Assembly (NCBI GenBank): GCA_030041495.1
Contig: JASHNT010000108.1
Location: 1 to 35,072 of the forward strand
DNA length: 35,072 bases
Source of the DNA: Bryobacteraceae bacterium
GTDB lineage: Bacteria > Acidobacteriota > Terriglobia > Bryobacterales > Bryobacteraceae
Reading direction: 5' to 3'
Positions within the stretch are counted from its first letter, which is position 1. Every line of letters starts with the position of its first letter. Shown piece by piece: positions 1 to 35,072 of this stretch. The notes under the pieces are model-generated. The model was given only the letters and a program-made list of their open reading frames with translations. It was not told where the DNA came from and made no database searches. Made by a program: the position numbers and the translations under genes.

Positions 1-130
1 GGTCGAACTTGGCGTCGTCCAGAACTTCATTGAGCCGTTTATAGAAAGGGTGACCCGGCGCCGTGGCCAACTCGCCGCCGTACCACAAGCCCTCTTGCCG
101 CTCCCGCATCTTCCGCGTCCCCATCGCCAT
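1..130 (-). CDS. Transposase, N-terminal fragment (truncated by the window edge)
   Basis: About 43 codons are visible on the minus strand from ATG at 130-128; the gene continues beyond base 1. The translation begins MAMGTRKMRERQEGLW and contains PGHPFYKRLNEVLDD followed by KFD. From memory this matches the N-terminus of IS1182-type (DUF772) transposases, which carry a basic, Gln/Glu-rich start and a 'PGHPFYxRLNxLL' stretch. A second in-frame ATG at 124-122 could also be the start. No catalytic residues are inside the window, so activity cannot be judged. Its orientation, with the promoter end next to the terminal repeat at 177-196, is what an IS of this type would show. Confidence 0.72.
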   Translation of the reverse strand, partial: MAMGTRKMRERQEGLWYGGELATAPGHPFYKRLNEVLDDAKFD

Positions 131-176
131 ACCCAAAGTTTAAAGTCAAAACATTTTCAGGTCCAGCCGTTTTTGG

Positions 177-196
177 GGTTTAGACACGGGCTGCTA
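177..196 (-). repeat. IS terminal sequence, left copy
   Basis: Reading on the minus strand, 196 to 177 is TAGCAGCCCGTGTCTAAACC. The copy at 34878-34897 on the plus strand differs at one of 20 positions (C for the second T in GTGTC). Together with its flank this copy also forms a perfect hairpin: arms GGGTTTAG at 176-183 and CTAAACCC at 194-201 around a 10-nt loop. The first three bases (TAG) are the stop codon of the methyltransferase gene. Confidence 0.65.
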
Positions 197-1024
197 AACC
201 CGCAGCACAAACGTCCGGCGTTCTTCCAATTGTTTGAGCATGTCCGCCGAAGCGTCCGCCAGCGTCCCCACTTCGATCCCTTCCATCAGCGGCCGTTCTT
301 CGACCGTAAACCCGCATCTTTCAAAGAAGGATCGCGCGTGCGCGAGGTCGTCGAAATAGTTCGGCTCAACGTCGCGGCCGAGGTCATTCGCCAGCCGTTG
401 ATGCAAACGCGTGCCTGTGCGCTCTTTCATCCATTGCCGGAGGTGGATGTCAGGCGTGATCCAGGTGCCGCCGAATTGGCGTAGAATCGCGGCGACGTTC
501 GCCGCGAGCTGTTCCTTTTCGGGAAATGTGAGATAGCGCAACAACCCTTCCGTGGTCACGGCCACTCGCGCTTTTTGAAACGACGAACACGCATGTTCCA
601 GCTCACTCCGGTTCAACACACTTGCGCAGCATAGGTTTAGGTTCGCCGGAATCGAGCCCAGAATGGCTGTGACAATGCTGCGCTTGTTTTCGATCATGTC
701 GGGAAGATCAGTTTCCACATACACACCGTCCTGGAAATCCGCGCGCCGGCTCCACTCCATGCCACGTGAAGAAAAGCCGGCAGCGAGTTCCAGAATCTGC
801 TTCGCCCCCTGCTCGATCAGGATTCGCGAAACCGATTTGTAGCGAGCCTCGAAAAAGGGGGTGTAGGAGCGCAGCCCTCCGGACGGCAGACCCTCCGTCG
901 AGGGCAACTGCGGCTTCAAATGCTCTAGCATTTCGCGCGCGAAGGGAATGTCGGTAAATTCACCGCGCGCCATGACAGGAAAGAAAGCCGTCGGCGAGAC
1001 GCGGCTGAAGTCGTAACCAGCCAC
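194..1024 (-). CDS. SAM-dependent methyltransferase, LCMT/TcmP type
   Basis: A 276-residue cytoplasmic protein with a GTG start. The glycine-rich SAM motif is ILELAAGFSSRG (residues 77-88). An acidic strand follows, VYVETDLPDM (101-110), and then TTEGLLRYL (157-165). This order is typical of the leucine carboxyl methyltransferase fold (PPM1/LCMT, including polyketide O-methyltransferases such as TcmP). Length is normal for the family. The substrate cannot be told; O-methylation of a carboxyl or hydroxyl group is the family-level expectation. The TAG stop is contributed by the first bases of the adjacent IS end, so the native C-terminus may have been a few residues different. It lies 35 bp downstream of the hydrolase gene and may be co-transcribed with it. 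Confidence 0.8.
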   Translation of the reverse strand: MAGYDFSRVSPTAFFPVMARGEFTDIPFAREMLEHLKPQLPSTEGLPSGGLRSYTPFFEARYKSVSRILIEQGAKQILELAAGFSSRGMEWSRRADFQDGVYVETDLPDMIENKRSIVTAILGSIPANLNLCCASVLNRSELEHACSSFQKARVAVTTEGLLRYLTFPEKEQLAANVAAILRQFGGTWITPDIHLRQWMKERTGTRLHQRLANDLGRDVEPNYFDDLAHARSFFERCGFTVEERPLMEGIEVGTLADASADMLKQLEERRTFVLRV

Positions 1025-1059
1025 AGGCCCAGTATAGCGGCCAAGGCCAGGTGCTCGAC

Positions 1060-1827
1060 CTACGGGACGTCATCGCGCAATAGATTTGTGTATTCCGGGG
1101 ATGTGGAAATCGTGTTGTGGCCCATCCCGGGAACGACGACGTAGCGAACTCGCGCCCGGCCAAAGGAACTCCGCAGGCGTTCCGTGCTGTCTCGCGGAAT
1201 AATTTCGTCCTCCCCGGCCGCCAGTAGAAGGGTCGGTGCCGTCACCGCGGGCGCATACTTGAACGAGTCATACCTGTCGCGCAGGAGTAACCCCACGGGC
1301 ACGAAGGGAAAGTGGGCCGCAGCAACCTTTACCATGCTGTCGAACGGCGTCACCAGGATTAACAGCTCTACTTGGTTCAAGGCCGCCAGCCGCACGGCAA
1401 TCCCGCTTCCCAGGCTGCGCCCCATCACGATGACGTCCTTGTGCATCGAATGAACCCTCCGGAGAAGCGTCTGCGCGTCGGAAAGCAGCGCCGTCTCCGA
1501 GGGACTGCCCGCGCTCCCGCCGTAGCCGCGATAGTGAAGCAGATACAGAGAGCGCCCGGGAAAAGCGCGCTCCAAATCCGGGAGACTCAGCGCAACGTCT
1601 TCGGCGTTTCCACCGAAATACACCAACGCCCCCGGGCCATCCGCGGGTCGAGTTGTGACCAGGACGTCTCCAGCGTCGGTTTTCAACCGCGTCACCAGCG
1701 GGTCTCCTGCATCCGAGCCAGGCTGCGGATAATAGATCAGCGAACGTTGAAAGAGGAACAGCACAGCGCATAGGCACGCGTAGAGGATCGCGATTCCGAG
1801 CAGAACGCCCGCTATGATTCTCGGCAC
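1060..1827 (-). CDS. Membrane-anchored alpha/beta hydrolase (ABHD13/BEM46-like)
   Basis: A 255-residue protein with a GTG start. Residues 3-27 form a hydrophobic N-terminal anchor followed by FQRSLIYYP, a hallmark of the BEM46/ABHD13 group of serine hydrolases. The catalytic triad is visible: Ser138 in GRSLGSG, Asp207 in AGEDEII and His237 in GMGHNT. YFGGNAED (70-77) looks like the oxyanion-hole region. The active domain is expected on the outer face of the inner membrane. The natural substrate is unknown in this family; esterase or lipase-like activity is a guess. The start lies 5 nt after the stop of the upstream secreted-protein gene, so it belongs to the same transcription unit. Confidence 0.8.
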   Translation of the reverse strand: MPRIIAGVLLGIAILYACLCAVLFLFQRSLIYYPQPGSDAGDPLVTRLKTDAGDVLVTTRPADGPGALVYFGGNAEDVALSLPDLERAFPGRSLYLLHYRGYGGSAGSPSETALLSDAQTLLRRVHSMHKDVIVMGRSLGSGIAVRLAALNQVELLILVTPFDSMVKVAAAHFPFVPVGLLLRDRYDSFKYAPAVTAPTLLLAAGEDEIIPRDSTERLRSSFGRARVRYVVVPGMGHNTISTSPEYTNLLRDDVP

Positions 1828-1832
1828 TGAAC

Positions 1833-2477
1833 TTACTTGAAATCGATGACCAGCTTCCCTGCCTCGCCGTCGTAGATCAGCGAAAGATCCTTGGGCTTGA
1901 GTTTGCCGCTGATCGAGAAATACAGCAAACCCTCTTCGGGAGCTTTTACTTCCTTATCCGGCAGCAGATACTTGGCGAGCACCGGCATAATGGGCGAATC
2001 GCTCGAGTCGCCGCGCTTCACCTCAGGCGCACTGTCTTGCCCGGATGACGATGTCTTCTTCTTGGTGACGCCGCCCCATACGATGCCTCCGGCGGTGGTG
2101 CCATCGCCGCCGGGTTGCTGGGCCGCCGGCTTCAGCACTAGCACGGAGCCTCCGCCAGCCACCTGGTTCGGCGCCAGCGCGGGGCAGCGCTCGCCGTTTT
2201 TGCGCGAAAGCAGCGTGAAGTCGTCGGGGCCAACCCGCGGGGGTTTGGCCGCCTTCGGCGTCACCTTCAGGTGCACCACGATCACGCTGGGATCGACATT
2301 CGGACCGGCCAGGTCGTTGCCGCCCAGGGCGTCGCGAATCTCGGCGGGCGTCAGCAGCACCGTACCGGATAGGTCGAGCTCGTCGTTACCCGCCTGGTTG
2401 GGTAGCTGCTTCGGTTCGCCCGCCAAGGCAGCGCCTGCGCAAATCAAGCCGTAGAGCAGGATGGGAACGAGTTTCAT
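1833..2477 (-). CDS. Secreted protein of unknown function
   Basis: A 214-residue protein with a clear N-terminal signal peptide (MKLVPILLYGLICAGAALA, probable cleavage after ALA at about 19). The mature part has no motif I recognise. It contains a predicted beta-rich first half, a Gly/Ser/Lys-rich linker around residues 125-155, and a C-terminal section ending LSLIYDGEAGKLVIDFK. A single Cys lies in ERCPALAP. The ATG overlaps the TGA of the upstream FAD dehydrogenase gene by 4 nt (ATGA at 2477-2474), implying translational coupling. The same arrangement is seen one gene further upstream. I can assign no function beyond an exported protein made together with the dehydrogenase. Confidence 0.7.
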   Translation of the reverse strand: MKLVPILLYGLICAGAALAGEPKQLPNQAGNDELDLSGTVLLTPAEIRDALGGNDLAGPNVDPSVIVVHLKVTPKAAKPPRVGPDDFTLLSRKNGERCPALAPNQVAGGGSVLVLKPAAQQPGGDGTTAGGIVWGGVTKKKTSSSGQDSAPEVKRGDSSDSPIMPVLAKYLLPDKEVKAPEEGLLYFSISGKLKPKDLSLIYDGEAGKLVIDFK

Positions 2478-3898
2478 AAGCTGAGATCTCCTGGTTTCTG
2501 GCGAATTTCCATACAGCCACGCCCGGTGGGCAAAACCTTTCCTGGGTTAAGACGGCATTCGGGGTCAAACAGTTTCTTGAAGCGCGCGATCATTTCCAGC
2601 GAATCGGACGAGAACTGGTGCGCCATCATCTCGTTCTTCTCCATTCCGACGCCATGTTCGCCGGTGATCGATCCGCCCACGGAGATGCAGAACTGGAGAA
2701 TCTCGTCGCTGGCCTGCTTCACCTTTTCGAGTTGCCCGGGAATGCGGTGGTCGAACAGGATCAGCGGGTGCAGATTGCCGTCACCGGCGTGAAAGATGTT
2801 GCTGATCACCAGCCCGTAGCGCCGGCTCACGCCTTCGATAAAGCGTAGCGTGGCCGCGGTCTGGGTGCGCGGCACCACTCCGTCCTGCGTGTAGTAATCC
2901 GGCGAGCAACGGCCCACAGCGCCGAAGGCGTTCTTGCGGCCCTTCCATAACAGATCGCGCTCGATTTGATCGCGCGCGACGCGGAACTCGCGCGAATGGC
3001 ACGCCGCGCAGGCCGCGCGAATCTCTTCGGTCTGCTCCTCGACCGCTTCCTTCAATCCTTCGAGTTCGATCAGCAGCACCGCCGCGGCGTCCAAGGGATA
3101 GCCGGCGTGCGTCGCCTCTTCCACCATCCGCAGCAGCACTCCGTCCAGCATCTCCACGGCGACTGGCGTGATCGCGCGCGCGGTGATTTCAGCCACTGTG
3201 TTGCCGGCGTCATCGGTGGAATCGAACACCGCCAGAATCGTCTTGACCGCTTCCGGCTTGCGCATCAGCCGCACGGTGATTCTCGTCACCAGCGCCATGG
3301 TCCCTTCCGAGCCCACCAGCAGCCCGGTGAGATCGTAACCCGGCGCATCCGGCCGCGCGGTGTGGATCACGCGGCCATCGGGCAACACTGCCTCCAGCTC
3401 GATTACGTGATTGGTGGTGACTCCGTAAGCCAAGGTGTGTGGTCCGCCCGAGTTCTCGCTGACGTTCCCGCCGATGGTGCAGGCTCGCTGGCTGGAGGGA
3501 TCGGGAGCATAGAAATAGCCGTCGGCTTCCACCGCCAGCGTCAAGTCGAGATTCACCAAACCCGGCTGCACCACCGCGCGCTCATTCGCCAGGTCGATTT
3601 CCAGGATCCGGTTCATCCGCGCGAAGGAGATCATCAAGCCGCCGGCCCGAGCGATCGCTCCTCCGCTAAGTCCGGTTCCGGCTCCGCGGCCGGTGACGAC
3701 CACGCCAAGAGCGTGAGCCAATTTCACCAAGCCGACCACTGCTTCAGTGGTTTGTGGAAACGCAACCAAGTCCGGCCGAGCCTTGTCGACGCTGCCGTCG
3801 TATTCGTAATTAGCGAGGTCTTCCGGCTTGTAGAGGTAGCCGCGCGGTCCGACGATGCTCTGAACGCCGTCCCGAAGGGTTGGTGCGGTCGCCGTCAC
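2474..3898 (-). CDS. glcD: FAD-linked 2-hydroxyacid dehydrogenase, GlcD family
   Basis: A 474-residue flavoprotein of the FAD_binding_4 / FAD-oxidase-C architecture. The PCMH-type FAD domain covers about residues 35-240 with VTGRGAGTGLSGG (68-80) and SQRACTIGGNVSENSGG. The C-terminal half carries HAGDGNLHP and GEHGVGMEKN, both diagnostic of glycolate/D-lactate dehydrogenases. It would oxidise a D-2-hydroxyacid such as glycolate or D-lactate to the 2-oxoacid. In the classical glycolate oxidase it works with GlcE and the iron-sulfur GlcF, and neither is next to it here. It starts with GTG in a 4-nt GTGA overlap with the TlpA-like gene, so the two are coupled. The exact substrate remains open; D-lactate dehydrogenase is the main alternative. 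Confidence 0.87.
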   Translation of the reverse strand: MTATAPTLRDGVQSIVGPRGYLYKPEDLANYEYDGSVDKARPDLVAFPQTTEAVVGLVKLAHALGVVVTGRGAGTGLSGGAIARAGGLMISFARMNRILEIDLANERAVVQPGLVNLDLTLAVEADGYFYAPDPSSQRACTIGGNVSENSGGPHTLAYGVTTNHVIELEAVLPDGRVIHTARPDAPGYDLTGLLVGSEGTMALVTRITVRLMRKPEAVKTILAVFDSTDDAGNTVAEITARAITPVAVEMLDGVLLRMVEEATHAGYPLDAAAVLLIELEGLKEAVEEQTEEIRAACAACHSREFRVARDQIERDLLWKGRKNAFGAVGRCSPDYYTQDGVVPRTQTAATLRFIEGVSRRYGLVISNIFHAGDGNLHPLILFDHRIPGQLEKVKQASDEILQFCISVGGSITGEHGVGMEKNEMMAHQFSSDSLEMIARFKKLFDPECRLNPGKVLPTGRGCMEIRQKPGDLSL

Positions 3899-4410
3899 AA
3901 CATCTTCTGCAGACGGTCGAGGAACTGCGGGTCCATCCAGTTCTGCGCGTTGACGATCTTCTCGACAACTTTCCCGGATGGATCGATGATGTAGGAATCG
4001 GGGAACTGGGTGGTTCCGTAACTGTAGGCGATGCCGGAGTCAGGGTCGCGCGAGGTTTCGAAGTTGACCTTGTACCGGCTGAGGAAATCCTTGTAGCGCT
4101 TCTCGTTGCTATCGCCGCTGATGCCCAGCACGACAACACCCTTGCCGCTGAACTGCCGGCTGAACTCCTCGAGCGAGGGCGTCTCCAGAATGCAGGGCTC
4201 GCACCAGCTCGCCCAGAAGTTGACCACCAGCAGTTTGCCGCCGAAATCGGTGGGCGTGAGGGTTTTACCGTCTTCCGTCACCACCTTGAACTTGGGAGCT
4301 TTATCGCCGGCGTTGACGACGGGAGTCGTCAACGTCCCGGAGACCACCCACACCAGCAGCCCAGCCAGAACCGCCACGCCGCCGGCCAGAATCGTATCCG
4401 TGCGCTTCAC
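3895..4410 (-). CDS. TlpA/ResA-like membrane-anchored thioredoxin
   Basis: A 171-residue protein with an N-terminal hydrophobic segment (residues 8-28) acting as signal or anchor, then a thioredoxin-fold domain. The redox motif is WASWCEPC, with Cys70 and Cys73. VVNFWASWC, the later GTTQFPDSYIIDPSGK and a cis-Pro region are all typical of AhpC/TSA-Redoxin proteins of the TlpA/ResA/DsbE type. It is expected to act outside the cytoplasmic membrane, reducing disulfides, classically in cytochrome c maturation. No cytochrome maturation gene is adjacent. Instead it heads an operon with glcD and a secreted protein. It is divergent from the pterin genes with only 42 bp between them. Confidence 0.88.
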   Translation of the reverse strand: MKRTDTILAGGVAVLAGLLVWVVSGTLTTPVVNAGDKAPKFKVVTEDGKTLTPTDFGGKLLVVNFWASWCEPCILETPSLEEFSRQFSGKGVVVLGISGDSNEKRYKDFLSRYKVNFETSRDPDSGIAYSYGTTQFPDSYIIDPSGKVVEKIVNAQNWMDPQFLDRLQKML

Positions 4411-4452
4411 GCTATTATTTTAGAAGATCCGGAGCCCGCTGGCGAGCATCCA

Positions 4453-4878
4453 ATGCCCAGACCAGATTATATGTTATTGACCCGCAAGGTGGAGTTTTCC
4501 GCCTCTCACGTTTGCTCGAATCCGGCCTGGAGCCCGGCGGAGAATCTGCGTGTCTACGGCAACAACTCGAATCCCAACGGCCACGGCCACAACTACGTTC
4601 TGGAAGTAACCTTGGAGGGGGTTCCCGACCCTGTCACCGGGATGGTGTTCGACCTACGCGAACTGAAAGAAATCCTGAACCAGGAAGTGGTCGATCCGAT
4701 GGATCATCGCTTCCTCAACAGGGAAGTTCCGCCCTTTGACCGCGTGATCCCGACCACGGAAAATATCGCCGCCGAAATCTGGAAACGGCTGGAGGGCCGC
4801 GTGGTGCGCACCAACGCCAGGCTGCGCAACGTTCGCCTGTATGAGACGCCGGATCTTTACGTGGATTACGGAGGCTGA
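4453..4878 (+). CDS. 6-pyruvoyl-tetrahydropterin synthase homologue lacking the catalytic Cys
   Basis: A 141-residue PTPS-fold protein. I place the start at ATG 4453, not at the upstream in-frame region that overlaps the TlpA gene; ATG 4471 is an alternative giving 135 residues. Zinc ligands are His19 (FSASH), His44 and His46 (NGHGHNY). The Asp-His pair (Asp84-His85 in DPMDHRFLN) and Glu131 (LYETPD) are present. Aligned to mammalian PTPS (GKCNNPNGHGH), the catalytic Cys position is Asn38 (YGNNSNPNGHGH). The only Cys in the protein is Cys21. The overall sequence is closer to eukaryotic-type PTPS than to QueD. It is the first gene of an operon with a Cys-containing paralogue and folE. It may be a pterin-binding partner subunit or have altered chemistry; standard PTPS activity is doubtful. 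Confidence 0.85.
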   Translation: MPRPDYMLLTRKVEFSASHVCSNPAWSPAENLRVYGNNSNPNGHGHNYVLEVTLEGVPDPVTGMVFDLRELKEILNQEVVDPMDHRFLNREVPPFDRVIPTTENIAAEIWKRLEGRVVRTNARLRNVRLYETPDLYVDYGG

Positions 4879-4881
4879 CCG

Positions 4882-5292
4882 GTGCCACGCCTGACGCGCC
4901 GTTATCATTTCGCGGCCTCGCATCGCCTGGTCTCGCCCGCCTTGAGCGAAGAGGAAAATCGACGCCTGTACGGCAAATGCAACTATCCGCACGGCCACGG
5001 GCACGACTACACTCTGGAGGTTTCGGTGGAGGGTCCGCAAGACGCCGCGGGACAGATCGTGAATCGCGCGGAACTGGACGAGCTGGTCGATCTCCGGGTT
5101 CTGACGCTGGTGGATCACAAAAATTTAAATCTGGACGTTCCGGAGATGGAGGGTGCTGTTCCCACCACGGAAAATCTGGCGTCTTTCATAAAGAAGCGCT
5201 TGTGTGAGGGCTGGAATCTGCGGCCTCGCCTGGCGCGTATCAGGATCATTGAGACGGCTCGAAACACGTTCGAGCTGGAGGTTAACGGGTGA
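4882..5292 (+). CDS. 6-carboxy/6-pyruvoyl-tetrahydropterin synthase (QueD/PTPS family)
   Basis: A 136-residue member of the same family with all expected active-site residues. Zinc ligands are His14 (FAASH), His39 and His41 (PHGHGHDY). The catalytic Cys33 lies in GKCNYPHGH, giving the CxxxHGH motif. Asp78-His79 (LVDHKNLN) and Glu124 (IIETARN) are also present. It starts with GTG three bases after the stop of the previous paralogue and overlaps folE by 4 nt (GTGA). The substrate is dihydroneopterin triphosphate, the product of FolE. The product could be 6-carboxy-tetrahydropterin (queuosine route) or 6-pyruvoyl-tetrahydropterin (tetrahydrobiopterin-like route). No queC/queE or sepiapterin reductase lies nearby to decide between them. 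Confidence 0.9.
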
Positions 5293-5885
5293 AAAGCAAA
5301 GCGGTGGTAAAGGTGATGGCGCCTCCGGGGCCGAGCGTGGCCTCGCGGATGAAGGACGTGCTGGAGCTGCTGGGCGAAGACATCTCGCGCGAAGGATTGA
5401 TCCACACGCCGGAGCGCTACGAGAAAGCGATGCGCTTCCTGACGCGCGGCTACACCGAAAAGCTGGATGAGATTGTCAACGGCGCGCTGTACCATGTCAC
5501 TTGCGATGAGATGGTGATCGTGAAGGACATCGAATTCTTCAGCATGTGCGAGCATCATCTGCTGCCGTTCTTCGGCAAAATTCACGTGGCGTATCTGCCC
5601 CAGGACCGCGTCATCGGCTTGAGCAAAATTCCGCGCATCGTGAACATGTTCGCCCGGCGCTTGCAATTGCAGGAAAGGTTGACGCAGCAGGTGGCCGAAG
5701 CCGTGGAGACGGCGATCTCCCCGCGTGGGGTGGCCGTGATGGCTGAGGCGCGGCACTTTTGCATGATGATGCGCGGCGTGGAAAAACAGCATTCGGGCAC
5801 CGTCACCAGCACCATGCTCGGCCAATTCCGCTCCAATAAAGCCACTCGCGACGAATTCCTGGCGCTGGCTGCGCGCCCTGTGTGA
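5289..5885 (+). CDS. folE: GTP cyclohydrolase I
   Basis: A 198-residue enzyme that converts GTP to 7,8-dihydroneopterin triphosphate, the entry step to folate, queuosine and tetrahydropterins. Zinc ligands are Cys87 and His90 ([15 protein letters not shown]) and Cys158 ([11 protein letters not shown]). The [16 protein letters not shown] segment (residues 163-178) is the typical C-terminal signature. It starts with GTG, overlapping the stop of the upstream PTPS gene by 4 nt, so enzyme and next-step enzyme are translationally coupled. Length is slightly shorter than E. coli FolE (222 residues), mainly at the N-terminus. This gene fixes the function of the operon as pterin synthesis. Confidence 0.97.
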
Positions 5886-5937
5886 GCGCGGTCCCCGCTT
5901 CGAATTGCCGCCGCGCGTTTCGGTAAACTAAAAGCGC

Positions 5938-6285
5938 ATGGGCACTTTGGGCCGCTTTCTGCTGTGGGATTTTCCGCGCGCCAGTTGGCAGTACGACGTG
6001 ATGTGCGGACTGATCCTGGCGTTCATTTTCCTTACGCCGCGCGACCTCTTCCGCGATCAGCCTCGCGCGGCCAACGTCGTGATGCTACCCGCCGGTCAGG
6101 GCGCCGGGATGTTCTGGATCGCTCCGGAGGACCTGCCTGGCGATGCGCCCGCCGCCGATCAGGTCGCCCGGGCTACCCGGCTGGTCAACCAACGCTACAA
6201 GACGCACAAGGCCGTCACTCGCGTGGAGCCGTTGCGCGACACCGAAGAAACCATCACCGGCTACATCGCCTACACTCAGCCATGA
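5938..6285 (+). CDS. Small membrane-anchored protein of unknown function
   Basis: A 115-residue protein with an ATG start. Residues 17-34 (WQYDVMCGLILAFIFLTP) form one membrane segment near the N-terminus, preceded by LLWDFPRASWQYD. The remaining ~80 residues are soluble and contain DQVARATRLVNQRYKTHKAV. It has no catalytic motif that I recognise. The gene sits 52 bp after folE and 13 bp before a LolA-like gene on the same strand, so it is more likely paired with the latter. I regard it as a real gene because of its compact spacing, the coherent topology and codon use like its neighbours. Confidence 0.6.
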   Translation: MGTLGRFLLWDFPRASWQYDVMCGLILAFIFLTPRDLFRDQPRAANVVMLPAGQGAGMFWIAPEDLPGDAPAADQVARATRLVNQRYKTHKAVTRVEPLRDTEETITGYIAYTQP

Positions 6286-6298
6286 TTCACACCCAGCT

Positions 6299-6976
6299 AT
6301 GAGGCGCCGCATCGCGATTGCTCTTACCGGTGCAGTGTGGTTTTGCTCCGCCGCTCGCGCCGATTCGCTAGACGACGTGCTGGCCCGCATGGACGCCGCT
6401 GCCAAACAGTTCCAATCCTATTCGGCGAGCGTGAAGCGGGTCGATTACGTCAAGGTGGTCGATTCCTACGACGATTCGGCCGGCTTCATACGCCTGAAGC
6501 GTGCCAAAAACGGCGTAGTCGGAATCATGGACATTACCGCAGGCCCCGACCATACCATCACGCATTTTGACGGGCCCATCGTGGAGCGCTATCTCCCGAA
6601 GGCCAATACCATTGAGCAGTACAACGCAAAGAAATCGGCGGCCACGATGGATCAAATGCTGCTGCTGGGATTCGCCGTGACGCGCGACGAAATCAAGCGC
6701 GACTATGATGTAAAGCTGGTGGGAGCGGAAACCGTGAATGGCGCGGAAACCACGCACATCGCGCTGACGCCGAAGTCGTCTGAAGCCCTAAAATACGTCA
6801 AGACCATCGACCTTTGGATCGACGCTAACGGCCACGCTATCCGCCAGAAAGGCACCGAGCCGGGCGGCAACTACCACCTGGCAACCTTTTCGGATCTGAA
6901 GGTCAACCCTTCGATCCCCGCTTCAGAGTTCGAGTTGAACGCGCCCAAGGGCGTTAAGGTCGCGAAGGAAAACTAG
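6299..6976 (+). CDS. LolA-like periplasmic protein
   Basis: A 225-residue exported protein. The start is ATG 6299, followed by signal peptide MRRRIAIALTGAVWFCSAARA; a longer open frame exists upstream but would bury the signal sequence. The mature protein begins DSLDDVLARMDAAAKQFQSY and ends with FSDLKVNPSIPASEFELNAP, the beginning and end pattern of outer-membrane lipoprotein-sorting (LolA/LolB-fold) proteins. The middle includes KTIDLWIDANGHAIRQ, a typical paired-strand segment. These proteins bind lipids or lipoprotein acyl chains in the periplasm; a specific cargo cannot be assigned. It ends only 4 bp before the convergent gene at 6981. Confidence 0.7.
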   Translation: MRRRIAIALTGAVWFCSAARADSLDDVLARMDAAAKQFQSYSASVKRVDYVKVVDSYDDSAGFIRLKRAKNGVVGIMDITAGPDHTITHFDGPIVERYLPKANTIEQYNAKKSAATMDQMLLLGFAVTRDEIKRDYDVKLVGAETVNGAETTHIALTPKSSEALKYVKTIDLWIDANGHAIRQKGTEPGGNYHLATFSDLKVNPSIPASEFELNAPKGVKVAKEN

Positions 6977-6980
6977 GCCT

Positions 6981-8045
6981 TCATCGCGCCTTCGTGGACA
7001 TCCCCTCTTCCCACGTACTCCAGCCGGAGAGCATGCCGTAGGGCACCTGCTCCAGCAGCGCCTCCACGCGATGGATCTTACCGCCCTGGATCTTGAACAG
7101 TTCGGCGATTTCCCAGGTCCACGGCCGGACGGGACCGTTTGAAACCTGCTTGCCGCCGGACATTTTGTAGGTCCGGTACTTGCCGGACGGGTGGTCGAAG
7201 AAGGCGAAGCTGAACACCAGCCCGCGCTCGGGATCCACAGCGACAAACCGCCGGTCACGGATACGAGTGACGAAGTGGAAATAGCCGGAGGCGAACTGCG
7301 CCCTGCATCCGAGGGCCGCGGGGTTGAAGGCGTTCGGGTCCGGCGGAGGTGCGGCTTGTTTCGGCGCGCCGCCTCTTGCGCCGCGCCCGCCCGGCTCCGC
7401 TTGCCCGGCAGCCGAGCCGGACACGCGGAAATTGGGATTGTTGGTTGTCTCGAGACCGTCCTCCAGACGATCGCAATCGTCGGCGAAGAAGCTATAGTCG
7501 CCCTTGCCATCGTTGTTCTGCAGCGCGCTGAAGTAAAGATTCGCGGTCTTGGTCAGATCCATCCGCGAAACGCGCTCCGCCGGCGGAATCATGCTCAGGA
7601 ACACCGGATTCGGACTCCCGAGCTTCTCCATCTCTGCCGCGCCATTGGTTCCGTTCAAGCCGGTGCGCACGACGAACAGCTCGATTTCGCTGATCTGGCG
7701 GTTGTCGATCTTCAGACGAAACGCCACGCTGACCGGATGCGTGGCTTCGGTCATGGTGGTGAGCAGCGCGACCTCGCGGGCTTGTACATCATCGACAAAC
7801 AGGCGGTATTTGCCCTTGCCGGTGGCGCTGCGCCAGAAGCCGTCGCCCGGATCGAGCCGCTGGCCGTTCTCCGTGTTCTTCAAGCGCGGCGAAAGCGGGA
7901 GCCGCTTCGGATCGTGCGCGATCAGCGCGTCCATATACTGATCGGCGAAGGATTCCAGGCACGCCCGGTCGCAAGGCGCGGATTTGGATTGCGCGGAAGT
8001 GGCCGCCGCGAAGGCCGCCATCATGAGCATAATTGCGGGTTTCAT
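6981..8045 (-). CDS. Exported protein, tandem paralogue B of a two-gene duplication
   Basis: A 354-residue protein. The true start is ATG 8045, with signal peptide MKPAIMLMMAAFAAATSAQS; an open frame further upstream overlaps the neighbour and is not used. The mature protein begins with CDRACLESFADQYMDALIAHDP and contains ENGQRLDPGDGFW. It also has FADDCDRLEDG, FHFVTRIRDRRFVAVDPE and TWEIAELFKIQGGKIHRVEA. It is collinear with the protein at 8042-9034, sharing long identical runs such as RDRR.VAVDPERGLVF. An insert of about 20 Gly/Ala/Pro-rich residues lies around GQAEPGGRGARGG. The fold is probably NTF2/SnoaL-like repeats (DUF8021-like, from memory). ATG overlaps the upstream stop by 4 nt. 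No catalytic assignment is possible. Confidence 0.75.
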   Translation of the reverse strand: MKPAIMLMMAAFAAATSAQSKSAPCDRACLESFADQYMDALIAHDPKRLPLSPRLKNTENGQRLDPGDGFWRSATGKGKYRLFVDDVQAREVALLTTMTEATHPVSVAFRLKIDNRQISEIELFVVRTGLNGTNGAAEMEKLGSPNPVFLSMIPPAERVSRMDLTKTANLYFSALQNNDGKGDYSFFADDCDRLEDGLETTNNPNFRVSGSAAGQAEPGGRGARGGAPKQAAPPPDPNAFNPAALGCRAQFASGYFHFVTRIRDRRFVAVDPERGLVFSFAFFDHPSGKYRTYKMSGGKQVSNGPVRPWTWEIAELFKIQGGKIHRVEALLEQVPYGMLSGWSTWEEGMSTKAR

Positions 8046-9034
8046 TTGTTCGAGATATCCTGCGCGCGATCCGAAAGACCGTCTTCCCAATTGCTCCAGC
8101 CCGAAGGCATGCCGTAGGGAACCCGCTCCATCGTCGCCTCGATCTGGTGGATCAGGCCCTTGCGGATCTGGAACAGCTCGGCGATCTCCCAGGTCCAAAG
8201 CTGATCCGGGCCGGCGGTGACCGTGCGGCCGTCGGGAGTTTTGAACGTTCGTGTATTACCGGCCGAGTGATCGAAAAATCCGAAGGCGAAGACCAAGCCG
8301 CGCTCGGGATCCACGGCCACGTAACGCCGGTCGCGAATGCGGGTGACGAAGTGGATCAGGCCGGATTCGAACTGCTCGCGGCAACTCCACTGGCCCGAAT
8401 ACATGTTGGCGGTTTTGGGATCGGGGCGCTTTTGCCCCAGCGGAGTCGGCTGGTTGGTGGAGTTGCTGCCGTTTTCGATGCGATTGCAATCGTCGGCGAA
8501 CGGATACACCCCTTTGCCGTCGTTTTTCTGCATACCGGAGAAGTACATATTCGCGACCTTGACCAGGTCCTCGCGCGACATGCGCTCGGCCGGCGGAACT
8601 TCATCGGTCCACTTGTAGCCGATGCGCTCGAAGCCTTGCGCGGAGCTGGGACTGCGCTGGATGAAGGTCTCGATTTCGGCAATCTGGCGGTTCGCGATTT
8701 TCAGACGCAGCGCGATCATCGCCGGCGCCTTCTCCTCACTAATGCTCCCGAGAAATGCGACCTCCTGCGCTTCAACATCGGTCACAAACAGGCGATAGGT
8801 CCCTTTACCATCCATCGTGTTCCACAAGCCGTCGCCGAGGTCCAGGCGCTGGCCGTTCTCGGTGAACTTCGCGCTTTTGGCAATCGGCGCCTTGGAAGGA
8901 TCGTGCGCGATCACCGCGTCGAGGTAGCGATCCACGAAGGATTCCAGGCAAGGGCGGCCGCACGCCGGCCCTTTGGTTTGAGCGGCCAACGCCGCGGCGG
9001 CCGCGAGCGCAGCCGCAATCGAATAAAATCGCAT
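8042..9034 (-). CDS. Exported protein, tandem paralogue A of a two-gene duplication
   Basis: A 330-residue protein from ATG 9034 with an Ala-rich signal peptide (MRFYSIAAALAAAAALAAQ). The mature N-terminus has a Cys pair (ACGRPCLESFVDRYLDA). Other conserved blocks shared with its neighbour are ENGQRLDLGDGLW, YRLFVTDVEAQEVA, PPAERMSREDLVKVANMYFS and FADDCNRIENGS. Further shared blocks are IHFVTRIRDRRYVAVDPE and RVPYGMPSGWSNWEDG. The four conserved Cys outside the signal peptide suggest disulfides in the periplasm. The AHDP-x-KAP N-terminal region and the IHQIEATMERVPYGM tail resemble SnoaL-like/NTF2 modules in which the cavity binds a small polyketide- or steroid-like ligand. That is an analogy, not evidence of substrate. 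Confidence 0.75.
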   Translation of the reverse strand: MRFYSIAAALAAAAALAAQTKGPACGRPCLESFVDRYLDAVIAHDPSKAPIAKSAKFTENGQRLDLGDGLWNTMDGKGTYRLFVTDVEAQEVAFLGSISEEKAPAMIALRLKIANRQIAEIETFIQRSPSSAQGFERIGYKWTDEVPPAERMSREDLVKVANMYFSGMQKNDGKGVYPFADDCNRIENGSNSTNQPTPLGQKRPDPKTANMYSGQWSCREQFESGLIHFVTRIRDRRYVAVDPERGLVFAFGFFDHSAGNTRTFKTPDGRTVTAGPDQLWTWEIAELFQIRKGLIHQIEATMERVPYGMPSGWSNWEDGLSDRAQDISNK

Positions 9035-9056
9035 GGCGCATCCTTTGGTGTGTGAT

Positions 9057-9710
9057 TTATTTCCGGAAGCTCTCATCCATTGGCTTCTGATCGAGCCAGG
9101 CCCGGCCCAACGCGTAAAGACGATCGGCGTCGGCCCCGCGCAAGCCGGGCATGTTGGTCTTCACCGGAAATCCGAGTCCGGCTTGCAGGTACGCCAGGTG
9201 CTGGTAGCCGACCGGGTACCGCTTCAGGATCTCCGGGTTGAGCTTCAAGGTCTGCGAGGGATCGACCGGGTCAATGCGGTCCTTCTCATAGAACAAGCGC
9301 CGCAGCACGATTCCCCATCTGCCCTTGCGCTTCTCCAGGAAGTCGTAAAAACGGCCCACGCACAACACGTCGCACAGCACGCCGTCTACGGGAGCGCGTT
9401 GCGCAATACTCATCTTTGTTTGGGCGATGGCGCGGTTGGTTTGGGCGATGGCGCGGTTGCGGGCGATATCGATGGTGCAGCCGCCCAGAAAGTGTAGGAT
9501 GTTGACTCCCTTTTCCATGCCGGCTTTGCTGATGGCGGCGAACTCTTCGTGCGTGCCTTGGAACCAGGTGGCCATCATATAGCCGTCCTCGTGCCAGACG
9601 GTGCGAAAGCGCTCCCAGTCGCCTGCATCGCGATATAGCACCCAGTTCTCGATGATCTCGCGAATCGCGAGGCGCTGGAGCAAATTCTTGGGAAGCGTTG
9701 CGATAGACAT
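9057..9710 (-). CDS. SnoaL-like (NTF2-fold) protein
   Basis: A 217-residue protein without a signal peptide, from ATG 9710. The N-terminal 140 residues match the SnoaL-like pattern: helix LAIREIIENWVLYRDAGDWERF, then TVWHEDGYMMATWFQGTHEEF, then strand LCVGRFYDFLEKRKGRWGI and LRRLFYEKDRIDPVD. The family includes polyketide cyclases, ketosteroid isomerase-like enzymes and dehydratases. The C-terminal ~70 residues (RYPVGYQHLAYLQAGLGFPV onward) are a tail seen in many soil-bacterial members. An in-frame 21-bp tandem duplication (9418-9459) repeats seven residues, NRAIAQT, in the middle of the domain. The gene is 5 nt downstream of the 9716-10489 gene, in one operon. Confidence 0.72.
   Translation of the reverse strand: MSIATLPKNLLQRLAIREIIENWVLYRDAGDWERFRTVWHEDGYMMATWFQGTHEEFAAISKAGMEKGVNILHFLGGCTIDIARNRAIAQTNRAIAQTKMSIAQRAPVDGVLCDVLCVGRFYDFLEKRKGRWGIVLRRLFYEKDRIDPVDPSQTLKLNPEILKRYPVGYQHLAYLQAGLGFPVKTNMPGLRGADADRLYALGRAWLDQKPMDESFRK
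9418..9459 (-). repeat. Perfect 21-bp in-frame tandem duplication
   Basis: 9418-9438 and 9439-9459 are identical 21-bp units inside the SnoaL-like gene. On the minus strand they encode NRAIAQT twice, followed by KMSIAQ, a third degenerate echo. Being a multiple of three, the duplication keeps the frame. It looks recent because the copies are identical. Confidence 0.95.
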
Positions 9711-9715
9711 CCTGA

Positions 9716-10489
9716 CTATTTGCCTACAAAATGTCCGACGTCGCGATTGTTTTCTTCGCAGATGTATTCGATCAGCTCGTCGTCCGGCTGCAAGGTCGGA
9801 TTCTCGTGAACCGTCCACGGCTTGGTGTAGGCTCCCGGATCGTCAATGGTGATCGCCAGGTCCATGTGGCCGAAATCTTTGCGATGGTAGCGCTCGGTCA
9901 CCTTCAACTTGTCGGTGACCGGATGGCCGTTGGTATCGAGCCAACCCTTCCCGTTCTGACCGGTTGTTTCCACCACCAGCATGTCGCCATCCCAATGCCC
10001 GACCGAATATCCCTGCCATGTGGGGTTAGGATCTTGAGGAAGGCTGCGGCCATCGGTGAAAATCTGCCGGAAAATGGTGCGCGACTCATATAAAATCACG
10101 ATCAGCCCGGGCTGCTGAATGATTTTCCAGGGCGAAGTGACCGCGTCCTTCTCCGGGATCATGGAGGGGAGGCAGAAATTGTTCGGATCGTCCTTGCCCT
10201 GATTCTCGCGGCGCTTGTCATATTCGGCCTTCGCCCACGGCTGAAAGGGAACCTCGTCAGGCTTCAAATCCGCGGCGATGTTGATCAGATACTTAAGCCC
10301 CGGGACCAGCCAGATCCCCGAAAGATCGGGCGTGCCATCGGCCAGTTTCGGCGCCCGAGCCGATAGATTGGGCTTGCCGTCCGGCGTGCGGGGAATTCCG
10401 GCAGTCGGGTAATGCAGCCATTGCGAGTAGGCTGCTGGAGCGGCAAAGAGGCAAATTGCAAGGAGTCGCTGGACGGCTTGGTATCGCAT
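9716..10489 (-). CDS. Exported protein of unknown function with a 'DGTPDLSGIW' motif
   Basis: A 257-residue protein with start ATG 10489 and signal peptide MRYQAVQRLLAICLFAAPAAYS. After cleavage it shows WLHYPTAGIPRTPDGKPNLS and ADGTPDLSGIWLV. These repeated DGxPxLS elements characterise a large group of exported proteins in Acidobacteria, which usually have no assigned function. Further conserved parts are PSMIPEKDAVTSPWKIIQQPG and GHWDGDMLVVETTGQNGKGWLD, then KVTERYHRKDFGHMDLAITIDDP and a Cys/Asn-rich end EYICEENNRDVGHF. It is the first gene of the minus-strand operon that continues to 6981. Its job is unknown; the operon suggests it acts with the SnoaL-like proteins. Confidence 0.75.
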   Translation of the reverse strand: MRYQAVQRLLAICLFAAPAAYSQWLHYPTAGIPRTPDGKPNLSARAPKLADGTPDLSGIWLVPGLKYLINIAADLKPDEVPFQPWAKAEYDKRRENQGKDDPNNFCLPSMIPEKDAVTSPWKIIQQPGLIVILYESRTIFRQIFTDGRSLPQDPNPTWQGYSVGHWDGDMLVVETTGQNGKGWLDTNGHPVTDKLKVTERYHRKDFGHMDLAITIDDPGAYTKPWTVHENPTLQPDDELIEYICEENNRDVGHFVGK

Positions 10490-10589
10490 GAAGAAGTCTC
10501 TCAGCGGCCCATGATATCGCAAGCGCACGCGAGCCACAATTTCCTCCGATTCGTCCACCTTCCCGTCTTCTGTCCGAGGTGGGCCATGT

Positions 10590-10648
10590 ACCGGGGTGAG
10601 TACTAGGGTGTATACCCGGTGTTCCCCTAAGAGCTATCTCGGTAGCTC
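10590..10648. promoter_or_regulatory. Two palindromes in the divergent intergenic region
   Basis: The 247-bp gap between the divergent genes at 10489 and 10737 holds two inverted repeats. The first has arms ACCGGG (10590-10595) and CCCGGT (10615-10620) with a 19-nt centre that includes GTACTAGGGTGTATAC-like sequence. The second has arms GAGCTA (10631-10636) and TAGCTC (10643-10648) with a 6-nt loop. Neither is followed by a T-run, so they do not look like terminators. They could be operators or part of the 5' leader of the CpaE-like gene. No clear -35/-10 pair was found. Confidence 0.4.
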
Positions 10649-10720
10649 TAAGTTCTATGCTCACCGACAATCGGGAGGTTGAACGATTGTTACTAGCCGA
10701 TAAGCCCCTTAGATTGGAAA

Positions 10721-10727
10721 AGGAGGT
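10721..10727 (+). promoter_or_regulatory. Strong Shine-Dalgarno site fixing a TTG start
   Basis: AGGAGGT, a full anti-16S match, lies 9 nt upstream of the TTG at 10737. It is the strongest such site noticed in the window and supports the unusual TTG start of the CpaE-like gene. Confidence 0.85.
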
Positions 10728-10736
10728 CGACGAGAC

Positions 10737-11915
10737 TTGTTACGGAGCATCATCATCTGCCCAGATCCTGAGCTATCCGCGCAGCTCGAGGAAGCTCTGG
10801 CCTCGCTGGAGGTGAGCGTATACCGGACCCTGTCCCACTACCCCACGGTCACAGATCTGATCCGCACCCTCCGAGCCCACGCGCCAGACGTGATCTTCCT
10901 CAGCTTTGAATCGGTCGACAAGGCCGAGGAAACGGTCAAACACCTGGAAAAGGAGTCCGAGGACGCGCAGGTGATCGGCGTCCACCGCGCTAACGATCCT
11001 ATGGTGCTGCGCACCATGATGCGCCTGGGCGTCCGCGAGTTCGTCTCTTTCCCTTTTGAGAGACAGGCTCTGGTTGAAAGCTTGCAGCACACCGTAGCCC
11101 TGATGGGCAATCGGCCTGCTGGTTACGAAGCCACTTCGCAGATTTTCTCGTTCCTCCCTTCCAAAGCAGGTGTGGGTACTTCGACTTTGGTTCTGAATGT
11201 CGCGGCGGCTTTGGCGCGTGACCCGAAAGCGCATGTCCTGCTCACCGATTTCGACCTCAATTCGGGAATGATGCGCTTCCTGCTGAAGCTGCAAAATTCG
11301 TATTCCGTGATCGATGCGGTGGAGCATTCGGCCGCCATGGATGAGCATTTATGGCCGCAACTGGTGACCACCCTCGGCAACTTGGACGTGCTTCACGCCG
11401 GGCAGATCAACCCCAGTCTGCGCGTCGAGCCCACGCAGATTCGCAACCTGGTGCAGTTCATGCGCCGCAATTACACCGCCTTGTGTTTCGATCTATCCGG
11501 CAACCTGGAACGCTATTCGCTCGAACTTATGCAGGAATCCAAGCGCGTGATGCTGGTCTGCACGCCGGAGATTCCTTCGCTGCACCTGGCCCGGGAAAAG
11601 CTGCAATTCCTGCGCTCGGTCGATTTGCATCAGCGGGTCTCCGTTGTCTTGAACCGCATGTCCAAGAAGCCGCTGTTCACGCAGGCTCAAGTGGCGGAGA
11701 TCGTTGGCGTGCCTGTGGTCGCTTCGGTCCCGAATGACTACGCGGGCATCAATGCGGCCACCGCCAGCGGAACGTTCGTGGAAGCGAAGTCGGATCTCGG
11801 CAAACAAATCACACAGTTGGCGGGCATCCTGGTCGAAGCGAAAGCGCCCGAACGCGGCAAGAAAAAGTTCCTGGAGCAGTTCGCCGTCTCCTCTTCACCC
11901 GCGCTTCAGCGGTGA
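10737..11915 (+). CDS. CpaE/TadZ-like protein: atypical receiver plus MinD-like ATPase domain
   Basis: A 392-residue protein with TTG start. Residues 1-125 form a response-regulator-like domain, but the phospho-acceptor place (DVIFLS, Ser56) is not Asp, as in CpaE/TadZ proteins. Residues 135-370 are a MinD/ParA-type ATPase domain with a deviant P-loop PSKAGVGTST (141-150): the signature Lys143 is kept, while the second Lys position is Thr148. VLLTDFDLNSG is the Walker A' region. TadZ/CpaE proteins place Flp/Tad pilus machinery at the cell pole. No other tad/cpa gene is in the window, so this is a lone copy and may instead position another envelope machine. A DedA gene follows after 29 bp. Confidence 0.85.
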   Translation: MLRSIIICPDPELSAQLEEALASLEVSVYRTLSHYPTVTDLIRTLRAHAPDVIFLSFESVDKAEETVKHLEKESEDAQVIGVHRANDPMVLRTMMRLGVREFVSFPFERQALVESLQHTVALMGNRPAGYEATSQIFSFLPSKAGVGTSTLVLNVAAALARDPKAHVLLTDFDLNSGMMRFLLKLQNSYSVIDAVEHSAAMDEHLWPQLVTTLGNLDVLHAGQINPSLRVEPTQIRNLVQFMRRNYTALCFDLSGNLERYSLELMQESKRVMLVCTPEIPSLHLAREKLQFLRSVDLHQRVSVVLNRMSKKPLFTQAQVAEIVGVPVVASVPNDYAGINAATASGTFVEAKSDLGKQITQLAGILVEAKAPERGKKKFLEQFAVSSSPALQR

Positions 11916-11944
11916 ACCCCCCTTAAGCGGGTATCTTAGAGGGG

Positions 11945-12568
11945 ATGGACCAGGTCTTGCAGTGGGTCTCGACCTACGGCTACGGCGCCATATTTGTTCT
12001 GCTCCTGTTAGGAATCGTGGGCTTGCCCGTACCGGATGAGACTCTGCTGGTTTTTTGCGGCTACTTGATCTTCAAAGGCACTCTGCGCCCGGTTCCGGCA
12101 TTTCTAACGGCGCTGGCGGGCAGTTGGTGCGGCATCAGCGTCAGCTACACCATTGGCCGAGCCCTCGGAGCCGGTGCCGTTTCCCGCTATGGCCGTGGCC
12201 TCCACCTGACTGAGGAGCGGCTGGCGCAGGTGCATCGCTGGTTTGACCGCGCGGGTCACTGGGCACTGGCGATCGGCTACTTCATCGCCGGCCTGCGGCA
12301 CCTTACGGCGATCGTCGCGGGAATGTCGAAGCTGGAGTTCCGGTCCTTCGCGGCCTACGCCTGGTCCGGCGGAGCCGTGTGGGTGGCGACGTTCGTCATT
12401 TTGGGCTACACGTTGGGCGAGAAGTGGCGCACGATCGCGGAAATGGTGCACCGTGACGTGGGCTTCGCGTCGCTGGCGCTGTTGGTAGCCGTGGGTGCCG
12501 CTCTAATTCTTCGCCATTTCTTGCACCGCCGTGCGGCAGCTTCCGCAGGCCTTTCGGCCAAGGACTAA
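11945..12568 (+). CDS. DedA-family (VTT domain) membrane protein
   Basis: A 207-residue polytopic protein with about five hydrophobic segments: residues 9-35, 45-75, around 113-130, 140-160 and 170-190. Family marks are GLPVPDETLLVFCGYL near the N-terminus and the RYGRGLHLTEERLAQVHRWFDRAGHWAL segment. FIAGLRHLTAIVAGM replaces the usual FxRxxPxxR re-entrant motif; Arg is retained but Pro is replaced. DedA proteins act in flipping or recycling of undecaprenyl phosphate or phospholipids and in membrane homeostasis. ATG 11945 is directly preceded by AGAGGGG. It probably shares a transcript with the CpaE-like gene. Confidence 0.85.
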   Translation: MDQVLQWVSTYGYGAIFVLLLLGIVGLPVPDETLLVFCGYLIFKGTLRPVPAFLTALAGSWCGISVSYTIGRALGAGAVSRYGRGLHLTEERLAQVHRWFDRAGHWALAIGYFIAGLRHLTAIVAGMSKLEFRSFAAYAWSGGAVWVATFVILGYTLGEKWRTIAEMVHRDVGFASLALLVAVGAALILRHFLHRRAAASAGLSAKD

Positions 12569-12634
12569 GGCCCGGCACGAGTCGCGGCGTCCGCATCAGA
12601 CCCTACTAAAGTTCCTGGGATTGAATCCCGATCC

Positions 12635-12690
12635 CTCTTTAAGGTTGCTCGGTTTCCACCATAGGGTGTGTGCCCGACAGGCTTAAAGAG
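12635..12690 (+). promoter_or_regulatory. Long-range hairpin in the leader of the zinc-ribbon protein gene
   Basis: Perfect 9-bp arms CTCTTTAAG (12635-12643) and CTTAAAGAG (12682-12690) enclose 38 nt that contain a possible inner TCGG/CCGA pairing. The structure ends 22 nt before the ATG at 12713. There is no T-run, so it looks more like a structured 5' leader or operator than a terminator. A small palindrome GGGATT-G-AATCCC lies just upstream at about 12618-12630. I do not recognise a known riboswitch class. Confidence 0.4.
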
Positions 12691-12712
12691 AGGATGGTTG
12701 TAAATTAGAGCC

Positions 12713-14548
12713 ATGTTCCACTGGATCTGCCCGGAGTGTGGCCGGGAAATCCCTCCGTCCGTCAAGCAATGCTCCAACTGCGATCCGCAAGCTGCCCCTC
12801 CTCCGCCGCCCCAAGCTGAGCCCGAACTCGTTCCCGTGGCGGTGGCTCAGGCCGTCGCTGAAGCCCCGCTTCTCGCTGAGGGCGAACCTCTTCCTGAAGT
12901 CCAACCTCTCCCTGAAACCCACCCCATCGCGGAAGCTGAAGCTCCGGTCGCTGAAGGCGTTCCGGCTGCGGCTGAAGCTGCTCCCCTCGCCTCTCAAGCA
13001 CTGCAAGCCGCCGCTGAAACTGCGCAACCCGCGCATGAAACCGCAAGGCCGGTTGAACCCGGGCAGTCCGTTGACGCCGAGCAAGCGGCCCTCGCCGTTG
13101 CGACGCCCCCCCCGCCCGCGCCTCCGCCCATACCACTGCACCTTCTTCCCGATCAGGGCGACGTCTTACTGGGTCTGGCTCAGAAACTGCGCGACGCGCA
13201 GCGCGAGGCGTTACGCGGACTACAGCAAAACGAAGTCCAGCGGAGCAGCCAGGAAACAGCCGCGGCTTTGGACACCCGGCCATCCGCGCACGAGCCTCCG
13301 CCCCTACCCGAACTCGCGTCTGCTTTGAAGCCGGCGTTGGTGCTGGAACCGGCTCCTCCACCACCGCCTGAACCCGCGCCCGAGCCGCAAGCGGAGCCTC
13401 TGCCGGAGCCTCAACTCGAGCTGGTTTCGGTCGCCGCGGTCGAAAATCATGCGCACGCCGTTCCCGTAGTGGAAAGTCTGGCGCCGCCGTTGGCCGTGCT
13501 CCCGCCGTCGACTCTGTTGCTGGCTGCTCCACTAACCGCAGTCGCCCTCCTGGCGCCGGTTGAGGAGCCCGTTGCCATCCAGCCGCAGATCGAGCTTCCC
13601 GAGTTCGCCGCACTCGCGCCCATCCCAGAGACCGTTGCACCGCCGCCCAAGCCGGCACCGCCCCCCGAGCCGCCGCCGAAGCCAGCTACGGCCCCGGAGC
13701 CGGTCGATCCCGCATCGGCAGGCCGCGTTCGCACCCCAGAGCCTTCGTTCTCCGCGGCGGCTCCTCCGGCAAAAACACCGGAAGAGCCCGCAGCCTTGCC
13801 CACGGCTACGCTGGAACCGCCCTCGGTAAAACCCATAGAGCCGGCCCGGCCAGCGCTGACGCTCGCACCGCTTCAGGATTCCACGGCGATCGGCAACCGG
13901 ATTCGCCCCGCTCACCCGTCGCTCAGGATCATGCGCGCCGAGCCCGGCCCTCGTATCACTCTCCCCGGCCCCGCGCTTCCCAAGGCTCTGAACTCCCTTG
14001 AAGACGCTGGAATTTCGAAAATACTAGTGGATCGGCCCCGGCAGGTGAAGAGTGGGTCGCGCGCGTGGGTCACCGGCGCGCTGGCTGCGGTTGCTCTCGT
14101 AGGCTGCCTCGTCGGCCTGGATCTCTACAACGCTCCGCGTAGCGATGCCAGCGTCAACCCGCCGCCGGTCGAGACGCAGCGTCCGCCCGCGGCCTCCTCC
14201 GCTCCGGCGCCTTCCGCACCGGGGCCTCCCGCTCCGGCGGTCGCCTCTACTTCGGCTTCGTTTCCACTCTCTAAGGCGGTCGAGGTCACCGGCCTGCGCT
14301 TTGTCGGCGATAAGAAACCCGAAGTGCGTTACCTGGTGGTAAACCACTCCCCTGCAGAGCTCGGTTCAGTGACGGTCTACGTGACCATCCACTCTTCATC
14401 GTCCAAGCTGCCGCTGTATCACTTCTCGTTCCGCTCCCCGTCCCTGGCGCCCTACGAATCGAAGGAAATGGCTTCGTCGATCGACAAGATCGTGCAGCCG
14501 GCCTCGGAGTGGCAGAACCTGCGGGCGGACGTCGAAATCGGACAGTAA
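12713..14548 (+). CDS. Zinc-ribbon, Pro/Ala/Glu-rich single-pass membrane protein
   Basis: A 611-residue protein. Residues 5-23 form a short zinc ribbon of two CxxC knuckles (WICPECGREIPPS...CSNC). Residues ~25-440 are low-complexity, rich in Pro, Ala, Glu and Val (PPPPP, PEPAPEPQAEP and similar) and presumably unfolded. A single membrane segment follows at about 449-469 (WVTGALAAVALVGCLVGLDLY). After a Pro/Ala linker, a ~90-residue C-terminal domain begins VEVTGLRFVGDKKPEVRYLV and contains SFRSPSLAPYESKEM, probably a beta sandwich outside the membrane. The ribbon would be cytoplasmic. I know of similar proteins in Acidobacteria but no function. It could sense or scaffold across the membrane; this is a guess. 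Confidence 0.75.
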   Translation: MFHWICPECGREIPPSVKQCSNCDPQAAPPPPPQAEPELVPVAVAQAVAEAPLLAEGEPLPEVQPLPETHPIAEAEAPVAEGVPAAAEAAPLASQALQAAAETAQPAHETARPVEPGQSVDAEQAALAVATPPPPAPPPIPLHLLPDQGDVLLGLAQKLRDAQREALRGLQQNEVQRSSQETAAALDTRPSAHEPPPLPELASALKPALVLEPAPPPPPEPAPEPQAEPLPEPQLELVSVAAVENHAHAVPVVESLAPPLAVLPPSTLLLAAPLTAVALLAPVEEPVAIQPQIELPEFAALAPIPETVAPPPKPAPPPEPPPKPATAPEPVDPASAGRVRTPEPSFSAAAPPAKTPEEPAALPTATLEPPSVKPIEPARPALTLAPLQDSTAIGNRIRPAHPSLRIMRAEPGPRITLPGPALPKALNSLEDAGISKILVDRPRQVKSGSRAWVTGALAAVALVGCLVGLDLYNAPRSDASVNPPPVETQRPPAASSAPAPSAPGPPAPAVASTSASFPLSKAVEVTGLRFVGDKKPEVRYLVVNHSPAELGSVTVYVTIHSSSSKLPLYHFSFRSPSLAPYESKEMASSIDKIVQPASEWQNLRADVEIGQ

Positions 14549-14549
14549 T

Positions 14550-14845
14550 TCAGTCTTCGCCCGGTTTTTCCGCCGAATCGACAATGAATAATGAAACCAG
14601 GACTTTGTTTGGCCCCAGTTTTCAGCCCGAGCCTGTTCTTGCACCGCGGTGGTCAACGCCAGCCCGTCGGTCTCATTGATTGCGCGGTGAGAGTGTAGGC
14701 CAGTTCCTTCATCGAATATTTGATTCGAAGTGTATTCGAGTCGATGCCATGGCAGCCTCCGCGCACGCCGGCCTCCGGTCCGCCTTGCCGCGCTTTACCG
14801 ATGCGACTTCGAAAGTCGGCGGTCTGCGCGGCATCGCGATCCCGA
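14550..14845 (-). pseudogene. Remnant of a TIGR03435-family gene
   Basis: Fragments of one gene lie in different minus-strand frames. The N-terminal mark PTFEVASVK is at about 14792-14820. The C-terminal mark VDSAEKPGED followed by TGA is at 14550-14580, preceded in another frame by TAVQEQ. TIGR03435 proteins, greatly expanded in Solibacter, begin with '(T/A)FEVASVKP' and end with 'LQEQLGLKLE...VLVIDSAEKPSEN'. Here only about 100 codons separate the two ends instead of 200 or more, and at least two frame changes occur, so an internal deletion and frameshifts have killed it. Its stop sits 2 bp past the stop of the convergent zinc-ribbon gene. This explains most of the 460-bp gap between 14548 and 15011. 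Confidence 0.72.
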
Positions 14846-14906
14846 AGCGAAACACGCGCGGCAATACTGCCGCATCACGGCATCGAAATCCGCCAGCTCC
14901 GTGAGT

Positions 14907-14983
14907 GAGTCTTCCATTGCTCGTGGCGACCGGCCACGGGCTTGCAACGGGTCGCATTCGGGGGTGCAGACGAGGGAAGACTC
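14907..14983. repeat. Nested inverted repeat, about 77 bp
   Basis: Outer arms GAGTCTTCC (14907-14915) and GGAAGACTC (14975-14983) are perfect complements. Inside is a compact hairpin CGTGGC (14922-14927), loop GACCG, GCCACG (14933-14938). It lies between the TIGR03435 remnant and the 3' end of the gene at 15011. It might be a tiny non-autonomous mobile element or a terminator-like structure. There is no T-tract on either strand. Confidence 0.5.
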
Positions 14984-15010
14984 GCCGGAGTTAACAGGCC
15001 ACGGAAAAAC

Positions 15011-15562
15011 TTAGGCCGCCCGTACGACCTTCCAGACCAGCACGGCGACCCCGGCGATCCAACCCACCAGAGCTTCATACTCGCGATTGAAGCGATACAG
15101 CGGCCATTTGAAGGGCTTTCCGGCCCCTTTGCCGCCTTCGAGCCGCGGGACCAGACGCGGGACTCGCCGGGCATATTCTCCGAATCCCGGGAAAAGCGTT
15201 CGCAGATGCTGCTCCTCCAGCTCGACCGCCGGCAGGTAGACCAGTCCGAACACAGCCGCAAAGAGCAGCGCGAGTTCCCACCGCCGCGAGGCGATCGCCA
15301 ATCCCATAGCCACGGTCAGCGTGCCCAGATACAGCGGATTGCGCAAGTGCGCGTAAGGACCGCTGTGGGCCAGTTCGCGATCTTTTTCGAGATGCCCCGC
15401 CGCCCACGCGCGCAGAGCTAGCCCCGCGAACGAAACCGGCAAGCCCACAGCCAGAGAAACGCCGTCCGGAGCGGAAAACCAAAGGAATGCCGCGGCCATT
15501 ACAAACCCGAACAACACTCGCAGACGAGCGACAAAATCTGCGTACGGCTTGGGAAAACTCAC
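15011..15562 (-). CDS. Isoprenylcysteine carboxyl methyltransferase-like membrane protein
   Basis: A 183-residue polytopic membrane protein. The start is GTG 15562, overlapping the stop of the glycosyltransferase gene by 4 nt (GTGA); longer frames upstream run inside that gene. Membrane segments are at about residues 14-30, 36-52 and 85-115. The ICMT/PEMT signature is present: GPYAHLRNPLYLG followed further on by ELEEQHLRTLFPGFGEYARRVPRLVPRL. These methyltransferases use SAM at the membrane, but bacterial members rarely have a known acceptor. Coupling to a heptosyltransferase gene suggests a role with a lipid or cell-envelope substrate. Confidence 0.82.
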   Translation of the reverse strand: MSFPKPYADFVARLRVLFGFVMAAAFLWFSAPDGVSLAVGLPVSFAGLALRAWAAGHLEKDRELAHSGPYAHLRNPLYLGTLTVAMGLAIASRRWELALLFAAVFGLVYLPAVELEEQHLRTLFPGFGEYARRVPRLVPRLEGGKGAGKPFKWPLYRFNREYEALVGWIAGVAVLVWKVVRAA

Positions 15563-16551
15563 GCGCCGGACTCCGCTCCGGCCCGGGTCGACGAGGTTGC
15601 CTTGGGGGACGGCGCTGCGTTCACGGACTCCTCCAGCGCGGCGAGGGCCATCTCCGGCGTGACCGCGCACATACTCTCGTCAATTTCTTCGCGGCGTTTG
15701 TACGTGGTCACCGCATCGGGCGACCGCAGCACGCGCAGCAAGCCGCCGTAAGGACCGTGCGAGGCCGGGTCGGTCGGCCCGAAAATCGCCACACCGGGTT
15801 TTCCTAAAACCGCCGCCAGATGCATCGGCCCGCTGTCCACGCCGATCACAGCATACGCGCGCCGCGTCGCGTCGATCAACCCTTCCACGCCCGAAAGATG
15901 AATTTGCGCACTGGGAATCCCGGCCAGCAGTCCCGCAGCGTTCGGTGGACCATTCACAACCAAGGGCATGTTCAAGCCCTGCGCGACGTCCTCGTAATAC
16001 TCCAGCGGCCACTGCTTCGATCCCCAGCCCGCCGCCGGCGAAGCCAGCACGAACTTGCCCTCCGGCAACATGCCTTCCGGCTTTCCTTCCGGTAACGGGA
16101 ACACGCGCAGCAGACTGGTGGCTCCGGCTGCCGCGGCCAGTTCCAGATTCCTGTCCACGCGATGCACCGACCGCGTCAGCACGGCAGTGGAATAGAACAG
16201 CGCCGCCAAGCGCTCGCGAGCCTGCGAACGGTGCAGCCCGATTTTCTTGTTCGCTTTGACCCACGCGGCGACCAACGCCGATTGGACCAAGCCTTGAAAA
16301 TCCACGACCACGTCAAACCGCTCCCGGCGCAAACGTCCAGCGGCCCGTATCGCGCCCTCGGCTGAGCGGTCCAGTTCCACTATTTCATCCACGAACGGAT
16401 TGCCTTCTAGCAGCGGCGCAAACTGGGGCCGGATCACCCACGCGATAACGCTGTGCGGGAAGCTGTGCTTGAGGCTGGCCGCAGCCGGCAGGGCGTGAAT
16501 CACATCGCCCATGGCGCTGAGCTTAATCATCAGGATGCGCATCTTTTCCAT
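15559..16551 (-). CDS. Glycosyltransferase family 9, heptosyltransferase I (WaaC)-like
   Basis: A 330-residue GT-B enzyme. The N-terminal motif MRILMIKLSAMGDVIHALPA is typical of ADP-heptose:LPS heptosyltransferases, and ATG at 16542 is an alternative start three codons later. The donor-binding half contains ASPAAGWGSKQWPLEYYEDVA and GVDSGPMHLAAVLGKPGVAIFGPTDPASHGPYG, the D-S-G-P-M-H signature. It would add heptose to the lipid A-KDO core at the inner face of the membrane. The C-terminal 25 residues are Ala/Ser-rich and unlikely to be part of the fold. It is part of a four-gene unit with the WaaF homologue, so LPS inner-core synthesis is the likely role. Confidence 0.85.
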   Translation of the reverse strand: MEKMRILMIKLSAMGDVIHALPAAASLKHSFPHSVIAWVIRPQFAPLLEGNPFVDEIVELDRSAEGAIRAAGRLRRERFDVVVDFQGLVQSALVAAWVKANKKIGLHRSQARERLAALFYSTAVLTRSVHRVDRNLELAAAAGATSLLRVFPLPEGKPEGMLPEGKFVLASPAAGWGSKQWPLEYYEDVAQGLNMPLVVNGPPNAAGLLAGIPSAQIHLSGVEGLIDATRRAYAVIGVDSGPMHLAAVLGKPGVAIFGPTDPASHGPYGGLLRVLRSPDAVTTYKRREEIDESMCAVTPEMALAALEESVNAAPSPKATSSTRAGAESGA

Positions 16552-16577
16552 GGAGCGCTATCGTTTCCCCATTCGCG

Positions 16578-16934
16578 CTAGTGCTTCTTGCCGCCGCTGG
16601 AATTCCGCGCGTGCACGTGTTCAATCAGCGCGTCCAGGCGGGCCGCGTCTTCCTGTTCCAGGCGCACGTCAATCTTCAGCTCTTCCGTAGATTCAACCAC
16701 GTGATCTACCACGGCCAAACCGGCCAGCAATTCGGCGCGCGCGCGCGCCGGGAAAATCGGATTCTCCGGCTCGGAAATCGCCACGATCAGCGCTCTGCCT
16801 TCCCGCTTCAGCTCGCGAAGCCGGTCGGCATGCCCGGCAATTAACGGATCGAAATATCCGCTGACGACGATCGCGCCCGCTGCGGCGATGCGCATGGCTT
16901 CCCTGGGCGGGACAATCTTGGTCCGGGTGTCCAT
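16578..16934 (-). CDS. Short cytidylyltransferase-like protein (HldE-C-type), degenerate motif
   Basis: A 118-residue protein from ATG 16934; a longer frame would overlap the upstream WaaF gene. Residues ~21-80 resemble a nucleotidyltransferase (cytidylyltransferase) fold: AIVVSGYFDPLIAGHADRL, ALIVAISEP and RAELLAGLAVVDHVVE. The family motif GxFDxxHxGH reads GYFDPLIAGH here, so the first His is Ile. The usual C-terminal ISTS(A/T) signature is not seen. In LPS clusters such proteins (HldE/RfaE C-domain) make ADP-heptose. Given its place between two heptosyltransferase genes, it may be a diverged version or an inactive partner. Classical activity is doubtful. Confidence 0.68.
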   Translation of the reverse strand: MDTRTKIVPPREAMRIAAAGAIVVSGYFDPLIAGHADRLRELKREGRALIVAISEPENPIFPARARAELLAGLAVVDHVVESTEELKIDVRLEQEDAARLDALIEHVHARNSSGGKKH

Positions 16935-16951
16935 CTTTTCAGGTAACCTCA

Positions 16952-17968
16952 CTATTTGAGCAGTTCCAGCGCCGCCTCCGCCACTTGCGACGCTTCCACG
17001 CGCGTCATGCAGCGATGGTCGATGGGGCATTCGCGGCGCAGGCACGGGCTGCATTCTACTGCCTGCCGCACCACGCGAGCCAACGGCCCGGTGGGTCCGG
17101 TGGTGAGATGATTAGTGGCGCCGAATACCGCGACGGTGGGAACGCCGAGCGCGGAGGCGATGTGCATTGGACCGGAGTCGTTGGTGAGATACACCCGGCA
17201 GGCCGCGGCCAGTTCAATGAATTCGGCCAGCGTGGTTTCGCCAGCGAAGTTACGGACCGGCGCTCTAACCGCGGCCGCGACCTGCGAGCACACCTCTCGC
17301 TCGGCTCCCGCGCCGAAAATCGCCACCGTCGCGCCCAATTCGTTGGCTACGCGCGTGGCTGCTTCCGCGAAACGCTCCGGCAACCAGCGTTTCGCCGATC
17401 CATACGCCGCGCCCGGGCTCACTCCAATCACCGCTCCATGCATTCCCAGGTTTCCGAAGCGTGCGCCGCCGGCCTCGCGCGCCGCCGCAGCGCCTTCTAA
17501 ACGAATCGCATCGCACGCCGGAAGGTCATCGATGATGCCCGACCTCCGCAGTAATTCCAAATAGTAGAACCGCTCATGCACCGGGATTTCCCCGGGCTTC
17601 GGCACCGTGACCGCATGCGTCAGCAGCGGACTCCGCCCGTCCCGCGCGTAGCCGATGCGCTCCGGAATCCGCGCGATCCAGGTGATCGCGGCCGCATCGA
17701 AGGCGTTCTGGAACAGGATCGCGCAATCGAACCGGCGTGAAGTTAACTCGCGAGCGGCGCGGATTTTCGCGCCGATCCCCGTTGCCGTGTACGGTATCGC
17801 CTCGTCGCAGAGCGGCTCCCGCGCGTAGAGATCGCCCACCCAGGGCTTGGCCAGAATGGAAATCTTCGCCGCCGGAAACCGCTCGCGCAGCGCGCGCAAA
17901 GCCGGCAGGGACATGACCGCGTCCCCCACCCAATTGGTTGCGCGGACTAAAATCGAGTTGTACGTCAC
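16952..17968 (-). CDS. waaF: Heptosyltransferase II (GT9)
   Basis: A 338-residue GT-B glycosyltransferase. It begins SILVRATNWVGDAVMSLPALRALRERFP, the exact kind of N-terminus found in WaaF. Later it has GVSPGAAYGSAKRWLPERFAEAA (UDP/ADP-heptose pocket) and TNDSGPMHIASALGVPTVAVFGATN. The Cys-rich tail CSPCLRRECPIDHRCM is characteristic of WaaF. It transfers the second L-glycero-D-manno-heptose onto the LPS inner core. The GTG at 17968 is the best start, and places the 5' end across that of the divergent NfeD-type gene. It is the first gene of the operon running to 15011. Confidence 0.92.
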   Translation of the reverse strand: MTYNSILVRATNWVGDAVMSLPALRALRERFPAAKISILAKPWVGDLYAREPLCDEAIPYTATGIGAKIRAARELTSRRFDCAILFQNAFDAAAITWIARIPERIGYARDGRSPLLTHAVTVPKPGEIPVHERFYYLELLRRSGIIDDLPACDAIRLEGAAAAREAGGARFGNLGMHGAVIGVSPGAAYGSAKRWLPERFAEAATRVANELGATVAIFGAGAEREVCSQVAAAVRAPVRNFAGETTLAEFIELAAACRVYLTNDSGPMHIASALGVPTVAVFGATNHLTTGPTGPLARVVRQAVECSPCLRRECPIDHRCMTRVEASQVAEAALELLK

Positions 17969-19242
17969 TACTATCTAGAGTAACGGTCCTTTCGCTGGTT
18001 GCGGTTAGCGCTACGGCTCTTGCTGCGCCGAAGGTCATCGCCGTCAACGTGGACGGAATCATCGCGCCGGTGACCGCCGAAATCGTCGCGCACGCGATCG
18101 ATCAAGCTTCGAATGCCGATGCAGCGGCCGTGCTGCTTCGCCTCAACACACCCGGCGGCTTGATGGACTCCAGCCGCGAGATCGACGAAAAGATTGTCGC
18201 CTCGCGCGTTCCGGTGATCGCTTACGTCACGCCCAGCGGAGGCCGGGCGGCCAGCGCCGGCTTCTTTCTGCTCCAGGCCGCCGACGTTGCCGCGATGGCC
18301 CCCGGTACCAATACCGGCGCTTCTTCCCCCGTTCTGCTCACCGGCGATCTCACTGAAACCGAGCGCAAGAAGGTGGAAAACGACGCTTCGGCCTGGCTGC
18401 GTAGCGTGGTCGCTAAGCGCGGCCACAACGCGGATCTCGCCGAGACCACCATCCGTGAAGCCAAGGCGTTCACCGAAAAAGAAGCGCTGGACGATCATCT
18501 GATTGACATCGTCGCGCCTGACGAACCCCATCTGTTCGACGAACTCGACGGCCGCACCATCAAGCGCTTCGACGGACGGGCCGAAATTCTGCACACCGCG
18601 GGCGCTGAGATTGTCGATTACAACCTCACCGCGCGGGAGCGCATCATGAGCTCGGTCTCCGATCCCAACGTCGGCTTTATTCTGCTGGCCATTGGCGCTC
18701 TGGGCGTGTACGTCGAGTTCTCTTCACCCGGCCTGATTCTACCCGGCGTCGCCGGCGGTATTATGTTCCTGCTGGGCCTGTCCTCGCTTTCCGTACTGCC
18801 GATCAACTGGATCGGCGCGGCCCTGCTGCTGCTGGGCGGGGTGCTGCTGATCCTGGAGGTGAAGTTCACCTCGCACGGCGTGCTGGGCATCGGCGGCACG
18901 GTGGCTCTTGTGCTCGGCGCGCTGCTATTGGTGAATGGCCCGCCGGAAGTGCGCATTCACCTCTCGACTGCGCTCGCCGTGACCATCCCGTTCGCGCTGA
19001 TCACTCTGTTTCTGGTTAGCCTGGTGGTGCAGGCTCGCCGTAACAAGACCATGATGAGCGATGGGGGCTTGCTCAATCAGCTCGGTCAGGCGCGAACCGC
19101 GCTTTCGCCTTCGGGAACCGTTTTCATCAAGGGCGAATACTGGGACGCAATTTCCACCACTCCCATCGAGCCGGGTGCAAATGTCCGAGTGGTCTCCGTC
19201 GAGGGCCTCAAGCTGCGCGTGGAACCGGCGCCGAAGACCTAG
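17938..19242 (+). CDS. NfeD-type membrane-bound serine protease (long form)
   Basis: A 434-residue protein if TTG 17938 is the start. That start gives a reasonable signal peptide (SRVTVLSLVAVSATALAA) but lacks a Shine-Dalgarno site, and no other ATG/GTG/TTG occurs before the mature region. Residues 32-200 form a ClpP-like domain with LLRLNTPGGLMDSSREI, nucleophile Ser106 in SGGRAASAG and the probable general base Lys145 in TERKKVENDA. Four to five membrane segments follow (roughly 225-345), then a C-terminal OB-fold NfeD domain (ARTALSPSGTVFIKGEYWDA...). Such proteins cleave membrane-associated partners, typically stomatin/flotillin-like proteins encoded next door. No stomatin gene is adjacent here. 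Confidence 0.88.
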   Translation: MRGLKSSCTSLLSRVTVLSLVAVSATALAAPKVIAVNVDGIIAPVTAEIVAHAIDQASNADAAAVLLRLNTPGGLMDSSREIDEKIVASRVPVIAYVTPSGGRAASAGFFLLQAADVAAMAPGTNTGASSPVLLTGDLTETERKKVENDASAWLRSVVAKRGHNADLAETTIREAKAFTEKEALDDHLIDIVAPDEPHLFDELDGRTIKRFDGRAEILHTAGAEIVDYNLTARERIMSSVSDPNVGFILLAIGALGVYVEFSSPGLILPGVAGGIMFLLGLSSLSVLPINWIGAALLLLGGVLLILEVKFTSHGVLGIGGTVALVLGALLLVNGPPEVRIHLSTALAVTIPFALITLFLVSLVVQARRNKTMMSDGGLLNQLGQARTALSPSGTVFIKGEYWDAISTTPIEPGANVRVVSVEGLKLRVEPAPKT

Positions 19243-19374
19243 CCGCAAAGCTGACATTGCGCTGGGAACTCTGCAAGACCTCTCCTGCAGCGCCGCGAGC
19301 CGGAAATCGGTATATACTTTTATCGACCGGAAGGCCGAAAGATCCCAAGACTTCGTTTGTCAAAGGAGCGGACC

Positions 19375-20607
19375 ATGGATTCGAAGAAACCGAACCGGCG
19401 GGGATTCCTGAAGGGTAGCGCGGCACTGGCTGGTCTGGCGGGCGGTGCACAGGTTGCGAAGAGCCAGACCCAGGGAATGCCCGAAAAGAAGATCGACGAG
19501 CTGGTCGCCTACGGGGACCGCTCGCGTTTCGTCACCTCCATCCGAGTACCGGTGGCTGAAAGGCATTCACCGGACGAATTCGGGCTGACATTTCACGTTC
19601 TGACCCCGCTGCAAGACCAATTCGGAATCATCACGCCCTCGTCGCTGTTCTACACGGCGACCCACCGCGGCTCCTATGTTCCCGACATCGACCCCAAAGA
19701 GCATCGGTTCATGATCCACGGTATGGTGGACCGGCCGCTGATTTTCACCATGGATGAGCTCAAGCGGCTCCCGTACGTGTCGCGCATCCACTTCATCGAG
19801 TGCTTGGGAAACCGCGCCAGACCGACGCATAAGACGGTTCAGGAAACCCATGGATTGACGAGCTGCGCGGAATGGACCGGTGTGCCGCTGCCGCTACTGC
19901 TCAAGGAAGCGGGCGTGCAAAACGGGGCGTCGTGGATCGTGGCAGAGGGCGCGGAAGAGGTGAAGGGCGCATCGAGCATTCCGCTCACCAAAGCGTTGGA
20001 CGATTGCATAATGTGCTACGCCATGAACGGCGAGCCGCTCCGCCCCCAGCAAGGCTTTCCGCTACGGCTCATGGTTCCGGGGTTCGAAGGCATTTACCAG
20101 ATCAAATATCTGCGGCGCATCAAGGTCGTGGACCGATATTACATGACTTATGACGATTACGGACACATTAATCCGGATCCGAAGGTTGCGGCTTTGACTC
20201 ACATGATCGGCCCGAAATCGGTCATCACGTCCCCCTCCGGCGGGCAGCAGCTTTCCGGCCCCGGGTTCTACGAGATCACCGGCCTGGCATGGTCCGGCAC
20301 AGGCGCAATCAAAAGCGTGGAGGTGTCAACGGACGGAGGCCGGAGTTGGAAGACCGCGGAATTCCGTTCGCCCGCCTTCCGCATGGCGCACACTCGATTC
20401 GGGTTCGATTGGAAATGGGACGGCAAGGAGTGCACGCTGATGTCGCGCTGCACGGACGAATTAGGCACCGTGCAACCTACGCGAGCCGAGGTCGCGAAAT
20501 TCTGGAACCAACCTCTAACTGCCGATTTCCGCGTGCCGGGCGCGGATAACAGCGTTCAACCGTGGAAAGTGGCGGCCGACGGGAGCGTGCACAATGGCTT
20601 GGCTTAG
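19375..20607 (+). CDS. soxC: Molybdopterin sulfite/sulfane dehydrogenase, SoxC-like
   Basis: A 410-residue protein with start ATG 19375 preceded by AAAGGAG. The N-terminus is a Tat signal with twin Arg (NRRGFLKGSAALAGLAGG), needed for folded cofactor export. The sulfite oxidase-type Mo-cofactor domain (about 70-280) contains the Mo-ligand Cys143 in HFIECLGNR and PLRLMVPGFEGIYQIKYLRRI. The dimerisation domain follows from ~290 with KSVEVSTDGGRSWKTAEF and a final NQPLTADFRV. It would oxidise sulfite to sulfate, or sulfane sulfur as in SoxCD, in the periplasm. The cytochrome subunit gene overlaps its end by 14 nt. The remaining sox genes (XYZAB) are not in this window. A possible -10 TATACT lies at 19313-19318. 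Confidence 0.88.
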   Translation: MDSKKPNRRGFLKGSAALAGLAGGAQVAKSQTQGMPEKKIDELVAYGDRSRFVTSIRVPVAERHSPDEFGLTFHVLTPLQDQFGIITPSSLFYTATHRGSYVPDIDPKEHRFMIHGMVDRPLIFTMDELKRLPYVSRIHFIECLGNRARPTHKTVQETHGLTSCAEWTGVPLPLLLKEAGVQNGASWIVAEGAEEVKGASSIPLTKALDDCIMCYAMNGEPLRPQQGFPLRLMVPGFEGIYQIKYLRRIKVVDRYYMTYDDYGHINPDPKVAALTHMIGPKSVITSPSGGQQLSGPGFYEITGLAWSGTGAIKSVEVSTDGGRSWKTAEFRSPAFRMAHTRFGFDWKWDGKECTLMSRCTDELGTVQPTRAEVAKFWNQPLTADFRVPGADNSVQPWKVAADGSVHNGLA

Positions 20608-21181
20608 ACTCACGTTGGCTACCGCGGCCTTGGCGGTTTGCCAAGGCACCTGGGCGCAATCGCCCACCTACGGCGTGGGAAGGACGCCGACGGCGGAAGA
20701 AATTCGCGCCTGGGACATCACCATCAGCCCGACAGGAAAAGAGCTCCCCAAGGGACACGGCACCGCCAAGGAGGGCGCGGCGGTGTTCGCCAACAAGGGT
20801 TGTGGCGGGTGCCATGGAGCTTCCGGTAACGGGGGACATGCTCCGACGTTGATCCGGAGTGATGGGGTCCATTCGACCGCGGCAACCACGTGTCTCGCGC
20901 CTTGCGTGAATGACTCGAACGCCATGGCGATTCACTCCCCCTTTGCCACTGTGATTTGGGACTACATCAATCGCGGCATGCCATTGGGGGAGGAAGGATC
21001 GCTTGAGCCCAATGAGGTGTACGCGCTCACGGCCTACATTCTGTACAAGAATGGCGTCATCAAAGAGGACGAGATTCTGGACCAGGAAACCCTGCCGAAG
21101 GTGAAGATGCCGAATGAGAAAGGATTCGGGTTGCCTCCGCCATGGAAGCATGGGCAACCAAGACTGCAAGGTTACCCATAA
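20594..21181 (+). CDS. Periplasmic c-type cytochrome, SoxD-like
   Basis: A 195-residue protein with signal peptide MAWLRLTLATAALAVCQGTWA. The mature start YGVGRTPTAEEIRAWDITISPTG is the typical SoxD N-terminus. One haem c attachment site CGGCH is present (CANKG-type context AVFANKGCGGCHGASG), with a likely axial Met in NRGMPLGEEGSL. Two extra Cys occur in TTCLAPCVND, absent as far as I recall from classical SoxD, and could form a disulfide. It should accept electrons from the adjacent SoxC-like subunit and pass them to the respiratory chain. Overlap with soxC by 14 nt shows they are expressed together. Sulfite:cytochrome c reductase (SorB-type role) is the alternative reading. Confidence 0.85.
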   Translation: MAWLRLTLATAALAVCQGTWAQSPTYGVGRTPTAEEIRAWDITISPTGKELPKGHGTAKEGAAVFANKGCGGCHGASGNGGHAPTLIRSDGVHSTAATTCLAPCVNDSNAMAIHSPFATVIWDYINRGMPLGEEGSLEPNEVYALTAYILYKNGVIKEDEILDQETLPKVKMPNEKGFGLPPPWKHGQPRLQGYP

Positions 21182-21195
21182 GGTACCCAGACCCC

Positions 21196-21738
21196 CTAAA
21201 GGTGAATCTCTTCGGCGCGCCGGCACGTCCGCTCGAACTCGGCCAGGAGTGCCGGATTGGGCTGAGTGAGAGCGGCAATGACCTGCTTGGACCACTCGAA
21301 GTACTGACGCTTGCGCGCCTCATCCCAGTCCACCGGTGGGCTGTGCAGGATACTGCGCAGGTTCGAGATTTTGTCCGCCAGTTTGATGACCTGGGCTCGC
21401 ACGGATTTCTTCGGCGCGTTCAGAATTTGCTGGCGCTTGCGCTCGGCCTTCGGCAGCGACTTGTCGTCGGTCACCTCCATCACCAGATCCGCCACGTCCT
21501 GGCTGAAGCGCTGAGCCAGCTCGTCCGCCGTGACTCCCGCGTCTTCCACGGAATCATGCAGCAAAGCCGCGATCACCAGGTTTGGATCCGGGCTGGTCAG
21601 TGCCCAGGAAACCAGCTCAGCGACCTCCAGCAGATGATTGATGTACGGTTCGCCGGCCGCGCCTTTGCGCTTCTGTCCGGCATGCTTGAGCGCCGCGAAA
21701 TGGGCCGCATCGAGGATGGCGCGAAGATCCTGAACCAA
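21196..21738 (-). CDS. HD-domain hydrolase, MESH1-like
   Basis: A 180-residue single-domain protein with TTG start. The HD metal site is His35 (YINHLLEVA), His61-Asp62 (ALLHDSVEDAG) and Asp122 (VIKLADKISNLRSI). Glu65 and Asn126 are also present. These numbers coincide with those I remember for human MESH1, a Mn-dependent (p)ppGpp/NADPH phosphohydrolase of 179 residues, and with the hydrolase half of RelA/SpoT. There is no synthetase domain. It likely degrades (p)ppGpp or a related 3'-phosphorylated nucleotide in the cytoplasm. It is convergent with the SoxD gene (14 bp gap). The TTG start has only a weak ribosome site. Confidence 0.87.
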   Translation of the reverse strand: MVQDLRAILDAAHFAALKHAGQKRKGAAGEPYINHLLEVAELVSWALTSPDPNLVIAALLHDSVEDAGVTADELAQRFSQDVADLVMEVTDDKSLPKAERKRQQILNAPKKSVRAQVIKLADKISNLRSILHSPPVDWDEARKRQYFEWSKQVIAALTQPNPALLAEFERTCRRAEEIHL

Positions 21739-21780
21739 TTCTCAGTGTTGCACAATGCTTCATTTCCGCACTCACGGCCA

Positions 21781-23202
21781 CTAAGGCGTCTTCGATGCGA
21801 GCGTCTTGCGTGTGAGCGGCGCCGCGATGCTCTTGCGGTACTCCTCGGCCCGCGCCAGAATCTCCGGCTGATTCAACGTCAGCATTTTCCGCTCGCGTAC
21901 GATCAGCTTGCCGTTGACCATCACATCGGAGACGTCCGCGCCTTTGAGCGCGTAGACCAACTGCGAATAGACGTTGTACAGCGGCACGGCATTGGGCTGA
22001 TCCAGGCGAATGGCGATCAGGTCCGCGCGCTTGCCCGGCTCGATCGAGCCGATCAGCTTGTCGAGGCGCAGAGCCTTCGCGCCGCCGATGGTCGCCATGG
22101 CGAAAGCCTCTTTAGCAGTGAGAGCTTGCGGGTCACCGGTCGAAACTTTTTGGAGCTTAGCGGCGAGGTCCATCTCTTCCATCATGTTGTGGTCGTTGTT
22201 CGATCCGGCCACGCCGTCCGTTCCGAGGCCGACAGGAATATCCAGCATCAGCATCTTGACCACCGGCGCGACTCCGCTGGCCAGCATCATGTTGCTCGAA
22301 GGGCAATGCGCGAGCCCCGTGCCGCGCGCCTTCAGAATCGCAAGATCGGCGTCGTCGAGCCAAACTCCGTGCGCCGCGACCGTCCATCCATTCAGTACCC
22401 CGAGGGAGTCGAGCGCTGCCGTCGGAGTTTTCTTGCGCGCGCTGAGCGCATCGTCATTCTCTTTCTTGGTCTCCGAAAGATGAATCAGCAGAGGCTTCTG
22501 ATACTGATTCGCCAGGCGGCGGCACGCAACCAGAGTCTCATCGGAATTGGTGTAAATGGAATGCGGCGCGACGGCGGGCACGATCAAGGGATCGTTCCCA
22601 TAAGTTCTGAGGAAAGCTTCCGTGCCGGCGAGCGCGGCCTGCGGAGTCTTATAATCCGGGGAAGGCATGCCGATGATGGTCTCTCCCAGGACCCCGCGTA
22701 ATCCTGCGCGCTTAGTCTCCTCGGCGACGGTGTCCTCGAAGTAGTACATGTCGGTGTAGGTAGTCGTGCCCGAAAGAGCCATTTCCAGCACGGCGAGCCT
22801 CGTACCCCAGCGGACGAACTCGCGATCGACGTTCTTGGCCTCTGCTGGAAAGATGTATTTATCGAGCCACTCCTGCAACTTCAGGTCATCGGCGATCCCG
22901 CGAAACAGAGACATCGCCGCGTGGGTGTGCGTATTGATCAGGCCGGGCGTGATGATGGCGTCGCCTGCGTCCAGGCGCTGGGCGGCGGTGTATTTCGCGT
23001 CGATCGTCGCGCGCGGCCCGGCTTCGACGATGTGGTCGCCAGAGATCGCAAGCGCTCCATCTTCGATGACCGTGCGCTGTGGATCCATGGTGACCACGTA
23101 GCGCGCGGTCCAGATGGTGTCGACTGCCGTGCCATGGGAGCCGCAGGCCGCGAGCATGATCGCTGCGGCGACCAGCAAGAGCTTTCTAAAAGTAGGAAGC
23201 AT
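21781..23202 (-). CDS. Lipoprotein amidohydrolase, MTA/SAH deaminase-like
   Basis: A 473-residue protein. The N-terminus (FRKLLLVAAAIMLAACGS) is a lipoprotein signal peptide with lipobox LAAC and lipidated Cys20. The rest is a TIM-barrel amidohydrolase with metal ligands His92/His94 (LINTHTHAAMSLFRG), a later His (LLIHLSE), His (VAAHGVWL) and Asp (GLGTDGVAGSNNDHNMMEE). The sequence layout is that of S-adenosylhomocysteine / 5'-methylthioadenosine deaminases (MtaD) and related TrzA/AtzB-type enzymes. These are normally cytoplasmic, so an exported form is unusual. It overlaps cytidine deaminase by 17 nt, suggesting a nucleoside-salvage unit. Guanine deaminase-like or chlorohydrolase-like activity remains possible. 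Confidence 0.85.
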   Translation of the reverse strand: MLPTFRKLLLVAAAIMLAACGSHGTAVDTIWTARYVVTMDPQRTVIEDGALAISGDHIVEAGPRATIDAKYTAAQRLDAGDAIITPGLINTHTHAAMSLFRGIADDLKLQEWLDKYIFPAEAKNVDREFVRWGTRLAVLEMALSGTTTYTDMYYFEDTVAEETKRAGLRGVLGETIIGMPSPDYKTPQAALAGTEAFLRTYGNDPLIVPAVAPHSIYTNSDETLVACRRLANQYQKPLLIHLSETKKENDDALSARKKTPTAALDSLGVLNGWTVAAHGVWLDDADLAILKARGTGLAHCPSSNMMLASGVAPVVKMLMLDIPVGLGTDGVAGSNNDHNMMEEMDLAAKLQKVSTGDPQALTAKEAFAMATIGGAKALRLDKLIGSIEPGKRADLIAIRLDQPNAVPLYNVYSQLVYALKGADVSDVMVNGKLIVRERKMLTLNQPEILARAEEYRKSIAAPLTRKTLASKTP

Positions 23203-23572
23203 CGAAGGCCCTCGGAAACAAATCTTTCAAGCGCAGAGTTTCGCGTTTGCCGCGCGGGTTGGCCAATAATACTTCGATGTCGCCGCAAAATTCCCACAGG
23301 ATTTGCCGGCAAGCTCCGCAGGGAGGTGTGAGTGTTTCGGAGTCGGCGGCAATGGCGATGCGCCGGAACTCGCGCGCGCCTTCGGAAACTGCCTTGAAAA
23401 CCGCCACTCGCTCAGCGCAGAGGGTCAGGCCGTAGGTCGCGTTTTCGATGTTACAGCCGGTGTAAACACGCCCGGAGGAGTCTTCGAGCGCGGCGCCGAC
23501 ACGGAAGCCGGAAAACGGCGCGTACGCGTGCTCGCGCGCGGCGAGTGCGGCAGCAGCAAGGTCGGCAGACAC
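23186..23572 (-). CDS. cdd: Cytidine deaminase
   Basis: A 128-residue enzyme of the homotetrameric type. Zinc ligands are Cys52 (TLCAERVA), Cys85 and Cys88 (PPCGACRQ), with catalytic Glu54. AYAPFSGFRVGAAL and TGCNIENATYGL bind the nucleoside. It deaminates cytidine and deoxycytidine to uridine forms in pyrimidine salvage. The GTG start is immediately adjacent to an AAGGAG site that itself overlaps the TAA stop of the upstream glycosyltransferase, so the true initiation point may be slightly different, although no better in-frame start exists. It overlaps the amidohydrolase by 17 nt. Confidence 0.95.
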   Translation of the reverse strand: MSADLAAAALAAREHAYAPFSGFRVGAALEDSSGRVYTGCNIENATYGLTLCAERVAVFKAVSEGAREFRRIAIAADSETLTPPCGACRQILWEFCGDIEVLLANPRGKRETLRLKDLFPRAFDASYF

Positions 23573-23576
23573 CTCC

Positions 23577-25373
23577 TTAGAGTAACGCGTCGGCTAACGA
23601 TTGAAACGCCGCCTGCGTGACCAGATGGAACCGCAGATCAAGCGCCGTGAAGGCGCGCAAGGCCAGCGCCGCCTCCGGAGTGGGGATCTCCGGGCTCGCC
23701 AGGAACAGGTTGCCTTCGAGGACGCGGAACGGCAGCACTTTCCAGTCGCGCGCGACTTTCTCGGGCAGCGCATGCGCGACAGCTTCGGGCACTGACGACG
23801 ATTCCACTTGCGCGACCGGCAACCCCTGCTGCAGGCTCAACGTTTCGCACAGTGCTTCCGGCGTGATCTGGCCCGTGTCGATCAAATGCTGGCCCAACCG
23901 CACGGATGCCGGCCGCGATTCAAGCGCCGCGGCCAGCGAGGACGGCGTCAAGTATCCCGATGCGATCAGAATCTCGCCCACCCGGCGCTTGTGCGCGAGC
24001 AGAGTGGCTCGCGAGGGATAGGCGTGTTCGGTCTTGAGCCACTTGAGGGGCTGACCTCGCAAACGCGCGAGCGCGAATCTGGCAAGAGCCTGAAAGGTCG
24101 CGGCGGAGTTCAGTGCGTTGGCATATACCGCGCGCACCGGAACGCCAAGGGCGAACACCAAGCCGTAGATCCGGGCGCAGCAGCTCATTCTCACAATGAT
24201 TCGCAACAATTGCAGAACCAACGTGACGGTGGCCAGGCGTGCGGTGGCCGGGCTGATGCGAGTCCACAGCGAGGTCGCCAGGCCGTACACGAAGATAACG
24301 TTGGCCAAGACGCTGAGCGGATTCCCGATCAAGCCTTTGCGATCGCGCCACAACCAGTAGACCTCACCCGCAGTTCCTTTCCATCCGAACTGCTCCCAGC
24401 CCTGGAGCGCGATCCCGGTGACCCAGCGCGTGCGTTGGCGCAAAGCCGTGCGCCAGGTTTGCGGAAAATATTCGCGCGTGGCGACGAAGTCCGGCGGATT
24501 GTTTCCGCGCGCCAGCGGGACGAAGGTCTGTGTGCAACCCAGGCGGAACAGGCGCAGGCCATTGACGTAATCCTCGGTGAGAGCTTCCGGCTCAAAGATG
24601 CGATTGCTGCGCACTCGTGCCAGTCTCTCCAGCGCGTCGCGCCGGTAGCCGGTGCCCACGCCCGAACTGGGCACGAAGCCACCGGAGATCGCGCGTACTC
24701 GCATGTCGCGTGTGTGATATTCGGCGAACTCGTCGCAATAGATGCCGTGCGTGAGTTTGCGCAGCGGGGTCGGCAATGGGAGGACGGGGGTCTGAACGAA
24801 ATCGAATCGGCCGGAGTAATAGTTGATCCAGCGCAACTCTTCCGGGTGAATGAGATCCTCGGCGTCGTGCGTCACGATGACATCGAACGGCCGCCCGCCG
24901 TTCTCTTCTTCCAGCAGCAGGTGCTGGAACACCCAGTTCAAGCAATCCGCCTTGGAGGTCGGCCCATCATGCGGGCACAAGGCCAAGTGGATGTTGGGAA
25001 AGCGCGCCGCCGCCGCGCGCACCGCGGCTTGAGTCAACAGGTCATTGGGATAGCAGCCGGCGAAGATGGTGTAGTCGCTGTAGCGAATGGAAGCGAAGTT
25101 ATGCTCCAGCATGGCGCCGATGACGGCGTGTTCGTTCCACAGCGGCACGAGGATCGCGATGCGGCGGACGGGAGCCGAGTCGAGTTGCCGCTCGCCCGGC
25201 GGGTACAGACGCGCGGCCGGCCGCAACTTCGCCTTTAGCCACGCGAAGGCCCAGATCGCATCCACGGCCAGATCGTCCAGACCGCTCAACAAGATCGCCC
25301 ATGCCAGCGGCGCCAGCAGCCACAGGATCGCGGCGTCGAGACCGGCCAGCCAGTTCGGAACGTGAATACTCAC
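23577..25373 (-). CDS. NfrB-like glycosyltransferase with MshEN (c-di-GMP-type) domain
   Basis: A 598-residue membrane protein from GTG 25373. A membrane segment (~12-36) precedes a family 2 glycosyltransferase domain (~70-330) with nucleotide-sugar motifs DAED (170-173), SSGVGTGYRRDALE (237-249), TEDY (266-269) and QRTRW (313-317). Two or three more membrane segments follow (~335-420). The C-terminal ~135 residues (463-598) are an MshEN module. It contains RVGEILIASGYLT and RLGQHLIDTGQIT followed by LSLQQGLP, the repeated RxGxxLxxxG motif that binds cyclic di-GMP. E. coli NfrB has the same order and makes a surface polysaccharide in response to c-di-GMP. No NfrA partner is in the window. Confidence 0.87.
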   Translation of the reverse strand: MSIHVPNWLAGLDAAILWLLAPLAWAILLSGLDDLAVDAIWAFAWLKAKLRPAARLYPPGERQLDSAPVRRIAILVPLWNEHAVIGAMLEHNFASIRYSDYTIFAGCYPNDLLTQAAVRAAAARFPNIHLALCPHDGPTSKADCLNWVFQHLLLEEENGGRPFDVIVTHDAEDLIHPEELRWINYYSGRFDFVQTPVLPLPTPLRKLTHGIYCDEFAEYHTRDMRVRAISGGFVPSSGVGTGYRRDALERLARVRSNRIFEPEALTEDYVNGLRLFRLGCTQTFVPLARGNNPPDFVATREYFPQTWRTALRQRTRWVTGIALQGWEQFGWKGTAGEVYWLWRDRKGLIGNPLSVLANVIFVYGLATSLWTRISPATARLATVTLVLQLLRIIVRMSCCARIYGLVFALGVPVRAVYANALNSAATFQALARFALARLRGQPLKWLKTEHAYPSRATLLAHKRRVGEILIASGYLTPSSLAAALESRPASVRLGQHLIDTGQITPEALCETLSLQQGLPVAQVESSSVPEAVAHALPEKVARDWKVLPFRVLEGNLFLASPEIPTPEAALALRAFTALDLRFHLVTQAAFQSLADALL

Positions 25374-25411
25374 TGTTATGTAGTGACCGGATCTGTGCGA
25401 CAATCTCACCC

Positions 25412-27004
25412 GTGCAGCGGCGTTGGATGGTCGTGGCCGTCTTTTTGGGCGCTCTTGTGATCCTGGCGTGGAATGCCGCGGCTCCGGGTGTCGCCAGCGC
25501 CTACGTCGATCCGGTGGCGAAGATCCAGGATCAGGACGAAGCGCTCTACGGCTCCATTTCGCTGCGTATGGAGGAGTCCGGCGATTGGATGACCCCTGTG
25601 TTTGTGGGACGTTTCGAGCTCGTGAAACCGCCGCTGCTGTACTGGCTGGAGGCGGCCGGGATGAAGCTAATCGGGCGAGGCCGCGCGGCTATGCGGGCGC
25701 CGTCCATCCTGGCTGGTGCGGCCACGGTCGCATTGGTCTTCGCCTGGCTGGCCGGAGAGGGTACGGGATGGGCCGCGGCTTTAACGGGCGCAGTCCTATT
25801 GCTGTCGAGTCACCTTTTCTTCGTCCTTAGCCGCGTGGGCCTCACCGACGCTCTGCTGACTTTCTGGACCGCGCTCGCGATGTTCGCCCTGGCACGCGAT
25901 ACGGCGCTCAGGTCACGCTCCATGCAGTGGACTTTCGGCCTTGCCTCCGGAGCCGCGATCATGACCAAAGGCATCGCGGGGTTGTTCCCTTTGCTTGCGC
26001 TCGGCGTGTTCTCCGTGATCTCGAAGCAGCGGCCGGAGTGGAGGAGGCTGCTCGAAGCCGCCACGATTTCCGCCTTGATCGCGGCGCCCTGGCACCTCTA
26101 CGAACTCTGGCGGCACACGCGCTGGTTTGTGGCTCAATACGTGATGGGCGAGATCGTCACCAATAGCCTTTCGTCACCCACGCAATCCACGCACGAAGCG
26201 CACTTGGCCTATTACGCGAAGCGGCTGATCTTCTTGGACGCGCCGCTGGCGATCGCGGCTTTGGCGGCGCTGGTTCTCAAGCTGAAGCGGACCAGCACGC
26301 GAGTGCTGCTGGCGTGGATTGCGGTAGTGGTCGCCGCGGCGATGGCGTTCGACTACCGCAATACGTCGTACATACTGCCGATTTTTCCCGCGCTGGCGTT
26401 ACTGATAGGTGGCGTGCTGCCGAAGAAGTTCGCGCCTTGGGTGCTGGGCATCGCGACGCTGTTATTCGCCGGCAAAATCGCCGAACCTGCGGAGACCTGG
26501 GGCCTTCCCTTCAGGCAGGAAGCGCCCATGCCATCGGAGCCTATGCTCGACCGCTATGCGGCGCTTCATCGCGGAAACGAATTTATCCTGGGCGATCCTG
26601 ACGATGAATTTTACTCTGCCTGCCTGGATTTACCGAAGGTCCGGTATTTGTACATCGATCCAAGCTATCGCTCCGCGCCACCGGCGTCTCCTAACTCGCT
26701 CGATTTCGGGTACCTGGGCGTGACCGTGACGGCTTCGGATTTCGCCCAAGCCGCCCGGCTTGAGCCGGAGCTCCTGAGGCGCTTCCGCGCGTGGGGCTTG
26801 CCAAACGGCGACGCGATCGCGAGCGTGATCATCGCGAACAGCGTTGAGCAGAGCCAAGAGCTCGTTCGCTCGCATCCTGAGGCCGATTTTTTTGTCCCAG
26901 CCGGGTGGGCCGTGCAGGACGGCGGCATACATGCTTTCGCCGGAACCGTCGACGGCCGCGAGTTGCTGCTCTCTCACGAAATGATTCAGAGGCCCGCGAA
27001 GTGA
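25412..27004 (+). CDS. ArnT/PMT-like membrane glycosyltransferase (GT-C)
   Basis: A 530-residue polytopic protein. Start GTG 25412; ATG 25427 is an alternative and both begin at the first membrane helix. The first extracytoplasmic loop has the acidic motif DQDEALYGSISLRM followed by GDWMTPVFVGRFELVKPPLLYWLEA, the pattern of ArnT and other undecaprenyl-phosphate-sugar glycosyltransferases (GT83/GT39). About ten further hydrophobic segments run to residue ~375, then a ~150-residue soluble C-terminal domain. It would transfer a sugar from a polyprenyl carrier to lipid A, protein or another envelope target. It is divergent from the NfrB-like gene with 38 bp between them and overlaps thiD tail-to-tail by 19 bp. 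Confidence 0.85.
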   Translation: MQRRWMVVAVFLGALVILAWNAAAPGVASAYVDPVAKIQDQDEALYGSISLRMEESGDWMTPVFVGRFELVKPPLLYWLEAAGMKLIGRGRAAMRAPSILAGAATVALVFAWLAGEGTGWAAALTGAVLLLSSHLFFVLSRVGLTDALLTFWTALAMFALARDTALRSRSMQWTFGLASGAAIMTKGIAGLFPLLALGVFSVISKQRPEWRRLLEAATISALIAAPWHLYELWRHTRWFVAQYVMGEIVTNSLSSPTQSTHEAHLAYYAKRLIFLDAPLAIAALAALVLKLKRTSTRVLLAWIAVVVAAAMAFDYRNTSYILPIFPALALLIGGVLPKKFAPWVLGIATLLFAGKIAEPAETWGLPFRQEAPMPSEPMLDRYAALHRGNEFILGDPDDEFYSACLDLPKVRYLYIDPSYRSAPPASPNSLDFGYLGVTVTASDFAQAARLEPELLRRFRAWGLPNGDAIASVIIANSVEQSQELVRSHPEADFFVPAGWAVQDGGIHAFAGTVDGRELLLSHEMIQRPAK

Positions 27005-27786
27005 TTCAACGGCCCGTTGCCCACCCCTAGCCCGGGATTCGAGCGCAGGGCTGCGGTGACGAACGCTTTGGCGATGCGAATCGATTCGAGCAGCGAATGA
27101 CCCTTGGCCAATCCTGCTGTGATCGCGGCCGAGTAGGTGCAGCCGGTGCCGTGAGTGTGCGGTGTGGCTACGCGGGCGGCACAAAACTCGTGCTGCTCGC
27201 CGTTGCTCATCATCAGCAGGTCGATCGCGTCACCTTCCAGGTGACCACCCTTTACCAACACGTTGGCCGCGCCCATCGCGATGAGTTTATGGGCCGCGTC
27301 TCTCATCGATTCCAAGTTGTTCACGGCAATCCCGGTCAACGCCGTGGCCTCATCCAAGTTCGGAGTCAACAAGAACGCCAGAGGCAGCAAGGTTGTGGTG
27401 AAAGCTCGCTGCGCCGCGTCATCCATCAGCGGAGCGCGGTTTTTGCTGAGCATCACCGGGTCGACGACCAGAGGGAAGTCGAAGCCCGCAGCGGCTGCCG
27501 CGACTCCCTCCATCACAGCGCGGGTCCCCAGGGCTCCGGTTTTTGCAGCCTTCGGGGGAATGTCGGTTACCACGGCGTGAACCTGTTCCGCCACCAAATC
27601 GGCGGCGAGCATTTCCACGCGATGCAATCCGCGAGTATTCTGCACGGTGACCAGAGTCACGACCGCCTCGCCATAAACCCCCATCTGATGGAATGTTTTG
27701 AGGTCCGCTTGCAGACCTGCTCCTCCACTCGGATCGGAGCCGGCGATGGAGAGCGCAACGGGGGTAGTCACGAACTTATTCACCAT
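26986..27786 (-). CDS. thiD: Hydroxymethylpyrimidine/phosphomethylpyrimidine kinase
   Basis: A 266-residue ribokinase-fold enzyme that phosphorylates HMP and HMP-P in thiamine synthesis. Diagnostic segments are ALSIAGSDPSGGAGLQADLKT (11-31), VDPVMLSKN, LLTPNLDEATALTG, VLVKGGHLEGDA and the anion hole THGTGCTYSAAI with catalytic Cys. Length is normal. Three in-frame ATGs (27816, 27807, 27786) are possible starts; the last gives the usual MVNKFVTTPVALSIAGSD beginning, and the other two lie inside palindromic repeat sequence. Tail overlap with the ArnT-like gene is 19 bp. No other thi gene is nearby. Confidence 0.95.
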   Translation of the reverse strand: MVNKFVTTPVALSIAGSDPSGGAGLQADLKTFHQMGVYGEAVVTLVTVQNTRGLHRVEMLAADLVAEQVHAVVTDIPPKAAKTGALGTRAVMEGVAAAAAGFDFPLVVDPVMLSKNRAPLMDDAAQRAFTTTLLPLAFLLTPNLDEATALTGIAVNNLESMRDAAHKLIAMGAANVLVKGGHLEGDAIDLLMMSNGEQHEFCAARVATPHTHGTGCTYSAAITAGLAKGHSLLESIRIAKAFVTAALRSNPGLGVGNGPLNHFAGL

Positions 27787-27834
27787 GGAGCGGACACGCC
27801 GCTCCATTGCCACCATGGAGCGGACACGCCACTC
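27781..27834. repeat. Duplicated palindromic repeat at the thiD start
   Basis: Two direct 24-bp copies, 27781-27804 and 27811-27834, differ at one base. Around the first, ATGGAGCGG (27785-27793) and CCGCTCCAT (27799-27807) form a perfect 9-bp stem with loop ACACG. The second copy is an imperfect hairpin. The units look like REP-type palindromes. The minus-strand ATG of thiD (27786-27784) is at the base of the first stem, so folding of the mRNA could hide the start codon. Confidence 0.85.
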
Positions 27835-27843
27835 GATATCAGT

Positions 27844-29313
27844 TTACTCGGTGGGCGCGCCGGGACAGGACAACGCGTTGCCCACCAGAACACAGCTTCC
27901 GGTGTCGTTGATGAAAGTAAGGTTGGTGACGGTCGTTGTACCCGCCGAGTTCGTGAGTTGGATGTCCACTGAACCGACTTCACCGGCATTTCCCGTGACC
28001 GGGAAAATCAACAGTATTGCGAACATCCCTCCGTCAACCGACTGGTCGAAGAAATACGAATGAAAGTTTGAGGTAAAGTCGGCTGTAACCGGACCGGCGC
28101 CGATGGCGTTGCCCACATTATCGTAAAACGTAAATGACATCGGCCCGGCGGAGTAGGTGTTGTCAAACCCGCTCAGGGAGATCCGCAGCGCTCCCGCAAC
28201 GGCGACGGCTGAGGCCGAATCCGAATCCAGGTAGACGGGAAGCGGCGCAAGAGAAATGGTCGCGGTTGGCGCGGGGCCGCTGAATTGCGCCCCAGAATCG
28301 AGAGTCACCGTAAACGTGATCGTGCCGGTGGTGGTGCCGGTTTGAAAAATACCTGGCTGCGGGCTCTCGAACACTGCCTGGGCGGAGTCTTGCTGAATCG
28401 TAAATCCTTCCGACATCGCGCTGTTGCCGGTAAACTGGATTCCGCCGTCGGGCTGCGCTCCCGCGACGCTGGGATCGGGCTGGAATGCCATAGTCACGTA
28501 GCCGGATGCGGTGATGGGCGAGGGCGCAGGGAGAGTCAGGCTTAGAGTCACCTGCTGGCCACTTTGCGGACTCTTGGTGTCGAATCCGATGGCAGGCGTG
28601 GGCAGAGGAGGGTTTAGACCAACCCCCGTGAGCGGATACGTCTGCGAGCCGACCGTGAGCGAACCGGTATCGACCGATGCGCTGTTGGGGGAAAACGTGA
28701 TGGTGAACGCTGCGGACTGACCCGGTGTTAGCGTGAGGGGTGTCGCGGGCGGCTGTGACAAGAGGAATCCAGCCCCCGCGATCGTCACGCTCGAAACCGT
28801 GATCGTTTGCGAGCTCTGGTCGGTCAGTTGCAGTTTGCAAATCACCGTCTGCCCAGCGGCGGTCTCACCAAAGCTGATGGTCGAGTTGGAGTCCGGTCCG
28901 GTGCACGGCGAAGACGCGGTGAGAGTGGCCGCGGCAACCACCGTGATCACGAAGTAGACCGGACCAGTCGAGCCGAAACTGAAACTGGTGCTGAAGGAGC
29001 CTGCGGTGCCGGACTGGAACGTGAAGTAAACGTTCACGCTTGCCCCAGGCGCGAGTGTGGTCTGTGTGCTGGCGCACGGGCTATTGATGGAGTACCCCGC
29101 ACCTGCGCCGGCAACGCTGCACGCTACCGGAGCGGAGCCTTGATTCTGCACTTGAACTACGAAGCTGTACGACGCTCCGGCCGCGACCGATCCTAAGAGA
29201 TAGGTGTCGCCGGGACTGAGCTGTTTCTGCTGGCCGCCGGCCACCAGGGTCAGTTGAATCTGCGCCTGCGCGGCCAGCGGCGCGAGCAACAGTAAGACTA
29301 AGCCAGGGATCAT
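27844..29313 (-). CDS. Secreted protein with repeated Ig-like (choice-of-anchor-D type) domains
   Basis: A 489-residue exported protein with signal peptide MIPGLVLLLLAPLAAQAQ. The mature part is Ser/Thr/Gly-rich and beta-rich. Two or more Ig-like domains resemble the ASPM/SPD-2/Hydin ('choice-of-anchor D') type: VQNQGSAPVACSVAGAGAGY, TLAPGASVNVYFTFQSGTAG and SQTITVSSVTIAGAGFLL, then LTPGQSAAFTITFSPNSASVDTG. A C-terminal section (about 330-489) has a different composition and ends with a Cys pair (GSCVLVGNALSC). It has no enzyme motif. It is probably a surface or periplasmic structural protein. Its ATG overlaps the upstream gene's stop by 4 nt, placing it last in a three-gene unit. Confidence 0.78.
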   Translation of the reverse strand: MIPGLVLLLLAPLAAQAQIQLTLVAGGQQKQLSPGDTYLLGSVAAGASYSFVVQVQNQGSAPVACSVAGAGAGYSINSPCASTQTTLAPGASVNVYFTFQSGTAGSFSTSFSFGSTGPVYFVITVVAAATLTASSPCTGPDSNSTISFGETAAGQTVICKLQLTDQSSQTITVSSVTIAGAGFLLSQPPATPLTLTPGQSAAFTITFSPNSASVDTGSLTVGSQTYPLTGVGLNPPLPTPAIGFDTKSPQSGQQVTLSLTLPAPSPITASGYVTMAFQPDPSVAGAQPDGGIQFTGNSAMSEGFTIQQDSAQAVFESPQPGIFQTGTTTGTITFTVTLDSGAQFSGPAPTATISLAPLPVYLDSDSASAVAVAGALRISLSGFDNTYSAGPMSFTFYDNVGNAIGAGPVTADFTSNFHSYFFDQSVDGGMFAILLIFPVTGNAGEVGSVDIQLTNSAGTTTVTNLTFINDTGSCVLVGNALSCPGAPTE

Positions 29314-30020
29314 CGCTCCGGCCCTTCCGGAAGCGCGTATAGGTGCTCCTGTCCGGGAGCGGTGCGCAACGCGTACAGCACTCCGTTGGCGCCCGCTTCG
29401 ACGTAACTACCGCCGAGCGCGGTTAGCGATTGGATGCCGGGGGTATCCAAGCGCAACTCGCTCGCGTCGGTCTTGCGCAGCACCACGGCGTCGGACGTCG
29501 CGTAAACCGTCAACGTCGGCAACAGCAGTACCGCGCAGGCGTCATACGGCAAAGAATCCAGAATCGATCCGTCCGCGCCGATGATCCAGATGATTCCGTC
29601 TCGCTCCACTGCAATGGCGAGTCCCGTCCCGCGCGAGGCTATCGACAACACGGCTCCTTGCACGCTCAGGCTGAGGTTCGTGAGCGACCCATTCTGCCAT
29701 CTGGCGAACTGCCGCGTCAGTGCGAAGTACACGGTCGCGCCAGTCGAGTCGAGGCCAATGACGGCGCCGCCGGGCGGAGCCGGAGTCACAATGCTTCCCG
29801 AAACCAACGCGGATTCCGTCTTCGCCAGGCACAAACTCGCCGAGCACGCGGAGGCGAACACGCGTTCAGCTATCGGAGCGTCCGTCTTGAACGTGCCGCC
29901 GACCGCATACACAGGCCGCAGGTTCCGTTGCTGATCGATCATCTGCCCGAGGAATGGCCGCAAGAGGGCACTCTGCGCCCACGTGCACATCGCAAAGACC
30001 GGGAGAATTGCGAATCTCAT
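29310..30020 (-). CDS. Exported protein, possible beta-propeller-like repeats
   Basis: A 236-residue protein from ATG 30020; a longer open frame upstream is out of context. A short signal peptide MRFAILPVFAMCTWAQS is followed by repeated strands such as GAVIGLDSTGATVYFALTRQFARWQNGSL, GLAIAVERDGIIWIIGADGSILDSL, TVYATSDAVVLRKTD and ANGVLYALRTAPGQEHLYALPEG (spans quoted in part). The spacing of 'D..G..vy' units suggests a partial beta-propeller. A Cys pair occurs in SACSASLC. The function is unknown. It overlaps both neighbours by 4 nt (ATGA), so it is translated together with the Ig-like proteins on each side. Confidence 0.72.
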   Translation of the reverse strand: MRFAILPVFAMCTWAQSALLRPFLGQMIDQQRNLRPVYAVGGTFKTDAPIAERVFASACSASLCLAKTESALVSGSIVTPAPPGGAVIGLDSTGATVYFALTRQFARWQNGSLTNLSLSVQGAVLSIASRGTGLAIAVERDGIIWIIGADGSILDSLPYDACAVLLLPTLTVYATSDAVVLRKTDASELRLDTPGIQSLTALGGSYVEAGANGVLYALRTAPGQEHLYALPEGPER

Positions 30021-30709
30021 GGATGCCCCACGTTGATCGTCGGTGAGCCGATCACGGTTACACCCAAAGTGTCGGGCGAGGATTGGCAGGGATTCGCAGC
30101 AAGAATCACCGTCGAGGAGCAGTTGCTGGGCGATCCGCTCCGCGATGCCACCGCAATCGCAACTCCCGCAGCCCCGGCCGCGGCCAGCCCGATCCACAAC
30201 CATTTGTGGCTGGATCCGCCCACCGAAACCGCCGGCCCGTGACTTTCAGACAGCGTCAGCGAAGCCTCGGTCCCGGCGCGTGCCGCTCCCTTGCCCGCTA
30301 CGATGCGAACGCTGAAGGAGCCGGCTTGCCGGTTCCAGCGCATCCCCCACACTGTGGCTCGGCCATCGGCGCGGGTCAGCAGAAGCTGCATTTTGGACCC
30401 GTCCGCGAAAACGCCGCCAGGGCCGTTTTCTGGCAATAAGAAATTAACGCTCGCGCCGGAGACCGGATTTCCCGCTTGATCCGTCACGACTACGGTGATG
30501 CCGCGGGTTGCCCGCGAGCCGGTTGGATACGTGGCTCCGTCGCCTTCTTCGATTCGGATTTGCAGGCCCGCCGGATCGGCTGCAGGCAGATGGCCACGAA
30601 CAGACAGCAAAATGAGCGAGAGGAGTATGCCGCGCCGCAACACATGAGCTAAGTGCGGGACGCGGGGAAATACTCTCAGTGCACCGGCGATGAATGAAGG
30701 CCGCGTCAT
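30017..30709 (-). CDS. Exported Big-1-like protein with C-terminal membrane anchor
   Basis: A 230-residue protein from ATG 30709 (another ATG at 30745 would add 12 residues). A signal or anchor segment covers about residues 22-45 (HVLRRGILLSLILLSVRGHLPAA). Residues ~50-150 resemble a bacterial Ig-like (Big-1) domain: GITVVVTDQAGNPVSGASVNFLLPENGPGG and LLTRADGRATVWGMRW. A second hydrophobic helix at ~165-185 (WLWIGLAAAGAAGVAIAVAS) is followed by a ~40-residue tail with two Cys (NCSSTVILAANPC). This is likely an envelope protein with an Ig domain outside. It is the first gene of the three-gene unit and is divergent from the radical SAM gene. Confidence 0.72.
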   Translation of the reverse strand: MTRPSFIAGALRVFPRVPHLAHVLRRGILLSLILLSVRGHLPAADPAGLQIRIEEGDGATYPTGSRATRGITVVVTDQAGNPVSGASVNFLLPENGPGGVFADGSKMQLLLTRADGRATVWGMRWNRQAGSFSVRIVAGKGAARAGTEASLTLSESHGPAVSVGGSSHKWLWIGLAAAGAAGVAIAVASRSGSPSNCSSTVILAANPCQSSPDTLGVTVIGSPTINVGHP

Positions 30710-30863
30710 GGAACATGGCGTGCACTTCGTTTGGCGATCGCGCATTCAGATGTTGGCGCAATCATCCTCTAAGAGGGACAGAGAAAGCGAAGGCAATACC
30801 AACCAGGCATGCGCCCAGAGGTTTCGTTGCGGCCCTTGCCTGTGCTTAAATGAAAGAAACTTG

Positions 30864-31895
30864 ATGCCCGACAGTTCTGTCCGATTCCAGCGCAAATGGA
30901 AGGGTTTTACCCGCGCTGTCCGCGAACGGATGTGGGTCGCCAAAGGGGTCGTCTCCACCAGCCATCCCCTGATGGCGCACATCATTCCCATCCGGCGTTG
31001 CAATCTTTCCTGCGCTTACTGTAACGAATTCGACGATGTCTCCAAACCCATCCCTACGGGAGTAATGGTACAACGGATCAATCGCTTGGCCGACCTGGGC
31101 ACGGGCATTCTGACGCTATCGGGCGGCGAGCCGCTGCTGCATCCCGAACTCGACGACATTATCCGCGCCATCCGCAAACGCGGCATCATCGCCGGGATGA
31201 TCACGAACGGATATCTGCTGACGCCGGACCGCGTGCACAGACTGAATCGCGCCGGCCTGGATCACTTGCAAATCTCCATCGATAACGTCATGCCCGATGA
31301 GGTTTCGAAGAAAAGCCTCAAGGTTCTAGACAAGAAACTCCAGGTTCTGGCCGAGCATGCCGATTTTCACGTCAACATCAACTCCGTGGTCGGCGGAGGC
31401 ATCCGCAATCCCGATGATGCGCTGGTGGTGGGCCGCCGCGCGATTGAGCTCGGGTTTTCGGCAACGGTCGGCATTATTCACGATGGCGACGGCCAGCTTC
31501 GTCCGTTGGGCGAGCGCGAACGCCAGGTTTACCACGAGATGAAGGCGATGGAGAAGCGCCACTACGCGCGCTTCAATTATTTCCAGGACGCCATCGCGCA
31601 GGGCAAACCCAACAACTGGCGCTGCCGCGCCGGCGCCCGCTACATGTACATCTGCGAGGACGGCCTGGTGCACTACTGCTCGCAACAGCGCGGCTACCCC
31701 GGCAAGCCGCTCGAAGAGTACACCAAGGCGGATATCCGCCGCGAGTACCTCACCGAGAAATCCTGTGCGCCCTATTGCACCGTGAGCTGCGTCCACATGG
31801 TGAGTTACTTCGACTTCTTCCGCGGCAAGCAGACTCTCCGCACGGAAGTGCCGGAGCACCAGAACCTGGTGAAGATCACCCAATCCGGCAAGTAG
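30864..31895 (+). CDS. Radical SAM protein with SPASM-like second Cys cluster
   Basis: A 343-residue protein from ATG 30864; the open frame upstream lacks conserved sequence. The radical SAM 4Fe-4S motif is Cys46-x3-Cys50-x2-Cys53 (RRCNLSCAYCNEF). SAM-binding SGGEPLLHP (86-94) follows, then ITNGYLLTPDR and LQISIDNVMPDE. The C-terminal part has further Cys: 254, 264 and 272 (CRAGARYMYICEDGLVHYC) and 301, 305 and 309 (CAPYCTVSC). This is the kind of pattern that binds auxiliary clusters in SPASM/twitch enzymes. These act on peptides, lipids or cofactors; the substrate here is unknown. A carboxypeptidase-regulatory-like protein gene follows 29 bp later on the same strand. Confidence 0.87.
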   Translation: MPDSSVRFQRKWKGFTRAVRERMWVAKGVVSTSHPLMAHIIPIRRCNLSCAYCNEFDDVSKPIPTGVMVQRINRLADLGTGILTLSGGEPLLHPELDDIIRAIRKRGIIAGMITNGYLLTPDRVHRLNRAGLDHLQISIDNVMPDEVSKKSLKVLDKKLQVLAEHADFHVNINSVVGGGIRNPDDALVVGRRAIELGFSATVGIIHDGDGQLRPLGERERQVYHEMKAMEKRHYARFNYFQDAIAQGKPNNWRCRAGARYMYICEDGLVHYCSQQRGYPGKPLEEYTKADIRREYLTEKSCAPYCTVSCVHMVSYFDFFRGKQTLRTEVPEHQNLVKITQSGK

Positions 31896-31924
31896 GCGAG
31901 TTTTTTCGAGCAAGGAGGCGGCTC

Positions 31925-33523
31925 GTGAAGGCAGCGCTTTTTCTGTTAGCTTCAAGCCTTGCCATTGCCCAAACGGGCTCCGTGCAAGGGAGCGTCACCA
32001 ACGCCATCACCAAAGAGCCGCTTCGCAAGGCCTACGTCCATCTCGACGGCACTAAGCGATACCCGGCCGTCACTGACGATCAGGGCAATTTCAGCATCGA
32101 TCAAGTCGAGCCCGGCTCCTACACGCTGGAAGCCGAGCATCAGGGCTTCATCGATGGCGAGCTCACCAACACCTTTGGCTCACCTTTCCAGCTTAAGCTC
32201 GCACCGGGCGATTCGCTTACAGGCCTCGAAGTGAAACTGACGCCGCAGGGCGTCATCTCCGGGCGCGTGGTCGATGAAGACGGCGACCCCTGGCCCCGCG
32301 CCTACGTAACTCTGCTGCGCTCTGTTTGGAAGAAAGGTCGCAGGCAACTGGTCAACACCGAGGGCAGCAAAGACGTGGATGATCAAGGTGAATTTCGGAT
32401 CGCAGAACTCAAGCCGGGGCTCTACTACCTCATTGTCGAGCCAGACCTAAACTGGGAGACGCAGAATACGCGTAAAGGCCCCAATGCGCTGGAGCCGCAT
32501 CAGCCGACCTGGTATCTCAGTTCGCCGGATCGCAGTGGCGCGAGCTCCGTTACAGTTGGCCCGGGAGATCAGCTTTCGGGGCTGGTCATCCGGCTCCGCC
32601 GCGGCAGCCAGCATCGCGTCTCCGGAACCCTGCCGAATCTCTCGTCCATCCCAGCCCTCGGGTCAGGTCTGTTTAGCGGCCCGTTTATCGGCGCAAACAA
32701 TCCTGATGGCGAAGGCGGCATCGGCCGCAATGGTGCGATTCGCCCCGACGGCTCTTTCGAGATTAGCGCTGTTCCGCCTGGAGGGTATGAGATCGCAGTC
32801 TCTGGCGGATTCCCGCCAACGCTATTGGGAAGCGCCCAGATACGCGTCGACGATCGCGACGTAGAAAACGTTGCCATTCAACTGACCGCGCCGCGTGCGG
32901 TCAAAGGAGTGATTCAAATCGCCGAAACTGGAGGCATCCAGCCCTCCGGCATTAGGGTCGCGCTCGAGCCTCTCGGAGGTGGGGGCGAACCCGACGCCAG
33001 GTCGAATGCGGACGGCACCTTCGAAATTCCGCCTGTCGGCATCGGCCGCTATCGCGTTCTCGTCTCCGTCGCCGGTTATTATCTCAAGCAAATCCGCCTG
33101 GGCGACACCATTTCCACCGATGGAACCATCGCTCTCCCGGCCGAGGGCAACCTAACATTGCTTCTCAGTGCTCGCGGCGCGCATCTTTCTGGAACTCTAA
33201 AGCGCGCAGCAGATGCTCCCGCCGATCCGGCGTTTCCACCGCAAGTCGTCCTGCTCCCGAAGGACGCTGACGCTCCGGAACTCGCCATCTTTGACCAAAC
33301 TGGAAGCTTCTCCTTCAAAGACTCCATCGCTCCCGGTGACTATCAGCTCTACGCTTTCGAAGGCGTCCCGGACGGCGCATGGGAGGACACGGCGTTCATG
33401 AAAGAAGTCTCGTCATCCGGGGTGGACATTCACCTGGCCGAAGGCGAATCGAAGAATGCCGAAGTCAGTCTCCTCCCCCACGCCGATCTTGTCCCCATTC
33501 TCCGCAAGCTTGGGATGGAGTAG
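31925..33523 (+). CDS. Exported carboxypeptidase-regulatory-like multi-domain protein
   Basis: A 532-residue protein. Start GTG 31925 with AAGGAGG 6 nt upstream; the frame extends further 5' but overlaps the radical SAM gene. The signal peptide is MKAALFLLASSLAIAQ. Several CarboxypepD_reg-like (Cna-B-type) beta-sandwich units follow: GSVQGSVTNAITKEPLRKAYVHLDG with FSIDQVEPGSYTLEAEHQGF, then GVISGRVVDEDGDPWPRAYVTL with FRIAELKPGLYYLIVEP. Further units contain FEISAVPPGGYEIAVSGGF, FEIPPVGIGRYRVLVSVAGYY and FSFKDSIAPGDYQLYAFEG. No peptidase site is present. Such proteins are very common in Acidobacteria, sometimes fused to TonB receptors. It is probably periplasmic or surface-located. Confidence 0.85.
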   Translation: MKAALFLLASSLAIAQTGSVQGSVTNAITKEPLRKAYVHLDGTKRYPAVTDDQGNFSIDQVEPGSYTLEAEHQGFIDGELTNTFGSPFQLKLAPGDSLTGLEVKLTPQGVISGRVVDEDGDPWPRAYVTLLRSVWKKGRRQLVNTEGSKDVDDQGEFRIAELKPGLYYLIVEPDLNWETQNTRKGPNALEPHQPTWYLSSPDRSGASSVTVGPGDQLSGLVIRLRRGSQHRVSGTLPNLSSIPALGSGLFSGPFIGANNPDGEGGIGRNGAIRPDGSFEISAVPPGGYEIAVSGGFPPTLLGSAQIRVDDRDVENVAIQLTAPRAVKGVIQIAETGGIQPSGIRVALEPLGGGGEPDARSNADGTFEIPPVGIGRYRVLVSVAGYYLKQIRLGDTISTDGTIALPAEGNLTLLLSARGAHLSGTLKRAADAPADPAFPPQVVLLPKDADAPELAIFDQTGSFSFKDSIAPGDYQLYAFEGVPDGAWEDTAFMKEVSSSGVDIHLAEGESKNAEVSLLPHADLVPILRKLGME

Positions 33524-33529
33524 CCAGCC

Positions 33530-33931
33530 ATGTCGCCGACTACCCAGTTCCCGAACGTCGATCTCGACATTTACTCAAAGCACGATCTGCAGCCACTCGT
33601 GAAGTGCCTTGGGCGTAGGGCCTTGGTGCTCTACGCAGGACGCGAGCGCGGAAAATTCTCTGCCCATCTGGAGGTCGCTAAGAGGGCCCTGAATGCGGAT
33701 TCCACAATACGCGCCTTTTGCGAGCTCATTGAACAGCTTCCCAAGCCGGAGAGGACCCTTTGGAACGCCGCGGCCGTCCGTAGCTTCAGTATTGGCATCC
33801 AGGCAGGCTCCCGGCCGTCCTCCCGTGACTTCGCAATCCGCCCGGAAACCGTTCGAGCCGTTTCCGCTCTCGGCGCAGAGATAGTGATCACAATTTACGC
33901 GCCCGAGAACAGAAGGGCCTCTCCGGAGTGA
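33530..33931 (+). CDS. Conserved protein of unknown function
   Basis: A 133-residue soluble protein starting ATG 33530, 6 nt after the preceding gene. It has no signal peptide or membrane segment. Noticeable parts are TTQFPNVDLDIYSKHDLQPLV at the start, a central IRAFCELIEQLPKPERTLWNAA and SFSIGIQAGSRPSS, ending VRAVSALGAEIVITIYAPE. I recall similar short proteins from Solibacter-like genomes but no function. It does not resemble an enzyme family I know; the 'IGIQAG' and 'ITIYAP' strands suggest an alpha/beta fold. Being placed at the end of the plus-strand unit, it may be co-transcribed with the exported protein before it. Confidence 0.65.
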   Translation: MSPTTQFPNVDLDIYSKHDLQPLVKCLGRRALVLYAGRERGKFSAHLEVAKRALNADSTIRAFCELIEQLPKPERTLWNAAAVRSFSIGIQAGSRPSSRDFAIRPETVRAVSALGAEIVITIYAPENRRASPE

Positions 33932-33932
33932 A

Positions 33933-33972
33933 GGCTCCGGAATTTGAGGGGTCAAACAGCTCTCTCGGAGCC
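33933..33972. terminator. Inverted repeat between convergent genes (possible two-way terminator)
   Basis: Arms GGCTCCG (33933-33939) and CGGAGCC (33966-33972) flank a 26-nt loop, exactly between the stop codons of the convergent genes ending at 33931 and 33977. There is no T-tract, so factor-independent termination is uncertain. Confidence 0.3.
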
Positions 33973-33976
33973 ACCG

Positions 33977-34213
33977 TCACTGCACGGACTTCCCGGTCCC
34001 TGCCTCCGGCCAGCTAATGGTGGGCCGCCGCTTCTGTAGGGCGCACTCTCTCAAGAACAAATTGATTAGGTTCTGGTACGGCATCCCCAATTCGGCCGCC
34101 ATCTGCTTGAAATAGGCCACAGCCATCGTGTCGATCCGAATTGTGACCTGACGCTTGAGCTGTTTAGCGTACGGATTCTTGCGTGACTTGGAAAAATCGT
34201 ATTGTTTTCTCAT
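33977..34213 (-). CDS. brnA: BrnA-type antitoxin
   Basis: A 78-residue protein from ATG 34213, which would overlap the ancestral brnT stop by 4 nt (ATGA). The N-terminal MRKQYDFSKSRKNPYAKQL is typical of BrnA antitoxins. The following ribbon-helix-helix segment QVTIRIDTMAVAYFKQMAAELGMPYQNLINLFLREC matches their DNA-binding domain (quoted in part: VTIRID and MPYQNLINLFL). BrnA neutralises the ribonuclease BrnT and represses its own operon. The reading frame is intact although the upstream toxin gene is dead. A second ATG at 34225 would add four residues. It may survive as a lone regulator or cross-antitoxin. Confidence 0.85.
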   Translation of the reverse strand: MRKQYDFSKSRKNPYAKQLKRQVTIRIDTMAVAYFKQMAAELGMPYQNLINLFLRECALQKRRPTISWPEAGTGKSVQ

Positions 34214-34503
34214 TTGAAACTCCAATATGTTGTCTCTTCTTACCTGGTTGCGCGCCGCGCGGATATCAGTCGAATCACCGAATCGGATTCCCGGCAGCAG
34301 TGGCTCACGATCAGGCAGCGAGCCTGAAACTGTATCCGAGCAGGAGGAACCGGTCCTCTTCTCCGGTGTGGTCAGGATCGTCGATCAGGCGAGCAGTCTC
34401 GTCGAGAAAGACGGATGTTGCTTTGTCGAACGAGACACCGTGTTTAACGAGATTTAATCGAGCCTTGCGATGGTCCCAGGCAAGGCTATATTGCCCACAG
34501 CAT
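34210..34503 (-). pseudogene. brnT: Broken BrnT-type ribonuclease toxin gene
   Basis: The toxin is readable only by joining frames on the minus strand. ATG at 34503-34501 is followed after five codons by a TAG in its own frame. The main toxin frame (34482-34311) reads AWDHRKARLNLVKHGVSFDKA then LDETARLIDDPDHTGEEDRF and LLLGYSFRLAA, then stops at TGA 34313-34311. Shifting one base gives ARCLIVSHCCRESDSVIRLI and SARRATR, stopping at TAA 34242-34240. Beyond that stop the frame continues to a TGA overlapping the brnA ATG. All parts match BrnT order. So there are three lesions: a start-region frameshift, a mid-gene frameshift and a nonsense codon. No functional toxin can be made. Confidence 0.85.
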
Positions 34504-34657
34504 TATTATCGCATTACGGTCGACCCGGGATCTAACCTGTCTTCCGCGCCAAGTGTCCAAGGTACCAGCGCACGAGAAGCCGGTGAACATCATGCAGTCC
34601 GGCAATCAGGCACACCGTCCTAGCGGTATCCGCTGTGGTTTGTGTTAGAAACAATTC

Positions 34658-34894
34658 GTGGATGGTTTTTTCGCTGCGATAGCTCTTGCCGCCGGCGCGG
34701 CCGTGCCCGCGTTTGGGCAATGCCCACCAACAGTCTTGGGTGCTAAATCGCAAGTCCGGACGCTGGAAGGCCGGCTCATCTATCACGATGGCCTCCGGCA
34801 ATGGTTTGAATTGAGGTTGGAGCAGTCGCAATGCGGGCAAACGTCCGTCCAACTGGTGCAAGCTAAACCCAAGGGGCTAGCAGCCCGTGCCTAA
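34658..34894 (+). pseudogene. Exported protein gene truncated by an IS end
   Basis: A 78-codon frame with GTG start and a signal-peptide-like N-terminus (FFAAIALAAGAAVPAFGQC). The mature part reads PPTVLGAKSQVRTLEGRLIY, then HDGLRQWFELRLEQSQCGQT and SVQLVQAKPKG. I recall this as the first half of a small exported family in Acidobacteria whose full-length members are longer and have more Cys. From 34878 on, the codons (LAARA, stop) come from the IS terminal sequence, so the gene is cut off. The first Cys pair is present but the C-terminal part is missing. Function of the family is unknown. Confidence 0.55.
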
Positions 34895-34897
34895 ACC
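34878..34897 (+). repeat. IS terminal sequence, right copy
   Basis: TAGCAGCCCGTGCCTAAACC on the plus strand, 19 of 20 identical to the minus-strand copy at 177-196. The following bases also show weak similarity (CGTTTTCGGCCAG against AAAAACGGCTGG). The two copies point outward from the window, as expected if each is the end of a separate IS copy lying outside. Confidence 0.65.
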
Positions 34898-35070
34898 GGG
34901 CGTTTTCGGCCAGCCGAGAAATGCAAGTGGGGTCGATCTGAACGGCGGGAAAATCGAAGCTTGCGATAAAGAGTTGGCCGCGGGGCTGTGAAAGTGCCTT
35001 CGACGGCCTTCAGGACAGCCAAAATCGTCAAAATCGCGTCCACGACCTTGTCATGAGCCGCCCGGGGCTT
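34891..35070 (-). CDS. Open C-terminal frame, possible transposase end (partial)
   Basis: A minus-strand frame is open from the right edge to TAG at 34893-34891, about 59 codons. It includes HDKVVDAILTILAVLKAVEG and TLYRKLRFSRRSDRPHLHFS. The HFSAG near the end loosely recalls the 'FSTGC' ends of some IS1182-type transposases. I cannot identify it by itself, and it may be non-coding IS sequence. It has no start in the window. Confidence 0.25.
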   Translation of the reverse strand, partial: KPRAAHDKVVDAILTILAVLKAVEGTFTAPRPTLYRKLRFSRRSDRPHLHFSAGRKRPV

Positions 35071-35072
35071 GC

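Follow-up and report, generated by a model that had tools for sequence, protein, structure and literature searches.

What does a PTPS paralogue do once its canonical catalytic Cys is gone, when a copy with every canonical residue is encoded directly behind it? The question is raised by a stretch of 35,072 nucleotides from a Bryobacteraceae genome (contig JASHNT010000108.1 of assembly GCA_030041495.1), hereafter the window, in which two PTPS paralogues, copy A and copy B, form one tight operon with folE (Table 1). Only three bases separate the stop of A from the start of B, and B and folE share four (GTGA, 5289-5292). The reading frame of A is also open from an ATG at 4453, from which its residues are numbered here; ATG 4471 (Met7) is the likely start, since in several relatives (L009, L012, L013, L015) in-frame stops lie just 5' of that Met. 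Translation, with a check of the numbering, gives His19, Asn38, His44, His46, Asp84-His85 and Glu131 in A, and His14, Cys33, His39, His41, Asp78-His79, Glu97 and Glu124 in B. The two copies are 45% identical across 125 residues, and no third PF01242 match was found besides them in the window genome, the assembly of which is 98.2% complete. The initial annotation had described tandem PTPS paralogues with Asn38 in A and Cys33 in B, next to folE; translation and the PF01242 scores confirm this arrangement, and its residue list for A and its Cys33 of B proved exact. Elsewhere in the window (6981-9076, minus strand), two adjoining ORFs of 405 and 344 amino acids resemble tandem paralogues of each other and have the stretch CxxxCLESFxDxYxDAxIAHDP in common.

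Table 1 Features of the A-B-folE operon in the window; counts refer to the nearest-relative loci (best 80 of 564 confirmed stretches).
Feature	Position	Strand	Basis
Copy A, PTPS paralogue without the canonical Cys, proposed Asp-His donor	4471..4878	+	Pfam match, translation
Cys21 codon of A	4513..4515	+	Present in 31/31 Cys38-less A copies (best 80 of 564)
Asn38 codon of A, canonical catalytic Cys site	4564..4566	+	Translation, alignment
Asp84-His85 of A	4702..4707	+	Invariant in 78/78 A copies (best 80 of 564)
Copy B, PTPS paralogue, all canonical residues in the window genome, proposed zinc and Cys donor	4882..5292	+	
Cys33 codon of B, catalytic Cys	4978..4980	+	Invariant in 78/78 B copies (best 80 of 564)
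Asp78-His79 of B	5113..5118	+	Intact here; intact in 46/78 B copies (best 80 of 564)
folE, GTP cyclohydrolase I	5289..5885	+	3' of A-B on the same strand at 78/78 loci (best 80 of 564)

Both copies score above the PF01242 cut-off of 22.4 bits (A, 116.8; B, 89.8), and both possess the three zinc-binding His residues (His19/44/46 in A, His14/39/41 in B) together with the Asp-His pair of PTPS-II. The PTPS-II type has the motif CxxxxxHGH and the PTPS-III type the motif ExxHGH, in which the Glu stands three residues before HGH. The former is present in B (Cys33) and absent from A (Asn38). Conversion of A to a PTPS-III by a moved Glu was rejected, the ExxHGH position of A being Pro41. Scores of both copies fell below the cut-offs of the QueD/PTPS-I model TIGR03367 (67.1 bits for A and 50.2 for B; cut-off 89.25) and of the 6PTHBS model TIGR00039 (81.8 and 61.9 bits; cut-off 125.5). 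Rat and human PTPS were the closest solved sequences to A and B. Single-chain structure models, computed from alignments of 36 (A) and 37 (B) rows, reached a pLDDT of 94.2 for A and 91.2 for B, and in each case the best match was an animal PTPS: rat 1gtq for A (TM 0.91, 46% identity) and human 3i2b for B (TM 0.79-0.80, 40% identity). In the model of A a helix (28-39) passes through the loop that formerly carried the Cys; in that of B the loop is a low-confidence coil (residues 31-40 average 65). Fold, sequence, the three zinc His, the long loop before HGH and the Asp-His pair are all shared with animal PTPS-II (rat 1b66/1gtq, human 3i2b). However, the animal enzyme is described as a hexamer of identical subunits (PMC10767420), each chain having all residues, whereas the catalytic residues of A and B are apparently split over two genes.

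An adjoining A-B pair occurs in 21 of the 23 genomes of the window's genus, and the two genomes without it are incomplete, G001 (82%) giving no match and G003 (65%) distant copies only. Site 38 of the 21 A copies is occupied by Asn (16), Ala (4) or Asp (1) and in no case by Cys, by which a sequencing error is rejected, as is an isolated mutation, the caveat of the initial annotation. Its proposed check, whether Asn38 is conserved in a clade, gave a negative answer; it is the absence of Cys that is conserved. Likewise, the proposed new dihydroneopterin triphosphate reaction of an Asn enzyme is not supported, as residue 38 varies (A, N, G, T, S, D, E), and the idea that Asn is a new, conserved catalytic residue was rejected on the composition of the 31 Cys38-less A copies among the nearest relatives (Ala 17, Asn 8, other 6; best 80 of 564). 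New Asn chemistry in A is unlikely. The Asn at site 38 looks incidental, and A would seem to contribute catalytic residues instead of being a dead subunit. In f2, another family of the same class (L033-L059), all 27 A copies have Cys38 and Tyr21.

A profile search of genome contigs with a 13-sequence A alignment yielded 564 confirmed stretches, the best 80 of which were taken as the nearest relatives. Bryobacterales, Bryobacteraceae and Sulfopaludibacter are closest, followed by Sulfotelmatobacter, Granulicella and other Acidobacteriaceae; the set overlaps in part with the genus and phylum genome sample, and the two sets are not independent. Both copies are complete at 78 of the 80 loci. Residue 21 served to distinguish the copies, being Cys or Tyr in A and Leu in B; the rule failed only for L206, with a cut B, and L238, with a broken one, and both loci were left out. 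A precedes B on one strand at all 78 loci. In these 78 pairs (best 80 of 564), A retains Asp-His in 78, the three zinc His in 77 and Cys38 in 47, and B retains the three zinc His, the Cys and Glu131 (A numbering) in 78 and an intact Asp-His pair in 46. Arg20, Cys38 and Thr132 (A numbering) are invariant in B yet free in A; Asp84, His85 and Arg86 are among the positions invariant in A yet free in B. The 31 A copies without Cys38 belong to Bryobacterales-like loci, some of them labelled Acidobacteriaceae, Terriglobia or Acidobacteria (e.g. L212, L217, L220).

Sorting the same 78 pairs (best 80 of 564) by Cys38 of A and Asp-His of B gave 28 pairs with both, 19 with the Cys alone, 18 with Asp-His alone and 13 with neither, and an odds ratio of 1.06, calculated by hand, indicates no association between the two losses. 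In the pairs with neither (13, among them L217) both chains are incomplete and no chain has a full triad, yet the Cys of B and the Asp-His of A complement each other. Eleven of them are strict cases; L201 and L215, in which B has a mild Glu-His, count against this reading. The same triad half was missing from both chains in none of the 78.

The losses are one-sided also on the trees. The B tree shows at least 19 changes of Asp-His, a pair that is constant in all 78 copies of A (best 80 of 564), while Cys38 changed once on the A tree within the class and is constant in B. That all 19 changes should fall in B has a probability of p ~3e-5 under a crude equal-risk model; the mean p-distance is larger in B (0.46) than in A (0.35). 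Mean p-distances were used here, and a branch-length A/B ratio was dropped as it conflicted with the stronger conservation of A. In a tree of 184 rows, one half (support 88) holds 82 rows, all A-type, and the other (support 88) holds 95, made up of B-type and canonical sequences and rat PTPS. Seven rows lie outside both halves: two are first domains from triple fusions and five are B-type or canonical. The second domains from these fusions have A-like residues but fall in the B half. Both observations count against the composite enzyme proposed below. Long branches in the PTPS tree make single placements unsure.

Across the phylum, 396 genomes were drawn, 272 of them with a match, and long-loop PTPS was studied in 100 (21 from the genus plus another 79) that were picked for strong or multiple matches and not at random. 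Two domains were found in 79 of these 100, three in 2 and one in 19. Among the 79 two-domain genomes, both copies are complete in 35, and 13 are complementary, one copy lacking the Cys and the other an intact Asp-His; no pair lacking the same triad half in both copies was found among them. The complementary cases include natural A-B fusions in one frame (G035, G146, G233, G249, G297, G027), the first domain of which has lost the Cys and kept Asp-His while the second has kept the zinc His and the Cys and lost Asp-His (in G027 the His alone). In draft genomes G198, G077, G120, G213 and G299 the two complementary copies lie on different contigs; here B lacks His85, and A lacks Glu131 as well and has Tyr for the first His of HGH, to which G213 and G299 add a His19-to-Arg replacement in A. 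G178 has a complementary adjacent pair, and G004, of the window's genus, combines Asp38 in A with Glu-Tyr in B. In two triple PTPS fusions, L096 (G394) and L166 (G376), all three zinc His and the Cys are present in the last domain only, and Asp-His is retained by the first two. Of the genomes with a single long-loop PTPS, 18 of 19 keep every residue. The exception, G369, has a lone B-like copy with Asp-Cys instead of Asp-His (His85 gone), for which no A-type partner was found, also with an A query; this counts against a division of labour between A and B, as does L130 (G086), an A-like copy with neither Cys nor Asp-His that lies ~1.2 kb from a complete copy.

We consider it quite probable, on this residue pattern, that A and B together form a single PTPS-type enzyme, an obligate hetero-oligomer with composite active sites. 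Pairing, gene order and the one-sided residue losses are observed; from them we infer a physical A-B complex, with its stoichiometry and the way in which its chains face each other. Each working site would sit between subunits. B would supply the zinc site (His14, His39, His41), Cys33 as the base and the Glu that binds the pterin, and A would supply Asp84-His85, which would activate Cys33 of B; folE of the same operon would provide dihydroneopterin triphosphate. The opposite interface, between the zinc site of A and the Asp-His of B, would be a spare, leaving A free to lose Cys38 and B free to lose Asp-His in many relatives. Composite sites with a spare reverse interface would explain why A lacks its Cys and B its Asp-His, why the gene order is fixed and why fusions occur. 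Work by Ploom in 1999 is said to have assigned Cys42 of PTPS to one chain and Asp88-His89 to the neighbouring chain. An "intersubunit catalytic triad" is named in the title of Burgisser 1995 on PTPS, and the enzyme is described as a hexamer with sites between three monomers (PMC7546909). Since PTPS has been described with an intersubunit triad, and the losses in A and B are reciprocal, the obligate composite-site hetero-oligomer appears to be the best explanation. Further observations count against it: B of the window is complete and could work alone, as are 46 of the 78 nearest B copies (best 80 of 564), and the zinc ligands and both Glu residues stay conserved in the Cys38-less A copies of the class, which a spare site would not require.

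The completeness of the window's B is also what speaks for A as an accessory or regulatory pseudo-subunit that stabilises or tunes a B-centred enzyme and donates no catalytic residue. Pseudoenzyme partners of this kind are described for trypanosomatid deoxyhypusine synthase and AdoMetDC, the former likewise being an active enzyme made of an impaired and an inactive paralogue, but one of another family, whereas the losses in A and B are reciprocal halves of one triad. We regard a pseudo-subunit as improbable. Asp84-His85-Arg86 of A is invariant in 78 of 78 copies and the Asp-His of B is not intact in 32 of 78 (best 80 of 564), and those 32 B copies would have no intact Asp-His pair without A, which makes A the probable donor of half the triad. 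Of the hetero-oligomer with a non-catalytic subunit that had been suggested for this locus, the hetero-oligomer therefore agrees with the residue pattern and the non-catalytic role of A does not.

A parallel to composite sites of A and B in the same fold class is offered by bimodular QueF, a T-fold enzyme in which active-site residues are described as split over two domains after duplication, with the site between the domains (PMC5372742); it is, however, one polypeptide of another family with another reaction, while A and B are two genes. Among the papers listed in searches of a mostly open-access literature on heteromeric, intersubunit, paralogous or acidobacterial PTPS, none describes a heteromeric PTPS. 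If the composite-site reading is correct, one enzyme of soil acidobacteria has turned into two mutually dependent subunits through reciprocal loss of intersubunit triad halves, and the stages would be visible side by side: both copies complete, one degenerate, both degenerate, the zinc site lost and the genes fused. The inter-chain mechanism of PTPS would become testable on natural mutants, and a paired-gene annotation rule would cover copies that motif schemes leave unclassified; for sequences without a motif-based class, published annotation went no further than "PTPS family" (PMC5041015).

Cys21 of A, two residues past the zinc ligand His19, was absent from the initial annotation and is present in all 21 genus A copies. 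In the nearest relatives (best 80 of 564) it occurs in every one of the 31 A copies without Cys38 and in none of the 47 with it. This exchange, together with the zinc ligands and Glu131 retained by A, is what could be expected of a separate enzyme, with a nucleophile relocated to Cys21, residual activity or new dihydroneopterin triphosphate chemistry. In Plasmodium PTPS-III, also a PTPS without the canonical Cys, replacement of Cys by Glu is described as altering the product and Glu as serving as the base; the E38L variant gave no detectable product, and E38Q, an amide like Asn, still formed some conventional pterin product, though less of it (PMC2229834). Some activity of the Asn38 site of its own is therefore conceivable, which counts against a purely composite site. 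A differs from the Plasmodium enzyme in lacking a Glu at that position and in the variability of its Cys site. A separate enzyme nevertheless has little probability in our estimation. Residue 38 varies freely, and there are A-type copies elsewhere in the phylum that have lost Cys38 and have no Cys21. Moreover, Cys21 as a moved nucleophile is disfavoured, since it would need the Asp-His of B and persists in 13 of the 31 pairs whose B has no intact Asp-His. Cys21 may instead be a fourth zinc ligand, a guess prompted by the conserved zinc ligands and by L211, in which A has lost His19 and kept Cys21 and the other two zinc His.

Returning to the proposed composite enzyme of A and B, its product may be 6-pyruvoyl- or 6-carboxy-tetrahydropterin. 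The invariable folE (78 of 78 loci) and an SDR-family gene 3' of folE in 24 of 78 (best 80 of 564) hint at a tetrahydrobiopterin-like route. The SDR lies within 230 bases of the end of the folE match at 21 of these loci and at 653-1011 bases at three; the other two of the 26 tblastn matches (L210, L234) lie elsewhere, and some loci end too early to show an SDR. One example is the SDR-family oxidoreductase at 6367-7269 (plus strand) of L249. The name sepiapterin reductase was absent among the best 60 of 279 PDB matches of the SDR, and a role of the SDR as a sepiapterin reductase-like partner is only suggestive. Within the genus, 14 of 23 genomes, that of the window included, encode a member of the aromatic amino acid hydroxylase family, and all 23 encode pterin carbinolamine dehydratase.

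The window genome also encodes queF, and a queC above its NCBIfam cut-off that adjoins a queE-like gene (G000:C41:24123-25483, L090), the best matches of which are queE models with scores below their cut-offs; no QueD-type PTPS was found there. As queC, the queE-like gene and queF are present and no third PTPS was found, 6-carboxytetrahydropterin may be a further product of the window pair, provided that the 98.2% complete assembly has not missed a gene. The same genes, with the hydroxylase family member, would fit A and B as separate enzymes, each in its own pathway (say, a PTPS-II-like and a QueD-like one), drawing on a common folE. We hold this to be very improbable: a more distant PTPS is also present in 18 of the 21 pair-bearing genus genomes, the 13 of 78 pairs with neither triad complete (best 80 of 564) could hardly be two independent enzymes, and natural A-B fusions exist. 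A bolder form of the composite-site reading, possible but on balance doubtful, is that the PTPS of acidobacteria forms an obligate heterohexamer of A and B, which has three composite sites where there would otherwise be six; that in Cys-less, Bryobacterales-like A the catalytic zinc has become a closed His3-Cys site, with Cys21 as fourth ligand and a structural or redox-sensing role; and that in the window lineage, for which no third PTPS was found, the complex also feeds queuosine synthesis.

The more distant PTPS copy occurs in 19 of the 23 genus genomes and carries CExxHGH in all 12 copies read (11 genomes). We take these copies to be PTPS-I/III-like, by the name and motif of Phillips 2012. 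They share the PF01242 family with A and B but differ in having a short loop and both Cys and Glu, and in lying elsewhere in the genome. FolB was found in three of the 23 genus genomes (G000, G014, G022), that is, in two of the four without the distant PTPS (G000, G014) and in one of the 19 with it, which suggests that the distant PTPS serves folate synthesis where FolB is absent. The distribution of the two within the genus has the appearance of an exchange of folate-pathway enzymes.
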